Assembly (NCBI RefSeq): GCF_024498195.1
Contig: NZ_CP101824.1
Location: 3,286,001 to 3,350,000 of the forward strand
Direction: 5' to 3'
DNA length: 64,000 nucleotides
DNA from: Halovivax cerinus
Lineage (GTDB): Archaea; Halobacteriota; Halobacteria; Halobacteriales; Natrialbaceae
The notes under the pieces were generated by a model that was not told the origin of the DNA, made no database searches, and saw only the letters and a list, made by a program, of their open reading frames with translations. Positions 1 to 64,000 of this stretch are shown piece by piece (the first letter of the stretch is position 1; each line of letters begins with the position of its first letter). Position numbers and translations under genes: made by a program.

Positions 1-132
1 GGTGACCGACTCGACTGGGGTGAGTGACACCGATAGTGATGAGTTTGCTCCGCCCGAGATGCACGCACCGAGCCGCGGGGCTCTCCGCCACCAGAGGGGT
101 TTTTTCGGTGCCGGTAAAACACCCATCCGCCT

Positions 133-1122
133 ATGGAGTACGTCACGCTCGGCAACACCGGGACGACGGTATCGCGACTCTGCTTCGGCACCTGGCGCTT
201 CGGCAAGCGCCACGGTGACGAGGTCGAAACAACGAGGGAGGAAGCACACGACCTCCTCGACGCCGTCGCAGACCACGGCATCAACTTCATCGACACGGCG
301 AACGTCTACGGCGACCCCGACGGGACGAGCGAGGAGTGGATCGGCGAGTGGCTGGAGGATAGAGACCGTGAGGACTTCGTCCTCGCCTCGAAGGTCTACT
401 TCCCGTTCGACGGCTGGGGCGAACCGGGTCCGAACGACTCCGGGCTCGGACGCAAGCACATCCGCCGCCAGATCGAGGGGACGCTCGACCGGCTCGGGAC
501 GGACTACCTCGACCTCTACTACATCCACCGCTGGGACGACGAGACACCCATCCGCGAGACCATGCAGACACTGACGGAACTCGTCAGGGACGGGACAGTC
601 AACTACCTCGGCGCCTCGTCGATGGCCGCCTGGAAGTTGACCAAGGCGCTGTGGACGAGCGACGTCGAGGGACTGGAACGGTTCGACGTCACCCAGCCGA
701 TGGTCAACGCCGCCCACTACGATCAGGTCGGCGACTACCTCGACGTCTGCGCCGATCAGGACCTCGCCGTCTGCCCCTACTCGCCGCTGGCCGGCGGCTT
801 CCTCACCGGGAAGTACGACCGCGCCGACGACGGCTCCGTCGAGGCCCCGGACGGCTCGCGCGCGACGCTCGAAGATCGCTTCGGCGAGTACTACGCGACC
901 GACACCGCCTGGGACGTCCTCGACGCGGTCGAGGCCGTCGCCGACGAGCGAGATGCCTCGCCCGCGCAGGTGTCGCTGCGCTGGCTGATGGACCAGGACC
1001 GCTTTACCTGCGTGCCGATCGTCGGCGCGCGAACGCCCGACCAACTCGAAGAGAACGTCGGCGCCGTCGACGTCGATCTCACCGACGACGACGTCGAACG
1101 GATCGCCGAGGCTCGACAGTAA
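133..1122 (+). CDS. Aldo/keto reductase
   Basis: This 329-residue cytosolic protein belongs to the aldo/keto reductase family, which reduces carbonyls with NAD(P)H on a TIM barrel. The catalytic tetrad is readable: D54 and Y59 in FIDTANVYG, K87 in LASKVYF and H132 in YYIHRWDD. The C-terminal VPIVGARTPDQLEENVGA is the usual cofactor-phosphate segment. The length is typical for the family (about 320-340). A T-rich stretch at 100-107 lies about 27 nt before the ATG and could be a weak TATA element of a leaderless transcript. The gene converges on the heme synthase gene downstream. The substrate cannot be told from sequence. Confidence 0.93.
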   Translation: MEYVTLGNTGTTVSRLCFGTWRFGKRHGDEVETTREEAHDLLDAVADHGINFIDTANVYGDPDGTSEEWIGEWLEDRDREDFVLASKVYFPFDGWGEPGPNDSGLGRKHIRRQIEGTLDRLGTDYLDLYYIHRWDDETPIRETMQTLTELVRDGTVNYLGASSMAAWKLTKALWTSDVEGLERFDVTQPMVNAAHYDQVGDYLDVCADQDLAVCPYSPLAGGFLTGKYDRADDGSVEAPDGSRATLEDRFGEYYATDTAWDVLDAVEAVADERDASPAQVSLRWLMDQDRFTCVPIVGARTPDQLEENVGAVDVDLTDDDVERIAEARQ

Positions 1123-1183
1123 CGACCGCCGAAACGGCTACTCGTCACGTTTTCGAGCGTCGAACGGGACCGTTCCGACCCGC

Positions 1184-2617
1184 CTACAGGACGATCATCG
1201 CGTCGACGAGAATCGAGACGAGGACGGCACCGAGGAAGGCGTTCGACGCGTGGAACGTCCGCATCGCTGCGCGCTCGGTCCGGGCAAAGTGCAGTTCCAC
1301 CGCGGCCGCGAGGAAGATCCCGCCGAAGACGACGACGGCCGTCGCGTAGATGGCTCCGAGGTCGGTCACCCAGGCGAGTGCGGCCGCACCGACGAGCGTC
1401 GCGCCGAGGTAGTAGACGATGTGCTTTCGGGTGACGGTGTCGCCGCGAACGACCGACAGCATCGGGAAGCCGCCGCGCTCGTAGTCTTCGCGATAGGCGA
1501 GCGCGAGGTTGTAGAAGTGCGCGGGCGTCCAGAGGAAGATGAGACCCGCGAGCGCGAGCGCCGGGGCGCCGATCTCGTTCGTGACGGCGGCCCAGCCGAT
1601 AAGGGCGGGCAATGCACCGGCGAACCCGCCGATGACCGTGTTCTGGACCGTATTCGGCTTCAGAACCAGCGTGTAGACGACACTGTAGAAGACGATCGCG
1701 ATCAGACCGAGAGCCGCCGCGAGCGCGTTGATCGTAAAGAAGACCGAGATGGATGCGCCAGTCAGGACGAACCCGAACAGAAGCGCGTTGGTGACGGGAA
1801 CCAGGTCCGTGGCCAGGGGCCGGTCGGACGTTCGTTTCATGCGGCGATCGACGTCGCGTTCGAGGACGTGATTGAACGTACCGGAGGCGCCGATGGCAAG
1901 CACGCCGCCCGCGAGGGTAGCCACGACGGTCTGGGCATCCAGGTCGGGCCCCGCAGCGAGAGCCATCCCGGCCGCCGCGACGAGACAGAGCAGCCACATC
2001 AGTCGCGGCTTGGTCATCGAGAGGTACGCTTTCACGCGTAATCGAAGTCTGTCGAAGCGGGAATCGGGGAGCGTGCGCTGGGACGCATCGGGCTCCTCGA
2101 CAACCGGTGCGTCGGGGGTCGTCGCGACCGCTCGATCGATCTCTTCGGTCGCTCCCGTCGCGACCTCGAGATCCCACGCGAGTGCGAGGACGACGGTGCC
2201 GAAGACGACGACGCCGAGTCCGAGGTGTAATCCGGGGACGATCGCGTCCGATCCCATCGTTGCGGTCACCGCACCGACGGCCACCTGCACGGCGTACAGG
2301 CCGAGGCCGGCGAGCAGGGTGTAGCGGACGCGACGTGTGGCCGCACCGAGCCAGGCGACGACGGTCGTCGCCAGTAGGAGTCCGGCGACGAGGACGGCCG
2401 CGATCCGGTGACCCAGCGCGATAGCCAGTTCCGTCTCGGTCAGGGGGTCGACCGGCTGGCCGCACCCCGGCCACGCCGAGCAGGACGCGGCCGCGTCGGT
2501 GATAGACGTCGTCGCGCCGACCACGACGAGGAGGTAGACGCCGAGGGCCGTCGCCGCGAGTAAACCGGCGAACCGGGCGTGGGTGTCGATCGGCGACGGA
2601 AAACGGTCTGAAGTCAC
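1184..2617 (-). CDS. ctaB: CtaA-like domain fused to protoheme IX farnesyltransferase
   Basis: A 477-residue polytopic membrane protein. The C-terminal part (about 200-477) is a UbiA-type protoheme IX farnesyltransferase, shown by MTKPRLMWLLCLVAA, the NHVLERDVDRRMKRTSDRPL motif with its Asp-rich diphosphate site, and a later YREDYERGGFPML loop. It would convert heme b to heme o for terminal oxidases. The N-terminal part (about 1-165) has four hydrophobic segments and resembles half of a CtaA/COX15 heme A synthase, with GHRIAA carrying a likely heme-ligand His. The start is a GTG; a TATA-like CCTAAGTAA on this strand about 29 nt upstream supports it. Whether the N-terminal half is active in heme a synthesis is unknown. 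Confidence 0.92.
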   Translation of the reverse strand: MTSDRFPSPIDTHARFAGLLAATALGVYLLVVVGATTSITDAAASCSAWPGCGQPVDPLTETELAIALGHRIAAVLVAGLLLATTVVAWLGAATRRVRYTLLAGLGLYAVQVAVGAVTATMGSDAIVPGLHLGLGVVVFGTVVLALAWDLEVATGATEEIDRAVATTPDAPVVEEPDASQRTLPDSRFDRLRLRVKAYLSMTKPRLMWLLCLVAAAGMALAAGPDLDAQTVVATLAGGVLAIGASGTFNHVLERDVDRRMKRTSDRPLATDLVPVTNALLFGFVLTGASISVFFTINALAAALGLIAIVFYSVVYTLVLKPNTVQNTVIGGFAGALPALIGWAAVTNEIGAPALALAGLIFLWTPAHFYNLALAYREDYERGGFPMLSVVRGDTVTRKHIVYYLGATLVGAAALAWVTDLGAIYATAVVVFGGIFLAAAVELHFARTERAAMRTFHASNAFLGAVLVSILVDAMIVL

Positions 2618-2710
2618 GGTTCCTGTCGGATACTTCGCCCGCCGTTACTTAGGGATCCCGCTTTCGTGGCGGTCGAGCGTCGGTCGGCCGACCGCAGTCT
2701 GATGGATCCG

Positions 2711-2998
2711 CTACAGTCCCATATCATCGGCCGACTCGGGTACCGGCAGTTCGGTCGGGTGAACCGAGAGCAATTCTGCTGCGTGATCGATGGCCATGTC
2801 GAACCCGTAGTAGCGCTCCAGTTCGGCGCCGTCGGGCGACGGCCGGACCGATACCATCGCGTACCCATCGATGTTCTGGGCGAGGACAGCCGTCTCGCCG
2901 CCCGACACCGCCTCGAAGACGAGCAGTCGCTCGTCGGCCGTTTCGCGATACGTAGCTGTGATCCCGTCGGCGCGTTCGGTCGTCTCCTCGTCGCTCAT
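2711..2998 (-). CDS. Conserved haloarchaeal protein, function unknown
   Basis: A 95-residue acidic soluble protein. I chose the ATG at 2998 because an AT-containing promoter-like stretch (GGTTAGACTG on this strand) sits about 28 nt upstream and the upstream extension is not haloarchaeal-like in composition. It has alternating beta-type segments (ERLLVFEAVSGGETAVLAQ, YAMVSVRPSPD) followed by YYGFDMAIDHAAELL, which looks like a small alpha/beta fold. No catalytic motif, transmembrane helix or metal site is visible. It is divergent from the PadR gene at 3171. I recognise the type as a conserved small haloarchaeal protein but cannot assign a function. Confidence 0.75.
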   Translation of the reverse strand: MSDEETTERADGITATYRETADERLLVFEAVSGGETAVLAQNIDGYAMVSVRPSPDGAELERYYGFDMAIDHAAELLSVHPTELPVPESADDMGL

Positions 2999-3170
2999 AG
3001 TGGGTGCTCTCCCCGCGCGACAGTCTAACCTGTCGATTCGGATCGCAGCCAGATCGCGTTCTCCAGTAACCGAACGTTCGGTTCGCTCCGAAGCGTACCG
3101 ATACCATCCGGGTCCGACGTGACGCGTCCGAACCGAAAGGCCCGACAGCGAGCACACCGGATACCCTCAC

Positions 3171-3449
3171 ATGACGAGGTGGCTCCAGAGTGGCCGACGA
3201 CGGGACATCTGTTACCTGCTCGCCGGCACGGACGGCCGGCGCGGCCAGCAGCTCAAATCGGCCCTCGAATCGCACTACGACGAGCGAATCGATCCGTCCG
3301 GTTTCTACGGATCGCTCTCGGCGCTGGTCGGCGCCGGATTCGTCGAAAAACGTCCCGACGGCGTCCACGACGTCTACGCACTCACCGATGCGGGGGCTCG
3401 GCGACTCGAGGCGCACGTCTCGTGGATGGAAACGCAGACGACGCGGTGA
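3171..3449 (+). CDS. PadR-like winged-helix transcriptional regulator
   Basis: A 92-residue protein that is essentially one winged helix-turn-helix domain of the PadR type. It shows ICYLLAGTDGRRGQQLKSAL (helix 1-2), then the recognition region GFYGSLSALVGAGFVEKRPDG, and the wing HDVYALTDAGARRLEAH. The GFY-x-SLSALV-x-AGFVEK pattern is the PadR signature. It lacks the C-terminal dimerisation coiled coil of full-length PadR proteins, as is common for the short haloarchaeal members. Its target is unknown. It lies head-to-head with the small unknown gene at 2998 and converges on the geranylgeranyl reductase gene. Confidence 0.85.
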   Translation: MTRWLQSGRRRDICYLLAGTDGRRGQQLKSALESHYDERIDPSGFYGSLSALVGAGFVEKRPDGVHDVYALTDAGARRLEAHVSWMETQTTR

Positions 3450-3463
3450 CGCCGACAAGATCG

Positions 3464-4768
3464 CTACTTGAACTCGAACGCGGCGGAGACGTTCCCGCGC
3501 TGTTTGTTCACCGGTTTCGGCAGGAATCCGTCGAAGTCGATCGCGACCTTTTCGCGAAGGAACTCGGAGAGCAACGAGACGTCGTCGACGTGCAACAGCT
3601 TCGCGATCGCCAGCGGGTTGGCGTTGTTCGCCTTCCGGAGTGAGGCCTCGTCGAGGCTCCCCAGATCTCGCATGAACCGATCGTAGCGATCGTTGTCCGC
3701 GAGGTAGAGCAGTTCGGTCATGAGCAGTCGAGTCCGGTGGTTGGGTGCGACGTCGCGGTGCCAGAGCCGGTCGTAGATGCTCAACTGCTCCGCGCTGGTG
3801 TCGGTCATTCCCCTGTCGAGGGCGGCGTCGACGGTGATCGCCGCCGCGCGCGCAGACTTCATCCCCTTGTGGATTCCCTCTCCCCAGACGGGGTCGATGG
3901 TGGGAACGGCGTCGCCGATCGCCATGAACCGGTCAGTCGAGAGGTCACCGGGCATCTGGATGTGTGCGGAACCGCGGTGCTGGACGCCCTCCTTGCGCTC
4001 GGCGTCGGCGAATCGGGGGTCCCTGTCCAGCCAGTACGCCATGTAGTCGTCGACCGAGAATCCCTCGCGGGCGTTCTCGCGGTGACTGTCGTTCTGGATG
4101 TAACAGAGCCCGACCTTCGCCTCGTCGGCGCCAGTGTGGAAGATCCAGGAGTACCCACCGGGCGCGATGTCGTGGTCGAGGCGAAGCATCATCGCGTCGG
4201 TGAGGTCGCCGTACTCGGGGTGGTCCAGGTCGACCCCGGTGAGTTCGTACTCGATCCCGATGGCGTGGTTCTCCCGTTCGAGTTCGCTCACGCCGAGCGC
4301 CTTCGCCAGCGGTGCGCTCGGACCGGTCGCGTCGATCGTGATCTCGGCCCGGACCTCCTCGGAACCGTTGTACTCGACGCCGACGATATCGCCGTTCTCC
4401 ACGATCGGACCGGTGACACGCGCGTCGAACCGATACTCGGCGCCCTTCTCGCGGCCGTCCTCGACGAGCCAGCGCTTGAAGTCACCGAACTCGAGGACCG
4501 CACCAGCGTGATGGCGCGTGAAGTGGTCGTTCGGCGATTCGAGGACGACCTTGTCGGTGTAGTTCATCACGACCTCGTCCGGGACGCCGAAAGAGGTGAT
4601 CATCGACGGGAACGTACCGGCCGTCGACTTGTTGCTGGTCCGTGGGAACTCGGCTTCGTCCTCGGTCTCGAGAACGACAACGTCGTACCCGCGGTTCGCC
4701 AGGTCGCGCGCACATTGCGCCCCAGCCGGGCCGGCTCCCGCCACGATTACGTCGTACTGTTCGCTCAT
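3464..4768 (-). CDS. Geranylgeranyl reductase family flavoprotein
   Basis: A 434-residue FAD-dependent reductase of the geranylgeranyl reductase family, which saturates isoprenoid chains of archaeal lipids or related prenyl compounds. The N-terminus has the dinucleotide motif VAGAGPAGAQCARDLANRGY and the acidic end of strand 2 (VVVLE). GDAVPTIDPVWGEGIHKGMKSA is the second FAD motif, near residue 290. I prefer the ATG at 4768 over an in-frame start six codons upstream. A strong TATA (CATTATACA on this strand, about 4790-4797) lies 26 nt before it, giving a leaderless transcript. Which isoprenoid it acts on is not determined. Confidence 0.9.
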   Translation of the reverse strand: MSEQYDVIVAGAGPAGAQCARDLANRGYDVVVLETEDEAEFPRTSNKSTAGTFPSMITSFGVPDEVVMNYTDKVVLESPNDHFTRHHAGAVLEFGDFKRWLVEDGREKGAEYRFDARVTGPIVENGDIVGVEYNGSEEVRAEITIDATGPSAPLAKALGVSELERENHAIGIEYELTGVDLDHPEYGDLTDAMMLRLDHDIAPGGYSWIFHTGADEAKVGLCYIQNDSHRENAREGFSVDDYMAYWLDRDPRFADAERKEGVQHRGSAHIQMPGDLSTDRFMAIGDAVPTIDPVWGEGIHKGMKSARAAAITVDAALDRGMTDTSAEQLSIYDRLWHRDVAPNHRTRLLMTELLYLADNDRYDRFMRDLGSLDEASLRKANNANPLAIAKLLHVDDVSLLSEFLREKVAIDFDGFLPKPVNKQRGNVSAAFEFK

Positions 4769-4966
4769 TGAGACACACTTATCCATCCTGTATAATGAGT
4801 CTTGGTGAATCGATACGGCGAACGGACAGCGGAGTAGGGTGGAGCAACTCCCCGCAAAACGGGTTTCGAGTAGGATCGAGACGCTGCGACGGCGCGAGAG
4901 CCACCTCGTGGGCCGGCTCGGGAGTGAGACGGGCGTCTCACCCGTTTCGGGAATCCCGAGTCGCGT

Positions 4967-6139
4967 TCACCCCAGCAATCGGTCACCGATCGTGTTCCGC
5001 AGGACCTCACTCGTGCCCTCGTAGATCTCGTTTAACTTGGCATCGCGATAGAAGCGCTCTGCAGGGAAGTCCTTCGTGTAGCCGTACCCGCCATGGATCT
5101 GGATGCCCTCGTTGGCGACCTCGCGCGAGACCTCACTCGCGTAGAGCTTCGCCTGTGCAGCCGATTTGATGTAGTCCTCGCCGCGGATCTTGTCGTCCGC
5201 TGCCCTGTGCATCAATAGCGTCGCGGCCTGGATCTTGGTGTCCATGTCCGCGAGTTTGTGCTTGATCGCCTGGAATTCGCCGATCGGCTGGCCGAACTGT
5301 TCGCGCTCGGTCGCGTACTCGCGCGCTTCGTCGAAGGCGGCCCTGGCGATGCCGACGCCGCGAGCCGCGATCGTGATACGGCCCCCGTTCAGCGTTTTCA
5401 GCGCCTGGACGAACCCGTCACCCTCGTCGCCGAGGCGGCGGTCGGCCGGAATCTCGAGGTCGTCGAACCGCAGTTCGGCGGTCGGACAGCCCTTGTCACC
5501 GAGCTTATCCTCCGTCCCCTCGACGTGGAAGCCCTCGTCCTCGTCCGCCCGGACGACGAACGACGAGATGCCCCGGTTGCCGGCCTCCGGGTCGGTCTTC
5601 GCGAAGACGGTGATCGTCTCGGCGACCGAGCCGTTCGAGATCCAGAGTTTGCCGCCGTTCAGACGGTACGCATCGGGCTCTGCGTCGGCATCGTCCGCAC
5701 CGTCGCCGACCGGCTCCGCAGTCGTCTCCATCGCGGGCACGTCGCTTCCTGCGCCAGGCTCCGAGAGGGCGAATGCGCCCACCTCCGTGCCCTCGGCCAG
5801 CGGTGTCAGATAGCGTTCCTTCTGGGATTCGGTGCCAAACTCGTAGAGCATGTTGCCCGCGAGTGACGTGTGCGCGGCGACGATGGTACCGAGCCCGCCG
5901 GACCCGCGGGAGATCTCCTCCAGACCGATGGCGTAGGAGTGATAGTCGAGGCCGGCACCGCCGTACTCCTCGGGGAACGGCATCCCCATCAACCCGAGGT
6001 CGCCCATCTCCGTGACGAGGTCACGGGGGAACTCGTCCTCGCGGTCGATCGCTGCCGCCCGCGGGACGACCTCCTCGTCCACGAACTCGGCGACCACGTC
6101 CCGAATCTGGCGTTGTTCGGCCGTCAGCGTGAAATCCAT
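4967..6139 (-). CDS. Acyl-CoA dehydrogenase
   Basis: A 390-residue acyl-CoA dehydrogenase, the FAD enzyme of the first beta-oxidation step. The family features are present in order: MDFTLTAEQRQIRDVV at the N-terminus, the FAD/substrate region FALSEPGAGSD (about 125-135), LWISNGSVAE, the middle beta domain, and the C-terminal IHGGYGYTKDFPAERFYRDA followed by YEGTSEVLRNTIGDRLLG. The Glu of YEGTSE is at the usual catalytic-base position for short- and medium-chain members. The start at 6139 gives the normal family length, and GTAAAG on this strand lies about 27 nt upstream. With the HbdA-like and enoyl-CoA hydratase genes elsewhere in this window it could serve fatty-acid or amino-acid degradation. 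Confidence 0.94.
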   Translation of the reverse strand: MDFTLTAEQRQIRDVVAEFVDEEVVPRAAAIDREDEFPRDLVTEMGDLGLMGMPFPEEYGGAGLDYHSYAIGLEEISRGSGGLGTIVAAHTSLAGNMLYEFGTESQKERYLTPLAEGTEVGAFALSEPGAGSDVPAMETTAEPVGDGADDADAEPDAYRLNGGKLWISNGSVAETITVFAKTDPEAGNRGISSFVVRADEDEGFHVEGTEDKLGDKGCPTAELRFDDLEIPADRRLGDEGDGFVQALKTLNGGRITIAARGVGIARAAFDEAREYATEREQFGQPIGEFQAIKHKLADMDTKIQAATLLMHRAADDKIRGEDYIKSAAQAKLYASEVSREVANEGIQIHGGYGYTKDFPAERFYRDAKLNEIYEGTSEVLRNTIGDRLLG

Positions 6140-6183
6140 ACGTGCAGTACCGCGGCTCGCTCCTTTACAGTTATCACTCCGTC

Positions 6184-6237
6184 CGAACGTCGGCGCGCTC
6201 GATCGTGGCCCTCCCGTCGAACGTCGGCGCGCTCGAT
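6184..6237. repeat. 20-bp direct repeat in a divergent intergenic region
   Basis: The sequence CGAACGTCGGCGCGCTCGAT occurs at 6184-6203 and again, identical, at 6218-6237, a period of 34 bp. It lies between the divergently transcribed acyl-CoA dehydrogenase and squalene synthase genes, upstream of both likely promoters. It may be a local duplication or a paired protein-binding site. Confidence 0.85.
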
Positions 6238-6348
6238 TGCGATCGTCCGGCCAGTGACCGACCGTGGACGCGCGGTCGCGTACGATCGCGATGGCGGCGG
6301 CTCGTCCAAGACGTTTTTCAGTACCGTACCCGTAGAGCCTGTACGTTG

Positions 6349-7401
6349 ATGTCAACCGGCCCCACCGATCTCGACGCGGAGACGGACCTCGAGTGGTGTT
6401 TCGAGGCAGTACACGGCGTTTCGAGGACGTTCTCCATAACGATCGATCGGCTCGAAGAGCCGATGGCCCGCCAGATCTGCGTCGGCTACCTGCTATGTCG
6501 GATCGCCGATACGATCGAAGACGCCGGTCACGTTCCCCCGTCCACGCAGACCACACTCCTCACCGAGTACGACAGGGTCCTGGATCCGACCGACGAGTAC
6601 GCGGCCGACCAGTTCGTCGAAGCGGTCGATCCCTGGCTCCCGGAACCCGCCGAACGGTCGGCTGACTGGACCGTCGTGGCCCAGACACCCCGCGTCCTGC
6701 GTGCGTTCGAGGCCTTGGACGAGGAACCTCGTGAGATCATGCGCGAACCGGTCCGGGAACTCGTCGACGGCATGGCGATGTTCACTGACCGCTACGCGGA
6801 CGAAGGTGGGCTTCGTCTCCAGACGCTAGAGGAACTCGAAGAGTACTGCTGGTACGCGGCCGGAACAGTCGGTACGCTCATCACAGGGCTCCTCGCCCGC
6901 GGCGCCTCCCGGGAACGTGCGGACGAACTCAGGAGTAACGCGCGATCGTTCGCCCTGCTGTTACAGCTCGTGAACATCGCGAAGGACGTCCAGACGGACT
7001 ACCACGAGGAGAACAACGTCTACCTCCCTGCGGAGTGGCTCGCCGAAGAGGACGTCGCGCCGGAGGCCGTCACCGACGACCACAATCGCGGGGCCGTCAC
7101 CACCGTAATCAGGCGTGTGGTCGGTCGCGCCGAGGAGTACGTAGACGACGCCCACCGATATTTAGAGACCGTCCCACAACACCGAGGGAACACGCTCTCC
7201 GCGTGGGCGATTCCCTACCTGCTCGCCGTCGGGACGCTCAGAGAGTTGCGAGAACGTCCCGAGGACGTCCTTCAGGAGGGTAACGTCAAGATCTCGCGCG
7301 CCGAGGTGTACGCCCTCATCCAGCAGTTCGAACGGGACGTCTCTCCGTCCGGCCTGGCAGATCTTCGCCTCGAGATGGCCAGTAAACCGCTCCACGAGTA
7401 G
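6349..7401 (+). CDS. Squalene synthase (phytoene/squalene synthase family)
   Basis: A 350-residue head-to-head prenyl transferase. Both Asp-rich Mg-binding motifs are present: CRIADTIED in the first third and NIAKDVQTDYHEENNVYLP in the second. The sequence HGVSRTFSITIDRLEEPMAR and the DTIED form of motif 1 fit squalene synthase (two farnesyl diphosphates to squalene) better than phytoene synthase; a clear phytoene synthase is found separately at 55147. Squalene and its derivatives are normal haloarchaeal membrane lipids. The start is the ATG at 6349, with GTTTTTCA about 33 nt upstream. The longer upstream open frame crosses the direct repeats and is not convincing. Confidence 0.88.
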   Translation: MSTGPTDLDAETDLEWCFEAVHGVSRTFSITIDRLEEPMARQICVGYLLCRIADTIEDAGHVPPSTQTTLLTEYDRVLDPTDEYAADQFVEAVDPWLPEPAERSADWTVVAQTPRVLRAFEALDEEPREIMREPVRELVDGMAMFTDRYADEGGLRLQTLEELEEYCWYAAGTVGTLITGLLARGASRERADELRSNARSFALLLQLVNIAKDVQTDYHEENNVYLPAEWLAEEDVAPEAVTDDHNRGAVTTVIRRVVGRAEEYVDDAHRYLETVPQHRGNTLSAWAIPYLLAVGTLRELRERPEDVLQEGNVKISRAEVYALIQQFERDVSPSGLADLRLEMASKPLHE

Positions 7402-7419
7402 GAGAGCCCGATTCTTCGA

Positions 7420-8751
7420 TTAGCCCTCGACCGCCGCCAGCCGTCGCCCTGCGAACGCGACAGGACCGCCGAACACGACGACGACTCCACTCCAGACGGC
7501 GACGAGCAACCAGTACACGGGTACGCCGAACCCCCGTGGAGCGAGCACCAGCGACAGACATACGGCCGCGAACATCGTCACGAGACCCACGAGCACAGCG
7601 AGGGAACCGACGGGTATCGGTCCGGAACTGCGCTCAAATGCGTATCCCATCGGCAGGAAGAGAGCGGTGGCCAGGGCAAACGGGAACGTCGTCGTCGCGA
7701 ACCAGCCCCCGAGGAGCCAGAGGAGTGCTCCTGTACAGAGTGCAACGGCCACCGCGAGTGTCGTTACCCCACGAGCGGTGCGGGGCGGATCACATCGACC
7801 GATCACGATCCCGAGTGCGCCGTACCCGACGCCGAGTGCCGCGAGCGCCCCGAGCCCGGGACTGAAGAGGCGACCGCCGGAGGCAACGCTGGCGACGGGA
7901 AACGCGAGCGCGCCGAGCGCACCGACCGCGACGAACAGGCGTTCGAGCGTGGCCAGATCCCACGCGTCACGGCCTCGATCGAGACGGACGACCAGCAGCC
8001 CGGCCAGTCCGACGGCGATTCCTGGGATCACGCCGACAGGGCCGCCCTGTGCGACCGCCGGCGGGACGACCTCTCCGGCGATCGTGGCGTAGCCGTTCAC
8101 GGTGTCGACGACACCACCATCGCCATACGCGAGGTAGGTTCGCCGATCGAAGTCGCTGTCGAGCGGCCCGTCCGCGCTCGCGGTCCACGTCGCGGCGGAC
8201 CCCCCGACGCGAGCGCCAGGTGGCTCGGTGACGATGGTCGTCCCTGGCGGTACATGGATCGTCACCCGTTCGGCCGCCAGCCCGTACCTGGCGGTTCCGC
8301 CCTCGATCGCGAAGTAATCGACGAGCCAGGTATCGCCGACGCCGGGTCGAGCGAGGTCGGCGACGGTGTAGTTCACGACGACGGCGTCACCGTCGACCGT
8401 CGATTCGACGGTCTCGACGTCGCCGTCCGCCGCGTGATAGCGGGCCCAGGCGTCGTCGACCGCAGTCGCGAGTGCGGTCCGATTCGCCCGGTATCGGTCC
8501 GAGGCCGCATCGGAGACGGGGATCCGAGCGCTCCAGACCGAGTCGCCGTTGCCGTCCACGTAGATGTCGAGCGTCCCCGACCCGGTCGCCCCGTCGATGC
8601 CGGCAGACCCGTATTCGGACTCACAGACACCGCAGAGTTGTGTCGGGGGTGGTGCGCCGGCGACGAGGCTCAGGCCGAGCGGACCGACGACCGCGCCGAG
8701 CAGGAGGGCGAGGAGGAGTGACCGGCGCGCGGTACACCACGATAGGGACAT
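7420..8751 (-). CDS. Membrane protein with extracellular domain, unknown function
   Basis: A 443-residue protein with a signal peptide or anchor (residues 8-32, LLLALLLGAVVGPLGLSLVAG) followed by a likely extracellular domain of about 190 residues. That domain has LCGVCESEYG, which may bind metal or form a disulfide, and Thr/Asp-rich beta segments. The C-terminal half has about seven to eight hydrophobic helices. The start at 8751 is supported by a TATA (TTATATG on this strand, about 8775-8781) 26 nt upstream. It is convergent with squalene synthase, with an 18-bp gap. I do not recognise a family with a known role. Confidence 0.8.
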   Translation of the reverse strand: MSLSWCTARRSLLLALLLGAVVGPLGLSLVAGAPPPTQLCGVCESEYGSAGIDGATGSGTLDIYVDGNGDSVWSARIPVSDAASDRYRANRTALATAVDDAWARYHAADGDVETVESTVDGDAVVVNYTVADLARPGVGDTWLVDYFAIEGGTARYGLAAERVTIHVPPGTTIVTEPPGARVGGSAATWTASADGPLDSDFDRRTYLAYGDGGVVDTVNGYATIAGEVVPPAVAQGGPVGVIPGIAVGLAGLLVVRLDRGRDAWDLATLERLFVAVGALGALAFPVASVASGGRLFSPGLGALAALGVGYGALGIVIGRCDPPRTARGVTTLAVAVALCTGALLWLLGGWFATTTFPFALATALFLPMGYAFERSSGPIPVGSLAVLVGLVTMFAAVCLSLVLAPRGFGVPVYWLLVAVWSGVVVVFGGPVAFAGRRLAAVEG

Positions 8752-8772
8752 AGTCGATCGGGACGGCAGTCT

Positions 8773-8783
8773 CACATATAATT
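8773..8783 (-). promoter_or_regulatory. TATA box of the membrane protein gene
   Basis: On the minus strand this reads CGAATTATATG, centred about 26 nt before the ATG at 8751, the spacing of a leaderless archaeal promoter. The remaining bases up to 9044 contain no gene I can support. Confidence 0.6.
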
Positions 8784-9044
8784 CGTTGGGTTCTGAAACG
8801 ATGGGTTCGGATCGATCGGGGCGAACCGGCAGGTTCGACACTCGTCGACGGCCCGTGGGAACAGGCAACGGACATCGACGATGTGTAGGTACAGACGTCG
8901 GGCGACGACGGTGTTTGGGGTACGCCGGCGAAAGACGACCGAGTACAGGATAGGCCAGCGAAAAACGATCATCGTCGCAATCAGGTGGCGACAATTATTC
9001 GCTGGATACGACTGCGGTCGCTACAACGAGGTCGGCTGTTCGGA

Positions 9045-9899
9045 TCAGTCGTACTCGTAGAATCCGGATCCCGACTTCTTTCCGAGTTCGCCGGCCTCGA
9101 CCTTTCGTTTCAGGAGGTACGCCGGTTTGTAGCGGTCGCCCAGTTCCTCGTACAGCGTCTCTGAGGCGTGCAGGCAGATGTCGAGGCCGATGTGATCGGC
9201 GAGGGTGAGCGGGCCCATCGGCACGTTCGTCCCGAGTTCCATGCCCGCGTCGATGTCGGCCTTCGAGGCGACGCCCTCGTCGAAAGCGCGGATACCCTCG
9301 TTGATCCAGGGCATGAGGATGCGATTCGTCACGAAGCCCGGTTTGTCGTCGGACTCCCAGGTGGTCTTCCCGAGGTCCGCGGCCAATTCGTGTGCGAGGT
9401 CGACGGCCGCCCCAGCGGTCTTCTCACCGACGACGACCTCCACGCCCTCCATGATCGGAACGGGGTTCATGAAGTGCAGGCCGACGACGCGTTCCGGTCG
9501 CTCCAGGTCGCCCGCGATCGAGGTGATCGACAGTGTGCTCGTGTTCGTCGCGAGCATCACGTCCTCGTCGCACGTCGACTCGAGGTCGGCGAAGATGTCG
9601 CGTTTGACCTCGAGCTTCTCTATGGCCGCCTCGATCACGACGTCGCAGCCCGCCAGATCGCCCAGACCCGTCGTCCCAGCGATCCGGTCCCGGATCGTCG
9701 ACGGCTCGTCGGACAGCGCGTCCCGCTCGGCGAGCCGGGCGAGCGAGTCGTCGATCGTCTCGAATCCGCTTTCGACGTACGCGTCCTCGACGTCGCGCAT
9801 CACGACGTCGTACCCGGTCGTCGCCGCGACCTGGGCGATGCCACTGCCCATCGTCCCCGCGCCGACTACCCCGATCCGATCGATATCGTCTCGAACCAT
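9045..9899 (-). CDS. hbd: 3-hydroxyacyl-CoA dehydrogenase
   Basis: A 284-residue NAD-dependent 3-hydroxyacyl-CoA (3-hydroxybutyryl-CoA) dehydrogenase. The Rossmann motif IGVVGAGTMGSGIAQVAA starts at residue 8. VGLHFMNPVPIMEGVEVV holds the catalytic His (about 139-142), and GFVTNRILMPWINEGIRA starts the helical dimerisation domain. The length is exactly that of the monofunctional family, so there is no fused enoyl-CoA hydratase domain. A separate enoyl-CoA hydratase-like gene is at 14741. It would oxidise L-3-hydroxyacyl-CoA to 3-ketoacyl-CoA in the cytosol. Confidence 0.95.
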   Translation of the reverse strand: MVRDDIDRIGVVGAGTMGSGIAQVAATTGYDVVMRDVEDAYVESGFETIDDSLARLAERDALSDEPSTIRDRIAGTTGLGDLAGCDVVIEAAIEKLEVKRDIFADLESTCDEDVMLATNTSTLSITSIAGDLERPERVVGLHFMNPVPIMEGVEVVVGEKTAGAAVDLAHELAADLGKTTWESDDKPGFVTNRILMPWINEGIRAFDEGVASKADIDAGMELGTNVPMGPLTLADHIGLDICLHASETLYEELGDRYKPAYLLKRKVEAGELGKKSGSGFYEYD

Positions 9900-10212
9900 A
9901 CGATCGACTTCCCGAGACGATCACATTACGGTGACGATCCGGGACGGTCAGACGGCGGACAGGTGAACCGAGTCGGTTGTCGATCGCCTTCCTGTCGGAT
10001 GTACTGCCACCCCGTCGTGTGTCGATCTTCATCTGCCGGGTGTCGGCCTCCATCCGTCCGATGCCGGTGCTCGCCGAACTTCATCGGTGTGAGGTGGTCT
10101 TGCGCCGGTTCAACCCGTACTTGAATCCGGGCGAGCCGTTCGTTCTGGATTACGGTCCCGGACGGGAGAGTAACGTTCAAGGTGCCCGACCGCCAGGGGC
10201 ATACAACCCGGC
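9900..10212. other. Intergenic region without a supported gene
   Basis: These 313 bases separate the divergently transcribed hydroxyacyl-CoA dehydrogenase and HhH-protein genes. Open frames here have atypical composition and overlap on both strands. I see only a weak TATA-like GTTCAAGG near 10175 ahead of the gene at 10213. Confidence 0.5.
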
Positions 10213-10806
10213 ATGGCACACGAAACCGACGCCGCGAAGACGGCTATCGAGGCCGTTCGACCGCTCGAACCGGACGAGCGCGGGCGGTTCGTCGACGCGG
10301 GCGTCGATCCCTCGCGGCTCGAATCTACCGGCATCGATCCAGCGGGCGTCGTAGAGAAAGAGTACTCCTATCGGCAACTGGTCGACGGCGGACTCTCCGA
10401 AGACGACGCCGGCGCACTGCGACGGACCTTCTCGCTCCCCTGGTCGTTCGAAACGGACGGCAACCTCGACGATCGGTCGGAAGCGGTCTCCGGACTGGGC
10501 GACGACGAGCGGGCCTGGGTCGCCGCGAGTGCCGACGAGAGCTGGCAGGGCTTCGACGGTGCCGGCGAGCGCTCGATCCCGACCACGACCGATCGCCCCG
10601 CGGAACGACCGTACCCTCGCCCAACTCCCGTCACCGCCGTGACCGGCGTCAGCGAAGCCAATGCGGACCGCCTCGCCGACGCGGGCGTCGTCTCGGCCGA
10701 ACGACTGGCGACGATCCACGCCGGCGAGGTCGCATCCGCCCTCGACCTCGATGTCCTCCACGTACGTACCTGGCGACACAACGCGCGCGAACTCGTTCGC
10801 CGGTGA
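10213..10806 (+). CDS. Acidic protein with C-terminal helix-hairpin-helix-like domain
   Basis: A 197-residue soluble protein. The C-terminal 55 residues (TAVTGVSEANADRLADAGVV, then AERLATIHAGEVASALDLD) read as one helix-hairpin-helix unit of the kind found in DNA-repair and replication proteins. The N-terminal part has EPDERGRFVDAGVDPSRL, EYSYRQLVDGGLSEDDAGAL and LPWSFETDG, which look like two further short helical repeats. This suggests a nucleic-acid-binding or protein-scaffolding role. No catalytic residues are visible. It is probably haloarchaea-specific; the function is unknown. Its stop codon lies inside the tandem duplication that follows. Confidence 0.75.
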   Translation: MAHETDAAKTAIEAVRPLEPDERGRFVDAGVDPSRLESTGIDPAGVVEKEYSYRQLVDGGLSEDDAGALRRTFSLPWSFETDGNLDDRSEAVSGLGDDERAWVAASADESWQGFDGAGERSIPTTTDRPAERPYPRPTPVTAVTGVSEANADRLADAGVVSAERLATIHAGEVASALDLDVLHVRTWRHNARELVRR

Positions 10807-10913
10807 CCTCCGTACCGCCGACGGTGACCTCCTCGCAGTCCTTTCACTGGAGACCTCCGTGCCGCCGACGGTGACCTCCTCGACGTGCCTTTCACTGGAG
10901 ACCCCCGACGTCT
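10805..10913. repeat. 47/48-bp tandem duplication with ORB-like core
   Basis: A unit beginning GACCTCCGTRCCGCCGACGG starts at 10805 and again at 10852, and a third partial unit starts at 10900 (GACCCCCGACGTC). The first two differ at only a few positions. Each full unit ends with TTTCACTGGAGACC (10842-10855 and 10890-10903). The tract begins at the stop codon of the upstream gene and lies before the SAM hydrolase gene. Confidence 0.85.
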
Positions 10914-11034
10914 CTGCTGAATTGCATACCCGAAGTGGGATAGTCACGGACGATGGTCGGACGGTTCTCGAGGTGTGCAGGGAGGCTGCCGGGCGGGCCA
11001 ATTCTCAAGACCGCTCGAGTCCAATCGCCCGCAC

Positions 11035-11793
11035 ATGATCACACTCGCGTCGGACTTCGGCTCCCCGTATCCCGCAGCGATGAAGGGCGTGATTCGAACA
11101 CGTTCGGATGCGGAACTGATCGACGTCGCCCACGACTTTCCGCGACAGGACGTCCGTACCGCGGCGTTCTGGCTGCGCGAAGTGTTGCCGTACTTCCCGC
11201 CGGCGACGCACCTCGTGGTCGTCGACCCTGGCGTCGGCACCGACCGCGCCGCGCTGGTGGTCCGCGCGAGGGATCACCTCCTCGTCGGCCCGGACAACGG
11301 CGTCCTTCTGCCGGCTGCCCGGCGCCTCGCGGGAGAGTCGACGGTCGAACCCTACCGATGGCGCTACGATGATCCCGGCAGCGCGACCTTCCACGGGAGA
11401 GACGTCTTCGCGCCGGCTGCGGCCGCCGTTCACGACGCCGGTATCGATACATTTCGCGCCCTCGATCCCGTGACGTCGATCGATTCGACCGTCGACTGCC
11501 GGTTCCCGACCGCCGAGGTCCGTACCGACCACGCCGAAGGCGAGGTCCTGGTCGTCGACGACTTCGGCAACGTCGTCACCAACGTCCCGGGCGACGTGCT
11601 CGACGGAGCAGGCACCGTCGCCGTCGACGGCGAGCGAATCCCGATCGTCGCGTCCTACGCGCACGTAGATACGGGCGAACGGGTGGTCACCGTCGGAAGC
11701 CACGGGAACGTCGAACTGGCAGTCAACCGTGGGCGCGGCGACGAGGCGTTCGAGGTCGCCCCCGGCGACCCGGTCACGATCGGGTGGCACTGA
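11035..11793 (+). CDS. SAM hydrolase / SAM hydroxide adenosyltransferase (DUF62)
   Basis: A 252-residue member of the DUF62 family, which splits S-adenosylmethionine with water to adenosine and methionine and is related to fluorinase and chlorinase. Visible family motifs are ITLASDFGSPY at the N-terminus (the substrate Asp in SDFG), HLVVVDPGVGTDR with the conserved DPGVG, LVGPDNGVL, FHGRDVFAPAAA and VDDFGNVVTNV. I start at the ATG at 11035, because ITLASDFG is the usual beginning; an in-frame start 20 codons upstream adds a non-conserved extension. It is soluble. The physiological role of the family in haloarchaea is unclear. Confidence 0.93.
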   Translation: MITLASDFGSPYPAAMKGVIRTRSDAELIDVAHDFPRQDVRTAAFWLREVLPYFPPATHLVVVDPGVGTDRAALVVRARDHLLVGPDNGVLLPAARRLAGESTVEPYRWRYDDPGSATFHGRDVFAPAAAAVHDAGIDTFRALDPVTSIDSTVDCRFPTAEVRTDHAEGEVLVVDDFGNVVTNVPGDVLDGAGTVAVDGERIPIVASYAHVDTGERVVTVGSHGNVELAVNRGRGDEAFEVAPGDPVTIGWH

Positions 11794-12006
11794 GCCGAAT
11801 CGACGGCACTCCGTGGCCTCCCATACGGCTGACTGGCACTCGCGAATCGAATACCGGTCGGCAGCCAGGATGGTGGTCGTGGTGCCCGGATGGCGTCGCT
11901 CCGTGGGGAACACGGACGACGGAGTAGCGACACGAACGCCGCGAGAAACGACGAGCGAAAACGACGTAATTCGGACCGAAACCGGACGGCTGGACGGTCG
12001 TGAGGA

Positions 12007-13584
12007 TTACTCGGCGGCGATGACGTCGTCGATGCGAACGATCATGGTCGCGGCCTCGGCCGCGCTCTCGATCGCTTCACGCTTGACGTCTGCGGGATCC
12101 AGGACACCGTGGTCGACCGGGTCGCCGATCGTGACGGTCTCGCCGTCGGTAACCAGCCCCGCACGGCCCTCGGATTCGTGTTCGGCGCGCAGATCGACGA
12201 GCGTGTCGATCGGGTCGCGACCGGTGTTCGAGGCGAGCGTCCGCGGGACGACGTCGATCGCGTCGGCGAACGCGGTGACGGCGAGCTGGCTGCGGCCCTC
12301 GATGCCGGCCGCTTCCGAGCGGATACGGTCGGCGATCGCGATCTCGCTCGCACCGGCACCCGGGACGACTTCGCCGGACGCGCGGGCTGTCGAGACGACG
12401 TCGAGCGCGTCTTCGACGGCACGTTCGAGTTCGTCGACGATGTGGTCGGTACCGCCGCGGACGAAGACCGTGACGGCCTCGGCGGCTGCACCGCCCTCGA
12501 CGAACGCGAGGTCGTCGTCGCCGAAGGTATCGGTGCGGATGCGGTCGGCGTGTCCGAAGTCCTCGTCCGAGAGATCCTCCAGGGCGCCGACACGACTCGC
12601 GCCAGTCGCCGAGGCGATCTTCCGGGCGTCGGAACTGCCGATACCCTCGAAGACGAGGACGTCCTCGTTCGCGAGGTAGGAGGCGACGCGGTCGTCGACG
12701 TCGTCGGTGTTGAAGACGACGTCGACGCCGGAGTCGACGATAGCCTCCGCGTAGCCTCGCAGTTCGCTCTCTTCGGCATCCAGCGCCGCGTTGAGCTGGT
12801 CGATGGAATCGATCGAGTACTCGGCGTCGATCTCGCCGGTGTTGATCTCCAGCGCGACGTCGAGGATCGCGATCTCGGCGTCCTCGACGGCCGACGGCAT
12901 CGTCTCCGAGGCCGGCTCCTCGTCGAGGACGATTCCCTCGACGAGTTCCGTCGCGCTCGAAGAGGCGCCGACCTGCGTGTAGATCGAAACGTCGTCCCGA
13001 TGGACGTCGTCACCGTCACTGACGTGGTCGATAGCGGAGACCACCGTCTCGGCGAGTTCGGCGGGTGTGAGACCGCCGGTGCCCTTGCCGGTCATACTGG
13101 ATTTGGCGACCTGACGGAGCAGCTCCTCGTCCAGTTCGGCGTCCAGTACCTGGTCGTCGATGGCCTCGAGGGCGATACGAGCCGCTTCGTGGTAGCCTTC
13201 GACGATGGTCGTCGCGTGGACGTCCTGTTCGATCAGATCCTCGGCCTCGGCCAGGAGGTTCCCCGCGATGACGGCGGCCGTGGTCGTCCCGTCGCCGACC
13301 TCGTCCTCCTGAGTCTCCGAGACCTCGACGATCATCTGGGCCGCGGGGTGTTCGATGTCCATCTCCTCTAGGATGGTGGCGCCGTCGTTCGTGATGACGA
13401 CCTCGCCACCCGAGTCGACCAGCATCTTGTCCATGCCGCGGGGCCCAAGTGTCGACTGTACCGACTCGGCGACCGCCTTGCCGGCCATGATGTTCGACGA
13501 CTGGGCGTCCCGGCCCTCCGTTCGCTGACTGTCCTCGCTTAAGATGAACATCGGCTGTCCACCCATGCGTCGCTGTTGTGCCAT
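12007..13584 (-). CDS. Thermosome subunit (group II chaperonin)
   Basis: A 525-residue group II chaperonin subunit that folds proteins with ATP in a double-ring cage. Typical motifs are [28 protein letters not shown], and the nucleotide motif [11 protein letters not shown] (GDGTTT at residues 98-103). [16 protein letters not shown] lies in the C-terminal equatorial domain. The protein ends with [12 protein letters not shown] and lacks the Gly-Met-rich tail that other haloarchaeal Cct subunits carry. The start at 13584 is fixed by a clear TATA about 39 nt upstream. Several paralogues are expected elsewhere in the genome. Confidence 0.97.
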
Positions 13585-13618
13585 ACGTTGTACCTCACTA
13601 CATGTATCATCAGCACTT

Positions 13619-13634
13619 CTATATAACTGTTTCC
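13619..13634 (-). promoter_or_regulatory. Thermosome promoter (TATA box with BRE)
   Basis: The minus strand reads GAAACAGTTATATAGA. The TTATATA core is centred near 13623, about 39 nt before the thermosome ATG, predicting a leader of roughly 12-14 nt. GAAAC just upstream resembles a BRE. Chaperonin genes are heat-inducible in haloarchaea; no separate heat-shock operator is obvious here. Confidence 0.75.
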
Positions 13635-13794
13635 CTCCGCCTCGCCTCCGTCTGGCGATTGGTATGTAATAGCACAGACGGTCGACCCCCCAATCGGAGA
13701 TTCGACGAGCCGCCCGCCAACCGACCGGCAGCCGGGTGGACGATCGACACCGATCCGGTAGTCCAATATGTGACCGGTGCCAACGACGAATCGA

Positions 13795-14622
13795 ATGCAG
13801 TTGGAGCACGGGTTCCGGGTCGTCGACGTCAACGTTCGGTTGACGCCAGAGCGCCACCCCGCCGTCCGCGATCGCGGCAGACCCGTCACCCCCGAACGCC
13901 TCGAACGTGAGATGCACCAGGCCGGAATCGTCAGGGCCGTCGTCAGTCCGGACCCGCAACCGGAGACGAGTTACGTCCAGGCGAACAACGGCGTCGCACG
14001 ATTGAGCGTCGAGCGTCCGTTCGTCGCGTTCGCACGTATCAACGGTCGACGAACTATCGGCGACGATCCACGAAGTCGGTTGCGTAACGCGGTCAGTCGG
14101 CGCGAGGGCTATCACACGGAACCGGGTGACATCGAACAGTACGCCTACGACGACCGGTTTCACGGGTTCACCCTGGACCCGGGCGTCGACGGTCTGCCCG
14201 ACGAAGCCGTCCTCGAAGAACTGGAATCGGTTGGGCTACCGGTCGTCGTCGCCGGCGGTACCGACGCGCCACCGTCCGCGCTCGCGGAGAGCGTACTCGA
14301 TCGCGCGTTCCCGGTCATCGTCGGTCACTTCGGCGGACATCCGCTCCAGCGATCGCTCATGGACGAGATGATCGACATGCTGGACACGTACGACGACTGT
14401 TACGTCGACACGAGCCTGGTCCGCTACCGAGATCAGCTCGAACGGGCCCTCCGCGAACACCCCGACCGCGTCCTCTTCGGGAGCGGGACACCGGTGAGCC
14501 ACCCGAACGTCGCCGTCATGGAGATTCTGACGCTCGACGTCTCTGCCGACAGACTCGCTCGAGCGTTCTCGAAGAACGCCGCCCGCGTCGTCGAGGCACT
14601 GGACACGCCGTCGTCCCGATGA
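13795..14622 (+). CDS. Amidohydrolase family protein (TIM-barrel metal-dependent)
   Basis: A 275-residue protein of the amidohydrolase-2 type. It has the order expected of that barrel: VVDVNVRL near the N-terminus in place of the usual D-x-H, GFTLDPGVDGLPDEAVLEEL (like the GIKLHP...D region), VIVGHFGGHPLQRSLMDEM, YVDTSLVRY and RVLFGSGTPVSHP. The last matches the RILFGTDYP element of ACMS-decarboxylase-like enzymes, but with Gly-Ser where the metal Asp usually sits. The first metal-binding H-x-H also appears absent, so it may be non-catalytic or metal-independent. The start is ambiguous between GTG 13777 and ATG 13795; I use the ATG. Confidence 0.8.
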   Translation: MQLEHGFRVVDVNVRLTPERHPAVRDRGRPVTPERLEREMHQAGIVRAVVSPDPQPETSYVQANNGVARLSVERPFVAFARINGRRTIGDDPRSRLRNAVSRREGYHTEPGDIEQYAYDDRFHGFTLDPGVDGLPDEAVLEELESVGLPVVVAGGTDAPPSALAESVLDRAFPVIVGHFGGHPLQRSLMDEMIDMLDTYDDCYVDTSLVRYRDQLERALREHPDRVLFGSGTPVSHPNVAVMEILTLDVSADRLARAFSKNAARVVEALDTPSSR

Positions 14623-14740
14623 CGCCGGTACCGACGACACCGGTACCGCCTGGGAAACAGAGCCGTCCGTCTCCAGAGCGAACGGGCGCGACGATCACCG
14701 GCAGAGTGAGATTTAAGGCACACGCACGAAAGATCAGGCT

Positions 14741-15526
14741 ATGCGAACAGTGGGAAGCGGTCTCGCGGCGATCAACCGCTCCGGCCACCGGGCTGACGTC
14801 TATCTCTCGCGTCCGGGCAAACGAAACGCGATGACGATCGACCTCGTCAAGGACCTGACCGAAGCCTTCAGGCGGCTCGACGCGGACGACGACATCAGGG
14901 CGATCACGCTGCTCGGGGAGGGGCCGGTGTTCTCGGCGGGGATGGACAGGGAACTGGTCGAACGGCAGGCCGAATCGACGCCGATCAGCGACGACGCGTT
15001 TCCACAGCTGCTCGCGCTAATCGAAGAGGTCCGCCAGCCGGTCGTCGCCGGGATCGAAGGCGCAGCACCCGCCGCCGCGTTCGAACTCACGCTCTCCTGT
15101 GACTTTCGAGTTCTCGGCCGAGACGCGTCCTACGGACTCGTCGAGACGAAGTTCGGAGCGTTCCCGCAAGGGGGCGGCACACAACGCCTCCCCCGGCTCA
15201 TCGGACTGTCGAAGGCGACGGAGCTGGTCATGACCGGTGAGTACGTCGAGCCCGACGAGGCCCGCACGATCGGCCTCGTTCACGAGGTCTGCGACCCAGG
15301 CGACGTCGACGACTGTGCAAAGGCGTTGGCCGACGACCTCTGTGAGAAGGGCCCGCTCGCGCTGCAGAACGCGAAGAAAGCGCTCAACGCCGCCCTCGAA
15401 ATGCCGCTCGACCGCGGACTGGCGTACGAACGATCGCTCGGATCCACGCTCGTCGATACCGACGATTTCAGGGAAGGGTTCGAGGCTCAGCTGGAGGATC
15501 GCGAACCGAAGTTTACCGGCGAGTGA
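14741..15526 (+). CDS. Enoyl-CoA hydratase/isomerase family protein
   Basis: A 261-residue crotonase-fold protein that would hydrate or isomerise enoyl-CoA substrates. Evidence is VYLSRPGKRNAMTIDLVKDL, the oxyanion-hole region FSAGMDRELV, IEGAAPAAAFELTLSCDFRV, and YGLVETKFGAFPQGGGTQRL with its Glu. In the second oxyanion segment the usual GGG/AGG is replaced by AAPAAAFEL, so it may be an isomerase or a divergent member rather than classical hydratase. GATTTAAGG centred about 27 nt upstream of the ATG is a good TATA for a leaderless transcript. Confidence 0.9.
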   Translation: MRTVGSGLAAINRSGHRADVYLSRPGKRNAMTIDLVKDLTEAFRRLDADDDIRAITLLGEGPVFSAGMDRELVERQAESTPISDDAFPQLLALIEEVRQPVVAGIEGAAPAAAFELTLSCDFRVLGRDASYGLVETKFGAFPQGGGTQRLPRLIGLSKATELVMTGEYVEPDEARTIGLVHEVCDPGDVDDCAKALADDLCEKGPLALQNAKKALNAALEMPLDRGLAYERSLGSTLVDTDDFREGFEAQLEDREPKFTGE

Positions 15527-15550
15527 CGACCCGTCTGGTACTGGGCACCA

Positions 15551-15658
15551 ATCGGACATCTGTACCAATCACCGTCGGTCGGACACCCGTTTTCACTGGC
15601 GTCGATCGGATACCTGTACCCATCACCGCCGATCGTACACCTGTACCGCCCGGTCGTG
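15551..15658. repeat. Degenerate 27-bp tandem repeat, four units
   Basis: Four consecutive 27-bp units begin at 15551, 15578, 15605 and 15632. The first and third are the most similar (ATCGGACATCTGTACC versus ATCGGATACCTGTACC). The tract follows the enoyl-CoA hydratase stop and runs into the 3' end of the convergent glycosyltransferase gene, whose last codons are therefore made of repeat sequence. On the plus strand the repeat is open in a frame giving RTPVPIT-like nine-residue units. Confidence 0.8.
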
Positions 15659-16516
15659 TCGGCTCGAAACGCCGTTGGGATTCAACCGGCGGCGGTCCTC
15701 GTCGTGGCGGGCTCGTAATCCGTCGCGGATCCCGTAGAGTGCGTTCGTCGTCACGTCGGATCCGTTCCGAATCCAGCGCGTCAGTGCAGTCTCACCTCGG
15801 AGTACACAGCGAGCGTCTTCGAACCCGTCGAGTGCTGCCCGCCCGACAGTCCGACCCAGAACCGACGGACGGAGACCGTAATTCTTCGCTAGCCGATAGC
15901 CGATCGATCGGTACCTGACTCCCCACTCGTCGGCCTCATCAGACGGGTCGCCGTTCCATCGTGTGGTCATGTCCCCGGACCACGTGACGTCGAACCCGGC
16001 GCCCGCGATGCGATGCGCGCAGTCGACGGCGCTGCCGTGATCGAGGTACTCGTCGAAACCGTCTAGCGTCTCCACCACGTCGACCGTGAACGCGACGTTG
16101 GTCTCGGGTACCGGTGTGACGGAGCGACCCGCGACCGTGATTCCATCGTTCGAGTCGCCTGGGTGGGATCGGCCCGTAACCGGCCCGGTGACGACGTCCG
16201 CCCCGGCGTCGATAGCGGTCCTGATACCAGCCGCCCATCCCGAAGTGACGACCGAACCGTCGGCCAGGAAGGCCACGACGTCACCGTCGGCGTGATCGAG
16301 GCCGGCGTTTCGGGAGACGCTGGCGCTACGTTCAGAAATTTCAACCAGCACGTCGACGTCGTCCCGGTCTCTCACCGCGCCGGTCGTCCCGTCCGTCGAC
16401 GGTCCGTTGACGACGAGTACCTCTGCGTCTCCGGACAAGTCCGCCGTCAGCGCATCCAGAGAGTCACAGAGTCGTTCCCGGTCGTTGAGTGTCGAGACGA
16501 CGACCGAGAGCTTCAT
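15623..16516 (-). CDS. Family 2 glycosyltransferase
   Basis: A 297-residue GT-A fold glycosyltransferase of family 2. It starts MKLSVVVSTLNDRERL, has EVLVVNGPSTDGTTG (nucleotide-sugar-binding Asp region), SVSRNAGLDHADGDVVAFLADGS (the D-x-D-like segment, about 66-88), and TNVAFTVDVVETLDGFDEYL in the acceptor domain. No transmembrane helix is evident, so it probably acts at the cytosolic face of the membrane in glycolipid or S-layer glycan assembly. The start is fixed by a strong TATA (TTTATAC on the minus strand near 16545) 27 nt upstream. Confidence 0.9.
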   Translation of the reverse strand: MKLSVVVSTLNDRERLCDSLDALTADLSGDAEVLVVNGPSTDGTTGAVRDRDDVDVLVEISERSASVSRNAGLDHADGDVVAFLADGSVVTSGWAAGIRTAIDAGADVVTGPVTGRSHPGDSNDGITVAGRSVTPVPETNVAFTVDVVETLDGFDEYLDHGSAVDCAHRIAGAGFDVTWSGDMTTRWNGDPSDEADEWGVRYRSIGYRLAKNYGLRPSVLGRTVGRAALDGFEDARCVLRGETALTRWIRNGSDVTTNALYGIRDGLRARHDEDRRRLNPNGVSSRHDRAVQVYDRR

Positions 16517-16595
16517 AACGGACTGTCACTCGGTCTGGCTGTATAAATTCGCCGTCTCGAATCGACGGCGGGCGAGTCACACCGGACGATACAAC

Positions 16596-17306
16596 TCACC
16601 CGTCGAGTCTGGTATCCCAGAACGACACTGATGCGAGTCGGTCGGCGTAGGGGACGCCGCCGACGAATCGATCGAGCGAGCGAAGCGGTGAGGCGAGGAC
16701 GTTCGGTGTGATTCGATAGAGACCGTACGGGAGGAGGAAATCGTTCGTCGTCCGATGCAAGGAGAGCTCGTTGGCCTCGAGGAGGGCTTCGACCTCCCGC
16801 GACGAGTACAGCCGCGATCCCATCGGGAGCGCCCAGTTGTAGATGCTCCGCGTCGAGTACCGGTTGAACGTATCGAAGACGATCTGTTCGCGACTCACGC
16901 GGCGCATCTCCCGTAAGAACCCGTGGGGGTCGTCAGCCAGGTGAAAAAACCGCATCGCGACGACGGTGTCGAAGTGATCGTCCGGAAACGGTAACCGGGC
17001 CGCGTCACCGCGAAGAAATTCGAGGTTGTCCGAGACGCCAGCATCTCGGGCTTTCTTCCGCCCCTGCTTGAGCATCGCGGCCGAGATATCGAGGCCGACG
17101 ACGTCCGCACCGCGATCGGCCAGCATCACCGTGAATCGACCGGTTCCACAAGCGATCTCGAGGACTCGCTTGTCTGCGAGCGGTGAAAGCGCTTCCAGTA
17201 CGGCCGCCTTTTCCCTGAAATCGATCAACTGGCCGCCCCGCGAAAACCGCTTGTCGTCGTACTCGGCGGCGACATCGTCGGCCTGGTACCACTCCTGTCC
17301 CTTCAC
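16596..17306 (-). CDS. SAM-dependent methyltransferase (class I)
   Basis: A 236-residue class I methyltransferase. It has the SAM motif VLEIACGTGRFTVMLADRG, VVGLDISAAML, LRGDAARLPFPDDHFDTVVA and the post-motif FHLADDPHGFLREMRRV, the signature of Methyltransf_11 proteins that act on small molecules or lipid quinones. I place the start at GTG 17306 (VKGQEWYQADDVAAEYDD) rather than at a TTG 12 codons upstream. The sequence around that TTG (GTTTTATCC, 17332-17340) is itself the TATA box, 27-30 nt before the GTG. The substrate is unknown; the divergent neighbour is the small HTH regulator. Confidence 0.87.
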   Translation of the reverse strand: MKGQEWYQADDVAAEYDDKRFSRGGQLIDFREKAAVLEALSPLADKRVLEIACGTGRFTVMLADRGADVVGLDISAAMLKQGRKKARDAGVSDNLEFLRGDAARLPFPDDHFDTVVAMRFFHLADDPHGFLREMRRVSREQIVFDTFNRYSTRSIYNWALPMGSRLYSSREVEALLEANELSLHRTTNDFLLPYGLYRITPNVLASPLRSLDRFVGGVPYADRLASVSFWDTRLDG

Positions 17307-17516
17307 GTTAGTGTCCGTTAGCTTGCCGGGGGGATAAAACAATACTGGACTCGGCCCGGGAACGGACCAGTCTGGCGTGGAGACGCGACCGCCGATACCT
17401 CGATCAACCCCGAGCGTATCGACGTCCGTTTCCCCGTGGTCACGCCCAATTCGAGGGGAATCGCCAGCCGGCAGTCGGATATCAGGGTGATAATATACCT
17501 AATATAGAATAGAGAA

Positions 17517-17547
17517 TATGGACCTCCATAGAGAGAACCTTTACCAC
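17517..17547 (+). promoter_or_regulatory. Promoter with perfect inverted repeat ahead of HTH gene
   Basis: TATGGACCTCCATA (17517-17530) is a perfect 6-bp inverted repeat with a 2-nt spacer. It sits directly upstream of a TATA-like CCTTTACC (17539-17546) that is about 27 nt before the ATG at 17570. The 30 bp further upstream are AT-rich with direct repeats (TAATATACC, TAATATAGA). The arrangement fits an operator, perhaps for autoregulation by the encoded regulator. Confidence 0.55.
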
Positions 17548-17569
17548 CCTCGACCGACGCCGGATCGAT

Positions 17570-17860
17570 ATGAGCACGCGCCCAACGACCGACCGCTCGC
17601 AGTCAACCGACGCACTGACGCGGACCGAGTATCGAGACCGACTGCGCGACCTGCCCCCGAGTGCGAAGCTCGTCGCGAAAGTCCTCGAAACGGACCAGCC
17701 GCTGGCACAGGGACAACTCGTCGAACGCTCGCTGTTACCCGATCGAACGGTCCGGTACGCACTGAATCGGCTGGACGACGTAGACCTCGTCGACTCGCGG
17801 TACTCGTTCGAGGACGCGAGAAAGCAGGTGTACTTCCGCACCGATTCGACGGGCCGATAA
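17570..17860 (+). CDS. Small winged-helix regulator (MarR/TrmB-like)
   Basis: A 96-residue protein with one winged helix-turn-helix: LPPSAKLVAKVLETDQPLAQ (helix 1 and turn), then QLVERSLLPDRTVRYALNRL as helices 2-3, where RTVRYALNRL is the recognition helix, and VDSRYSFEDARKQVYF as the wing. This is a common haloarchaeal single-domain regulator type without ligand domain. The N-terminal 20 residues are disordered. The MBL-fold gene follows 30 bp downstream and may be co-transcribed. An inverted repeat upstream of its TATA suggests autoregulation. Confidence 0.85.
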   Translation: MSTRPTTDRSQSTDALTRTEYRDRLRDLPPSAKLVAKVLETDQPLAQGQLVERSLLPDRTVRYALNRLDDVDLVDSRYSFEDARKQVYFRTDSTGR

Positions 17861-17890
17861 GCACTTCCTCCCGCCGAGATTACCCCGCCT

Positions 17891-18679
17891 ATGGACGTCG
17901 TCCGGAGAGCGATCCCCACGGAAACGAGTGCTCCGGACGGAACGACTAACGCGTACGTTCTCGGTCGCGATCCCGCCCTCCTGATCGACCCTGCCGGGTG
18001 CCCCGAAGACCTGGACGAACTGGTCGAGCGACACGGCGTCGAACACATCGCCGTGACGCACGCGCATCCAGATCACGTCGGCGCAGTCGCCCGGTACGCA
18101 GCGCACATCGATCGACCGGTCACCTGCTGGGCTGCAACCGGACACGAAGACCGGTTCGAAGACGCGACGGGCGTCGCACCCGACGCGACGTTCACCGACG
18201 GCGACAGACTGTCACTCGGCGGTGGGACCGTCCGCATCGTGGCACTACCCGGTCACGCGCCGGACCACGTCGGGTTCGCCGTCACCGACGACGGACCCGC
18301 TTTCTGCGGAGACTGCGTCGTTCGCGACGGGAGCGTCGTCGTCGGCGGCGACGGCGCGAACATGCGCGACTACTTGCACTCGCTCGACCGGCTCGCAGCG
18401 CTGGACCCGCCGACGATGCTCCCGGGACACGGGCCGCCGATCGAAGATCCCCTCGCCGCCGTCGATCGACTGCGGAGTCACCGTGAACGACGCGAACGAC
18501 GGGTCAAAGACGCCGTCGACCGCGGTGCCGAGACGCCCGACGAGATACTCGCAGTGGCCTACGAGAAGGACCTGGCGGATGTCAGGGCGCTCGCCCGTGA
18601 CACAGTGATCGCACACCTCGAAAAACTCGACGCGGACGGCGAACTCTCCTGGGATGGGGCGCGGGCGACCCCAACGTAG
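17891..18679 (+). CDS. MBL-fold metallo-hydrolase
   Basis: A 262-residue metallo-beta-lactamase-fold hydrolase. Metal ligands are in place: THAHPDHVG (H-x-H-x-D-H), ALPGHAPDHVGF (third-site His), FCGDCVV (bridging Asp) and LPGHGPPI (last His). The C-terminal helical tail (RERRERRVKDAVDRGAETPD, with LAVAYEKDLADVRALA) is typical of the LACTB2/glyoxalase-II-like subgroup. The substrate could be a thioester, nucleic acid or phosphodiester; sequence alone does not decide. It follows the HTH regulator by 30 bp in the same direction. Confidence 0.93.
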   Translation: MDVVRRAIPTETSAPDGTTNAYVLGRDPALLIDPAGCPEDLDELVERHGVEHIAVTHAHPDHVGAVARYAAHIDRPVTCWAATGHEDRFEDATGVAPDATFTDGDRLSLGGGTVRIVALPGHAPDHVGFAVTDDGPAFCGDCVVRDGSVVVGGDGANMRDYLHSLDRLAALDPPTMLPGHGPPIEDPLAAVDRLRSHRERRERRVKDAVDRGAETPDEILAVAYEKDLADVRALARDTVIAHLEKLDADGELSWDGARATPT

Positions 18680-18713
18680 CAGTCCTTTTCCCCTGGCGCG
18701 CATAACGCCACCC

Positions 18714-19544
18714 GTGAGTCCACCGATCGACGAATCGAGGTCACGTTCGGACGGCGAGGCCCAGACCACGAGAACGGCCGACGAACCGCCGACGTCGCTC
18801 GAAGCCGCGCTCGAACGAGCGCGGTCGCTGGCCGTCGACGACCTCGCCGACGCGATCCAGTCCATCGGATTCGACTGTACGCACTGTGGTGCCTGCTGTC
18901 GTGCCGAACCGGGTGTTTCGACGGACGGCGAGTCAGGGGTCGCCGACGAGTCGGTGGACGCTGGAGACGACCGCACTACGAACGACGAAACCATCGAGCC
19001 GCACACGGCCACCGTCTTTCCGGACGAAATTCGTACGCTTCGAGATCGGCTCGAGCGATCCGACGACGACGTGGCGTGGCGAGACGTCGCGCGCCCGACC
19101 CCGTTCGGCCTCGAGAGTGACTCTGACGGGTCACAGACGGGAGAGACGTTCGAGTGGGCGCTCCAGACCGACGCCTGCGGAGACTGCACGTTCTACGACC
19201 CCGACGGCGAATCCGGCGGGTGCACCGTCCACGAGGACCGACCGCTCATCTGTCGCACCTACCCGTTCAGCGTCGCGCTCGACGGGACGAGCCAGCCACT
19301 CGGCGACCCGGTCGACGATGAGGGCATCGTCCGGGCGCACGAGTGTGAGGGGCTCGGGCGACCGATAGCCCGTTCGGACGCCGAATCCATGGCCGCGACG
19401 CTCAAGCGGCGGGCAATCCGAGAACTCGAGGAGGCAATCGCCGTGATCGACAGCTACGAACCCATCGATCGAGACGTCGACGGACCGATCGTTCACGATT
19501 CAGACGGCCCGAAGCATTCTGATGGACGCCCGTTAGAACGCTGA
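18714..19544 (+). CDS. YkgJ-type cysteine-cluster protein
   Basis: A 276-residue acidic protein of the YkgJ/UPF0153 class, which binds Fe-S or Zn through Cys clusters. The motif FDCTHCGACCRAE is followed by an Asp/Glu-rich insert, then CGDCTFYDPDGESGGCTVHE and RPLICRTYPF, matching the C-x2-C-x2-CC ... C-x2-Y-x-RP-x2-C-R-x-YP-F family pattern. I prefer GTG 18714 (VSPPIDESRSR) because the sequence upstream overlaps the 3' end of the MBL gene and looks like non-coding/promoter DNA (TCCTTTTCCCC). The biochemical role of the family is unclear. Confidence 0.85.
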   Translation: MSPPIDESRSRSDGEAQTTRTADEPPTSLEAALERARSLAVDDLADAIQSIGFDCTHCGACCRAEPGVSTDGESGVADESVDAGDDRTTNDETIEPHTATVFPDEIRTLRDRLERSDDDVAWRDVARPTPFGLESDSDGSQTGETFEWALQTDACGDCTFYDPDGESGGCTVHEDRPLICRTYPFSVALDGTSQPLGDPVDDEGIVRAHECEGLGRPIARSDAESMAATLKRRAIRELEEAIAVIDSYEPIDRDVDGPIVHDSDGPKHSDGRPLER

Positions 19545-19611
19545 TCGAAGATCTGAACGGTCGCAACGACCCGAGTCGCACGGCCCGAATCGAGCGCCCA
19601 TCGGTAGGCGA

Positions 19612-20016
19612 TCAGAACGTCTCTTCGATGATCTCGCCGACGGCGAAGTTCGACTTGACCTCGCTGACCTCTACTTTGACGCGTTCGCCGACCTCGGCGC
19701 CGGGAACGATGATGACGTAGCCACGCTCGACGCGCGCGATCCCGTCACCCTGCTTGCCGATGTCCTCGATCTCGACGTAGCGCGTCTCGCCGATATCGAC
19801 TGGCGGTCGGGGCTCCCCGGGTCGCGACTCGGGTTCTGCCTCCGGCGCAGTCCCCGATTCCGTCTCGTCCCTCGCGATCAACGCGACGCGATAGACAGAA
19901 TCGGTGTCGATGTCACCCGTTTCGACCTCGTGCTTTGGCACCTCGACGACGTAGCGACCGTCCACTTCGGAGACGTCGGTACTGAACAGACACAGGAGTT
20001 TTTCAGATATTTCCAC
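19612..20016 (-). CDS. TRAM-domain RNA-binding protein
   Basis: A 134-residue protein with a C-terminal TRAM domain: YVEIEDIGKQGDGIARVERG, then VIIVPGAEVGERVKVEV, which is the OB-like RNA-binding barrel found in tRNA-modifying enzymes and as stand-alone archaeal RNA chaperone-like proteins. The N-terminal half (LVEISEKLLCLFSTDVSEVD) is a second small beta-rich segment followed by an acidic linker. I choose GTG 20016. A TATA-like TAATATTATTA on this strand (about 20052-20062) is 37-40 nt upstream, and the preceding residues lie within the promoter. Confidence 0.88.
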   Translation of the reverse strand: MEISEKLLCLFSTDVSEVDGRYVVEVPKHEVETGDIDTDSVYRVALIARDETESGTAPEAEPESRPGEPRPPVDIGETRYVEIEDIGKQGDGIARVERGYVIIVPGAEVGERVKVEVSEVKSNFAVGEIIEETF

Positions 20017-20136
20017 AAGTACACCCTCACGTGGCCAGAACAGATCGATCCTAATAATATTACCGGCGTTCGAAGGGGTCACGGCATCGAACGACTGGTA
20101 GCCGCCGTCCCGGTCACGCGGGTAGCTACCGTCCCG

Positions 20137-21849
20137 TCACCGCGATGTCACGGCGAACGGCGAGAGGTCGACGTCCGCATCGACGTCCACGTCGTCCACG
20201 GACGCGTACGGCCGGTTGACGACGATGTCACCGGCGCGCGAACGGCCGACACCGGGAATGACGGTGAGTTCGTCGAGCGACGCGTCGTTCAGATCGAGCG
20301 GATACGGAACCCCGGTGACCGACCGGTAGCCGTGGTCGACGATCGCGACGTCCATCGTGGTCTCGAGCGGTCGTTCCCCCGGAATCCCGACGAGGAGCGG
20401 GTACGTCCCGAGTTGTCGACCGAAGGTCGTACCGTCCTGGTGGTATTCGAGGTGGACGTCCGGGAGGATCGTCCCGGACGGTACCAGCCGTCGGAGCATC
20501 GGATTGTCGATCTCCTCTCTGACCCGACGTTTGTAGGGTTTGAACTGGTTTTTGTGTGCGATGGCGATGTCCGCACCGGTCTCCGACATCTCCGTCCCGG
20601 CAAAGGCCATCACCTGTCTGATGTTCACCCGTCGAAGAAGCAACCCCTCGTCGTAGACCCGGTGGAGGAAGTCGAGGTTGTGTTCGTACGTCTGCTCGCG
20701 CTCGCCAGCGAGGCCGTGAACCAGATTGATCCCCGGAAGTAGCTTCGGCAATCGCATCGCGGCGTCGGAGCCGAAGGTGGGGGCGTCGTCGGGGTCGTCG
20801 CCCGGTCGCCATCCACCGGCTTCGTTGACGATGCGTACGGCCTCCAGGCACTCGTCGGTCGAGACGGCCAGGTTGTTCTCGTCCTGGACGACCGGATCGG
20901 CCGATTCGAGTCCGAACGCCGCCGTGTCACCGGGCGTGTTGTACTCGGCGATGATCTCGAGACCGCGACGGGCGGACGACGGCCAGCGCGCGATCGTTAC
21001 CGGATTGATGTTGTCGAGGTGGAGCGTCTCCAGCTCGGGCGCGACCGCCCGGATACCGGCGTACAGCGTCTCCAGAGCGTCCGGGTTCGGCGCCTCCCCG
21101 TCGCCGCCGTAGGCGAGCATGTCGGCCTGCCGGCCGAGTCGGAAGTGGCGAACGCCGTATTCGGAGAGCGCGTCGACCTCGTCGATAACGCTCTCGGGCG
21201 GTCGGAACGTCGGATCACCGTACAGCGGTTCCGTGCAGAACGAACATCGATACGCACACCCCCGCGACGTCTCGAGTTCGCAGATGAGGTAGTCGGGGTG
21301 GTTGGGGTGCTGTTCGACGACGAACGCGCCGGTTTTCGCCCAGCGCGTCGCCTCCTCGACGTCGCGCATCCGGTCGCCGAAGCCTTCCAGCCCGTTTCGG
21401 ACGAGATCGTGTGCGGCGGCCTCGACGTCGCCCTTCGCGACGAAGTCGAAGTCCAGATCCTGGCGCTGCGTCTCCGTTGCGCCCTCGTTCGCCTCGCCCA
21501 CGCCGAACCTGACCGGCCCGCCAAGCAGCGTCGTCCCGTTCGCCGTCCAGGCGAGTTCTTTCACCTCGTCGGGTTCCGCGGGCGTCCCACCGACGTACTT
21601 TCCGGGAACGGTGATCCCGCCCAGGTAGACGAAGAGATCCGCTTCGTCGACGTCGCGCCAGCGCGATGGGTGTTCGCGGAGCCCGTCGATCGTGTGGTAG
21701 GTGATCCGGTCGGTCGGGACCCCTGCATCGACGAGCGCTCCGGCGGTGTACCGAGGGTACGTCGAAACGTACGGCGGCACCCCGAAGTGAGCCGGCTCGT
21801 CGACGTACCCGTCGACGATCGTCACCGTGAGCGACTCGGGGTCGGTCAT
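20137..21849 (-). CDS. Radical SAM protein with C-terminal helix-hairpin-helix
   Basis: A 570-residue radical SAM enzyme of the COG1031 type. The N-terminal 180 residues form a B12-binding-like domain. The cluster motif CAYRCSFC (C198, C202, C205) binds the 4Fe-4S/SAM centre. The C-terminal LNDASLDELTVIPGVGRSRA is a helix-hairpin-helix motif, so the substrate is probably a nucleic acid, most likely RNA. The ATG at 21849 is chosen over an in-frame upstream extension of poor composition. The exact modification is not known from sequence. Confidence 0.92.
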   Translation of the reverse strand: MTDPESLTVTIVDGYVDEPAHFGVPPYVSTYPRYTAGALVDAGVPTDRITYHTIDGLREHPSRWRDVDEADLFVYLGGITVPGKYVGGTPAEPDEVKELAWTANGTTLLGGPVRFGVGEANEGATETQRQDLDFDFVAKGDVEAAAHDLVRNGLEGFGDRMRDVEEATRWAKTGAFVVEQHPNHPDYLICELETSRGCAYRCSFCTEPLYGDPTFRPPESVIDEVDALSEYGVRHFRLGRQADMLAYGGDGEAPNPDALETLYAGIRAVAPELETLHLDNINPVTIARWPSSARRGLEIIAEYNTPGDTAAFGLESADPVVQDENNLAVSTDECLEAVRIVNEAGGWRPGDDPDDAPTFGSDAAMRLPKLLPGINLVHGLAGEREQTYEHNLDFLHRVYDEGLLLRRVNIRQVMAFAGTEMSETGADIAIAHKNQFKPYKRRVREEIDNPMLRRLVPSGTILPDVHLEYHQDGTTFGRQLGTYPLLVGIPGERPLETTMDVAIVDHGYRSVTGVPYPLDLNDASLDELTVIPGVGRSRAGDIVVNRPYASVDDVDVDADVDLSPFAVTSR

Positions 21850-21976
21850 ACGGGACGTACTGATCCGAACGGGAAAACGCTGTCTGACTCCGCTTCGGTG
21901 GAATCGAGGATCAACGTTCGCCCCGCGCCGAGACGCCGACCGTGACACGACGAAACCCACCACCACTCACACGAGG

Positions 21977-22075
21977 CGAATACCAGCACCCCACGCGCCG
22001 AGAATACCAACTACCCACGTTCACGTCTACCATCCCACGACCCCGATATCACCTCCATCATCCCACGACCTCCGA
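21977..22075. repeat. Degenerate CAYC-rich tandem repeats
   Basis: GAATACCAGCACCCCACG (21978) recurs as GAATACCAACTACCCACG (22002), and CATCCCACGACC occurs at 22031 and 22059. Periods are about 24-28 bp. The tract is C/A-rich on the plus strand, unlike the surrounding coding DNA, and lies between the divergent radical SAM gene and the small zinc finger gene. Confidence 0.6.
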
Positions 22076-22137
22076 GGGAATGGTTACCTCGTAGCGCCAT
22101 CACAGCGTACAAGGGTTCGGACACCCGATGACCACGT

Positions 22138-22296
22138 ATGCCAGCCACCGCCGAGTATCGCTGTGACGCGGACGAGTGCTTCCTCGACATGTTCGAAGTC
22201 CACTACACCTACGACGTGCCCGACGACCACGACGGCTCCGACCTCTCCTGTCCCGTCTGCGGCGAGACCGATAGCGTCCGCGAGATCGAACTGTAG
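22138..22296 (+). CDS. Small zinc-ribbon protein (52 aa)
   Basis: A 52-residue microprotein with two Cys pairs, RCDADEC (C9, C14) and SCPVCGETD (C38, C41), separated by an acidic segment (FEVHYTYDVPDDHDGSD). This is a zinc ribbon with an unusual C-x4-C first knuckle. It begins MPATAEYRCD and ends SVREIEL. Codon use and acidity match real haloarchaeal genes, and small zinc-finger proteins of this size are numerous in haloarchaea. Its function is unknown; nucleic-acid or protein binding is the usual guess. Confidence 0.8.
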   Translation: MPATAEYRCDADECFLDMFEVHYTYDVPDDHDGSDLSCPVCGETDSVREIEL

Positions 22297-22369
22297 GCAA
22301 CTCGCCACCGATCCGCGACGGTCGCCGATAGTGGCCGACTCCAGTGCTACCAACGACCACAGCGTCTGA

Positions 22370-22403
22370 CGATTATTTTGACTATACACAAGAGATATAA
22401 TCG
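22370..22403. promoter_or_regulatory. AT-rich inverted repeat upstream of Hsp20 gene
   Basis: CGATTAT (22370-22376) and ATAATCG (22397-22403) are perfect 7-bp inverted arms separated by 20 nt that include TATA-like ACTATACACA. The element is 93 bp before the Hsp20 GTG. It could be the regulated promoter of the chaperone gene; no other open frame starts between them convincingly. Confidence 0.4.
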
Positions 22404-22495
22404 AGGACGTCGTATCAACTTCTGACAGTGATGTTACAGTCCTCCCTCCCCCCATTCCGTGATGCGTCGGCCCGACGCGGTAGAGGTGTCCGTCC

Positions 22496-22921
22496 GTGAG
22501 GGACCGGACAGTCCCTCGCAGCATCGTCGACCTGGTGTATCGAGGTGTCGGACAGGTAACCCGGACGATACAGCGAGTCCGCACCCTCGATTCGGACCTG
22601 CTCGAAACCGACGGCTCGTACCTGCTGGTCGTCGACACGCCGGGCGCCGACACGGCCGCACTCGACATACGGTATCTGGAAGGCCAGATACAGGTCGTAG
22701 TCGACCGGCCGAGAACGACCGACACCACGTACCGAACCCGGTTTCTGGGTCGATCGACGACGTTGGCCGCCGACATAGCTCTCCCCGACGACGCGGTCGT
22801 CGACCCGGAAACGGCGACGGCGAGACTCGATTCGCTGGGGACGGTGAAGATAGAACTCCCCAAGGAGACGGCCGCCGACGAGGACCGCCCGCAGGGCGAA
22901 GAGATTCCCATCGACGACTAG
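22496..22921 (+). CDS. Hsp20/alpha-crystallin-like small heat-shock protein
   Basis: A 141-residue protein with a predicted beta-sandwich of the Hsp20 type. LLETDGSYLLVVDTPGADTAALDIRY corresponds to the first strands, YLEGQIQVVVDRPRTTDT to the middle, and the end of the core, DAVVDPETATARLDSLGTVKIELPK, matches the consensus ...A...nGvL.i.lPK. The tail is acidic (EEIPIDD). It would bind unfolding proteins without ATP. The start is a GTG; an alternative ATG upstream is out of frame. An AT-rich inverted repeat lies about 95 bp upstream. Confidence 0.85.
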   Translation: MRDRTVPRSIVDLVYRGVGQVTRTIQRVRTLDSDLLETDGSYLLVVDTPGADTAALDIRYLEGQIQVVVDRPRTTDTTYRTRFLGRSTTLAADIALPDDAVVDPETATARLDSLGTVKIELPKETAADEDRPQGEEIPIDD

Positions 22922-23055
22922 CGCTCAAACCCCCGAAACCCAGACCATCACCCGGTTGAGACCGGTCGACGATGACACGCCCACCACGTACCCGTACGCC
23001 TCGAAGAGCCGGTCGCGACGGTGCCCGCGTTCCCGTCACAGATCGCTCCCGACCG

Positions 23056-24270
23056 TCACTCGCCGGTTTCGATGCTCATTCCTGCGTGGATCTCGAACGA
23101 GACGTCAGCGTCGACCCTGGAGGGGTCGAACGCACCGATGGCGTCACCCCCGAGAACCCGCTCGGCCAGGCGCTCGCCGATCGCCGGAGCGCGCATGAAC
23201 CCGTGTCCCTGGAACCCGGTCGCAACGAAGACGTCGTCTGCAACCTCGCCGACGAGCGGATCGCCGTCAGGCGTGGCCGTACAGAGCCCCGACCATGCCC
23301 GGCGGAGCGATGGGTCCAGTGACGGATAGCGATGTTCCACCCGATCAAGGAGGGACGTCGCGAACTCGTCCGGTGCTGATCGGTCCCAGTCGTCGGGGTC
23401 GGCTTCGACGAATTCGGTGCCGTTGCCCGCCAGAAGCCCGTCCGGGTGGGGCCGCACGTAGAAGTCTTCGGTCGCGTCGAAACACACGGGCTCGTCGTAC
23501 GTGGCCGTGGCCGTGAGCGCTTTGACACGGTACGGTTTCATCGCGATGTCGACGCCCGCCGCCGCGAGTAGTGCTTTCGTGTGTGCACCGGCGGTCACGA
23601 CGATGGCGTCGTACGTCGTCGACGACCCGTCCGACTCCGTGATGGCCGTCGGGTCGATCGAGATCGACACCGGCGTGTCGGGGCGTAGCGACGCACCGGC
23701 ACCGTCCGCCGCAGCGGCCAGACACGCCGTGTACTGGGCCGGATCGGTGTAGCCGGCCGCCCCGGCGACGCCGGCGACGGCGACGTCGTCCGTCCGGAGT
23801 GAGTCGAACCGTTCGCCGAGGGCGTCACCGTCCATTTCGACCGCGACGAGCCCGTTCTCCTGCATACGGACGACGTCTCGCCTGATCGCCTCGGCCCGCT
23901 CGTCGTCGCCTTCACGTGCGAGAAACACGTACGGGCACTCGACGAACGGGAACGTCTCGTCGCCCGAGAGTTGCCGAAACCGTTCGATCGACTCGCGACC
24001 GATCTCCGCGTCGAGTTCGTCGGCGAACGCGGCGTAGCAGACGCCAGCGGCCCGACCGCTCGATCCGCTCGCGACCGAGCCGCGATCGTACAGCGTGACG
24101 TCGGCACCGCGACGAGCGAGGTCGTACGCACACGTCGCCCCGATCGCACCCGCACCGACGACGGCGATCTCCCTCCCCTCGCCGTCGAGTTCGAACGCAT
24201 CCGGACCGACGGCGAGTGGGGCGTTTCCTGGCGCATCTCCGGTGACGTCCGGCGGCATTTCGGGCGTCAT
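23056..24270 (-). CDS. FAD-dependent amino-acid/sarcosine-type oxidoreductase
   Basis: A 404-residue DAO-family flavoenzyme (glycine oxidase, sarcosine oxidase or D-amino-acid dehydrogenase type). The dinucleotide motif IAVVGAGAIGATCAYDLARRG begins near residue 34, after an unusually long acidic N-terminal extension. GRAAGVCYAAF is the FAD-pyrophosphate region, and WSGLCTATPDGDPLVGEV plus VATGFQGHGFMRAPAIGE are C-terminal family motifs. Its ATG overlaps the stop of the upstream creatininase-family gene by 4 bp, so the two are translationally coupled. The substrate is not determinable; an N-methylated or amidine-derived amino acid is plausible from context. Confidence 0.9.
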   Translation of the reverse strand: MTPEMPPDVTGDAPGNAPLAVGPDAFELDGEGREIAVVGAGAIGATCAYDLARRGADVTLYDRGSVASGSSGRAAGVCYAAFADELDAEIGRESIERFRQLSGDETFPFVECPYVFLAREGDDERAEAIRRDVVRMQENGLVAVEMDGDALGERFDSLRTDDVAVAGVAGAAGYTDPAQYTACLAAAADGAGASLRPDTPVSISIDPTAITESDGSSTTYDAIVVTAGAHTKALLAAAGVDIAMKPYRVKALTATATYDEPVCFDATEDFYVRPHPDGLLAGNGTEFVEADPDDWDRSAPDEFATSLLDRVEHRYPSLDPSLRRAWSGLCTATPDGDPLVGEVADDVFVATGFQGHGFMRAPAIGERLAERVLGGDAIGAFDPSRVDADVSFEIHAGMSIETGE

Positions 24271-25031
24271 CGGTGGTCACGCTGCCAGCAGTCGGCGATC
24301 GGACGAGCGGCCAGCCAGTCGACGAGCGCGGCGAGTTCCGACGCCGCCGCGTCGAACAGGTCCGCTCCCGCCTCGGGAGAGGCCTGCGTCGGCTTTCCGA
24401 CGGCCCCGCTCTCGGTGAAATCGATGGTGTCGAACCCGACGGTCGCGCCGTGGACCGACGACCCCCAGGAATCGGCACCCCCGGCTTCGGCGTCCGTAAG
24501 GGCGTCCGGATCGACGTGTTCTTCGTGGAGGTGCCAGACGAGACTCGATTCGGCGGCGTCCGCGTGCCCGCCACCCTCGTCGAAGCGGTCGTCGGCGAGA
24601 TCGTCGACCGCGTCCCACCAGTTCCACGTCGGGGCGAACGCCGTCTCGGTCGCCCGCAGGTCTCGAGCGACCCTCGAGAGTGCGTCGACGTTACCGCCGT
24701 GACCGTTGACAAAGACGACTTTCCGCAGACCGTGCTCGCTCAGACTCTCGACGGTCTCACGAACGTACGCGGCGAACGTCTCCGCGGAGACGGTGAGCGA
24801 GCCGTCGAACTGCATGTGGTGTGGACTGACGCCGACCGGAATCGTTGGCAGGGAAACGACGTCGTCTCGTTCGGCGACGGCGCCTGCGAACGCCCGCGCC
24901 GCGTAGTGATCCATCCCCAGCGGGAGCGCCGGGCCGTGCTGTTCGGTACTGCCTGTCGGCACCACCGCCACGTCGGCTCGTTCGATCGCGTCGGCCGCCT
25001 CGCGCGTCGAACACGTCGCAAGCGTTGGCAT
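24267..25031 (-). CDS. Creatininase-family amidohydrolase
   Basis: A 254-residue member of the creatininase/MftE family of metal-dependent amide hydrolases. Metal-binding motifs are VVPTGSTEQHGPALPLGMDH (E and H, then D-x3-H-like), GVSPHHMQFDGSLTVS, VNGHGGN (the conserved H-GGN) and GGHADAAESSLV (the metal Glu). The ATG at 25031 gives the classical start, seven codons inside the longer frame. It overlaps the FAD-oxidoreductase gene by 4 bp, so a two-step degradation of an amide/amino compound is a reasonable inference. Alternatives in the family are mycofactocin-type peptidases and FAPy deformylases. Confidence 0.92.
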   Translation of the reverse strand: MPTLATCSTREAADAIERADVAVVPTGSTEQHGPALPLGMDHYAARAFAGAVAERDDVVSLPTIPVGVSPHHMQFDGSLTVSAETFAAYVRETVESLSEHGLRKVVFVNGHGGNVDALSRVARDLRATETAFAPTWNWWDAVDDLADDRFDEGGGHADAAESSLVWHLHEEHVDPDALTDAEAGGADSWGSSVHGATVGFDTIDFTESGAVGKPTQASPEAGADLFDAAASELAALVDWLAARPIADCWQRDHR

Positions 25032-25120
25032 GCGTGTCTGTCTGACCGGCAACTACTTACGTGTGTGGTCGCCGGCGGTCGTCGGCCGGCGTCCGCGGAG
25101 ATTCGAATACGCTTCGCCGC

Positions 25121-25924
25121 CTACCGCCCGAGGAGCGTCTCGAGACCGCGAGCGGGATAGCCCACGATGGCGGTGACCCCGACGGATCGCAGTCGCTCGA
25201 TCCGATCGCGTATCGACGAGGCGTCGCCCACGAGGGCGTAGTCGTCGACGGCAGCCAGGAGCGTCTCCCGGGCGTCGCCGGTCGCTCCGGCGTCCGTCTG
25301 TGCATCGTCCGGTAGCGCCCTCGCGACCGACGACCGGCGGGCGACGTACGCTCCGACTGCGTCGAGGAGCGCGTCCTCGTCGTCGGTCGCCACGACCGGC
25401 GCGTAGACGGCGACGTCGCCCGCGAAGCCGGCCGCCCGGACGGCTCTGACCCCTCGTTTCGTGTTCGGGGAGAGCAGGTCGAACTGCCCGGCACCGGTCG
25501 CCATCGCGATACGCTCGATGCTCTCTGTCCCCACCCAGGCGTCGTCCTCGCCCTCGAGCGCGGCGCCCAGGCGCGGGGCGACGGCGCGCGTCCGTTCCGC
25601 TTCGGAAAGGTACGCGGGGTGGCCGGCAACGAGAACCCGCCCGACGGTAGCCGGTAGTGCTGCGGCCAGCGAGTCGTCACCCAGTGGGTCGAATCCGTCG
25701 GCTCTGACCGGCGTCGTCACGCGGACGTCGGTCGATTCAGCGAGGCGAGCCAGGGCGTCGGCGGCAGGGAGCGACTCCCGGCCCTCGTAATCGATCGTCA
25801 CCGTCGCGGCCGGGACAGACGCGAGGTCCTCGATCGCTGTCTCTGTCGGCTTGAGGGCGAGCCCATCCAGTCCGATTCGCGAGACGGACCCGTCGGTACG
25901 CGCTTTCGTGTGTTCGGTCAACAT
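25121..25924 (-). CDS. LLM-like barrel protein, unknown function
   Basis: A 267-residue protein that resembles a shortened luciferase-like monooxygenase (F420-dependent) barrel. The segment VDDYALVGDASSIRDRIERL, then GVTAIVGYPARGLETLLG, is the characteristic C-terminal end of LLM enzymes, and DALARLAESTDVRVTTPVRA plus GRVLVAGHPAYLSEAE look like barrel strands. It is shorter than the usual 320 residues, and the flavin-binding N-terminal segment is not obvious, so it may not be catalytic. It lies 89 bp upstream of the creatininase gene in the same direction and may be part of that unit. Confidence 0.75.
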   Translation of the reverse strand: MLTEHTKARTDGSVSRIGLDGLALKPTETAIEDLASVPAATVTIDYEGRESLPAADALARLAESTDVRVTTPVRADGFDPLGDDSLAAALPATVGRVLVAGHPAYLSEAERTRAVAPRLGAALEGEDDAWVGTESIERIAMATGAGQFDLLSPNTKRGVRAVRAAGFAGDVAVYAPVVATDDEDALLDAVGAYVARRSSVARALPDDAQTDAGATGDARETLLAAVDDYALVGDASSIRDRIERLRSVGVTAIVGYPARGLETLLGR

Positions 25925-26320
25925 CGTCGATCACCGGTCGAGACGACGGCTGTGCTAGAATCGGCTCGGAACTCGATCCATCGTCTGTGAGACCATGTAG
26001 ACGAGAGAAGTAAGCCGGCGTACAAAAGGGTGACGTTTGGTACATCGCAGCGTCCATCGATTCGAACGTGCATTCGTCGGATGATTCGCGTTCGGTGATC
26101 GATTCGGGTTCGTCGGGCGATTCGCGTTCGTCAGGTGAGTCGGGTGAGTAGCCGTCGTCAGGTGAGTCGGGTGAGTAGCCGTCGTCGGACGAGTAGGGTC
26201 CGCGTCGTCGAGTGAGGCGTACTTCGGGTGAGCTACGTCCGCGTCGGGAAATTCTGTCACGCCAGTCGCTTCTACAACCGTCGGTGACCCGATCCTCGCA
26301 CGGGACCGAGTGCGACGAGT
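25925..26320. other. Intergenic region with tandem repeats, no supported gene
   Basis: These 396 bases contain two perfect 27-bp tandem copies and short TTCG-rich direct repeats (26060-26130). The open frame across it on the minus strand encodes only a low-complexity Thr/His/Pro repeat peptide and has no promoter I can see. Confidence 0.6.
26131..26184. repeat. Perfect 27-bp tandem repeat, two units
   Basis: The unit starting TCAGGTGAGTCGGGTGAGTA occupies 26131-26157 and is repeated exactly at 26158-26184. Upstream, 12-bp GATTCGCGTTCG-like repeats and downstream degenerate GAGT-rich units extend the tract to about 26060-26230. It lies between the 5' end of the LLM-like gene and the 3' end of the NUDIX gene. 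Confidence 0.9.
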
Positions 26321-26908
26321 TCAGTCGACGGTCCGGTCGATCCGCGCCGCCGCGTGAAAGTCCGTCGCGAGATCGAGAAATTGCACGAGGATGCGCGCGG
26401 TCGCCCCCCAGACGGTGTAGCCGTCAACGTGAAAGTAGTGAATAATCGACGTCCCACCATCCGGCCGCTCGTGGTGTTCGTATTCGTACACATCGGGGTC
26501 GAGCAACGCCGAGAGCGAGAGAACGGCGATCTCGGCCACTTCGTGGTCGTCGGGGACGTACGTCCGGTCGGGAACCCAGGCGACGAACGGCGTCACCGCG
26601 TACCCGGTTATCGTGCTGATGTCGTCCAGCTGCCCGACGACGGTCGGTTCGTCGGGGTCGAGGCCGATCTCCTCGTTGGCCTCCCGTATCGCCGTCTCGC
26701 GGATCGAGGCGTCTTCGGGTTCGACGCCACCGCCGGGAAAGCTCATCTGTCCGGGGTGTTCGCCGAGGTGGTCTGCGCGTTTGGTGAACAGCAGGCCGTA
26801 GTCGTCGGCCCGATCCACGATCGGAACGAGGACAGCCGCGTCGGACGGCTGATCGTCGATCGGCGTCGGCGTGTGGCGCGTGATCGGTTCGATATCGAGA
26901 GAATCCAT
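26321..26908 (-). CDS. NUDIX hydrolase (CoA pyrophosphatase-like)
   Basis: A 195-residue NUDIX enzyme. The Nudix box GGVEPEDASIRETAIREANE, continued by EIGL (about residues 60-83), matches G-x5-E-x7-RE-U-x-EE-x-GU. LLFTKRADHLGEHPGQMSFP ahead of it matches the CoA-pyrophosphatase (NudL/YeaB) subfamily, which cleaves CoA and acyl-CoA to 3',5'-ADP and phosphopantetheine. VWGATARILVQFLDL is the typical C-terminal helix. It follows the DUF-type gene ending at 26912 by 3 bp, so the two form an operon. Confidence 0.93.
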   Translation of the reverse strand: MDSLDIEPITRHTPTPIDDQPSDAAVLVPIVDRADDYGLLFTKRADHLGEHPGQMSFPGGGVEPEDASIRETAIREANEEIGLDPDEPTVVGQLDDISTITGYAVTPFVAWVPDRTYVPDDHEVAEIAVLSLSALLDPDVYEYEHHERPDGGTSIIHYFHVDGYTVWGATARILVQFLDLATDFHAAARIDRTVD

Positions 26909-26911
26909 TGG

Positions 26912-27370
26912 TCAATCACACAGTGCGTCGAGGCGGTCGCGTTCGTCGTCGAGGTCGACCGGCGCCCAGGCCTCGACCTCGTAACTCAGGTCGAGGAGGT
27001 CGCGAGCGTGCGCCTCGTCGTTCGCGTCGACCGCCTGGTCGACCTCGGCGGCGAAGCGCTCTCCTGCCAGACGGGCCAGTTCGTCGGCCGACGGCGATCG
27101 AGGGGGGACCTCGAGGATGTGCGGCAGGTCCTCCGCGTGCGGGGGCAGTGTCGGAAAGGCAGCCGGTCCGGCCACAAATCCGTCCGAGCCATCGACATCG
27201 CAGGCGAGCAGGGCGAACGACTCGAGCGCCGCATCGATGGCGTCGGCTGCCGCCGGTTCGGATCGGCCCGTTCGCGCGGCGAGTTCCGTCAGCGCTCGCT
27301 CCAGTTCCGACCGGGTGAGTGCCCCGAAGAGGTCGACGATTCCCGCCAGCTCGTCCACGGTCGGCTCCAT
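26912..27370 (-). CDS. Conserved haloarchaeal protein, NUDIX operon partner
   Basis: A 152-residue, very acidic and helical soluble protein. It begins MEPTVDELAGIVDLFGALTR and has ERALTELAARTGRSEPAAAD, AIDAALESFALLAC and ARDLLDLSYEVEAWAPVDLD. The first 60 residues could form a winged-helix-like bundle, since LFGALTRSELERAL resembles an HTH start. No catalytic motif is visible. It sits 3 bp before the NUDIX gene in the same operon, and this pairing is the best clue to its job. I recognise it as a conserved haloarchaeal unknown. Confidence 0.8.
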   Translation of the reverse strand: MEPTVDELAGIVDLFGALTRSELERALTELAARTGRSEPAAADAIDAALESFALLACDVDGSDGFVAGPAAFPTLPPHAEDLPHILEVPPRSPSADELARLAGERFAAEVDQAVDANDEAHARDLLDLSYEVEAWAPVDLDDERDRLDALCD

Positions 27371-27443
27371 ACCCGAGACAGAGGCGGCGGACAGTTAGCG
27401 TTTTCTGACTCCGTCGCCCGATCCGGCCGTCTCGGGCGACCGA

Positions 27444-28535
27444 TCAGGTCCAGTCCGTCGCCACGGTCAGCACGTCGTCCGGAGAGAGGTCGACCGTCTC
27501 CCAGGTGGGGAGGCGCCGGTCCGGGCCGGGTGCCTCGATGGCCGTCACGTATCGTTCGAGCTGGGCGTACTCTGCCGACGCGTCGTACGAGAGCCCGTTG
27601 AACTGGGCGTCGGTCCGATACTGCGAGACGAGGCGTCGACCCGCCGCGAGGTACGCCTGACTCAACTCGTCGTAGGTCGGTCGTACACCGTGGTCGGCGA
27701 GGACGTGAAACAGCGTCTCGCCGACGCGGCGGCTCATTCCCTCGAGCCCGGTCTCGCCGGCGACAGCGCGGTGATCGTGTTCGTGGTGGCCGAGATCGAC
27801 CTGGGCGGAGCCGTCGAATCCGGCAGCCGCGAACGCGTCGCCGAGGACGCCCAGCTCCAGCCCCCACGAACGCGGTGCGCGGACGGTTCGGGCCAGATCG
27901 GCGGTCATCGCGAACTCGCCGGCGAGCGCGTAGCGAATCGCACACAGGTACGAGACGATCGCGGCGTCGTGGTGTGCCTCGAGAGCGCGAACCAGCGGTT
28001 CGTAGAAGAGGCGAACGAGGCGACCGTACAGGCGGTCGTTCTCGACACGGGCGTAGTACCCCTTGGCGAACGAGTACTCCATCGTCAGGGGTGCGAGCAG
28101 CCGGCGCACGTGGTCGGACTCGAAGCTGCTGGCGTCGGCGTCGTGGACGACGACGTACGACGCCCGCTCGGTGGCCGGGCCGAGCGCCAGCCAGACGTCG
28201 TGGCCCTTGCCGAACCCGTCGTCCAGGCCGACCGATTCGAGAGTCCGTTCGACGGCCGGCGCGTTACACCACAGGACCTGGAGCGAGAGGTCGAACGACG
28301 AGAGCCAGGTTTCGAAGTCGTCGATCCGCTGCGCCGGCGCCCGCACGGGGACGAACACGACCGCGGGGTCGACGCGCTCGAGTTGGGAGAACACCCGCTC
28401 GGCCGCGAGGCTCGCGTGGTCCCGATCGGTCATCGGTACGACGACCGCCGTCTCGGCCAGGGCCGGGTCGACGGCGGGCGGGCTCCCCCGACCGAAGTCG
28501 TGTAGCGTCGTGATCCGCTCCTGGACGAACTCCAT
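27444..28535 (-). CDS. GpgS-like family 81/2 glycosyltransferase
   Basis: A 363-residue GT-A glycosyltransferase resembling glucosyl-3-phosphoglycerate synthase (GT81) and mannosylglycerate synthases. ETAVVVPMTDRDHASLA begins the donor-binding domain. GKGHDVWLALGPAT and YVVVHDADASSFESDHVRRL carry the D-A-D metal motif, and YSFAKGYYARVENDRLYGR with GEFAMTADLARTVRAPRSWG and ELGVLGDAF match the conserved GpgS acceptor region. It may make a glucosylglycerate-type solute or glycan. I take the ATG at 28535 (MEFVQERITTL), the usual beginning; an ATG 22 codons upstream remains possible. It converges on nothing and follows the MFS gene. Confidence 0.85.
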   Translation of the reverse strand: MEFVQERITTLHDFGRGSPPAVDPALAETAVVVPMTDRDHASLAAERVFSQLERVDPAVVFVPVRAPAQRIDDFETWLSSFDLSLQVLWCNAPAVERTLESVGLDDGFGKGHDVWLALGPATERASYVVVHDADASSFESDHVRRLLAPLTMEYSFAKGYYARVENDRLYGRLVRLFYEPLVRALEAHHDAAIVSYLCAIRYALAGEFAMTADLARTVRAPRSWGLELGVLGDAFAAAGFDGSAQVDLGHHEHDHRAVAGETGLEGMSRRVGETLFHVLADHGVRPTYDELSQAYLAAGRRLVSQYRTDAQFNGLSYDASAEYAQLERYVTAIEAPGPDRRLPTWETVDLSPDDVLTVATDWT

Positions 28536-28670
28536 CGCTCTGTCCTTGGACTCGACGGGGAAAACAGGTCCGACTCCGGTCACCGTGAACCGCGACCCCA
28601 TACGCGACGGATCGAGCGACCCCTAATGGGGAGAGCACCGAACGGACCCGTCCGCCGACCGGGTCGAGGG

Positions 28671-29888
28671 TCACCCGTTCGCGCCGGTGGGTATCCAGCC
28701 AGCGACGGTCAACACGACCAGGACGGCCGTCAGGGCGGCCACACCGATCGAGAGTGCGGTGAAGACGGCATCGAAGGAGAACCCGACGTCCACGAGGACA
28801 CCGACGACGACGCTGCCGATCGCCTGGATCGGCATCATCGCGCCGCTGAAGACCGCGTAGCCGCTCCCGCTGTGGGCCTCCGGGAGTGACGTGAGAACGT
28901 ACGTGTCGGTGACTGGAAACAGCGAGTGCATGACGAAGCCGAGAACGGCGGAGACGACCAGCACGGGGACGACCGACTGCACCGCTACGAGCGAGAGCAT
29001 CGAGCCGACGAACGCGACGAGGATGCCGAGCATGAGTGGGACGAACTGGAGACGATCAGCGAGGAGGCCCGCAACCCAGAACGCGGGGACGCCGGCCGCG
29101 AATACCACCGTGAGCGCGAGCCGGGCGTCGGCGCTCGTGAGCCCCTTCTCAGTGACGAGGTAGGTCACGTAGAAGTTGAAGACGCCGTTCCACAGCAAGC
29201 CGGCGAGGCCGATCACGGCGATCCCGGCGAGGATGAGCCGCCAGTGAGCGGCGAGCGCGACGCGTAACCGCAGGTCGAGTGTCTGCGGGTCGGAGATGGT
29301 CGATCGTCTGGCGGCGGCCCAGAACAGGATCGCCGATCCGAGCGCTGCGACCGAGAGCGAGACGAACAGACCGCGCCAGGCTGCGAACGGCCAGAAACGA
29401 GCGGCGAGTGCGACCCCGACGGTGCCGGGGGCGACAACGGCGGCTATCTGGCTCGCCGTACCGTGTATACCGATCGCTCGGCCCACCCGGCCGGGATACA
29501 GCTGACCGATGAGCGGGCTTGCCGCCACGTAGTAGACACCGCTGGCGATCCCAACGAGCACCGTCGCGACAGAGAGCGTCACGAACGACGGCGCCGCTGC
29601 GGCCACCGCCGACGATGCGGCGAGGACCAGGCCCGAGCCGAGCACGACCCGGTGACGCGGATAGCGCGTCAGCAGGTAGCCGGTCGGAAACCGCGGCGCC
29701 GCACTCCCGATCCAGACGAGGGTGGCCAGCAGGCCGACGGCCGCCTCGCTCACCCCGAACGCGGTCCGGAAGGGTTCGAGTAGTGGCGCGTAAATCACCC
29801 TGGCAAAGTTGACCAGGAACACCAGGACACAGAGCGAGCCGAACACGCCCGCCCGGGGCGAGACAGTCCGCCGAGTGATACCGTACAC
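28671..29888 (-). CDS. Major facilitator superfamily transporter
   Basis: A 405-residue polytopic membrane transporter with about 12 hydrophobic helices. The loop 2-3 region GYLLTRYPRHRVVLGSGLVL corresponds to the MFS motif A, and VAASPLIGQLYPGRVGRAIG to the helix 4-5 region. VTEKGLTSADARLAL is the start of the second half. The solute is unknown. I place the start at GTG 29888 (VYGITRRTVSPRAGVFG); an in-frame ATG at 29969 would add 27 hydrophilic residues and run into the divergent HVO_0758-type gene's promoter. It lies upstream of the GpgS-like gene in the same direction, with a 135-bp gap. Confidence 0.88.
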   Translation of the reverse strand: MYGITRRTVSPRAGVFGSLCVLVFLVNFARVIYAPLLEPFRTAFGVSEAAVGLLATLVWIGSAAPRFPTGYLLTRYPRHRVVLGSGLVLAASSAVAAAAPSFVTLSVATVLVGIASGVYYVAASPLIGQLYPGRVGRAIGIHGTASQIAAVVAPGTVGVALAARFWPFAAWRGLFVSLSVAALGSAILFWAAARRSTISDPQTLDLRLRVALAAHWRLILAGIAVIGLAGLLWNGVFNFYVTYLVTEKGLTSADARLALTVVFAAGVPAFWVAGLLADRLQFVPLMLGILVAFVGSMLSLVAVQSVVPVLVVSAVLGFVMHSLFPVTDTYVLTSLPEAHSGSGYAVFSGAMMPIQAIGSVVVGVLVDVGFSFDAVFTALSIGVAALTAVLVVLTVAGWIPTGANG

Positions 29889-29986
29889 GACCGTATCGAG
29901 GGGCGTCCCCGATTCAAAGATTTCGACACGAAATGTCTCCCCACCGACCCAGGTCTTTTTCTCCCCCACGTTCGTATGATCGAGAC

Positions 29987-30157
29987 ATGAAATCCATCAG
30001 AAAGGCGCTCCGGGAGGGTGAACTCGAGAAGGACACCTACGATCGCGTCACCTGCGCGACCTGCGGCAAGTCGCTCAAGACGGAGAACGATCCCGACTCC
30101 ATCACCACCATTCGCCGGTGTCCGGACTGCGGCACCGAGTGGAAAGCGATCCGATAG
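29987..30157 (+). CDS. HVO_0758-type zinc finger protein
   Basis: A 56-residue zinc-finger microprotein. It begins MKSIRKALREGELEKDTYDR, has the knuckles VTCATCGKSLK and RRCPDCGTEWK (C-x2-C twice) and ends WKAIR. This matches the haloarchaeal HVO_0758 family closely in both length and motif order. In Haloferax such small zinc fingers have been linked to growth and biofilm phenotypes, but the molecular role is unsettled. It is divergent from the MFS gene, and CTTTTTCTC about 30 nt upstream may be its promoter. Confidence 0.93.
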   Translation: MKSIRKALREGELEKDTYDRVTCATCGKSLKTENDPDSITTIRRCPDCGTEWKAIR

Positions 30158-30375
30158 CACGAGGCCCCGATCACGGTCGGTCGCGCCGGCGATCCGGGCG
30201 TCCCGACCGGTACCAAACTGAGCGGCGGCCGACCGCCGAGATCGCCACGGTGGCTGACGGTCGACCGCCGCGACGCTGTCGAATGCCGGCCTCGTTCGCG
30301 TGTTCCGTCGCGTACCGTACGCGCTGGATACACGCGAGTGACCGACGCCGAGGTGGGTATCGACGGAGAGCTCGA

Positions 30376-31578
30376 CTACCGTTCACCCGACAGACCCGCG
30401 AACAGACGCTGTTCGAACTCTTCCCTGCTGACTCCGTCCGACGGACCGAGGCCGGCCATGTGCTCGATGGATATCTCACCGCCGCCCATACGCGCGTGAC
30501 CGCCGGCGGACGCCATCGGAATGTCGCTGACGACGTGTCGCAACGTCTCGCCCATGTGCACGCGGTCGTCACGAGATCGACCGGAGAGGTGAAGCGTCCC
30601 GTCGTTTTCACCGTACACGACGACCGCAGTCACACCCTCTAGGTGCATCAACTCGTCCGCCGCCTGCGGGATCGCGTCGACGTTACCGATCGAACCGACG
30701 TCACAGATCGCGAACGATCCCTCGACGCGGCGATTCCTGATCGCGTCCGCCTTGATCTCGAGGACCTCGTCTGCGACCTGTGGATTGGCGATCCGATCGA
30801 GCAGATCTTCGTCGATCCCGGGAAAGAGCGTCGCGCTGGCGTCGAACTCCGCCGGTGAACATCCTTTCGTCAGCTGGTTCGTGTCGGACTGGATCCCGTA
30901 CAATAATCCGGTCGCGAGCGACTCGGAGACGAGGGGCGCCGACGCCTCGCCGTCGTCGACTTCGGCCGCCAGTTTCGCCCCGATATCGGTCAGGTACTCG
31001 ACGACGATCGTAGACGCCGCCCCGTAGTCCGGGCGGACGTCGGTGAACTGCGTCCCCGAACCGTTACCCGGGTGGTGGTCGACGACGGCGATCGGTTCGA
31101 TCTGTTGCGATCCCGTGAATCCGCGCGCGGTGTTGTGATCGACCAGCACCACGTCGTCCGCGGCAAGTTCGGAGGCCGCCTCGATCTGCTCGAGATCGAG
31201 TTCGAGGAGCGTCCGAAACGCGCGGTTCTCCTGATGACGGATCTGTCCCGGATACTGAAGCGTCACGTCGGTACCGACCGTCTCGGCGAGTCTGGCCACG
31301 CCCATGGCACACGCCATCGCGTCGGGATCCGGGTTCGGGTGCATGAGGATCGCGACCTCGTCTCGCTTCGCGAGCAGGCGACGAAGTCGGTCGCCGGGTG
31401 GTCTGTTGAGCCACCGATAGAGGACCAGAGAGCCGGCACCGACCAGGACGACCACGAGTACGGCTGCGGAGAGTACCAGCGGATCCGTGGCTGTGATCGC
31501 GTCCACCTCGAGGCCACCCACCGTGACCACCCCACCGGACGGATCACCGGATATCACCGCGGTGAACCGATCGACCAT
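30376..31578 (-). CDS. Membrane-anchored DHH/DHHA1 phosphoesterase
   Basis: A 400-residue phosphoesterase with one N-terminal transmembrane helix (about 33-55, LVLSAAVLVVVLVGAGSLVL) and a cytosolic DHH domain. Mn-binding motifs are LMHPNPDPDAMACAMG, VLVDHNTARG and VVDHHPGNG (the DHH motif). The DHHA1 substrate domain ends with ASAGGHARMGGGEIS (the GGH-x2-A motif). The fold fits nanoRNA, pAp or c-di-AMP phosphodiesterases; a membrane-anchored DHH-DHHA1 protein recalls bacterial GdpP without its PAS and GGDEF parts. I start at ATG 31578, since upstream codons lack haloarchaeal character. Confidence 0.9.
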   Translation of the reverse strand: MVDRFTAVISGDPSGGVVTVGGLEVDAITATDPLVLSAAVLVVVLVGAGSLVLYRWLNRPPGDRLRRLLAKRDEVAILMHPNPDPDAMACAMGVARLAETVGTDVTLQYPGQIRHQENRAFRTLLELDLEQIEAASELAADDVVLVDHNTARGFTGSQQIEPIAVVDHHPGNGSGTQFTDVRPDYGAASTIVVEYLTDIGAKLAAEVDDGEASAPLVSESLATGLLYGIQSDTNQLTKGCSPAEFDASATLFPGIDEDLLDRIANPQVADEVLEIKADAIRNRRVEGSFAICDVGSIGNVDAIPQAADELMHLEGVTAVVVYGENDGTLHLSGRSRDDRVHMGETLRHVVSDIPMASAGGHARMGGGEISIEHMAGLGPSDGVSREEFEQRLFAGLSGER

Positions 31579-31730
31579 ACCCAACCCTCCAAGTCGGTAA
31601 CCATGAAAGTTCCCCTCACGGTTCGGAACGCGAAATACGTCGATACGCGGCCGGTACGTGTACGATACCTCCCGAATTCGTACACGACCGTGGACATCGC
31701 CGTCCACGGCCGGTCAGTGATCGAAGCCAA

Positions 31731-32618
31731 TCACGAATCGCGGTCGTCGACCACGTCGCGGTACCCATCGCGGAACGTGGGGTACGTATATTCGTACCCC
31801 GTCGAGACGAGTCTATCGTTGGCACACCGCTTACTGGTCAGGAGGCGGCGTTCGGCCCGATCCGTCAGATCGTCCGCCGCGAGTCGCTCGCGTTTCGTTC
31901 GCTTCGGGGGCGGATCACGTCCGCAACGCGTCGCGAGCCAGTCGGCAAGCTCCCACCTGGCCACCGGCTCTTCGTCGACGACCTGGACGACGACACCGCG
32001 GCCCGCATCGGTGGTGAGGAGGTGTCGAACGGCCCCCGCCGCGTCGTCGCGGTGAACCAGATTCAGGATGCCCTCGGTGACCGGTCCCTCGAGGTATCGA
32101 TCCACGCGATACCGACCGGGGCCGTAAATGCCGGCCAGCCTGGCGACCGTTCCGTCGATGGCGTACTCCGGTGGACGCTCGAGCGCGATGCGTTCAGCCT
32201 CGGCCAGGACTGCCGCCTTCTCCGTGGCCGGTTCGATCGGTGTCGTCGAGTCGACCCAGTCGCCGTCGTGGTCGCCGTGAACGCCCGTCGACGAGGTGTA
32301 GACGAGCCGGTCCGGCGACCGGGATCGACCGCCGAAGTGCTCGATCGCCGTCCGGAGGCCGTCGACGTAGACGGTACGGGCCGCATCTGCGTCCCCGCCG
32401 CCGCTGCTCGCGGTGAAGACGACCGCGTCGGCGTCGGGGACCGCCGACAGCGACGCTGCATCGGTGACGTCCGCCCGAACGGCGTCGAAACCCGCCTCTT
32501 CGATCGTTGCGAGCCCCTCGTCACTCCGACGAACACCGACGACCTCGTGGCCCGCTTGGGTCAACTGGCGCCCGAGTTCGAGGCCGACGTATCCACAGCC
32601 GAGGATGGCCACGCGCAT
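31731..32618 (-). CDS. Atypical SDR / NAD-dependent epimerase-like protein
   Basis: A 295-residue Rossmann protein of the atypical short-chain dehydrogenase group (YeeZ-like). It starts MRVAILGCGYVGLELGRQLT with the G-x2-G-x2-G nucleotide motif, has VVFTASSGGGDADAART and the YTSSTGVHGDHDGDWVDST segment with Ser/Thr of the active site. It lacks an obvious Y-x3-K, as is common in this group. The start at 32618 is chosen because upstream codons run through the 31-bp repeats. The substrate is unknown; nucleotide-sugar modification is possible. Confidence 0.9.
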   Translation of the reverse strand: MRVAILGCGYVGLELGRQLTQAGHEVVGVRRSDEGLATIEEAGFDAVRADVTDAASLSAVPDADAVVFTASSGGGDADAARTVYVDGLRTAIEHFGGRSRSPDRLVYTSSTGVHGDHDGDWVDSTTPIEPATEKAAVLAEAERIALERPPEYAIDGTVARLAGIYGPGRYRVDRYLEGPVTEGILNLVHRDDAAGAVRHLLTTDAGRGVVVQVVDEEPVARWELADWLATRCGRDPPPKRTKRERLAADDLTDRAERRLLTSKRCANDRLVSTGYEYTYPTFRDGYRDVVDDRDS

Positions 32619-32693
32619 ACCAGTACGTCGGAACCGAACGGATAAAACGCCGGCGTCCCGTCGGACGGTGGCTCGCCGGTTCGACGAAAATAA

Positions 32694-32776
32694 TCGAGGA
32701 ACTCCAGTGGTTCGACGTACGCGGTCGAGGAACTCCACCGAATCGACGTACGCGGTCGAGGAACCCGAAGACTCCT
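32694..32776. repeat. 31-bp tandem repeat
   Basis: Units beginning TCGAGGAACTCCA start at 32694 and 32725, and a partial third starts at 32756. The first two differ at four adjacent positions (GTGGT versus CCGAA). The tract lies between the 5' end of the SDR gene and the 3' end of the aconitase gene. Confidence 0.9.
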
Positions 32777-32873
32777 CACTACACTCACGGGTGTGACGGG
32801 CCGACCGCCCCGTCACGTAACCCGGGCGAAGAAAACGAGCGAAGAGACGGTCTTCAGCCTGCAGAACGGCCTA

Positions 32874-35612
32874 TCAGGCGTCGAGTTCCTCGGTCAGGAG
32901 CTGACGGAGGACCATGTGGAGGACGCCGCCGTGTTCGACGTAGTCCACGGCAGAGGGCGTCGCGACCTGCGCCGTGACGTCGAACGTCGTGGTGTCGCCG
33001 GCTTCGGTTTCGGCGGTGACGGTGAGACGCTCGCTCGGTTCGAGGCCGTCTTCGAGTCCTTCGATCGTGAAGTACTCCGTGCCGTCGAGCCCGAGTTCCT
33101 CCCAGCCCTCGCCGTCGTCGAACTGCAGCGGGAGGACGCCCATGCCGATGAGGTTGTCGCGGTAGATGCGCTCGTAGCTCTTCGCGATGGTGGCGCGAAC
33201 GCCGAGCAGGTCGGTGCCTTTCGCCGCCCAGTCGCGGCTGGAGCCAGTTCCGAACTCGATGCCGGCGGTAACGACGAGCGGCGTCTCGTCCTCGCGGTAA
33301 CGCTCCGAGGCCTCGAAGACCGTGGTCTCATCGCCGGTCGGGTGATGGATCGTGTAGCCGCCCTCTTTCCCGTCGAGCAGTTCGTTCTCGATGCGGACGT
33401 TGGCGAACGTCCCGCGCATCATGACCTCGTGGTTCCCGCGGCGGGAGCCGTAGGTGTTGAATTCGTACGGTTCGACGCCGCGCTCTTTTAGCCACTGGCC
33501 GGCGGGCAGGTCCTCGCCGAAGGGTCCGGCGGGGCTGATGTGATCGGTGGTGACGGTGTCACCGAGCGTGAGCAGCGTGCGGGCGTCCTCGACGTTCGAG
33601 ACGCCGGGCTTCTCGAGCGGGAAGTCCTTGAAGAACGGCGGCTCCCGGATGTACGTCGACTCCGGATCCCAGTCGTAGACGTCGCCGGTCGGCGCGTCGA
33701 GCGACTCCCAGCGGTCGTCGCCCTCGAACACGCTCGCGTACTTCTCCTCGAAGAGTTCCGGCGAGACGCTCTCGTGGATGGTCTGGCGAACTTCTTCCGG
33801 ATCCGGCCAGACGTCCTCGAGGTAGATCTCCTCGCCCGCGTCGTTCGTGCCGATCGGCTCCTCTTCCAGGTCGATGTCCATCTTCCCGGCGAGGCCGTAG
33901 GCGACGACCAGCGGCGGGCTGGCCAGGTAGTTCGCGCGGATCTTCGGGTGGATGCGCGCCTCGAAGTTGCGGTTACCCGAGAGGACGCTCGTCGTCCAGA
34001 GGTCGTGCTCGTCGATCGCGGCCTCGATCGGCTCCGCGAGGGGACCCGCGTTGCCGATGCAGGTCGTACAGCCGTAGCCGACGACGTGGTAACCCAGCTC
34101 CTCGAGATCGTCGAGCAGGTCGGCCTGTTCTAAGTACTCCGTGACGACGCGGCTGCCGGGTGCGAGGCTCGTCTTGACGTAGTCGGGGACCTCGAGTCCA
34201 GCCTCGGCCGCGTTTCGCGCGAGAAGGCCGGCGGCGACCATCACCGACGGGTTCGAGGTGTTCGTACAGCTCGTGATCGCGCTGACGAGGACGTCGCCGT
34301 GACCGATCTCGATCTCGGTGCCGTCGTCCAGCGTGACGGGGACCGTCTCGTCGAGTTCGGGCGGGTTCTTCGAGACGAGACCGCCGTCGCTCTCGGCCGT
34401 CCCCGCGTCGATTACACCCTCCTCCTCGAGCAGCGTCGGGAAGTGCTCGTCCAGATCGCCCATCGGGATCCGAGCGTGGGGCTTCTTGTGGCCGGCGAGG
34501 CTCGGTTCCACGTCGCCGAGATCGAACTCGACGGTCTCGGTGTACTCGGGGTTCTGCTCGCCGAAGAGGCCCTGCTCTTCGAGGTAGGATTCGACGAGGT
34601 CGATGTGTTCGGAATCGCGGCCGGTGAGTTCGAGGTACTCCAGGGTCTTCTCGTCGACCGGGAACATGCTGATGGTCGAACCCTGCTCGGGTGCCATGTT
34701 CGAGATGGTCGCGCGGTCGGCGACCGACAGCTGGGAGACGCCGGGACCGTAGAACTCGACGAAGCGGTCGACGACGCCGACCTGTCGGAGCTTCTCCGTG
34801 ATGTGGAGCACGAGGTCCGTCGCGGTCGCGCCTTCGGGGAGTTCGCCCGAGAGGCGAACGCCGACGACCTCTGGAAGTTGCATCGTGATGGGCTGGCCGA
34901 GTAGTGCGGCCTCGGCCTCGATGCCCCCGACGCCCCAGCCGACGACGCCGATGCCGCCGATCATCGGCGTGTGGCTGTCAGTACCGACGAGCGTGTCGGG
35001 GTAGAGCCACTGCTCCCCGTCCTGTTCGCGTTCGTGGACGACGCGACCAAGGTGCTCTAAGTTGACCTGATGGACGATGCCCGTCCCCGGCGGGACGACG
35101 TTGAAGTCTTCGAAGGCCTGTTCGGCCCACTTGATCGCGCGGTAGCGCTCTTCGTTTCGTTCGTACTCGAGTTCGACGTTCTTCTCGTAGGCCTCGTCGC
35201 TCCCGAAGTAGTCGACCTGCACGCTGTGGTCGATGACGAGATCGCAGGGAACCTCGGGTTCGACGGCCGCGGGATCGACGCCCTTCCGGTCGGCCGCCGA
35301 TCGGAGTGCCGCGAGGTCGACGACCGCCGGGACGCCGGTCAGGTCCTGCAGGACGACGCGCGACACCGTGAACGGCACCTCGACGTTCGGGACGTCGGGG
35401 CGCCAGCTCGCGGCGTTTTTCACGTCGTCGACGTCGATCGTGTCGCCGTCGGCGTTGCGCAGCACCGATTCGAGCATGACGCGAATGCTCACTGGAAGCG
35501 ACTCCAGGTCGCAGAGGCCTTCCTCCTCTAGGACCGTGAGGTCGGCCATCTTGTACGAAGTACCGTCGTGTTCGAACGTCCGAATGGCGTCCGAAACGTC
35601 GTCTAATGCCAT
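32874..35612 (-). CDS. acnA: Aconitate hydratase AcnA
   Basis: A 912-residue aconitase of the AcnA/IRP type, which interconverts citrate and isocitrate in the TCA cycle. The 4Fe-4S ligands are visible in VSAITSCTNTSNPSVM and VVGYGCTTCIGNAGPL. LVGTDSHTPMIGGIGVVGWG and GSSRDWAAKGTDLLGVRATI are catalytic signature segments, and the swivelling C-terminal domain follows a linker near residue 640. The length is normal and the enzyme is cytosolic. Homologous 2-methylisocitrate dehydratases cannot be fully excluded. The gene stands alone, flanked by repeat tracts on both sides. Confidence 0.97.
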   Translation of the reverse strand: MALDDVSDAIRTFEHDGTSYKMADLTVLEEEGLCDLESLPVSIRVMLESVLRNADGDTIDVDDVKNAASWRPDVPNVEVPFTVSRVVLQDLTGVPAVVDLAALRSAADRKGVDPAAVEPEVPCDLVIDHSVQVDYFGSDEAYEKNVELEYERNEERYRAIKWAEQAFEDFNVVPPGTGIVHQVNLEHLGRVVHEREQDGEQWLYPDTLVGTDSHTPMIGGIGVVGWGVGGIEAEAALLGQPITMQLPEVVGVRLSGELPEGATATDLVLHITEKLRQVGVVDRFVEFYGPGVSQLSVADRATISNMAPEQGSTISMFPVDEKTLEYLELTGRDSEHIDLVESYLEEQGLFGEQNPEYTETVEFDLGDVEPSLAGHKKPHARIPMGDLDEHFPTLLEEEGVIDAGTAESDGGLVSKNPPELDETVPVTLDDGTEIEIGHGDVLVSAITSCTNTSNPSVMVAAGLLARNAAEAGLEVPDYVKTSLAPGSRVVTEYLEQADLLDDLEELGYHVVGYGCTTCIGNAGPLAEPIEAAIDEHDLWTTSVLSGNRNFEARIHPKIRANYLASPPLVVAYGLAGKMDIDLEEEPIGTNDAGEEIYLEDVWPDPEEVRQTIHESVSPELFEEKYASVFEGDDRWESLDAPTGDVYDWDPESTYIREPPFFKDFPLEKPGVSNVEDARTLLTLGDTVTTDHISPAGPFGEDLPAGQWLKERGVEPYEFNTYGSRRGNHEVMMRGTFANVRIENELLDGKEGGYTIHHPTGDETTVFEASERYREDETPLVVTAGIEFGTGSSRDWAAKGTDLLGVRATIAKSYERIYRDNLIGMGVLPLQFDDGEGWEELGLDGTEYFTIEGLEDGLEPSERLTVTAETEAGDTTTFDVTAQVATPSAVDYVEHGGVLHMVLRQLLTEELDA

Positions 35613-35971
35613 TGATTACCCTAGCCACCGGACACATTTCAATCCTCCGAGATCCGGCGTATCACCAATCTACGGCCCAAATATTGCGGGATCTACGCCA
35701 ACGTGTCGTCCAGACGCGTCGGACACAGTCCGTCAGCCTCGGCCCGGGAACACTGCGTCCGCGAGGTATGGCAATAGAGTCGGTCCGCAGCGGCGTGGCG
35801 ATAACGTTCGTCCACAGCGGCGTGGCGATAACGTTCGTCCGCAGCGACGTGGCGATAACGTTCGTCCGCAGCGACGGGATGGTATCATTCGGCTGTCGCG
35901 ACGTCAGGCTCGAACGGCCGCGAGCCGATTCGGACTGCAACCACGTCTCGGCGAACGGGTGTACCCGGAGA
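35613..35971. other. Intergenic region with 27-bp repeats, no supported gene
   Basis: These 359 bases upstream of acnA hold an AT-rich stretch (CACATTTCAATCC, then CAAATATTGCGGG, 35630-35690) that may include the acnA promoter, and the 27-bp tandem repeat at 35794-35874. A 92-codon minus-strand frame crosses the repeats and would encode nine-residue RTNVIAT units, but its composition is not that of a normal haloarchaeal protein. Confidence 0.55.
35794..35874. repeat. 27-bp tandem repeat, three units
   Basis: The unit CGTGGCGATAACGTTCGTCC plus RCAGCGR is present at 35794-35820, 35821-35847 and 35848-35874. The last two are identical and the first differs at two positions. A half unit (GTCCGCAGCGG) precedes it. 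Each unit contains AACGTT, a perfect 6-bp palindrome. Confidence 0.92.
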
Positions 35972-36397
35972 CTACGGCGACTGCGCCGCGATCGCGTACT
36001 GGATGTGGACGAACTCGTCGAACGTCATCGGTGCTCGTCGCTCGATCTTCTGTTGAATCTCGGTCGGGTCGAGGTCGATTTGCAGTTCGACTGCGAGCGC
36101 CTCGACGTCGAGGACGGCCGTCGTCATACCGAGGAGCAGGTGTTCACACGCTTCCGTTTCGATGGTCTCCGCGTCCGGCTGGTCGGAAGCGAGAGCGGCG
36201 ATCGCGGACGCCGATTCGAGGGATATCGAGGGCGACTCACCGTCGAGGAGGGCAGCGAGGACGTCCTGGTCGATGCCCGTCTCCGCGCTCGAGGGTTCCA
36301 GTCCGACCGAGGAGACGATGGAAGCGAGCTCCTCGTCGTACTCCTCACGGAGCGCCTCCGGCGACGACGGCGCGTCCAGTCTCTGTTCGTAGAACAT
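35972..36397 (-). CDS. DUF5791-type haloarchaeal protein
   Basis: A 141-residue acidic helical protein. It contains GIDQDVLAALLDGESPSISL, which looks like the helix-turn-helix of a lambda-repressor-like domain, followed by EACEHLLLGMTTAVLDVEAL and TPMTFDEFVHIQYAIA-type endings (here APMTFDEFVHIQYAIAAQ). This pattern matches the haloarchaeal family I know as DUF5791. A role in DNA binding is only suggested. The ATG at 36397 removes a long low-quality upstream extension. It is divergent from the GH2-like gene. Confidence 0.85.
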   Translation of the reverse strand: MFYEQRLDAPSSPEALREEYDEELASIVSSVGLEPSSAETGIDQDVLAALLDGESPSISLESASAIAALASDQPDAETIETEACEHLLLGMTTAVLDVEALAVELQIDLDPTEIQQKIERRAPMTFDEFVHIQYAIAAQSP

Positions 36398-36654
36398 ACC
36401 CGACGCGAGGGCGTCGGTCCGGAAAGCCGTTGTTATCCGCGAAGGTCGGCGCGAACGCCTGTCGCCACCTGTGGTGGTCGGCGAATCGGGGCCAAACCCG
36501 TGTCGCGAGCGGACACCATCGATCCCGCCAGCGCAGCAATCGGCCGACCCCAACGGTTCACCCGACGAACCACTATCGACTGGCCTGACAGGGACACCCC
36601 ACGCGCGAATCACAACTGTCGCAACAGCTTTGGCGCCGGCGTTCGGTTGCTGTG

Positions 36655-38538
36655 ATGATGGCCGATACGTGGAGCGGTGGCGTGGTCGCGTCGATGAACG
36701 GCGAGTCGCCGCCGACGGTGCCGACGTGGGAGACGGTCTCGGTCCCCGGCGTCCCGAGTGCATTCGACGGTGAGGAGGGACCGATCGCCTACAGACGAAC
36801 GTTTCCCGACCCGCGAGCCGACGACGCGGAGCGCGCGGAGCTCGAACTGAGAGGCGTCTACGGGCGCGCGCACGTCTGGATCAACGAGACGTACCTCGGC
36901 ACCCACGAGGGCCCGATCGACCCTGCCCGGTTTCGGTTCGAACCGCGGGAGACGAACGAGCTCGTGGTCGCCTGTGAGCCGTCGCCGAGTACAGCGGCGC
37001 TCCGGGATCGGGGCGCCACGGCGGGAGCGGTGGCCGTCCCCGGAATTCGCCACGGAGTCACTGTCCATCGGATCCCCGAATCACGACTTCGGGCCATGCA
37101 GGTGGTCCCCGAGGTCGATGGCGACAAGGCTTCACTCTCGGTGACGGTTTCGGTCGACACGATCGAGCCGATCGACGACGTCGTGACGTTCTCACTCCGG
37201 CCCAACGGGTTTCGAGGCGGTGGCTCGATGGAACGGACGCCGATCGAAGCCGACGGCGACGAACGCGTCGACGTCCGGACGTGCATCGACGTCCGCGACC
37301 CGTCGTTGTGGTGGCCGCGAGAAGCGGGGCCACAGCACCGGTACACCCTCCGGGCCAAGCTCGGAGATCGGTCGATCGAACGGACCATCGGACTCAGAAC
37401 GATCGAGCAGGACGAAGATGGGCTCCGGGTCAACGGGAGGCAGACGCCCGTTCGAGGACTCTCGATTCCACCAGGGGCCTCCCCCACGAACGCCGTCGAC
37501 ACCGCCGTCGACGCGAACGCGACCCTCGTCCGATTCGTCGGGCACGTTCCACCCCGTTCGGTGTACGAACGCTGCGACGAGGCGGGACTCCTCGTCTGGC
37601 AGGACCTTCCGATCACCGCCGAGACTGACGTGGAGACTGCTATCGACGTGGGTGAGCGCCTCGTTCGCCACCGCGACAGCAACCCAAGTCTCGCGGTACT
37701 CGGCGTGCGAGACACCGGACACGCCCCGTTCGACGACCCCGTCGGGACCGGCGCGCTGGCCAGACTCCGGATGCGGTGGCGCGCCTGGAGAGCGAGCGCG
37801 GATCGAACCGCCGCCGACGAGATCGCGAGCGCGCTGGAGGGCGGACTCGCGTCAGTCCCGCTGGTCGGCGCCCCAGGCACCGGCGCAGACGTCGTCCGGT
37901 TCGCCCCCGGCGCCCGCTACGGAGACGCCGAATCGGTCGACTGGCTGTTCGATCGCTACCTCGACGACAGGACGGCGGGCGCCGTCGTGAGTTCGCCCAT
38001 CACGGCGCGTAAGGGGAGACGGAGTGACCACAGTGTGGCGAACGCGGCGGCCGGAGAACCGTCGGACGGAGCCACCGAGGACCCCGTGTCGACTGATGGC
38101 GGAGCGAGCCCTGGTGACGAAGCCGCCGGTGACACAGCACTGCAGGCCAGTGTCGAGAGCCTCCGCCGCAGGCGTACCGGATTCGTCCTCGTCGAACCGC
38201 TCTTCGATTCGGGCACCGTCGCGAGCGGCGACAGCAACTCCGCGACCGATGCGGTCGCTCGGAAGAGCGCACCCGCATTCGAACCGCTCCAGGCCGTCGT
38301 CGAAGGGACACCGACCGCCGGCGACACGGTGACGGTCTGGCTCCTGAACGAAACGCCGGCGGTGAAAGAGGCGACCGTCACCGCACGGCCGGTGACGACC
38401 GACGATCCCCTGACCGCGTCCGTAGCTGGCTTCGATAGCACGGTCGCAGGGACCGTCGAGATACCCGCGGACGCGTCTCACCTCGAGTTGCGAGTCGATA
38501 CCGACGACCGGTCCGTGAGAAACGAGTACACGCTGTAA
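36655..38538 (+). CDS. GH2/beta-mannosidase-like protein, probably non-catalytic
   Basis: A 627-residue protein with the layout of glycoside hydrolase family 2. A jelly-roll sugar-binding domain (about 25-130; YRRTFPDPR, ELRGVYGRAHVWINETYLG) is followed by an Ig-like domain (about 150-245, ending in SLWWPREAGPQHRYTLRAKL) and part of a TIM barrel. The barrel segment YERCDEAGLLVWQDLPI matches beta-mannosidases. Where those enzymes have NHPS...W..NNE, this protein reads RDSNPSLAVLGVRDTG, so the acid/base Glu is missing. The C-terminus (about 450-627) is acidic and Ig-like. Start codons GTG 36652, ATG 36655 and ATG 36658 are adjacent; I use 36655. Confidence 0.75.
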   Translation: MMADTWSGGVVASMNGESPPTVPTWETVSVPGVPSAFDGEEGPIAYRRTFPDPRADDAERAELELRGVYGRAHVWINETYLGTHEGPIDPARFRFEPRETNELVVACEPSPSTAALRDRGATAGAVAVPGIRHGVTVHRIPESRLRAMQVVPEVDGDKASLSVTVSVDTIEPIDDVVTFSLRPNGFRGGGSMERTPIEADGDERVDVRTCIDVRDPSLWWPREAGPQHRYTLRAKLGDRSIERTIGLRTIEQDEDGLRVNGRQTPVRGLSIPPGASPTNAVDTAVDANATLVRFVGHVPPRSVYERCDEAGLLVWQDLPITAETDVETAIDVGERLVRHRDSNPSLAVLGVRDTGHAPFDDPVGTGALARLRMRWRAWRASADRTAADEIASALEGGLASVPLVGAPGTGADVVRFAPGARYGDAESVDWLFDRYLDDRTAGAVVSSPITARKGRRSDHSVANAAAGEPSDGATEDPVSTDGGASPGDEAAGDTALQASVESLRRRRTGFVLVEPLFDSGTVASGDSNSATDAVARKSAPAFEPLQAVVEGTPTAGDTVTVWLLNETPAVKEATVTARPVTTDDPLTASVAGFDSTVAGTVEIPADASHLELRVDTDDRSVRNEYTL

Positions 38539-38814
38539 CCAGAGCGGCTACGGGACACCGAGTACCTGCTATTGTGCGAGGCGGGGAGACCGCGATCGGC
38601 CCGTAGACGGCCCAGCGAACCGTGGTAACGATTTTCACAGGGCGATTTTCCGGTACCTTTAACTAGTGGGCGGCAGTAGTTGCTGGTACCAGAGCGTCAC
38701 CGGTGTGACGCGTATCGCTCGACGACCGATGACAGGAAATCTTACTGACCGAGGTCACGCCGTTTCAGAGCGATTGCTCTCACCGGTGCGGGTATGGCAC
38801 AGAGGCTTGAACAC

Positions 38815-39696
38815 ATGGTAGACGAATCGAAAAACATCGAACTGACAGAGGACGATCTCGAAAACAAATCGAAGGGACAGCTCATCAAGCGGGCCGGTCA
38901 ACTGCGCGATCGGCGAAACGAGCTGAACCAGATGGCTTCCGAACGCGCGTCGAAGCGCGACGATCTCAACGCGAAGACGCGCGAGAAGGTCGACGAGGCC
39001 CAGGAGCACCGCGAGAAACGCGACGAGCTCAACGAGAAGGTCCAGGAGCACAAAGAACAACGCAACGAGCTCAACGCGGATGCCAACGATCTCTTCGACA
39101 AGGTCGACCGCCTCAAGTCCGACCTCGAACTCGACGAGGGCAAGGATCTCGAGGAACTCGAATCCGAGATCGAAGACCTCGAGTTCAAACAGCAGACGGA
39201 AGTGCTCTCGACGGACGAAGAGCGCGAACTCATCGAGAAGATCGAAGCCAAGCGCGAGGAGTACGCGGAGCGAAAGGACAAGTTAGACGGTAGCGACGAA
39301 CTCGAAGACCTCCGCGCAGAGGCGGAAGAAGTCCGCTCCGAGGCCTCGAAACATCACCAGAAGGTGACCGAACTGGCCGACAAGGCCCAGGAGCACCACA
39401 ACCAGATGATCGAGGCCTACCGTGAGGCCGACGACATCCGCGACGACGCCGACGACATGCACGACTCCTTCGTCGAGGCACAGGAGGCAGCCGACCGCCA
39501 CCACGAGGACTTCGTCCGCGTCCAGAAGCGCCTGCGCGAGATGGACAAAGAGGAAGAACAGGAGCGCAAGTCCGCTCGCGACAAGAAGAAAGAGGAAGCA
39601 AAGGAGGAAGCCGAGGAGATCTATCAGAAGTTCAAGGAAGGCGAGACGCTGGAGACCGAGGACCTGATGAAGCTCCAGAAGACGGGTCTCCTGTAA
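38815..39696 (+). CDS. Coiled-coil protein (COG1340-type)
   Basis: A 293-residue, almost entirely helical protein with heptad repeats from about residue 15 to 280 (RDRRNELNQMASERASKRDD, AQEHREKRDELNEKVQEHKE). Low hydrophobicity and many Glu/Lys/Arg charges indicate a long coiled coil. It ends ETEDLMKLQKTGLL, the conserved end of archaeal COG1340 proteins. Its Lys content is high for a haloarchaeal protein. The start is either ATG 38794 or 38815; I favour 38815 (MVDESKNIELTEDD), the usual beginning. The function is unknown; a structural or phosphoserine-phosphatase-associated role has been proposed for relatives. Confidence 0.88.
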   Translation: MVDESKNIELTEDDLENKSKGQLIKRAGQLRDRRNELNQMASERASKRDDLNAKTREKVDEAQEHREKRDELNEKVQEHKEQRNELNADANDLFDKVDRLKSDLELDEGKDLEELESEIEDLEFKQQTEVLSTDEERELIEKIEAKREEYAERKDKLDGSDELEDLRAEAEEVRSEASKHHQKVTELADKAQEHHNQMIEAYREADDIRDDADDMHDSFVEAQEAADRHHEDFVRVQKRLREMDKEEEQERKSARDKKKEEAKEEAEEIYQKFKEGETLETEDLMKLQKTGLL

Positions 39697-39932
39697 GTCC
39701 GCCGATCGGACTGTACCGACGTCGGAGGGCTCTATTCTCCACACGACGCCGTGTCGAGCGGTCCGCTCTTCGAACCCGGCAGGCGGTACGAATCGAGGGC
39801 CACGACTGACTCGGCTCGCGAACGCCGTTCGAACGGCGAGGCCAGCACCAGTGTGTCGGTCGTTCCGTCGGGCTCACCCGTCGGTCGTCGAGGCATCGGC
39901 CCGATCGAACACCGGGCACCGGGTGATCGGAT

Positions 39933-40244
39933 TCACTCCAGGGCCTGGACGACGATGGTTCCGTCGGCATAGACGGTGACCCCGTACTCATCGAGAGGAA
40001 TCCACAAATGGCCGCAGTTGCGATCGCCCGAGCGGTTCGTCGGTGAAAACAGCGACTCCAGGGCGTCGGGGTCCAGACGCTCGTACAACCGGGTTACGTG
40101 TTCTGGTTCGATGTCGGCGAGGCTGGCGACGGCGTCGACGATCGAAACGGTGATCGACTCGTCGTGCTCCCAGTCGTGCTTGCTGGTCGTGGTGGTCGTC
40201 GGTTCGACACCGGTCGTGATGGGTGGGTCGTCGATTGCGTTCAT
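39933..40244 (-). CDS. HalOD1 output-domain protein
   Basis: A 103-residue protein. The segment SITVSIVDAVASLADIEPEH, followed by VTRLYERLDPDALESLFSP and ending YGVTVYADGTIVVQALE, is a complete HalOD1 domain, a haloarchaea-specific output domain often found alone or fused to receivers. The N-terminal 28 residues are a Thr-rich linker. A TATA-like GGTTTTATC on the minus strand (40311-40320) lies about 70 nt upstream of the ATG. It probably takes part in signal transduction, but no partner gene is adjacent. Confidence 0.88.
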   Translation of the reverse strand: MNAIDDPPITTGVEPTTTTTSKHDWEHDESITVSIVDAVASLADIEPEHVTRLYERLDPDALESLFSPTNRSGDRNCGHLWIPLDEYGVTVYADGTIVVQALE

Positions 40245-40560
40245 GAGAGTCTCCCCCGTCCGCTGTGGGTGGCCGCGGTGACAGGGAGTTCCGTGGTATG
40301 CCAACGGAGGAGATAAAACCCCGTCAGACAAATTTCACAATCCTGTCGTACAAAACGAATACGTCACCGCAGTGGGTGCGGGTTACGCGCGGACACTGTC
40401 TTACGTCACTCGGTGTGTCCGTCGGTACGCCGCCACCGCACCACATCGCGACGATGGCAGCGGGTGATCGACTGGCACGTTCGAGAGCGATGTCGAGTCG
40501 CGAACGCCGATCCGCGAGAGGACAAAGGATTTTACGCGGGAGCGAGGATGCTCATACGTC
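40245..40560. other. Intergenic region with two divergent promoters
   Basis: These 316 bases between the divergent HalOD1 and DUF373 genes contain a TATA-like element for each (40311-40320 on the minus strand, GATTTTACG 40529-40537 on the plus strand). I see no gene in the rest. Confidence 0.5.
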
Positions 40561-41718
40561 GTGACCTCGCTGGTCGTCTGTCTGGATCGAAACGACGACG
40601 TCGGTCGCAAGACCGGTCTCTCGACGCCCATCGTTGGCTGGGAGGCCGTTCGGGCTCTCGTGACCGACGTCGGACTCGCAGACCCCGAAGACTCCGGCGT
40701 GAACTCGCTGCTAGAAACGCTTCGCGTGGCTCAGGCGTTACGCGACGACAACGAAGACGTCGTGGTCGCGGTCGTCTCGGGCGAGCGGGAGTCGATGGTG
40801 AGCGCAGACAGAGCTGTGGCCAGACAGCTGGACCAGCTGGTCGCCGAATACGACCTGGAATCGGCCGTCGTCGTCCTCGACAGTACGGACGACGAGCAAC
40901 TCATCCCGATCGTCGAGAGCCGGCTTCGCGTCGATTCCGTCGACCGCGTCGTGGTCAGGCAGGCGCGAGACATCGAGTCGACGTATTACCTGCTGAAACA
41001 GTTTCTCGGCGACGAGGAGTTACGCCAGACGATCCTGGTTCCCGTGGGTCTCACACTCCTCGTCTTTCCGATACTCGCCTCACTTACCACGCTCGCGCAG
41101 GGAGCCGCCGCCATCACGACCGTCATCGGCGTCTTTCTGCTCTACAAGGGGTTCAACGTCGACGAGATACTCACGGCGCTCGCGATCAAGGCCCGCGAGT
41201 CGATCTACTCCGGACAGGTGTCGGTGGTCACGTACGTGGTGGCAGCAGGGCTGACGCTGATCGGCGTCTTCGTCGGCGGGCTCGGCGTCTCCGGCTTAGA
41301 CGACGCCTCCGGTATCTTGCTCCCGATCATGCAATTCGTCAACGACGCCGTTCCGTGGGTGGCGATGGCGGCCCTGGTCGCCAGCGCCGGCCGACTCCTG
41401 GACGAGACGATCCGGGACGAACCGCTCCGCCGTTCGTACCTCAACCTGCCCTTCGTCGTCGTCGCGGTCGGTCTCGTGGTTCGTGGCTTCTCTGCGTACT
41501 TCCTAGAACAGCAAGGAGTCATCGAACCGGTCGATATCCCGGCCGTCTCGATCGGCGCTACCACCATCGCGTCGTTCCAGCTCCCCGCCAGTCAGCGACT
41601 CGCCGTGTACGTCCTCGTCGCGTTCGCGCTCAGCATCGTCGGCGTCAGGCTGACGTCCCGCCTCGCCACGGGCACCATCGACGACTCGGAGTTCGCAGAC
41701 CGGACGGACTCGGACTGA
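40561..41718 (+). CDS. DUF373 family membrane protein
   Basis: A 385-residue DUF373 protein. The N-terminal 150 residues are soluble and Rossmann-like (LVVCLDRNDDVGRKTGLSTP, with VGRKTG conserved in the family). From about residue 160 there are six or so transmembrane helices (LVPVGLTLLVFPILASLTTL, VIGVFLLYKGFNVDEIL). The start is a GTG with TATA GATTTTACG 27 nt upstream, so leaderless. The family is widespread in archaea, and its function is unknown. The gene ends 50 bp before the Dph6-like gene, which has its own TATA. Confidence 0.92.
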   Translation: MTSLVVCLDRNDDVGRKTGLSTPIVGWEAVRALVTDVGLADPEDSGVNSLLETLRVAQALRDDNEDVVVAVVSGERESMVSADRAVARQLDQLVAEYDLESAVVVLDSTDDEQLIPIVESRLRVDSVDRVVVRQARDIESTYYLLKQFLGDEELRQTILVPVGLTLLVFPILASLTTLAQGAAAITTVIGVFLLYKGFNVDEILTALAIKARESIYSGQVSVVTYVVAAGLTLIGVFVGGLGVSGLDDASGILLPIMQFVNDAVPWVAMAALVASAGRLLDETIRDEPLRRSYLNLPFVVVAVGLVVRGFSAYFLEQQGVIEPVDIPAVSIGATTIASFQLPASQRLAVYVLVAFALSIVGVRLTSRLATGTIDDSEFADRTDSD

Positions 41719-41768
41719 GCGACGCCGGGAGACGCCACCCATATATTCTCGCCGCCCGACCTGGCCGT

Positions 41769-42488
41769 ATGAGCGACGGCTACTGGATCTCCCTGTTCTC
41801 GGGCGGAAAGGACTCGTCGTACGCACTCTACCTGGCTGGAGAACGGGGTATCGACGTAGATGCCCTCCTGACGATCCACCCGGCCGGTGACTCGTACATG
41901 TATCACGTCCCGGCGACGGAGCTCGCGACGCTCGCCGCCGAGAGCATCGGGGTTCCGTCGGTCGACGTCCACCCCGACGACTTCGAGACCGACTCGGCCA
42001 CTGACTCGGGACGCCAGGGCGACCGTGAAGTCGAACCGCTCGCCCGCGCGCTCCGGTCACTCGCGTCCGAGGCGGACGACGGACTCGGCGGCCTCGTCGT
42101 CGGTGCCGTAGAAAGCGAGTTCCAGCGAGATCGCGTCGAACGCCTCTGTGACGAGTTCGACTGCGACCTCTTCGCGCCGCTGTGGCACGCCGATCCTCGA
42201 TCGCTCGGAGACGAGATGCTCGAGGCGGGTTTCGAAATCACGATCGTCCAGGTCGCCGCAGGTGGGTTAGACGAGTCGTGGCTCGGACGAACGCTCGACG
42301 CTGACGCGCTCGACGAACTCGACGCGCTGGCGGATAGCCACGGCGTCCATCCGCTCGGGGAAGGTGGCGAGTTCGAGACGATCGTCGTCGACGGACCCCA
42401 CATGGATCGGCGAATCGACGTCGCGTACGAGACCGCGTGGGACGGAACGCGCGGGTCGATAACGGTGACGGACGCGTCGCTCGAGTGA
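41769..42488 (+). CDS. dph6: Diphthine--ammonia ligase (Dph6-like PP-loop ATPase)
   Basis: A 239-residue N-type ATP pyrophosphatase. The PP-loop is LFSGGKDSSYALYLA (SGGKDSS at 11-17), and the family segment VVGAVESEFQRDRVERLCDE, followed by LFAPLWHADP and HPLGEGGEFETIVVDGP, identifies it as the archaeal Dph6/MJ0570 type. It would amidate diphthine on elongation factor 2. CACCCATATATTC centred about 27 nt before the ATG is a clear TATA, so the transcript is leaderless. The length matches the short archaeal form without the RidA-like domains of the eukaryotic enzyme. Confidence 0.93.
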   Translation: MSDGYWISLFSGGKDSSYALYLAGERGIDVDALLTIHPAGDSYMYHVPATELATLAAESIGVPSVDVHPDDFETDSATDSGRQGDREVEPLARALRSLASEADDGLGGLVVGAVESEFQRDRVERLCDEFDCDLFAPLWHADPRSLGDEMLEAGFEITIVQVAAGGLDESWLGRTLDADALDELDALADSHGVHPLGEGGEFETIVVDGPHMDRRIDVAYETAWDGTRGSITVTDASLE

Positions 42489-42500
42489 GCGGACAGGCAG

Positions 42501-42557
42501 CGGCGGTGTGGGCTGCAGGCGGAGGTGTGGGCTGCAGGTGGCGGTGTGGGCTGCAGG
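42501..42557. repeat. 19-bp tandem repeat, three units
   Basis: YGGMGGTGTGGGCTGCAGG occurs at 42501-42519, 42520-42538 and 42539-42557 with one or two changes per copy; each unit includes a PstI-type CTGCAG palindrome. The tract starts 12 bp after the Dph6-like gene. Confidence 0.92.
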
Positions 42558-42601
42558 CGGCGTGGCGCGCCGATGGCGATCGGTCGCAGTGTGAGTCGTA
42601 T

Positions 42602-42680
42602 GTCGACGGTACCGATCGTGTCAGTCGCGAGTCGACGGTACCGATCGTGTCAGTCGCGAGTCGACGTTACCGATCGTTCG
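42602..42680. repeat. 29-bp tandem repeat running into a gene 3' end
   Basis: The unit beginning GTCGACGGTACCGATCGTGT occupies 42602-42630 and 42631-42659 exactly, and a third partial copy (42660-42680) continues across the stop codon and last codons of the sugar-nucleotide transferase gene. The repeats may therefore derive from the gene's 3' end. Confidence 0.93.
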
Positions 42681-43635
42681 AGATATGCGTGTGCGCGCCG
42701 ATGAGTGCCGTCGCGAGGTTTACGTCCTCTAGCAGGGTGTCCTCGTCGATGATCGAGCCGCGGATGTCGGCGTTCTGGAGGGTGACGTTTGGGAAGACCA
42801 CGGATCGTTCCAGGTGCGTGCCGACGATCTCGGCGTCGGCCATGACGTGGACGTTCTCCCCGATCGTCGCGTCTTCGAGCGTCGCCGCTTCGGAGACCAG
42901 CGAATCGCCGTCCAAGTGCCAGGCGACGGCGTCGAGGTAACTCTCGGGTGTTCCGATGTCGAACCAGGCGTCCTCGAACGTGTACGCGTAGGTCGGACGG
43001 CGTTCCTGGAGCCACTGGATGAACCAGCCGGGTTCGTCCGGGTTGTTTCCGTCCGCGAGGTAGGTGGCGATCAGGTCGACCGCCTCGGCCGGGAACGCAT
43101 AGCAGGCGATTGAGACGAGCGTGCTGTTCGGTTCGTCGGGCTTCTCCTGGAAGTCGACGACTCGATCGTCGTCCAGCTCGACCAGCCCGTACTCGCTCGC
43201 CCGTTCGATCGACCCCACGTCGTAGGCGGCGATCGTCGGAGCCTCGCGCGACTCGTAGTAATCGAGGAAGTCGGGAACGTCGAACGAGAGCAGGTTGTCG
43301 CCGGCGATCACGAGGAGTTCGTCGTCGACGGCTTCGCGTTCGATCAGCTGGGCCAGCGCTCCCATCACGCCGAACTTCTCGTCCTCTTCGGTCGTCTCCT
43401 CGACGGAAAGCTGCGGTTTCTCGTAGTCCGCATCTGCGAGATGGGCCTCGAACTCGGGGGCGAACCGCTCGTTCGTGCTGACGTACACCGTGTCGATGCG
43501 ATCGTCGGCCTCCAGATCGTCGAAGATACGGTCGACGACGGTCGTCTCCCCGATCGGCAGGAACATCTTGGGGCGATTCTTCGTGATCGGCCACAGTCGT
43601 GTCGCGTAGCCACCCGCAAGGACGACGGCCTTCAT
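42667..43635 (-). CDS. Sugar-1-phosphate nucleotidyltransferase
   Basis: A 322-residue GT-A-like nucleotidyltransferase (glucose-1-phosphate thymidylyl/uridylyltransferase or mannose-1-phosphate guanylyltransferase type). The signature LAGGYATRLWPITKNRPKMF, then LPIGETTVVDRI, binds NTP and Mg; LLVIAGDNLLSFD carries the metal Asp, FQEKPDEPNS is the sugar-binding Glu-Lys, and WFDIGTPESYLDA closes the core. A left-handed beta-helix (residues about 240-315; ATIGENVHVM, AEIVGTHLERSVVFPN) follows. The TATA GTCTTATCG is 25 nt upstream. It probably supplies glycan precursors; the base and sugar cannot be told. Confidence 0.92.
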   Translation of the reverse strand: MKAVVLAGGYATRLWPITKNRPKMFLPIGETTVVDRIFDDLEADDRIDTVYVSTNERFAPEFEAHLADADYEKPQLSVEETTEEDEKFGVMGALAQLIEREAVDDELLVIAGDNLLSFDVPDFLDYYESREAPTIAAYDVGSIERASEYGLVELDDDRVVDFQEKPDEPNSTLVSIACYAFPAEAVDLIATYLADGNNPDEPGWFIQWLQERRPTYAYTFEDAWFDIGTPESYLDAVAWHLDGDSLVSEAATLEDATIGENVHVMADAEIVGTHLERSVVFPNVTLQNADIRGSIIDEDTLLEDVNLATALIGAHTHISNDR

Positions 43636-43717
43636 GGCACCCGATTCAGTGTGAGGCGATAAGACAGTTACTCTTGGGCGCCGTGACCGTGGACTGGCTC
43701 GGGACGGCGAGACGACC

Positions 43718-46700
43718 CTATCGTGCAGTGTCGAGCGACTCGGCCAGCACTTCGATCGGAGTCGGCGGCGCCTCGGCACCCGTCGAGAGCGACGAGAGTT
43801 GCGTCCGACACGATGCGCCGGGGGCAACGACGCGCTCGCCGTCGCTGTCGGCCACCTGGTCGAGCAGAATGGCGCCGATGGCGTCGCTCATCGAGGCGTG
43901 TTCAGCCTCGTATCCGAAACTGCCCGCCATCCCACAACACCCGGAGTCGAGTCGGTCGACGTCGAATCCGGCCCGATCAAGGACGGTACTCCCGTGTGAC
44001 GCGGTCTTCGTCGCCTTCTGGTGACAGTGACCGTGATAGGTGAGCGGGGGATGCGACGATGGATCGGCCGGGAGCTCGTCGACGAGGTCGAACCGATCCA
44101 GGTACTCACAGACGCCGAACGTCGCCTCAGCCACGCGTTCGGTCCGCTCGCCGGGGAGCAAGTCGAGGTAGTCAGACTGCACCATGACGGCGTCAGACGG
44201 TTCGATCACGACGACGTCCCAGCCGTCAGTGACGAACGGGTGGAGGGAGTCGACGGCGTCAGACGCGCGCGAGCGGGCGAGGTCGAGGAATCCCTTCGAG
44301 AACGCCGGTCGGCCGGTGTCGCCGGAGACCGGTGCGAGCGCGACCTCGACGCCGGCCGCCTCCAGCACGGTCACCGCGGCTCTCCCCGCGTCCGGGTTGG
44401 TGTAATTCGTGTACGTGTCGGGGACGACGAGCGCCCGGCGGTCTGAGACCGGGGTCGCCTCAGACCTGGTGGTCGGGCGAGTCTCGAACCAGTCGGTAAA
44501 CGTCTGACGAGTGAACGTCGGGAGGTCACGTCCGGCGTCGATGCCGAGCGTCCGTTCGAGGACCCAGCGGGCGCCGGGAACGGACGGGGCCCAGTTCGAG
44601 AGCGGCGCCAGTCGACTCCCCCACGCCGAGAGCGTGTGGACGTTCGCGAAGAGACGGTCGCGAAGCGACGCGCCGTTTCGTTCGCGGTACTCGTTGGTCA
44701 CCTCGGCTTTGAGCTTGGCCATGTCGACCCCGCTCGGACAGTCGACAGCACAGCCCTTGCAGCCGATGCAGAGGTCGAGCACCTCCTCGACGAACTCGTC
44801 CGAGAACGGTTCGTCCGCGTCTAGATCGCCAGTCATCGCCCGTCTGAGCGCGTTCGCCCGACCGCGCGTGCTGGTGATCTCCTCCCGGCTCGCCCGATAG
44901 GTCGGACACATCACGCCCCCGGTGGTCGACTGCTCGCCCCGACAGCCACCACAGCCGTGACAGAGTTCGACCATTCCCTGGAAGCCGTTGTCGGTGTCCC
45001 ACGTGAGCGTCGGTTCGAAGCCCGCCTCGAACTCGTAGTCGGGATCGAACCGGAGGTGCTCGCGCATGTCAGCTGTCCGCGAACGGGTCGACCGCGTCGG
45101 GACGACCTCGGTGGCCGCCGGTGAGGCGTCGCCTCCCGCGGAACCTGCCGCCTCGTCGTCGCCAACGACGGTACCCGGGTTGAGCAACCAGTCGGGGTCG
45201 AACGCCTCCTTCAGCTCGCGGAACGTGTCCCAGACGCGGTCGCCGTAGAGTCGGCGATTCCACTGCGACCTGGCCCGACCGTCGCCGTGTTCGCCCGAGA
45301 CCGAACCGCCAAGCTCGACGACCAGTCGGGTTACGTCGTCGCCGATGCCGTGGAACCGATCGAGCCCCGCCTCCGTCTTCGTGTTCACGAGCGGTCTGAC
45401 GTGGAGGACGCCGGGCCCCGCGTGCGCGTAGAACGACGCGTTCGTGTCGTGGGCGTCGAGGATATCCTCGAATCCCTCGACGAACTCGGGCAGGCGGTCG
45501 GGCGGGACCGCCGTGTCCTCGATGAACGAGGCGTGCTTCGCGTCGGTCGTCCGCGAGAGCAATATCGGGAGGCCCGACTTGCGAAGGTTCCACAGCGTCG
45601 CCCGCTCGTCCGGTTCGTGCGCCTCGAGGGCGTCGAACGCGCGGGGTGACTCGTCCGTGGGCGCCACAACCCCGTCGGCGGGAGCATCCTCGTCAGAGAC
45701 TCTGCCGATCGGGTCGACGCGCGGGCACCGATCTTCGAGGAGGTCCGCGACGGCCCGTTCTCCCGCCTCGTCCGACTCGGCGTAGAACTCGACGAGCAAC
45801 GTCGCGTTCGTTCCGTCCGGGAGCCGATCGGCGACGGGTCCGAACTCCGGCGTCTCACGGGCGAGATCGATGAGGACGTCGTCCAGCACCTCGACCGCAG
45901 CGGGATCGTGGTAAAGAATCCGCGAGACGTCGGCCATCGCGTCGTGAAGATTGCGATAGCACAGCATGGCGACGGCCTTGGTCTCAGGGAGCGGTTCGAG
46001 CGAGACGGTCGCCTCGGTGACGATGGCGAGGGTCCCCTCGCTCCCGGCCAGCAGGCGCGCGAGGTTGACGGTCCCCGGTTCGCCCGTCGACTCACCGCCG
46101 GGAAGGTCGGCGCCGCGGGCTTCCGCCACCAGCCGATCCAGGTTGTAGCCGGAGACGTTTCGCTTCAGATCGGGATACGCCGCCTCGATCGCGTCGCCCT
46201 CCTCGTCGAGTATCCGGGCGACGGTGGCGAAGATCCGTTCCTCCAGCGAGCCGTCGAGGTCGCCGCGCCGTTCGAGTTCGTCGACCGTGACCGCGCCGAA
46301 CTCGGTCACCGTCCCGTCGGCGAGGACGACCTCACACGATTCGACGTACGCGTCGGTCTTTCCGTACAGCAGTGAGTGTGCCCCGGTCGAGTTGTTGCCG
46401 ATCGCCCCGCCGATCGCGCTCTTGTCGCCCCACGCCGGATCCGGTGCGAACGTGAGTCCGTGTGACTCGACGGTCTCGTTCAGCGTCCCCAGGATCGTCC
46501 CCGGCTGGACCGTCGCCGTGGCGGCGTCGGGGTCGACGGCGACGATATCGTCCATGTAGCGCGTGAAGTCGAGGACGACGGCCCGGTTGACCGTCTGGCC
46601 GGCCAGACTCGTGCCGCCGCCGCGCGGGAGGACTGGGATCTCCTCGTCGGCGCAGTACCCCATCACGGCCGCGACGTCGTCGGTCGAGCGCGGGAAGACG

Positions 46701-46888
46701 ACGCCGATCGGCGTCACCTCGTAGGCGCTCGCGTCGGTGGCGTACAGCGTCCGCGAGTAGTTGTCCAGTCGTACCTCACCGTCGATCCGCTCGGCGAGCG
46801 CCGCGGCGAGGTCCGGTCGCTCGACGCGCTCGCTCCGGTAGTCGTAAGTCGCACGCCGGTCGGCCGCCGGCCCGCGCTCGGTCGCCAT
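43718..46888 (-). CDS. FAD-linked oxidase fused to Fe-S oxidoreductase (GlcD-GlcF fusion)
   Basis: A 1056-residue fusion. Residues 1-560 form an FAD-binding oxidase of the GlcD/D-lactate dehydrogenase type (VLPRGGGTSLAGQTVN, AIGGAIGNNSTGAHSLLYGK, SVSGEHGDGRARSQW). Residues 640-1056 form a GlcF-like part with Cys clusters CHGCGGCRGEQ and CIGCKGCAVDCPSG for 4Fe-4S centres, and CCG-domain motifs ending GCCGMAGSFGYEAEHASM. Such fusions oxidise 2-hydroxy acids (D-lactate, glycolate or 2-hydroxyglutarate) and pass electrons to the quinone pool. The TATA GTTAAGTGG is 27 nt upstream of the ATG. Confidence 0.95.
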   Translation of the reverse strand: MATERGPAADRRATYDYRSERVERPDLAAALAERIDGEVRLDNYSRTLYATDASAYEVTPIGVVFPRSTDDVAAVMGYCADEEIPVLPRGGGTSLAGQTVNRAVVLDFTRYMDDIVAVDPDAATATVQPGTILGTLNETVESHGLTFAPDPAWGDKSAIGGAIGNNSTGAHSLLYGKTDAYVESCEVVLADGTVTEFGAVTVDELERRGDLDGSLEERIFATVARILDEEGDAIEAAYPDLKRNVSGYNLDRLVAEARGADLPGGESTGEPGTVNLARLLAGSEGTLAIVTEATVSLEPLPETKAVAMLCYRNLHDAMADVSRILYHDPAAVEVLDDVLIDLARETPEFGPVADRLPDGTNATLLVEFYAESDEAGERAVADLLEDRCPRVDPIGRVSDEDAPADGVVAPTDESPRAFDALEAHEPDERATLWNLRKSGLPILLSRTTDAKHASFIEDTAVPPDRLPEFVEGFEDILDAHDTNASFYAHAGPGVLHVRPLVNTKTEAGLDRFHGIGDDVTRLVVELGGSVSGEHGDGRARSQWNRRLYGDRVWDTFRELKEAFDPDWLLNPGTVVGDDEAAGSAGGDASPAATEVVPTRSTRSRTADMREHLRFDPDYEFEAGFEPTLTWDTDNGFQGMVELCHGCGGCRGEQSTTGGVMCPTYRASREEITSTRGRANALRRAMTGDLDADEPFSDEFVEEVLDLCIGCKGCAVDCPSGVDMAKLKAEVTNEYRERNGASLRDRLFANVHTLSAWGSRLAPLSNWAPSVPGARWVLERTLGIDAGRDLPTFTRQTFTDWFETRPTTRSEATPVSDRRALVVPDTYTNYTNPDAGRAAVTVLEAAGVEVALAPVSGDTGRPAFSKGFLDLARSRASDAVDSLHPFVTDGWDVVVIEPSDAVMVQSDYLDLLPGERTERVAEATFGVCEYLDRFDLVDELPADPSSHPPLTYHGHCHQKATKTASHGSTVLDRAGFDVDRLDSGCCGMAGSFGYEAEHASMSDAIGAILLDQVADSDGERVVAPGASCRTQLSSLSTGAEAPPTPIEVLAESLDTAR

Positions 46889-46981
46889 ACCCGGTGACTG
46901 GCCGCCGGACCACTTAACGACCCGGACGCCGGCAGGGCATCGGCGCGGTCCGCATCTGGCCGATCGGTGGGAATTAGCCGA

Positions 46982-47137
46982 TCACCGCAGGTCCTGGACG
47001 TCCGCGAGCGTCAGTCCGCAGCCACAGGGACTCGCCGAGTGGGTGTGCGGTCCCGACGACGTGATGCGGACGACCGGCATCCCACAGCGGGGACACGCCG
47101 GGAACGGACACTCGTCAGGGTCAGGAAGGTCGGTCAT
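46982..47137 (-). CDS. Zinc microprotein, paralogue of its neighbour
   Basis: A 51-residue protein with ACPRCGMPVVRITSSGPHTH and SPCGCGLTLADVQDLR, giving C-x2-C and C-x-C cysteine pairs plus two His that may bind zinc. It is clearly similar to the C-terminus of the upstream gene product (CPHCEEPVITIRTLGPHLHA, then GPCGC). The ATG at 47137 overlaps that gene's stop by 4 bp, so the pair is translationally coupled. No longer frame is needed. The function is unknown. Confidence 0.82.
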   Translation of the reverse strand: MTDLPDPDECPFPACPRCGMPVVRITSSGPHTHSASPCGCGLTLADVQDLR

Positions 47138-47508
47138 CGGTTCGCTCCGCAGAGCATCGCCGCGACGGTGTCGGCTTCCAGCGGACAGCCACACGGACCG
47201 GCCGCGTGCAGGTGCGGTCCCAGCGTCCGGATCGTGATCACCGGTTCCTCGCAGTGCGGGCAGGGCGGATACTGCTCACGCGAGACGATGCCGATGCGAT
47301 TCGGGTCGATCGGCCGTTCGACGTCGACGCGGAGCGGGTCCTCGGACGAGCCAGTGGTGGCCGAGTGGGTACGCGGCAACGGGAGTGTGTCGAGACTCTG
47401 CGTTCTCTGGCGCGAGGTACTCGGCGGGAGAAACGCGCTGCTCTTCGAATCCCCGGAGTAGGCGGGCTGTGCGCGAGGTTTATGGTGGTCTGGTGTATAG
47501 CGTGTCAT
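47134..47508 (-). CDS. Zinc microprotein with N-terminal linker, start uncertain
   Basis: The C-terminal 45 residues (CPHCEEPVITIRTLGPHLHA, then AGPCGCPLEADTVAAML) form the same C-x2-C / C-x-C zinc module as the downstream gene. The N-terminal part from the ATG at 47508 (MTRYTPDHHKPRAQPAYSGD) is low-complexity and not haloarchaeal-typical. The true start may be internal or at ATGs near 47529 or 47574. An AT-rich promoter-like element on this strand lies at 47633-47644. The 4-bp overlap with the next gene indicates an operon of two paralogues. Confidence 0.6.
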   Translation of the reverse strand: MTRYTPDHHKPRAQPAYSGDSKSSAFLPPSTSRQRTQSLDTLPLPRTHSATTGSSEDPLRVDVERPIDPNRIGIVSREQYPPCPHCEEPVITIRTLGPHLHAAGPCGCPLEADTVAAMLCGANR

Positions 47509-47896
47509 GGCTGATGAAAACCCTCCCATAGGGTTTCGGAAGCCACGTCTCGGGTGTCTCAGCACCCGGGGCATTTCTGCCGACTCCGGAAGACCGGAGC
47601 CAGTGGCTTCCGCAGGAGAAAACGGGTTCGAGTATAATATATCTAATGGATATTGTTCGAAGTTTAGATTCGAACGTGGCGACGGAAATTCGGTAAATCG
47701 GATCGAACTGTTCTCCACAGCTCGGCGTAGAACCCGTCCCGAATCGGCCGAAGTATTTCACATATTCGGGGTCGATACCTGCCAGCACCCTCCCGGTTGG
47801 AGCGGAACCGCCACCGCAACGCACGCGCCCAACCGACCCCCAGACCACAACAGTCCGGTCCGACCGTTTATACGAGAAGGGGCGGCCAGGAGGTCC
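47509..47896. other. Intergenic region with palindrome and unassigned promoter
   Basis: These 388 bases contain AGTATAATATATCTAATGG (47631-47649), which could serve as a TATA on either strand, and the perfect inverted repeat GTTCGAA-N7-TTCGAAC (47655-47675). GC-rich imperfect hairpins lie at 47590-47612. A plus-strand frame spans the whole region into the DUF3006 gene, but its composition is poor and that gene has its own TATA at 47868. Confidence 0.55.
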
Positions 47897-48289
47897 ATGC
47901 CGAAATCACGATCGCCCTCGCGTCGCGCCGTCTGTCTGACCGCCGTGGCTCTGACTGGTGGCCTGTTCGGCGTCACACGCACCCGCGCAGCGACGAGTTT
48001 TCCCCAACGGAACGAGTTCGACGAACGGACCAACACAGAAGCGCGCCAGGAGCCACCGCGGGACGACGCGTCGAGCGACCGGTTCGACGTCTACCCGGGC
48101 GTAGTCGATCGCATCGTCGACGAGACGTTCGTCGTCATTCTGCTCGAAGCGGACGGGCGAGTCGTCGACGAGCTGGTCGAACGCCGGGACGAACTCCCGC
48201 CGCTATCGGAGGGGGATCACGTCATCGCCATTTTGGAAGGCGAGACGCTCCGATGCGTATTCCGGGTCTCGGGTGACGAAACCCGGTGA
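47897..48289 (+). CDS. Exported DUF3006-like protein
   Basis: A 130-residue protein. The N-terminus (SRRAVCLTAVALTGGLFGVT) is a signal peptide with an Arg pair, possibly Tat-type, and the cleavage site is near TRAATSF. The mature C-terminal part (YPGVVDRIVDETFVVILLEA, then DELVERRDELPPLSEGDHVI) matches DUF3006, a small beta-barrel-like domain found on cell-surface proteins. CCGTTTATACG centred 27 nt before the ATG fixes the start as leaderless. The linker is acidic, as expected outside a halophile cell. The function is unknown. Confidence 0.85.
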   Translation: MPKSRSPSRRAVCLTAVALTGGLFGVTRTRAATSFPQRNEFDERTNTEARQEPPRDDASSDRFDVYPGVVDRIVDETFVVILLEADGRVVDELVERRDELPPLSEGDHVIAILEGETLRCVFRVSGDETR

Positions 48290-48339
48290 GAGGGGTGGGC
48301 ATCGCCTTCGGGTCCGCGGTGATCCGAAACCTCGACCGA

Positions 48340-48687
48340 TCACTGGTCGATCCACTGGCTCGCCCAGTCCTCCAGACTGGAGAGGACCGGACAGAGGGCC
48401 TCGCCCTTCGAGGTGAGGCTATAGTAGCTCGCGATGGGCTGGTCCTCGACGCGTCTGGTCACGAGCCCCGCGTCGGCGAGGTCGTCGAGGACGCGCGAGA
48501 GCGTCCGCGAGTTGGCCTTCGTCGAGCGCTTGATCTCGTTGAATCGTTTCTCGTCCGCCTCGCGGAGGTCGTAGAGCACGACCAGGCGCCACTTCGAGCC
48601 GATCTGGTCGATCGCCTCGACCGTCGGACAGGCCGCCTCGTTCGCGCCTTCGACGCTCGTCTCGGATTGGTGAACCTGCTGGGACAT
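48340..48687 (-). CDS. HxlR-family transcriptional regulator
   Basis: A 115-residue winged-helix regulator. The HxlR signature is complete: CPTVEAIDQIGSKWRLVVLY, then DLREADEKRFNEIKRSTKAN, SRTLSRVLDDLADAGLVTRR and the wing EDQPIASYYSLTSKGEALCP. The N-terminal Cys may sense redox or electrophiles, as in some HypR/QorR members; a second Cys lies at ALCPVL. It is divergent from the FAD oxidoreductase gene at 48893, with promoter-like CATATATCG and GATAATCC elements in the gap. By analogy to other HxlR genes it may control that neighbour. Confidence 0.92.
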   Translation of the reverse strand: MSQQVHQSETSVEGANEAACPTVEAIDQIGSKWRLVVLYDLREADEKRFNEIKRSTKANSRTLSRVLDDLADAGLVTRRVEDQPIASYYSLTSKGEALCPVLSSLEDWASQWIDQ

Positions 48688-48892
48688 GGGTCGCGTAGTC
48701 CAGGATTATCTCCACAGCGATATATGGGTTCGGATACGAACCTGCTTTCGTCGTGATACCGGTATCGGTCACACCGACTCGACTGACGGCGCGAACGAAC
48801 CGTCGAAACGGTCGAATCGACCGTCGCAGTCGCGGCACGGGACGATTCCATCCACAACACGTTTTTGTCGCGAGACCGAAGACAGTCCTGGT

Positions 48893-49474
48893 ATGTCCAC
48901 AGTACACGTCGTCGGCGGCGGGCCAGCCGGGCTGTCGGCCGCGATCTTTACCGCGAAGAACGGCCTCGAGACCGCGGTGTCCGATACTGACGGCACCTGG
49001 ATGCACAAGGCGCACCTGTTCAACTACCCCGGCATCGGCTCCGTCGACGGGTCGGCGCTGACGGAGACGATGCGCAACCAGGCCGAGCACCTGGACGTCG
49101 ATCTCCGTCGCGACGAACACGTCGAGTCGGTCGAACGGGCCGGCGACGGGTTCACGATCACCACGGAATCGGGTGAGGAGTCCGCCAACTACGTGGTGCT
49201 CGCGACGGGCGCGAACCGCGACCTCGCCGAGGACGCAGGCTGCGCGTTCGACGGGGACGTCGTCGACGTCGACGTCACCATGGAGACCTCCGTCGACGGC
49301 CTCTACGCGACCGGGGCGATGGTCCGCGCCGAGGAGTGGCAGGCAGTCATCTCCGCCGGCGACGGCGCGGCGGCCGCGCTGAACATCCTCTCCGCCGAGC
49401 GGGGCGACCACTTCCACGACTTCGACACACCCGCAGACGCCGACGAGCTCTTCGGTTCGCTCGTCGAGGAGTGA
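48893..49474 (+). CDS. Thioredoxin-reductase-like FAD oxidoreductase, short form
   Basis: A 193-residue flavoprotein fold. It starts VHVVGGGPAGLSAAIFTAKNG (FAD-binding), has YVVLATGANRDL (GATG motif) and TSVDGLYATGAMVRAEEWQA, then ISAGDGAAAALNILSAERGD (second FAD motif of thioredoxin reductases). It is much shorter than TrxR (about 310): the NADPH domain and the redox CxxC are absent. It may act as an FAD-only oxidoreductase or ferredoxin-linked enzyme. GTTTTTGTC is about 30 nt before the ATG. The divergent HxlR gene is the likely regulator. Confidence 0.88.
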   Translation: MSTVHVVGGGPAGLSAAIFTAKNGLETAVSDTDGTWMHKAHLFNYPGIGSVDGSALTETMRNQAEHLDVDLRRDEHVESVERAGDGFTITTESGEESANYVVLATGANRDLAEDAGCAFDGDVVDVDVTMETSVDGLYATGAMVRAEEWQAVISAGDGAAAALNILSAERGDHFHDFDTPADADELFGSLVEE

Positions 49475-49486
49475 GCGGTCGATCGG

Positions 49487-49657
49487 TCACCGCGGCGTGA
49501 CCACGTCGTCACACGTCGGACAGGCCGCGTACGCCGTCTCGCACGTGCCGACCTCGTACTCGATCAGTACGGCTGCACGCGGTAGTGACGACCCACAACG
49601 CGGGCAGTCGCCGATGGATCGCTCCGCGGTGCGTTCCGCGCCGTCACGTTCGATCAT
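49487..49657 (-). CDS. Small zinc-binding protein (56 aa)
   Basis: A 56-residue zinc ribbon: IGDCPRCGSSLPRAAVLIEY, then AACPTCDDVVTPR, giving two C-x2-C knuckles, with one more Cys (GTCETAY) between. The haloarchaeal pattern CPxCGS-x-xPRxxxLIEYE is recognisable as a family of small putative zinc-binding proteins. The ATG is at 49657. It converges on the FAD oxidoreductase gene with 12 bp between them. The role is unknown. Confidence 0.85.
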   Translation of the reverse strand: MIERDGAERTAERSIGDCPRCGSSLPRAAVLIEYEVGTCETAYAACPTCDDVVTPR

Positions 49658-49798
49658 TACGGGTGAAGCGAGGGTGACCGGAGGCAAGTACCCGATCGTA
49701 CCGGACCGAAAGTGAAAGTGACGGGACGGTCGCCCACCGGATCCGCCCCTCCGACCGAAATCCAGCAGAGTTAACACGAAACCGATCGGGGAGAGACT

Positions 49799-50566
49799 AT
49801 GGACGTCACGCAGCGCGTTCACATCGCTCCCGTCAGCGCCGAGTACGATCGAGTCCGGTGTCCGATCGAGGAGCAGCGGGCCGACGTCGTCTACTTGCTC
49901 GTCCACGACGACCCAGACGCCGTTCCGCCGTACGTCGACGACCTGCGTGCGGAACTCGACGAGGGCGTCCAGGAGCTGACCGTCGTGGAGACGGATTTTT
50001 CGGACGTCTACAGCGTGCTCGGCGACGTCACGACGATTGCGGCCAGTCACGACGGCGACGACGTCTACGTCAACGTCTCGGGCGCGGGAACGATTCCGGC
50101 GATCGGCGCGACGATCGCCTGCATGGACGTCTCGACCGACGCCACGGCCTACTACGTCACGCCCGAATCCTACACCCACGACGGCCACGATCACCCGATC
50201 ACGTCGGGCATGGAGTCGACGACGCCGATCCCGACGTATCCGATCGACTCACCGACGCCGGACCAGATCGCGATCATGGCGTTCCTGGCCGATCCGGCCG
50301 CCGTCGACGAGCGGTTCGAAACGACGCGACCGAAGAAGAGCGACCTGATCGAGTTCGCCAGGGACGAAGGACTCTCGTTCATCGCAGACCGAAACCCATC
50401 GACCGATAAGGGCGCGTTCAGGGTACTCGACACACACGTCGTCGGCCCCCTGGTCGAGGACGGCTACGTCACCGTCGAGCGGGTCGGCCGACGACGACTG
50501 GTCGAACTGACCGAACGGGGCGAGAACGCCTACCGGGCGTTCCACCACAAAGTCGACGAGGCCTGA
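49799..50566 (+). CDS. HFX_2341-type regulator (CARF-like domain plus wHTH)
   Basis: A 255-residue regulator of the haloarchaeal HFX_2341 (DUF6293) family. Residues 1-150 form a Rossmann-like domain (VHIAPVSAEYDRV, VVYLLVHDDPDAVPPYVDDL, DDVYVNVSGAGTIPAIGATI, where N-V-S-G-A-G-T-x-x-I resembles the CARF ligand loop). Residues 160-255 form a winged helix (PTPDQIAIMAFLADPAAVDE, STDKGAFRVLDTHVVGPLVE, LVELTERGENAYRAF). By shape it recalls Csa3-type CARF-wHTH regulators, though no CRISPR locus is in this window. The start is fixed by GAGTTAACACG about 27 nt upstream. Confidence 0.88.
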   Translation: MDVTQRVHIAPVSAEYDRVRCPIEEQRADVVYLLVHDDPDAVPPYVDDLRAELDEGVQELTVVETDFSDVYSVLGDVTTIAASHDGDDVYVNVSGAGTIPAIGATIACMDVSTDATAYYVTPESYTHDGHDHPITSGMESTTPIPTYPIDSPTPDQIAIMAFLADPAAVDERFETTRPKKSDLIEFARDEGLSFIADRNPSTDKGAFRVLDTHVVGPLVEDGYVTVERVGRRRLVELTERGENAYRAFHHKVDEA

Positions 50567-50624
50567 CCCGCTGGTGACGCGGCTGCGTTCGACGACGCAG
50601 CTCCGGAACGAACGAGTGACAGCG

Positions 50625-51194
50625 TTACTCGGAACACTCCTCGCGGAGGCGGACGAACAACTCCACACCCAGGCGCGCGAGCGCGAGATCCGACTCGAAC
50701 CGTGTTCGGTCCCGTCGAAGCGCGTCGGCGTCGACGTCCGTGAGGGGGCGCGAGGCGAGCGCCCGGATCCGCGGATCGACCGCCTCGAATCCGGGTCCGG
50801 CGAGCCGCGGCGGGTTCGACCGCCCCGCGTCCAGCGCGGCGAGGAGTTCGTCGATCGCCACGATAGTCTGGCGAAGCCGACGACGCTCGTCGGGTGACGC
50901 GGGCGCCGAGAGTTTGGTCTCGTAGCGCACGATCGCACGAACCACGGCTTTCGGTTCGAGATCGAGGCGCTCACTGGCCGAACACGGATCGATCGGTGCC
51001 CGCGTCGATCGGCGACTCGCCACGATCACTGCGGCGGTCGCGGCCGCTTCCTCGCCGTACCGTCTTCGCACCATCGACCCGCAGCACGTACGGACCGCAC
51101 ACGCCACGTCGACCACGTTCGTCGCGTCGAGCGTCGACGCGATTCGGTGGATCGCTTCGCCGTCACTGCCCGTGGATAGCCCACTCTGTGACAT
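50625..51194 (-). CDS. TFB-like single cyclin-fold protein, divergent
   Basis: A 189-residue protein. Residues 12-95 (EAIHRIASTLDATNVVDVAC, then EAAATAAVIVASRRSTRAPI, with CSASERLDLEPKAVVRAIVR) follow the helix pattern of one cyclin repeat of transcription factor TFB, especially AAxAVxxASRR. The zinc ribbon and the second cyclin repeat of TFB are missing. Instead a helical C-terminus (about 100-189) follows. Extra Cys residues (C32, C37, C38) are unusual. The ATG at 51194 is fixed by the strong TATA at 51217-51226, 27 nt upstream. An operator-like palindrome lies just beyond. The family assignment is an inference from pattern only. Confidence 0.7.
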   Translation of the reverse strand: MSQSGLSTGSDGEAIHRIASTLDATNVVDVACAVRTCCGSMVRRRYGEEAAATAAVIVASRRSTRAPIDPCSASERLDLEPKAVVRAIVRYETKLSAPASPDERRRLRQTIVAIDELLAALDAGRSNPPRLAGPGFEAVDPRIRALASRPLTDVDADALRRDRTRFESDLALARLGVELFVRLREECSE

Positions 51195-51216
51195 ACTCGT
51201 ACCGACGAATAGCGGG

Positions 51217-51259
51217 ATTTTATATACTACCAATATAGTATCGTTACTTTCGATACTAT
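51217..51259 (-). promoter_or_regulatory. TATA box with upstream 9-bp palindrome
   Basis: On the minus strand GTATATAAAATC (51216-51227) is a near-consensus TATA. Immediately upstream, 51235-51259 is a perfect inverted repeat, ATAGTATCG-N7-CGATACTAT. A second overlapping inverted repeat, ATACTA-N4-5-TAGTAT, spans 51225-51240. The position, just upstream of BRE/TATA, is where haloarchaeal activators or autoregulators bind. Confidence 0.7.
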
Positions 51260-51358
51260 TACTACTATCGACACTTCTCCAGGGAGAGTAGCGACCGGAC
51301 GTCGACGTGTGCCGCCAGCGACGACTCCCCGACCCGTTCGAGAAGTGAGGAGCGCCGA

Positions 51359-52495
51359 TCAACCCTCGTAGCCGGCGTAGGCCATGACGTCGGCGAAGAT
51401 GTCGGTGTCCATCGCCTCGCGGTAGACGATCGCGTCGACCATACCGCCGGGATACGAGTTCCCGTTCATCGCGTGATCGACCTTGTGGCAGTGTGCGAGG
51501 TAGACCCCCGGGTCGGCGTCGGCCTCGAACTCGACGGTGTGGCGCTGGGCCGGCGCGATGTTGGTCACGTCCTGTTCGTACTGGGCCGCTTCGGGTACCT
51601 GTCCCCCGTCCCGCTCGATCACGCGGAAGCGGTGGTTGTGCGTGTGCATGGGGTGTGCCATGTAGCCGGCGTTGACCATGTGTAGCCGGACGGTGTCTCC
51701 GTGATCGACGATTATCGGCGAGCCGTCCTCGGGGTGGAGCGTTCGCGGGAGGCTCTTGCCGTTGATCGTAAACACGTCGGGACGACGCGTTCTGGGGCTG
51801 TACTCCACGTCTTCGCCGGCGGCCTGCCGGTTGACGCGCGAGTCCCAGTCCTTGACGGTGACGAAGTACTCCTTGTCCGCGGGTTCGTACCCCTTCGGAT
51901 CGACGCGGAAGATGCCGTACATCCCCATGTCGATGTGGCGATGCGTCTGGTAGTGACAGTGATAGAAGTGCGTGCCGGGTACGTTCGCCGGAATCGTGTA
52001 CGTGTGTTTCTCACCCGGCATCACCGTGATCCCCGTCGTCGTCGGCACGCCGTCGTTCTCCCAGGTCTTTCGGACCCCGTGAAAGTGCAGCGTGTGGGGC
52101 ATCTCGGCGTCCGTATTGTCGAGCGTCACCTCCATGTCGTTGCCTTCCGTCGTTCGGAGGATGGGGCCGGGAACGCTCGGGTCGCCGTCGTCGGCCCGAA
52201 ACGCCCAGACCTGCGGGAGTTCGACGGGACCGCCCATCGAATCGAGCGGGTGGACGGCGTGACGTGCGGTCACGGAACTGATCGTCACGTGCCCGCCCTG
52301 ATCGTCTACCTGGACGACCTCCGGCGGACTCGTCCACGGGAGGTCGGCCGAGCTCTCGGCCGCCTGCGGTTGTACGTCTGGATCAGCAGATTCGGCGACA
52401 CAGCCCGCGATGGCAACGCTCCCCGCACCGCCGGTCGCTGCGATGAATTCGCGTCGAGACAGACCGGTTCCGGGCGCACCGATGAGATCGGACAT
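51359..52495 (-). CDS. Two-domain multicopper oxidase, Tat-exported lipoprotein
   Basis: A 378-residue multicopper oxidase. The N-terminus GLSRREFIAATGGAGSVAIA plus GC is a Tat signal with a lipobox Cys at 32, so the enzyme is anchored outside the cell. Domain 1 has HFHG (H137, H139) and HCHYQTHRHIDMGM (C180). Domain 2 has HPMHTHNH (281-288) and HCHKVDHAM (C336) with M352. Type-1 copper sets (His, Cys, His, Met) are thus readable in both domains, as in type A two-domain oxidases. It could oxidise phenols, metals or reduce nitrite; the absence of a third domain separates it from haloarchaeal laccase LccA. Confidence 0.9.
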   Translation of the reverse strand: MSDLIGAPGTGLSRREFIAATGGAGSVAIAGCVAESADPDVQPQAAESSADLPWTSPPEVVQVDDQGGHVTISSVTARHAVHPLDSMGGPVELPQVWAFRADDGDPSVPGPILRTTEGNDMEVTLDNTDAEMPHTLHFHGVRKTWENDGVPTTTGITVMPGEKHTYTIPANVPGTHFYHCHYQTHRHIDMGMYGIFRVDPKGYEPADKEYFVTVKDWDSRVNRQAAGEDVEYSPRTRRPDVFTINGKSLPRTLHPEDGSPIIVDHGDTVRLHMVNAGYMAHPMHTHNHRFRVIERDGGQVPEAAQYEQDVTNIAPAQRHTVEFEADADPGVYLAHCHKVDHAMNGNSYPGGMVDAIVYREAMDTDIFADVMAYAGYEG

Positions 52496-52924
52496 GAGTA
52501 CAGGTGGACTGTAGAAGGCCCGCCGTATAGCGGGTCCAACCGATTCCTCTCGCGCGAGAATGCCTCGAACGTGTTCGCGTGGGCGTACATGTCCACAGGC
52601 TCAGGGGAAGTACGTGCCCGCTGTCCAGTGCAACGAGAGAGGAAGAAAGTGTGTGAGAAGGAGATGTGTGTGAGTGTGTGTATGTGTGTGAGAAGGAGAT
52701 GTGTGTGAGTGTGTGTATGTGTGTGAGTGTGTACGTGTGAGAGTATGAGGGAGTGAGCGTGCGTCGGACCGACGGCGACTCCCGTCACTATCGGCACACA
52801 CATACGATCGGACCGATTGGCTGGCGATACCATCGTCTCAGTCCACGTGTCGTTCGCCGTGACCGAGTTCGATGGTGTTCGTTCAGGACGGTCGCTATTT
52901 ACGGGTCGAGACCCAGAGGCGGTC
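52496..52924. other. Intergenic region, GT-rich, between oxidase and bat-type gene
   Basis: These 429 bases contain the multicopper oxidase promoter (GCTATAC on the minus strand, about 52530-52537), the GT/GA-rich repeat tract at 52643-52752, and the leaderless promoter of the LOV-Bat gene (GCTATTTACGGG, about 52897-52908). No gene is supported. Confidence 0.6.
52643..52752. repeat. GT-rich minisatellite with 35-bp units
   Basis: A 35-bp unit beginning GTGTGTGAGAAGGAGATGTG occupies 52649-52683 and is repeated exactly at 52684-52718. A third partial unit, GTGTGTGAGTGTGTACGTGT, follows. The tract is almost purely G/T/A on the plus strand, far from the 65% GC of the surroundings. Long (GT)n stretches can adopt Z-DNA in high salt. 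Confidence 0.95.
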
Positions 52925-54961
52925 ATGGTCGACACCGCTCTCACGCGCGTCTACTTTCGTGCGAGCGAGTCCGCCGAGACCGCATCGCTCCGCGACGCAC
53001 TCGCCGGCGCACCCGCTCTCTCGATGGTCGAGGAGTCGGACGGGAGACCGGAGCGACGGCGACCGCCGAACGCCGTCGACTGCGCCGTGTACGTCCACGG
53101 CGACGGGCTCGATGGGATCGGACTGCTAGAGCAGGTTCGACGGACGAGACCGACACTGCCGGTGGTACTCGTCGCCGAGGACCTTCCCGGAGACGCCCTA
53201 CGTCGGGCCATCGCGGCCGACGTCTCCGGGTACGTTCCACGTCACTCGGACGACACCAATCGGCTGCTGATCGAGGAAATCGAGCGGCTCGTCGAACCCG
53301 ACCGGGGACCCGTCGACGACGGCTCCGACGATGATCAGTCGACTCGAATGCCGATCGAACGCCTCCCGGACCGGCAAGAGCGGCGGCTCAAAGAGCGCGC
53401 GATGGACGAAGCGCCCGTCGGTATCGCGATCACCGATCCGGATCGACCCGACAATCCGCTGGTCTACGTCAACGAGTCGTTCGAGGAGTTGACCGGCTAC
53501 CCACCCGCGGAGACGATCGGACGGAACTGCCGATTCCTCCAGGGACCAGGGACGGATCCAGACGCGATCTCGACCCTTCGATCGGCCATCGACGCCGAGG
53601 AGCCAGTCGCCGTCGAACTCGAGAACTACCGGGCCGACGGCGAGCCCTTCTGGAACCGCGTCGAGATCGCGCCCCTCCACCGGGACGGCGACGTGACACA
53701 CTTCGTCGGCTATCAGACCGACGTTACCGCGCGGAAGACGGCCGAACTCAGGCTAGAGCGAGAACGTGAGACACTCGACACCATCCTCACACGGGTCAAC
53801 GGACTGGTCAACGACGTGACGGCCGCCCTCGTGGAGGCGGGCGGTCGAGCGGCCGCCGAACGGTCCGTCTGCGAGCGGATCGCCGACACCGACGCGTACC
53901 AGGCCGCCTGGATCGGTGACCCCGACCTCGCGACGGGCCGCATAACGGTGTCCGCCGCGGCTGGTGTCTGGGAAACGGATCCCGACGAGATCGGTCGAGC
54001 GCTCGGCGACGACGAGGCGACGGTAACCGCCGCGTCTCGGGCGTACGAGACCGGCCACACACAACGCATCACGGACCCGGAAACCATCGACCGTGTTCGA
54101 AGAGGAGACTGGTTCGAGGGATGCGAACTCGGTGGCGTGGTCGCGATCCCACTTTCGAATCGGGACACGATTCACGGGGTACTCTGCGTGTACGCGACCG
54201 AGGGTACTGCGATCGATGATCGGGAGGGTGTCGTCCTCGACGCGCTCGCCAGAGCGACCGCGACGACGATCGACGCGATCGAGCGGGGCCGACTCCTCCT
54301 CGCGGACCACGTCGTCGAACTCGAGATTGATATCAGAGACCCTGCGGTTCCGCTCGTCGCACTTTCCGACCGCACCGATACGACGATCTCCTACGAGGGC
54401 GCCGTCGTCGGTGCGAACGGACGAGTCGGACTGTTCGTCGCCATCGAAGCGCCGCCAGCGGAGATCTCGGCCGCGATCGACCACGTCTCAGGCATCACCG
54501 ACGGTACACTCGTCCACGAACACGACGAAACCTGTCTGTTCGAACTACGCATTGCGGGTCCGTCGATCGTCGGAACGATAGCCGATCACGGTGGGACCAC
54601 ACAAGAGATGACGGCGACCGACGGCGCGTGTCGTGTGACTGCAGAACTGGCGACCGAAGGGGACGCCCGGGCCATCGTGGAGGCGCTCCGAGATCTGTAC
54701 GACGGCGTCGAACTGGTCGCCCGGCGAAATTCCGACCGGCCACCGACGACGCGCCGAGAGTTTCTCGCCGAACTCGCTGACAGGCTCACCGACAAACAAC
54801 GTGAGGCGTTACAAACCGCGTACGCGACCGGGTACTACGACTGGAACCGGTCCGTCTCCGGCGACGACCTCGCGGCCGCGATGGGAGTCGCGAGGTCGAC
54901 GTACCACCAGCATCGGCGAGCCGCCGAACGGAAACTCGTCACTGCGTTCTTCGATCGCTGA
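52925..54961 (+). CDS. LOV-PAS Bat-type transcriptional regulator (HTH_10)
   Basis: A 678-residue Bat-like (bacterio-opsin activator) regulator. Domains in order: a receiver-like segment (about 45-125; TRPTLPVVLVAEDLPGDALR), a PAS/LOV domain (about 155-265), a GAF domain (about 285-430; ERIADTDAYQAAWIGDPDLA), a Bat-specific domain (about 445-600) and the C-terminal HTH_10 (about 620-678; LTDKQREALQTAYATGYYDW). The LOV motif GRNCRFLQG is intact, with photoactive Cys202, and the flavin-contacting NYRADGEPFWN and GYQTDVT are present. I start at ATG 52925, 25 nt after a TATA; a longer frame starts at TTG. It precedes the carotenoid operon in the same direction. Confidence 0.93.
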   Translation: MVDTALTRVYFRASESAETASLRDALAGAPALSMVEESDGRPERRRPPNAVDCAVYVHGDGLDGIGLLEQVRRTRPTLPVVLVAEDLPGDALRRAIAADVSGYVPRHSDDTNRLLIEEIERLVEPDRGPVDDGSDDDQSTRMPIERLPDRQERRLKERAMDEAPVGIAITDPDRPDNPLVYVNESFEELTGYPPAETIGRNCRFLQGPGTDPDAISTLRSAIDAEEPVAVELENYRADGEPFWNRVEIAPLHRDGDVTHFVGYQTDVTARKTAELRLERERETLDTILTRVNGLVNDVTAALVEAGGRAAAERSVCERIADTDAYQAAWIGDPDLATGRITVSAAAGVWETDPDEIGRALGDDEATVTAASRAYETGHTQRITDPETIDRVRRGDWFEGCELGGVVAIPLSNRDTIHGVLCVYATEGTAIDDREGVVLDALARATATTIDAIERGRLLLADHVVELEIDIRDPAVPLVALSDRTDTTISYEGAVVGANGRVGLFVAIEAPPAEISAAIDHVSGITDGTLVHEHDETCLFELRIAGPSIVGTIADHGGTTQEMTATDGACRVTAELATEGDARAIVEALRDLYDGVELVARRNSDRPPTTRREFLAELADRLTDKQREALQTAYATGYYDWNRSVSGDDLAAAMGVARSTYHQHRRAAERKLVTAFFDR

Positions 54962-55080
54962 CCCCAGGCGCGACGGGCTTCGGTCGTCGGTTCCTCATCG
55001 CCACTCTATCGACTCGGAGAGAGACCGGATCAGGTCCAATGTACAGTCACGGGTCCGACACGCGTTCACCTGACTCACGC

Positions 55081-55107
55081 ACTAGTTAGGTACACTCCTG
55101 TTTATCA
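55081..55107 (+). promoter_or_regulatory. Bop-regulon UAS-like element and TATA box of crtB
   Basis: ACTAGTTAGG (55081-55090) equals the right half of the Halobacterium bop-regulon UAS as I remember it (actagTTnGG); the left half matches poorly. TTTATCA (55101-55107) is a TATA box about 20 nt further on, giving a transcript start near 55130 and a leader of about 15-17 nt before the crtB ATG. Confidence 0.6.
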
Positions 55108-55146
55108 GGTCAGCCGTGGTACGTAACGGGGCAACTGCCCCTCCCT

Positions 55147-56196
55147 ATGATCGACGCAGACAACCTGGCCCAGAGCAAGGCGATCCAGCAGCGAACCGGG
55201 CGGACGTTCCACCTGGCGACGCGCCTGCTACCGTCTCGAATCAGGAACGCGACGTACGTACTGTACGCGTTCTTCCGAATCGCAGACGACGTGGTCGACG
55301 ATCCGGACCCACCGCCCGCCGAACGCCAGCTCGCGGAACTAGAACGGATTCGCGACGCCGCGCTGGGGAACCGGCCTGCCGACGATCCGGTTCTGGCGGC
55401 GTTTCGAACCGTCAGCGAGCGGTACGAGATCCCGGATCGAGAGGTCAACGAGTTCGTCGACGCGATGGCCACTGACGTCTCGAACACGCGATACGAGACG
55501 CACGAGGAACTCGCGGAGTACCTCCGCGGGTCGTCGGTCGCCGTCGCGAACATGATGCTGTGCGTCATGGATCCCGAGGACGCAGACACGGCCCGCCCGC
55601 ACGCGCGGGCGCTCGCCGAGGCGCTCCAGTTGACCAACTTCCTCCGCGACGTTCGCGAGGACGTCGTCGACTACGGGCGGATCTACCTTCCTCAATCGCG
55701 CCTCGCCGAGTACGACGTCTCTGAAGAACAGGTCGAACGATTGGCGTTCTCCCCCGAGTTCGCGGTGTTGATGCGGGCCGAACTGGCGCGAACCGAACGA
55801 CGGTATCGCGCCGGAATCGACGGCGTCCGATACCTGCCCGAAGGCTGCCAGTTCGCCGTGTTGCTGGCGGGGGTCCTCTACGTCGACCACCATCGGCTGA
55901 TCCGCGCACAGGGGTACGACGTACTCACCAGTCGTCCATCGCTTGCCACCTCGCGGCGTCTCCTCCTGGCCGCGAAGACCTGGTGGCACTGGCGTCGGAC
56001 GGAGGACCCGCGCGCCGCGTTCGAAGCCGCGAGTTCGATTCCCCCTCGGAACGACGGTCGATGGGACGAGGATGGGACGGAAGACGACGTCATCGTCGAT
56101 TCACCCGGATCGACGAACGGTGGCGGTGGAACGCGATCGATCGGCGACGTCGTGTCGTGGGTTCAGACGCGCCTCTTTTCGGGTGAGTCCAAATGA
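55147..56196 (+). CDS. crtB: Phytoene synthase CrtB
   Basis: A 349-residue phytoene synthase condensing two geranylgeranyl diphosphates, the first committed step to carotenoids. Motif 1 is AFFRIADDVVDDPD, motif 2 is NFLRDVREDVVDYGRIYLP, and FHLATRLLPSRIRNATYVLY is the usual N-terminus. About 50 C-terminal residues are an acidic, Gly-rich linker ending in VVSWVQTRLFSGESK. Its stop overlaps the crtI start by 4 bp. A UAS-like element and a TATA lie immediately upstream, and the LOV-Bat gene ends 185 bp before. Confidence 0.95.
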   Translation: MIDADNLAQSKAIQQRTGRTFHLATRLLPSRIRNATYVLYAFFRIADDVVDDPDPPPAERQLAELERIRDAALGNRPADDPVLAAFRTVSERYEIPDREVNEFVDAMATDVSNTRYETHEELAEYLRGSSVAVANMMLCVMDPEDADTARPHARALAEALQLTNFLRDVREDVVDYGRIYLPQSRLAEYDVSEEQVERLAFSPEFAVLMRAELARTERRYRAGIDGVRYLPEGCQFAVLLAGVLYVDHHRLIRAQGYDVLTSRPSLATSRRLLLAAKTWWHWRRTEDPRAAFEAASSIPPRNDGRWDEDGTEDDVIVDSPGSTNGGGGTRSIGDVVSWVQTRLFSGESK

Positions 56197-57701
56197 GCGG
56201 GCTGACGAGCGGCGACCGGTCCGTCTGCGTCGTCGGAGGCGGTGTCGGTGGCCTCGCGACCGCCTGCTACCTCGCCGACGCCGGGTTCGACGTGACGGTC
56301 GTCGAAAAGAACGACCAGCTCGGCGGTCGAGCGAGTCGACTCGAACGCGACGGCTTCAGATTCGACATGGGGCCGTCGTGGTACCTGATGCCGGACGTCT
56401 TCGAACGGTTCTTCGCACACTTCGATCGAGCGCCGACCGACTACTACGAGCTAACGCATCTCGATCCACACTACCGGATCTACTGGAAGGACGGCGACAG
56501 CCTCGACGTGACCGGCGATCTGACCGATATGGGGGCCGCCCTCGAACGGTACGAGCCGGGTGCCGGGGACGCCCTCGAACGGTACCTCGAGACGGCGGCG
56601 GAGACGTACGACATCGGGATGGAACACTTCGTCTACACGGATCGGCCGCGGTTTCGCGACTACGTCGACCTGGACGTGATCCGAAACGCGAGCGGGCTGT
56701 CGCTGCTCGGTTCCATGCAGGATCACGTCGAGCAGTACTTCGACCACCCGAAACTACAGCAGGTCGTCCAGTACTCGCTGGTCTTTCTCGGCGGGAGCCC
56801 GACGAACACGCCCGCACTGTACAACCTCATGAGTCACGTCGACTTCGGTCTCGGCGTCCACTACCCGTCGGGCGGTATGGGCGCCGTCGTCGACGCGCTC
56901 GTCGCGCTCGGGCGCGAACTCGGCGTCGACTATCGAACTGGCTTCGAGGTCACGGCGATCGACGGCGAGCGCGGTGCGTTCGCGGTCCACAACCGTCGAG
57001 AGACCATCGGCGCCGATATCGTCGTGAGTGACGCCGATTACGCCCACACCGAGGGAACCCTCCTCTCTATCGACGACCGACAGTACGACGCCGAGTACTG
57101 GCACGACCGCACGTACGCCCCGTCGGCGTTTCTCTGCTACCTCGGCGTCGAGGGCGACCTCGAGGGGCTGGCACACCACACGCTCGTCCTTCCGACGTCG
57201 TGGGACGATCACTTCGAACAGATATTCGACCGACCGTCGTGGCCCGACGATCCCGCCTACTACCTCTGTGCCCCCTCGAAAACCGACGCGACCGTCGCCC
57301 CGGACGGCCACAGCAACCTCTTCGTGCTCGTGCCCATCGCGCCCGGACTCCCGGACGGACCGGACGTCCGTGAGCGCTACCGTGACCAGATTCTCGCAGA
57401 CGTCGCGGCGAACACGGGCGAAGACCTGCGCGATCGCATCGTCGTCGAAGAGACGTTCTCGGTCTCGGACTTCGCGGCCAGGTACAACAGCCGAAACGGG
57501 ACGGCACTCGGACTCGCCCACACGCTCAGACAGACCGGACCCCTCCGCCCGGGGCACCGCTCGTCCGAACTCGACGGGCTCTACTTCACCGGCTCGTACA
57601 CCACGCCGGGCATCGGCGTCCCGATGTGTCTGATCAGCGGCGAGCACGCCGCCGAGACAGTCTTCGAAGACGAACGAACGCGCACGCCCCGGCAGGTATG
57701 A
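56193..57701 (+). CDS. crtI: Phytoene desaturase CrtI
   Basis: A 502-residue FAD-dependent phytoene desaturase that converts phytoene to lycopene in four steps. The FAD motif VVGGGVGGLATACYLADAGF begins near residue 11, followed by LGGRASRLERDGFRFDMGPS. The C-terminal signature GLYFTGSYTTPGIGVPMCLI plus SGEHAAE is the bacterial-type carotenoid desaturase signature. It overlaps crtB and the downstream prenyltransferase gene by 4 bp each (ATGA), so the operon is translationally coupled. Confidence 0.95.
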   Translation: MSGLTSGDRSVCVVGGGVGGLATACYLADAGFDVTVVEKNDQLGGRASRLERDGFRFDMGPSWYLMPDVFERFFAHFDRAPTDYYELTHLDPHYRIYWKDGDSLDVTGDLTDMGAALERYEPGAGDALERYLETAAETYDIGMEHFVYTDRPRFRDYVDLDVIRNASGLSLLGSMQDHVEQYFDHPKLQQVVQYSLVFLGGSPTNTPALYNLMSHVDFGLGVHYPSGGMGAVVDALVALGRELGVDYRTGFEVTAIDGERGAFAVHNRRETIGADIVVSDADYAHTEGTLLSIDDRQYDAEYWHDRTYAPSAFLCYLGVEGDLEGLAHHTLVLPTSWDDHFEQIFDRPSWPDDPAYYLCAPSKTDATVAPDGHSNLFVLVPIAPGLPDGPDVRERYRDQILADVAANTGEDLRDRIVVEETFSVSDFAARYNSRNGTALGLAHTLRQTGPLRPGHRSSELDGLYFTGSYTTPGIGVPMCLISGEHAAETVFEDERTRTPRQV

Positions 57702-58534
57702 GCCACGCGCGTCGACTCCTGAGACGGTCGCGACCGCTGTTCTGGCTCTACCTCGCCGGACCGGCCATCGTGGGTGCGGTCTACGCCGCGGACGCCATAG
57801 ACGCACTCGCCGCCCCGCTGGTGATCGGCCTCGTCGGCTACTTCCTCGTCCCGGCGAACGTGTTCCTCTACGGGATCAACGACGTCTTCGATGCCGAGAT
57901 CGACGCCGTCAACTCGAAGAAGGACGGGATAGAGGAGCGCTACGAGGGTGACCGTCTGACCGTCCTCGCCGTGGCCACGAGCGCCGTTCTCGGCCTCGCG
58001 TTTCTCCTCGTCATCCCGGCGCGCGCCGGGATCTACCTCCTCGGGTTCCTGATACTCGGGGCGGGCTACAGCACCCCGCCGTTGCGGTTCAAGACGACGC
58101 CGCTGCTCGACTCCGTCTCCAACGGCCTCTACGTGCTTCCGGCCGGCGTGACCTACGTCACGCTATCGGGGACGCACCCCCCTGCGCTCGCGCTCCTCGG
58201 CGGCTGGCTCTGGGCGATGGGGATGCACACCTTTTCGGCAATTCCGGACGTCGAGCCCGACCGTCTCGCCGGGATTCGCACGACCGCGACCACACTCGGC
58301 CGACGAGGAGCCCTCGGCTACTGCGTCGCCTGCTGGACGGCGGCGGCGATCGCGTTCGGACTCCTGGACGGACGCGTCGGCGCCCTCGTGGCGATGTATC
58401 CGCTGCTCGTCGGCGCCATCGTCGTCGCGAACGTCCGGGTCGACCGCGCGTACTGGTGGTTTCCGGCCGTCAATTCGGCGGCGGGAATGCTCCTGACACT
58501 CGGCGGACTCTGGCAGGTGTCCCATGCGTACTGA
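57698..58534 (+). CDS. lyeJ: Lycopene elongase (UbiA prenyltransferase)
   Basis: A 278-residue integral membrane UbiA-family prenyltransferase with seven to eight helices. The Asp-rich motif NDVFDAEIDAVNSKKD and the second, IPDVEPDRLAGIRTTAT, bind the prenyl diphosphate. In bacterioruberin synthesis this enzyme adds C5 units to both ends of lycopene (with hydration) to give C50 precursors. The placement after crtB-crtI and before cruF supports the assignment over a menaquinone or heme prenyltransferase. It overlaps crtI by 4 bp and cruF by 11 bp. Confidence 0.93.
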   Translation: MSHARRLLRRSRPLFWLYLAGPAIVGAVYAADAIDALAAPLVIGLVGYFLVPANVFLYGINDVFDAEIDAVNSKKDGIEERYEGDRLTVLAVATSAVLGLAFLLVIPARAGIYLLGFLILGAGYSTPPLRFKTTPLLDSVSNGLYVLPAGVTYVTLSGTHPPALALLGGWLWAMGMHTFSAIPDVEPDRLAGIRTTATTLGRRGALGYCVACWTAAAIAFGLLDGRVGALVAMYPLLVGAIVVANVRVDRAYWWFPAVNSAAGMLLTLGGLWQVSHAY

Positions 58535-59375
58535 TCGCGAGACCGGGGGGTCGATCCGAACTCGACGGCTCGACGAATTCGTCCGCGAACACCGGTTCAC
58601 GATCGCCGTCGTCTTCCCCCTCGTCGGGGCGGTCGTCCTCGTCGCCAGCGCGGAGGGGCTCCTTCCCGACCCACTCGCGTTCAACCCGCTCCTCGTCCTC
58701 GTCGGGACGGCCGTCATGCGGCTCCCGCTGATCGTCGGATTCCTGCCGGTGCTCGACAGGCACCTCGCAGGCGCCGTACTCGCCCTCGTCGCCTACACGT
58801 ACGCGATCGAATTCCTCGGGCTCACGACCGGCTGGCCGTACGGCCACTTCGAGTACGGCGTCTCCCTCGGTCCGATGGTCGGCGGCGTGCCACTCGCGCT
58901 CCCGCTCTTTTTCCTCCCGCTCGTCCTGAACGCGGTGGTGCTTTCGACGCTGCTTGTCGGTGCCGGCGACCGTCGCTGGCCCCGTCGACTCGCTCTCGGC
59001 GTGGCCCTGGTCATCACGATCGACCTCGTCCTCGATCCGGCGGCCGTCTCGATCGGGTTCTGGTCCTACGCCACCGCCGGGCCGTACTACGACGTCCCCG
59101 CGACGAACTACGCCGGGTGGCTCCTGAGCGGCTCGATCGCCGTGGCGCTGCTCGAGGGTACGCTTCCCCGCGCCTCCCTCCAGGCGAGACTCCGTACCTG
59201 CGAGTTCGCCCTCGACGACCTCGTGAGCTTCGTCCTCCTCTGGGGTGGGATCAACGCCCTCTACGGTAACTGGCTCCCGGTCGGCCTCGCCGGGGTACTC
59301 CTCGCCAGCCTGTTGCGAACCGGTCGGTTCGATCTCGCGTCCCTCGCTCGATCGACGGGCCCCGCCGACTCCTGA
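58524..59375 (+). CDS. cruF: Bisanhydrobacterioruberin hydratase CruF
   Basis: A 283-residue membrane protein of the CruF/carotenoid 1,2-hydratase-like (DUF422) family with about seven transmembrane helices. Recognisable features are YTYAIEFLGLTTGWPYGHFE, then YGVSLGPMVGGVPLALPLFF, and DLVLDPAAVSIGFWSYATAG plus PYYDVPATNYAGWLLSG. It hydrates the C50 end groups in the last step to bacterioruberin. It is the last gene of the coupled cluster, and its first 11 bp overlap the prenyltransferase gene. Confidence 0.92.
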   Translation: MRTDRETGGSIRTRRLDEFVREHRFTIAVVFPLVGAVVLVASAEGLLPDPLAFNPLLVLVGTAVMRLPLIVGFLPVLDRHLAGAVLALVAYTYAIEFLGLTTGWPYGHFEYGVSLGPMVGGVPLALPLFFLPLVLNAVVLSTLLVGAGDRRWPRRLALGVALVITIDLVLDPAAVSIGFWSYATAGPYYDVPATNYAGWLLSGSIAVALLEGTLPRASLQARLRTCEFALDDLVSFVLLWGGINALYGNWLPVGLAGVLLASLLRTGRFDLASLARSTGPADS

Positions 59376-59410
59376 CGGTTCCACACACTTCCGACGGTGC
59401 CCGGTACGAG

Positions 59411-59434
59411 GGGTCCAACTCGGATGTGAACCGA
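59411..59434. repeat. Degenerate copy of the tRNA-Ile 3' end
   Basis: GTCCAACTCGGATGTGAACC and its flanks match the 3' end of the downstream tRNA (GGCCAACTCGGATTTGAACC, 59542-59561) at about 21 of 24 positions, in the same orientation and 129 bp away. It covers the acceptor 3' strand and T arm, the region used as attB by many tRNA-targeting integrases. No integrase gene is in the window. Confidence 0.75.
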
Positions 59435-59539
59435 ACGCAGACGTGCTCGCTCACTCCGTTCGCTGCGCGCGACTGATAGGGCTCAAATCCTCGTTCGATC
59501 CGACACCTGTGGCTCGCGGAGTTGCTCGCCACAGGAATA

Positions 59540-59613
59540 TGGGCCAACTCGGATTTGAACCGAGAGCCTCCACCTTATCAGAGTGGCGCTCAACCTGATT
59601 GAGCTATTGGCCC
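59540..59613 (-). tRNA. tRNA-Ile (GAT anticodon)
   Basis: On the minus strand the gene begins GGGCCAATAGCTCAATCAGG and ends GAGTTGGCCCA. The acceptor stem GGGCCAA/TTGGCCC pairs perfectly over 7 bp, the D arm has AGCTCAATCAGGTTGAGC, the anticodon loop is CTGATAA with GAT (Ile), and the T arm is CTCGGTTCAAATCCGAG. It is 74 nt with no intron and no encoded CCA. It lies between cruF and fxsA, transcribed opposite to the carotenoid genes. Confidence 0.97.
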
Positions 59614-59671
59614 GCTTCGCACTCAGTGGTAGCCGGGTGGGACCTTTAAACGTTTCTTTCCGTTCGAGCGA

Positions 59672-60313
59672 TCACCGCCCCACGGCGTCGTGGTCGTCGC
59701 CGTCCTCGGTGCCGGCGTTCGTCGACTCGTCGTCGATCGAGTACGAGCCGTCCGGGTTCCGCGTCACGTCGTCGGCGTCGATCCGGTAGGAGTCGGTGCC
59801 GAGATCGACGGTGTCCGAATCGGTCGCGCCTGAACCGCGCTGAGTCCTGGCGCCCGGGCCCGCCGCATCGGTCGGTCCCGTCGATTCACCCGGGAATCCG
59901 GCCGTCCAGACTGACCCGGTCACGAAGCCGTCAGCCTTGCGGTCCAGGTACGGGACGATCGCGACCCGCTTGACGAGGAGGCGAATCGGCACGCGGGTGA
60001 TCGGGACGGCGATCAAGAACCCGATGGCGTCGGTGACGAGCCCCGGCGTGAGCAAGAAGGCACCGGCGGCGACGAGCAACGCGCCGTCTACCACCTCGTC
60101 GGTCGGCGCCTCGCCGGCCGCGAGACGTCGCTCGATCTTCCGCAGCGTCCGCCGGCCCTCTGCCCGGACGAGCAAGAGCCCCACCAGTCCGGTGAGGACG
60201 ACGAGGAGCACCATCTCGAGGATGCCGACGACGTCGACGTAGACGACGACCGCACCGAGGAGGACCGCGTCGAGAAACGGAATCAGGAGGAGCGCGAGTA
60301 TCCACCGGAGCAT
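59672..60313 (-). CDS. FxsA family membrane protein
   Basis: A 213-residue protein. The N-terminal 130 residues match FxsA: LLLIPFLDAVLLGAVVVYVD, VVLTGLVGLLLVRAEGRRTL, then GEAPTDEVVDGALLVAAGAF and LLTPGLVTDAIGFLIAVP. This gives two to three transmembrane helices. The C-terminal 80 residues are a hydrophilic, acidic, disordered extension (DSDTVDLGTDSYRIDADDVT). I start at ATG 60313 (MLRWILALLLIPF), the family start; GGTTTTGGG is about 27 nt upstream. In bacteria FxsA was linked to phage exclusion; its role in archaea is unknown. Confidence 0.9.
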   Translation of the reverse strand: MLRWILALLLIPFLDAVLLGAVVVYVDVVGILEMVLLVVLTGLVGLLLVRAEGRRTLRKIERRLAAGEAPTDEVVDGALLVAAGAFLLTPGLVTDAIGFLIAVPITRVPIRLLVKRVAIVPYLDRKADGFVTGSVWTAGFPGESTGPTDAAGPGARTQRGSGATDSDTVDLGTDSYRIDADDVTRNPDGSYSIDDESTNAGTEDGDDHDAVGR

Positions 60314-60444
60314 TGCTCGATCTTGGGCCCCCACGCCCAAAACCCTTCCTTTCAGTCCCGTCTTCATTCCCCTCGAAACCGCCACGAGCAGGCGAACCGC
60401 CGTCGAACGATGGACTTACCCGCTCCACGGGCCTCGATCCGGAC

Positions 60445-62130
60445 ATGACCTCGGAGACGCTCGTCGAGTGGCGTGAGTGGGGAGCCGCAGCGTTCGACGA
60501 GGCGCGTGCAAAATCGACGCCGATCTTGCTCTCGCTCACGGCGAGCTGGTGTCGACCGTGCGCGGAGATGGACGCCGAGACCTACGCAGATCCGCGGATC
60601 GCTGCCGTCGTGGGTGACGCGTTCGTCCCCGTCCGCGTCGACGTCGACGAGCGACCGCGCGTGCGCGACAGGTACAACACCGGCAGCTTTCCCTCGACCG
60701 TCGTCCTCACACCCGACGGGAGCGTGATCGCCGGAGCCGGGTACCTCGATCCCGACGGGATGCGCCAGGTGCTCGATCGGGTTCGCGACCGGTGGGATGC
60801 GGACGGCCCCGACGCCGGTCGCGTCCCCCGGGCGCTCGCCACGGACGAGCCGCCTGCGGGAACCCTCGACCGATCGATCGTCTCGCAGGTTTCCGGCGCG
60901 CTCGAGGCCACATACGACGAACGGGCCGGCGGCTGGGGTGACGGACCGAAGTTCCCCTACCCGGACGCCCTCGAGTTCGCGCTCAAACGCGACCGGACGA
61001 TGGCGCGACGAAACCTGGAGGCCGTCGCTACCAACCTGCTCGACGACTACGACGGGGGCTTCTACCGGTTCGCGACCGGACGGGACTGGTCGGGGCTCCA
61101 GCGCGAGAAACTACTCGACGAGAACGCGGCGCTCGTCCGGGCGTTCGCGAACGCCTACCTCTACACCGGCGACGAATCGTACCGATCGATCGCAGAGCGG
61201 GGAATCGAGTACCTGACGACGACGCTGTGGATCGGTGAGAGCGGCGATTCAGCGGGGCCGACGTCGGAATCGACCCCGGAAACCGCCTCCGGCGCGTTCG
61301 CGGCCAGTCAGGCGCCCGGTGACGAGACGGTTCACGTTGGTGACCCAACCGAACGCGAGCTGGCCGACGATCCGTCGATCGACGGGAGGGTCTACAGCGG
61401 GAAGAACGCACTGGCAATCGACGCCTTGCTCACGTACGCGGCCTACACCGACGACGACAGGGCGATCCGATTCGCACAGCGAGCGCTCCGGACCGTCCGT
61501 TCGGATGGCCTCGACGACGGCGTAGTCGCGCACGTCGTCGGCGACCGGGCCGCGGCGTCACCGTCGTGCCTGCTCGTCGATCAGACGCGCGTCCTCCGAG
61601 GGCTGGTCCGTGCACACAGCGTCCTCGGTTCGGACACCGTAGACGACGCACGCGCCGTCGCCGACGCGACGATCGAGCGGTTGCACGACGGCGACTCGTT
61701 CGTGGACGGGCCGCTCGACGGTCACGGGCTCCTCTCCCGCCCGCTCCGGCCGATCTCCATCACGGCCGAGTTCGCATCGTCCCTCCTCGACCTGTCGCTG
61801 ATCACGGGCGAGGACGAGTACCGCGATGCCGGCCGCGGGGCGCTCGAATCGTTCGCCGGCGCGAGCGACCGCCTCGGCGTCGGCGCCGCCGCGTACGGGA
61901 CAGCCGTCGCCCGGTACGTGGACGATCCACTGGTGATCCGGGTCGGAACCGACCCCGGATCCGACCTCCACCGCGCCGCGATGCGACTCGCCGATCACGA
62001 GAAGGTCGTCGTACCGAACGCGTCGGCCGTCGACGACGGCACCGCGGTCGTGGGTCGCGGACCGGCGACGGCTGACCCGGCAGCCGACCCTGCGTCGCTC
62101 AGTGCCCGCGTCGAATCACTTCTCGAGTAG
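60445..62130 (+). CDS. Thioredoxin-domain DUF255/YyaL-type protein
   Basis: A 561-residue protein. Residues 1-115 form a DUF255 thioredoxin-like domain with the redox motif SWCRPCAEMDAETY (C-x2-C) and FPSTVVLTPDG. The rest is the helical (alpha/alpha)6-like YyaL domain: FPYPDALEFALKRDRTMARR, GGFYRFATGRDWSGLQREKL with LDENAALVRAFANAYL, GKNALAIDALLTYA and LVDQTRVLRGLVRA. Bacterial and archaeal YyaL relatives are about 650-700 residues, so this is a short form. The start at 60445 drops a Pro-rich upstream stretch. The biochemical role is unknown. Confidence 0.9.
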   Translation: MTSETLVEWREWGAAAFDEARAKSTPILLSLTASWCRPCAEMDAETYADPRIAAVVGDAFVPVRVDVDERPRVRDRYNTGSFPSTVVLTPDGSVIAGAGYLDPDGMRQVLDRVRDRWDADGPDAGRVPRALATDEPPAGTLDRSIVSQVSGALEATYDERAGGWGDGPKFPYPDALEFALKRDRTMARRNLEAVATNLLDDYDGGFYRFATGRDWSGLQREKLLDENAALVRAFANAYLYTGDESYRSIAERGIEYLTTTLWIGESGDSAGPTSESTPETASGAFAASQAPGDETVHVGDPTERELADDPSIDGRVYSGKNALAIDALLTYAAYTDDDRAIRFAQRALRTVRSDGLDDGVVAHVVGDRAAASPSCLLVDQTRVLRGLVRAHSVLGSDTVDDARAVADATIERLHDGDSFVDGPLDGHGLLSRPLRPISITAEFASSLLDLSLITGEDEYRDAGRGALESFAGASDRLGVGAAAYGTAVARYVDDPLVIRVGTDPGSDLHRAAMRLADHEKVVVPNASAVDDGTAVVGRGPATADPAADPASLSARVESLLE

Positions 62131-62275
62131 TGGACGAACGCCGTCCGGCGTACCGGGACCGTCGAGTGCTGGACGGACGAGTCGACGACCCATACCGGTC
62201 CGACTCCATCCGGAACAACTCGCAACGGGCTCAAACTACCGAATTGTTTAATACGTAGCGTTCGTGCAATGGGAT

Positions 62276-63079
62276 ATGGCAGATCTTCGGGACCTCGGGC
62301 TGTCAGAGTATGAAGCACGCGCATACAGGTCTCTGCTCAAAACTGGACCCACAACGGCCAAGGAGTTGTCGCGCGCGAGTGACGTGCCGATGGGCCGTAT
62401 TTACGACGTGCTCAACTCCATCGAACAGTACAATCTGGTGCGAACACAGACGGCGAGTCGGCCGAAGAAGTACGTTGCCGTCGAACCGTCGACGGCGCTC
62501 GATCGATTGCTCGAGGACAAAAAGCGAGAACTCCAGGAGAAGGTCGAACAGTACCAGTCCATCGTCGACGAGCTTTCGAACGAACTCGTCGCCAGCGAAC
62601 CCGTCGAAGAGCAGTTCTGGACGGCGGCGATCGGACCCTCCGATACGTTCGACCTCCTGCTCGAACGGCTCGCGGCGGCCGACGACTCGATCGTGATGGT
62701 CGCGGCCGACCCCTCCCCGCAGATCGACGTTCGAACCGTTGGCGAGTCGGTGCTCGACGAACTCGAGGCAGCACTGGATCGGGGCGTGCCGGTCGACGTG
62801 CTCATGACCCGAACGCTCGTCGACGAACTCTCCGCCAACGTCGGACGTCGCTATCGACGAACCCTACAGTCGCGAGAGGGCTTCGACGTCAGGACGTCGG
62901 AGCGGGTGACGGGTTCGTTCAACGTCATCGACGGTATGGAGGTCTGCATTCAGGTTCCGAATCCACTCTCCTCGGGCGAGATATTCGGAATGATAGACCT
63001 GAAGGACCCGGACTTCGTCTCGGAGGTGTACGAGGAATTTCACCCGAAGTGGCGAGAGGCCGATCCGCTCGAACTGTAG
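62276..63079 (+). CDS. TrmB-family transcriptional regulator
   Basis: A 267-residue TrmB-type regulator. The N-terminal HTH is classical: LRDLGLSEYEARAYRSLLKT, GPTTAKELSRASDVPMGRIY, DVLNSIEQYNLVRTQ. A coiled coil follows (KKRELQEKVEQYQSIVDELS), then a C-terminal ligand domain related to the phospholipase-D-like TrmB_C region (SVLDELEAALDRGVPVDVLM; GMIDLKDPDFVSEVYEEF). In other archaea these respond to sugars. The TATA GTTTAATACG is centred about 26 nt before the ATG. The sugar or target cannot be told here. Confidence 0.93.
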   Translation: MADLRDLGLSEYEARAYRSLLKTGPTTAKELSRASDVPMGRIYDVLNSIEQYNLVRTQTASRPKKYVAVEPSTALDRLLEDKKRELQEKVEQYQSIVDELSNELVASEPVEEQFWTAAIGPSDTFDLLLERLAAADDSIVMVAADPSPQIDVRTVGESVLDELEAALDRGVPVDVLMTRTLVDELSANVGRRYRRTLQSREGFDVRTSERVTGSFNVIDGMEVCIQVPNPLSSGEIFGMIDLKDPDFVSEVYEEFHPKWREADPLEL

Positions 63080-63133
63080 TCTTCGGCCGGGTGCACAACA
63101 CGGTAGCCGCGCCTGAGTGTGGCCAGAGGACGC

Positions 63134-64000
63134 TTAGGCCGATCGAATTTCCTCCCGAAGCGTCCCGACGTCGATGACGCGCTCTGCGTGTGCGTTGTGC
63201 TGGTGGATAGACTCGTCGTTCGACTGCTTCATCGTCACGACCGCGTCGTCCGGCAGGTGGTGGAACTCCTCGACGACGCCCTCAGCCATCGAGCGCACGC
63301 AGTCCTCGACGAACTTGGCGTCGGCGTGGGACTCGTAGGTCATGTGATCTTCGTCCGGCCGCTTCGCCAGGTTGTAGATTCTGGCGCTCATCGCGTCGCG
63401 CGCGATATCGATGACGTCGTCTAAGTCCACCTGCGGGTCACCGTCGGCTTCGACGGTGAGTGTGGCGTGGCCGCGCTGGGAGTGGCCCGGCTGGGGCACC
63501 TCGTCTAAGAACGCGTCGATCGTCTCGTCGTCGACCCCGAGGTCCTCCAGAGCCGTACGTGCGCGCGCTTCCGACATCCCCTGCGAACAGGGACAGACCG
63601 TCATCCCGTCGACGCGGGCACCGATCTCCTCGCGCGTCCCGTCATCGGTCGCCGACGCGGACGCGATGATGTCGACCGTGTGCTGGGTCTCCCGGTCGCT
63701 CTCCGGTGTCCGCTCGCGGCGCATGAACGCCGCCTCCATCGACACCTCGGCCCGCGTCGTGTAGTCGTGTTTCTGGAGCAAGCGGCTGGCCGCGTCGCCG
63801 CAGACCTCCTCAGCGCGGTAGGCCTCCTCCCGCGTCGCGTCCTCTAAAATCTCGTCGATGACCTCCATGTTCCGACTCATATCAGCGCCCTTTCGCCACG
63901 ATGGAAGGTCGACGAAGACGTCGAACTCGGCCATCAACACGATCGGTCGCTTGCCGTTTCTGGCGAGTTTGACCAGTTTCTCGACGCCGGTGACGCCGAC
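63134..64000 (-). CDS. mptA: GTP cyclohydrolase MptA/FolE2 (5' end outside window)
   Basis: The frame continues without a stop to the window edge, so the first residues are missing; 288 residues of about 310 are present, starting [60 protein letters not shown] and the catalytic [14 protein letters not shown] identify the FolE2/MptA GTP cyclohydrolase. In archaea it makes 7,8-dihydroneopterin 2',3'-cyclic phosphate for methanopterin- or folate-type pterins and supports queuosine/archaeosine-type nucleotides. It is convergent with the TrmB gene. Confidence 0.95.

Follow-up and report, generated by a model that had tools for sequence, protein, structure and literature searches.

The motif ACTAGTTAGG in front of crtB, the phytoene synthase gene, is best read as part of a Bat-type upstream activator sequence (UAS) that is most likely bound by the product of the adjacent bat gene. 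We have considerable confidence in the full explanation, namely that this is an activator site of the crtB operon, that Bat binds it, and that it is probably switched by blue light. The original prediction of a bop-like UAS gained support from four observations: the single exact copy of the motif in the genome, its conservation in place within the family, the fuller palindromes found beside LOV-Bat genes elsewhere, and the same kind of site before rhodopsin genes that follow LOV-Bat genes.

Halobacterium is the organism in which Bat and the bop UAS were characterized, and the UAS of the bop regulon has the consensus ACC-cn-actag-TT-n-GG. In the window (the whole 64-kb stretch of DNA that was analyzed), the right half at 55081–55090 agrees with what we take to be the bop-UAS half, ACT..TT.GG, before a TATA box. 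The features of the locus are as follows.

52817..54961, + strand: bat-type regulator gene, with PAS/LOV (NCRFLQ), GAF, BAT and HTH_10
55068..55075, + strand: left-arm-like extra half ACCTGACT, 8 bases too far upstream for a left arm
55074..55093, + strand: predicted Bat-type upstream activator site, a degenerate 20-bp palindrome, CTCACGCACTAGTTAGGTAC, with 5/10 pairs intact
55081..55090, + strand: conserved right half ACTAGTTAGG, the originally predicted motif, which tops the motif-matrix ranking in the window
55101..55106, + strand: TATA box TTTATC, 10 bases after AGG
55114..55121, + strand: downstream element CCGTGGTA, counterpart of the family element YYGTNGTA
55147..56196, + strand: crtB, phytoene synthase, the putative target gene (ORF and Pfam)
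56193..57701, + strand: crtI-like phytoene desaturase (Pfam Amino_oxidase and NAD_binding_8; specific name by context)
57626..58534, + strand: UbiA-family prenyltransferase, probably lycopene elongase (Pfam; specific name putative)
58524..59375, + strand: CruF-like carotenoid hydratase (Pfam Caroten_synth; specific name putative)

The predicted interval, 55081–55107, takes in both the half site and the TATA-like box. The motif had been placed just upstream of the TATA box at the expected distance, and this was confirmed: the exact ACTAGTTAGG on the + strand ends 10 bases 5' of TTTATC, and both lie in the 185-base gap between bat and crtB, whose ATG is at 55147. The crtB, crtI-like, UbiA-type and CruF-like genes 3' of this gap are co-directional and overlapping (by four bases between crtB and the crtI-like gene) and presumably form one operon. 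A scan of 54950–55200 for bacterial promoters and terminators found nothing. Upstream of bat, between it and a multicopper oxidase gene, the presumed bat promoter holds a GT-rich short tandem repeat at 52649–52744, with a 35-bp unit present in 2.3 copies at 52649–52727 (100% matches).

Rarity of the half site and its conservation at crtB

A genome-wide motif search had been proposed as a check on the prediction, and it returned a single exact copy of ACTAGTTAGG in the whole 3.9-Mb genome, the one in front of crtB. The count has to be read against expectation. With at most one mismatch, 0.42 copies were expected in the 64-kb window from dinucleotide shuffles and 1, an exact one, was seen; dividing this expectation by the 31 variants allowed by one mismatch and scaling to the genome gave an estimate of ~0.8 exact copies, versus the 1 seen. 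Similarly, ACTAGTTNGG had 3 copies in the genome versus 10 for the reversed control pattern, and the two further copies (L001 and L003) lacked TTTA(A/T) in the 26 nt on the correct side. The bare 10-mer proves nothing alone; position and conservation carry the case. The objection that such a motif might be equally frequent at random thus held for the bare 10-mer, which is at chance level. As a promoter element the site is more than chance, and here the comparison with relatives has the most weight. Two further requirements each left the crtB site as the sole match in the genome: TAGTNAGG-N6..12-TTTAT had one match, at crtB, with one match also for the reversed control. The pattern AC[CT][AG]GTNAGGTA[CT]-N4..9-TTT, which includes the AGGTAY extension and was designed after related sites had been seen, gave one genome match and none for its control.

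Other searches of the window and genome were less informative or negative. A relaxed pattern for the full 16-mer UAS, allowing 3 mismatches, was useless as a test, giving 113 hits in the window versus 110 expected. Searching the genome for other targets with the symmetric pattern CCNRACYRGTYNGG found 10 places, none with TTTA(A/T) 0–26 nt downstream on the + strand; one alone (L298) has TTTA(A/T) on the - strand, touching the site. The upstream region of the halorhodopsin gene had no such site by eye.

To examine conservation, we searched 125 family genomes for crtB, with a match in 124, and 131 crtB upstream regions from 123 genomes were analyzed; G047 (a partial match), some second copies (e.g., G034:C125 and G102) and weak matches were left out. 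Within 250 nt upstream of crtB, TAGTNAGG-N6..12-TTTAT was present in 67 of the 131 regions, in 67 genomes, and one further match, before the second crtB copy G034:C125 outside these regions, brought the total to 68. Across the 125 whole genomes the pattern had 107 matches and its reversed control 122, so that the ~39 matches elsewhere fall below the control count and the excess sits at one gene, crtB. The spacing between AGG and TTTAT in the 67 promoters was nearly fixed (9 bases in 62, 10 in 4 and 8 in 1), the letter N was G in 59 of them, and the commonest form was CCnnACTAGTGAGGG-n8-TTTTATA.

A 14-mer score, devised after the sites had been seen, was at least 10 in 67 of the 131 regions versus 0.4% of shuffled regions. 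Scores of at least 10 were found in 43 of the 69 regions with bat within 1.5 kb upstream and in 24 of the 62 without, while 23 of the 69 bat-adjacent regions scored below 9, many of them retaining only TAGTGAGG and no left arm. Second crtB copies do not provide a clean negative control, since those of G043–G046 retain a degenerate version of the half site, arranged in the same way relative to the TATA box.

The sister genomes G029 and G032 keep the half site at the same position, and a similar one is present in dozens of species. In addition, a weight matrix built from 62 sites (24 distinct) outside genus g1 ranked the right ten bases of the window site first of 127,982 positions and all fourteen bases fourth of 127,974. 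It is very hard to believe, given these findings, that the motif is a chance resemblance, i.e., a random 10-mer that recalls the bop UAS: the ~0.8 copies expected and the lack of over-representation of ACTAGTTNGG would allow it, but the half site stands in place in both sister genomes, similar sites recur in dozens of species at a near-fixed distance from the TATA box, and a motif built outside the genus picks out the window right half before any other position.

The prediction that the left half is not conserved agrees with the same rankings, as the right half ranks first and the full 14-mer only fourth, which marks the left arm as degenerate; at 55076–55078 it has CAC where the 15-mer consensus has ACC. 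The number of palindrome pairs kept, 6/10 in G029 and 5/10 in G032 and in the window, differs little. These sequence tests are in keeping with evolution of the site from a symmetric ancestor. The extra half ACCTGACT is absent from G029 and G032 and possibly arose by chance.

A second conserved element, YYGTNGTA, lies downstream of the TATA box. TTTAT-N6-YYGTNGTA was found in 67 of the 131 crtB regions of the family, and hand counts in the family genomes gave ~148 places versus ~59 for the reversed control, nearly half of the genome-wide places being crtB promoters. In the trio formed by the window genome and its sisters, CCGTGGTA stands 8 bases after TTTAT instead of 6, and hence outside the 67 of 131; neither of the two places in the window genome that match strictly is at crtB. 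YYGTNGTA may be the mark of a regulator or of a special contact with TFB.

Related sites at crtB and rhodopsin genes of other families

We also searched 293 genomes of the order for crtB and took 24 of the strongest matches from other families as loci. Ten of these loci carried bat upstream of crtB, and the site was present in nine of the ten. The fullest form was in G274, where CATACCTGACTAGTCAGGTATG, a perfect 22-base palindrome, stands just after bat. The other forms were CCTGACCAGTCAGG in G237 and G270, CCTGACTAGTAGGG in G196, CCCCACTAGTCCGG in G287 and CCCTACTAGTCCGG in G350, and, at the end of bat and separated from crtB by a gene for a small CxxC-type protein, CTGACTGGTAAGG in G243, CCTGACTGGTGAGG in G191 and CCTGACTAGTAAGG in G279. 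Fuller forms around CCTGACTAGTNAGGTA occur at LOV-Bat loci of other families. No clear site was seen in G234, the tenth locus with bat upstream of crtB. The 14 loci without bat included two with a score of 10 (G170 and G271), three with a score of 9 (G216, G178 and G272, all CCAACCTGGTTGGG), and nine with 7 or 8, seven of them from family f6.

These forms bear on whether the conserved sequence could belong to the core promoter, as an unusual BRE or a spacer, instead of being the site of a regulator. It lies close to the TATA box with near-fixed spacing and in the location of a BRE; on the other hand, the half site with TATA box occurs about once per genome, mostly at crtB, and in its fuller form it is palindromic over as many as 22 bases, so we consider a core-promoter element very improbable.

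Two observations on the arrangement of these loci were made by the way. The bat stop codon lies, by eye, inside the palindromic site in six loci (L227, L209, L211, L207, L214 and L223), where the coding end and the operator overlap. The gene for a small CxxC-type (zinc-finger-like) protein that separates site and crtB in three LOV-Bat loci (L207, L214 and L223) is reminiscent of the Halobacterium proteins Brz and OE3095R.

A tree of 55 crtB rows divided into sides of 16 and 39 rows, with a dividing support of only 87/79 and a root placed for drawing. The 16-row side held the window trio, G030, G031, the LOV-linked rows of f12 and f17, G287, G350, G170 and one Halobacterium, and the 39-row side the other family members with rows of f4, f5, f6, f16 and f17. 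The window crtB thus falls on the Halobacterium side, with the weak support of that 87/79 division, and a shared or transferred cassette of bat, site and crtB is possible.

The loci were also entered from the Bat side, by seeking the window Bat in the 293 genomes and examining the 30 best loci, of which 29 carry NCRFLQ. Eighteen of the 30 had a site with a score of at least 10 in the 500 nt that follow bat. These were all 11 of the loci that have crtB downstream and 7 of the 19 that lack it there. This entry partly overlaps the other, since 8 of the 11 crtB loci, including the window, were already in the crtB search and G228, G247 and G131 were new. The remaining 12 of the 30 had no site of that score, two of them scoring 9. 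At three loci (L289, L294 and L297), a LOV-Bat gene is followed by a CCCCACTAGTGAGGG-like site and the start ATGCCAACCTG (MPT...) of what is apparently a small cysteine-rich protein, and no crtB was found in the locus.

In G236, from another family and one of the 19 loci that lack crtB downstream, a LOV-Bat gene is followed by CCTAACTAGTCGGG with TTTATC and then by bacteriorhodopsin (Pfam E 4e-67; Cruxrhodopsin-3 nearest). Alignment of this promoter with the window crtB promoter gave 35 columns with 28 identical, 6 different and 1 gap, for a score of 20, which none of 2000 single-base shuffles of the G236 promoter reached (best 15). Of all the findings, this alignment ties the site most directly to the bop regulon. 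The occurrence of CTCCTGT downstream of the TATA box in some relatives had suggested a loss of ~12 bases between site and TATA box in the genus, an idea we dropped because G236 has the same spacer before bacteriorhodopsin. A rhodopsin gene directly follows bat in G001 (at the PF01036 hit) and in G005, with a site between the genes that scores 10 in the former and 9 in the latter; in G005, two copies precede the rhodopsin gene.

For Halobacterium itself, H. salinarum DSM 3754 was rejected as a reference for the bop promoter, as its contig holds no more than 127 bases ahead of the codons for mature Bop and its leader does not match the expected bop leader; Halobacterium sp. TGN-42-S1 was used instead. 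That genome has CCAAACTGGTGGGG upstream of crtB and ACCATACTGATTGGG upstream of bop. Compared by eye with bop-type sites, the right ten bases of the window agree at 7/10 positions with Halobacterium sp. TGN-42-S1, 8/10 with G236 and 9/10 with G001.

Thirteen loci (the 11 from the Bat-side search plus G274 and G270) have an NCRFLQ Bat before crtB. The right arm continues GGTA in 12 of them and GGGCA in G247, and other crtB promoters of the family mostly have AGGG instead of GGTA. The GGTA extension may mean that the type of regulator and the type of site are matched to each other.

The Bat regulator and a proposed mechanism

The window Bat has the architecture of the Bat family, with PF13426 (PAS), PF13185 (GAF_2), PF15915 (BAT) and PF04967 (HTH_10); its start codon is uncertain, the longest ORF opening with TTG. 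Its PAS stretch contains GRNCRFLQ, the adduct-cysteine motif of the LOV signature, and matched LOV structures, with hits to 152 distinct PDB sequences at E <= 0.001; among the best 60 of these, the first two are histidine kinases, followed by the blue-light photoreceptor 2mwg (E 2e-34). Blue-light switching is probable because the LOV domain carries this motif.

The motif is not general among related proteins. In 40 selected bat-crtB loci, searched over a 1.3-kb stretch each, NCRFLQ was found in 9 and no N.RFLQ in 31, where the absence of LOV refers to that stretch. By group, NCRFLQ was present in 2 of 30 loci in the family (G029 and G032) and 7 of 10 outside it, and as 28 of the 30 had no N.RFLQ in 1.3 kb, the crtB-linked Bat common in the family is not of the LOV type. 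The bop-locus Bats of a Halobacterium, Haloplanus, Halohasta and archaeon SHRA6 all have NHRFLQ (4/4), without the LOV cysteine. Light sensing is therefore not transferable from the known Bats, since those at bop loci and most of those linked to crtB in the family are without the cysteine motif. According to the available text of PMC4682037, a direct light response of BAT has been suggested without being definitively established.

The DNA-binding end is more uniform, with [SA]T[FY]HQH in the last helix of 75 of 79 crtB-adjacent Bats and also in the four bop-locus Bats. The window genome has 21 BAT-domain hits, among which the window protein fits the Pfam BAT model best, and four of the 20 proteins examined have HQH (STYHQH in the window, STFHQH in L047, and ATFHQH in L044 and L048). 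A further BAT-domain regulator (L164 1688–3898) starts 1.7 kb past the window end, near the carotenoid cluster; it has a membrane-like N-terminus and ATLHGH rather than HQH in its last helix.

These paralogs make it necessary to consider a real activator site whose binder is not the adjacent Bat, being either a different HTH_10 regulator or a small zinc-finger protein of the Brz type. The 20 other BAT-domain hits would offer candidates, 3 of the 19 others examined having the HQH helix. A neighbouring bat gene is not a requirement, because 24 of the 62 family crtB regions without one nearby score at least 10, and there a different Bat or some other factor could be at work; in addition, a small CxxC protein gene stands between bat and crtB in the three LOV-Bat loci noted above, and Brz influences bop and crtB1 in Halobacterium, according to the available text of PMC2253796. 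However, bat, site and crtB or a rhodopsin gene are closely linked in several families, with sites right at the end of bat, and nearness favours the window Bat among the HQH-bearing paralogs. We therefore consider another binder rather unlikely.

With the adjacent Bat as the most likely binder, we propose the following mechanism. A Bat-type protein, most likely that of the upstream neighbour, would bind the palindrome-derived site via its C-terminal HTH_10 domain, presumably as a dimer with one firm half (55084–55093) and one weak half; the weak left arm may mean weak binding. Bound Bat would then recruit TBP/TFB to the TATA box ten bases away, acting as an activator rather than a repressor, and so switch on crtB and the co-directional crtI-UbiA-cruF genes. 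Blue light, the presumed signal, would probably turn the switch on, with possible added input via GAF. The window genome has one PF01036 match, a halorhodopsin (E 2e-94 to 3a7k), and no bacteriorhodopsin was found by this search; the target would therefore be carotenoid synthesis. The presence of the motif beside a probable blue-light-sensing regulator suggests light-controlled pigment production.

More speculatively, and with slightly less than even confidence, we propose that a photoactive-LOV Bat with a palindromic site just after its gene forms a portable haloarchaeal cassette that has been put before bacteriorhodopsin or phytoene synthase, that carotenoid synthesis is thereby under the direct drive of blue light in species that lack bacteriorhodopsin, and that YYGTNGTA, between the TATA box and the transcription start, joins in the control of crtB. 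A linked set with a sensor cysteine, a visible conserved target site and a pigment output would be a simple system for the study of direct light control of an archaeal promoter, and the motif could be used to seek Bat targets in many genomes.

Comparison with known systems

For Halobacterium, the available text of PMC1502140 and PMC1885257 describes Bat as acting on bop, brp, bat and crtB1 by way of the UAS. The accessible parts of the literature on Bat and the UAS (including PMC3184054, PMC1447603, PMC12202551 and PMC5626843, with subscription papers mostly outside its scope) contained no such crtB site outside Halobacterium.

The window site resembles the Halobacterium bop-regulon UAS in its place just upstream of the TATA box and in what we take to be the core of the printed consensus, ACT..T..GG. 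Phytoene synthase is among the targets in both systems, and a Bat-type regulator is linked in both. The window differs in that its left half is not kept, its right half continues AGGTAC, and its genome has one halorhodopsin and no bacteriorhodopsin that we found. From its sequence, we regard the window site as a variant that would work like the bop UAS and not as a plain member. The G236 promoter shares ACTAGT..GGTA.ACTCCT.TTTATC and the order bat, site, TATA box and gene with the window; unlike the window, its target is bacteriorhodopsin, its spacing is one base shorter, and its left arm, CCTAAC, is better kept.

As for the regulator, the Bat protein of the window and BAT-LOV* of Halorubrum (Yee et al. 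2015, PMC4682037) both combine a LOV-like PAS domain with GAF and HTH domains. In the available text of that report, BAT-LOV* has Pro at the adduct position, where the window protein has Cys (NCRFLQ), and a receiver domain, which Pfam did not find in the window protein. EL222 (PDB 8a5r, among the structure matches) would work in a similar way, with a LOV sensor coupled to an HTH DNA-binding domain, although the window Bat is not a member of that group, as it has HTH_10 with BAT and GAF domains and would act at an archaeal promoter.
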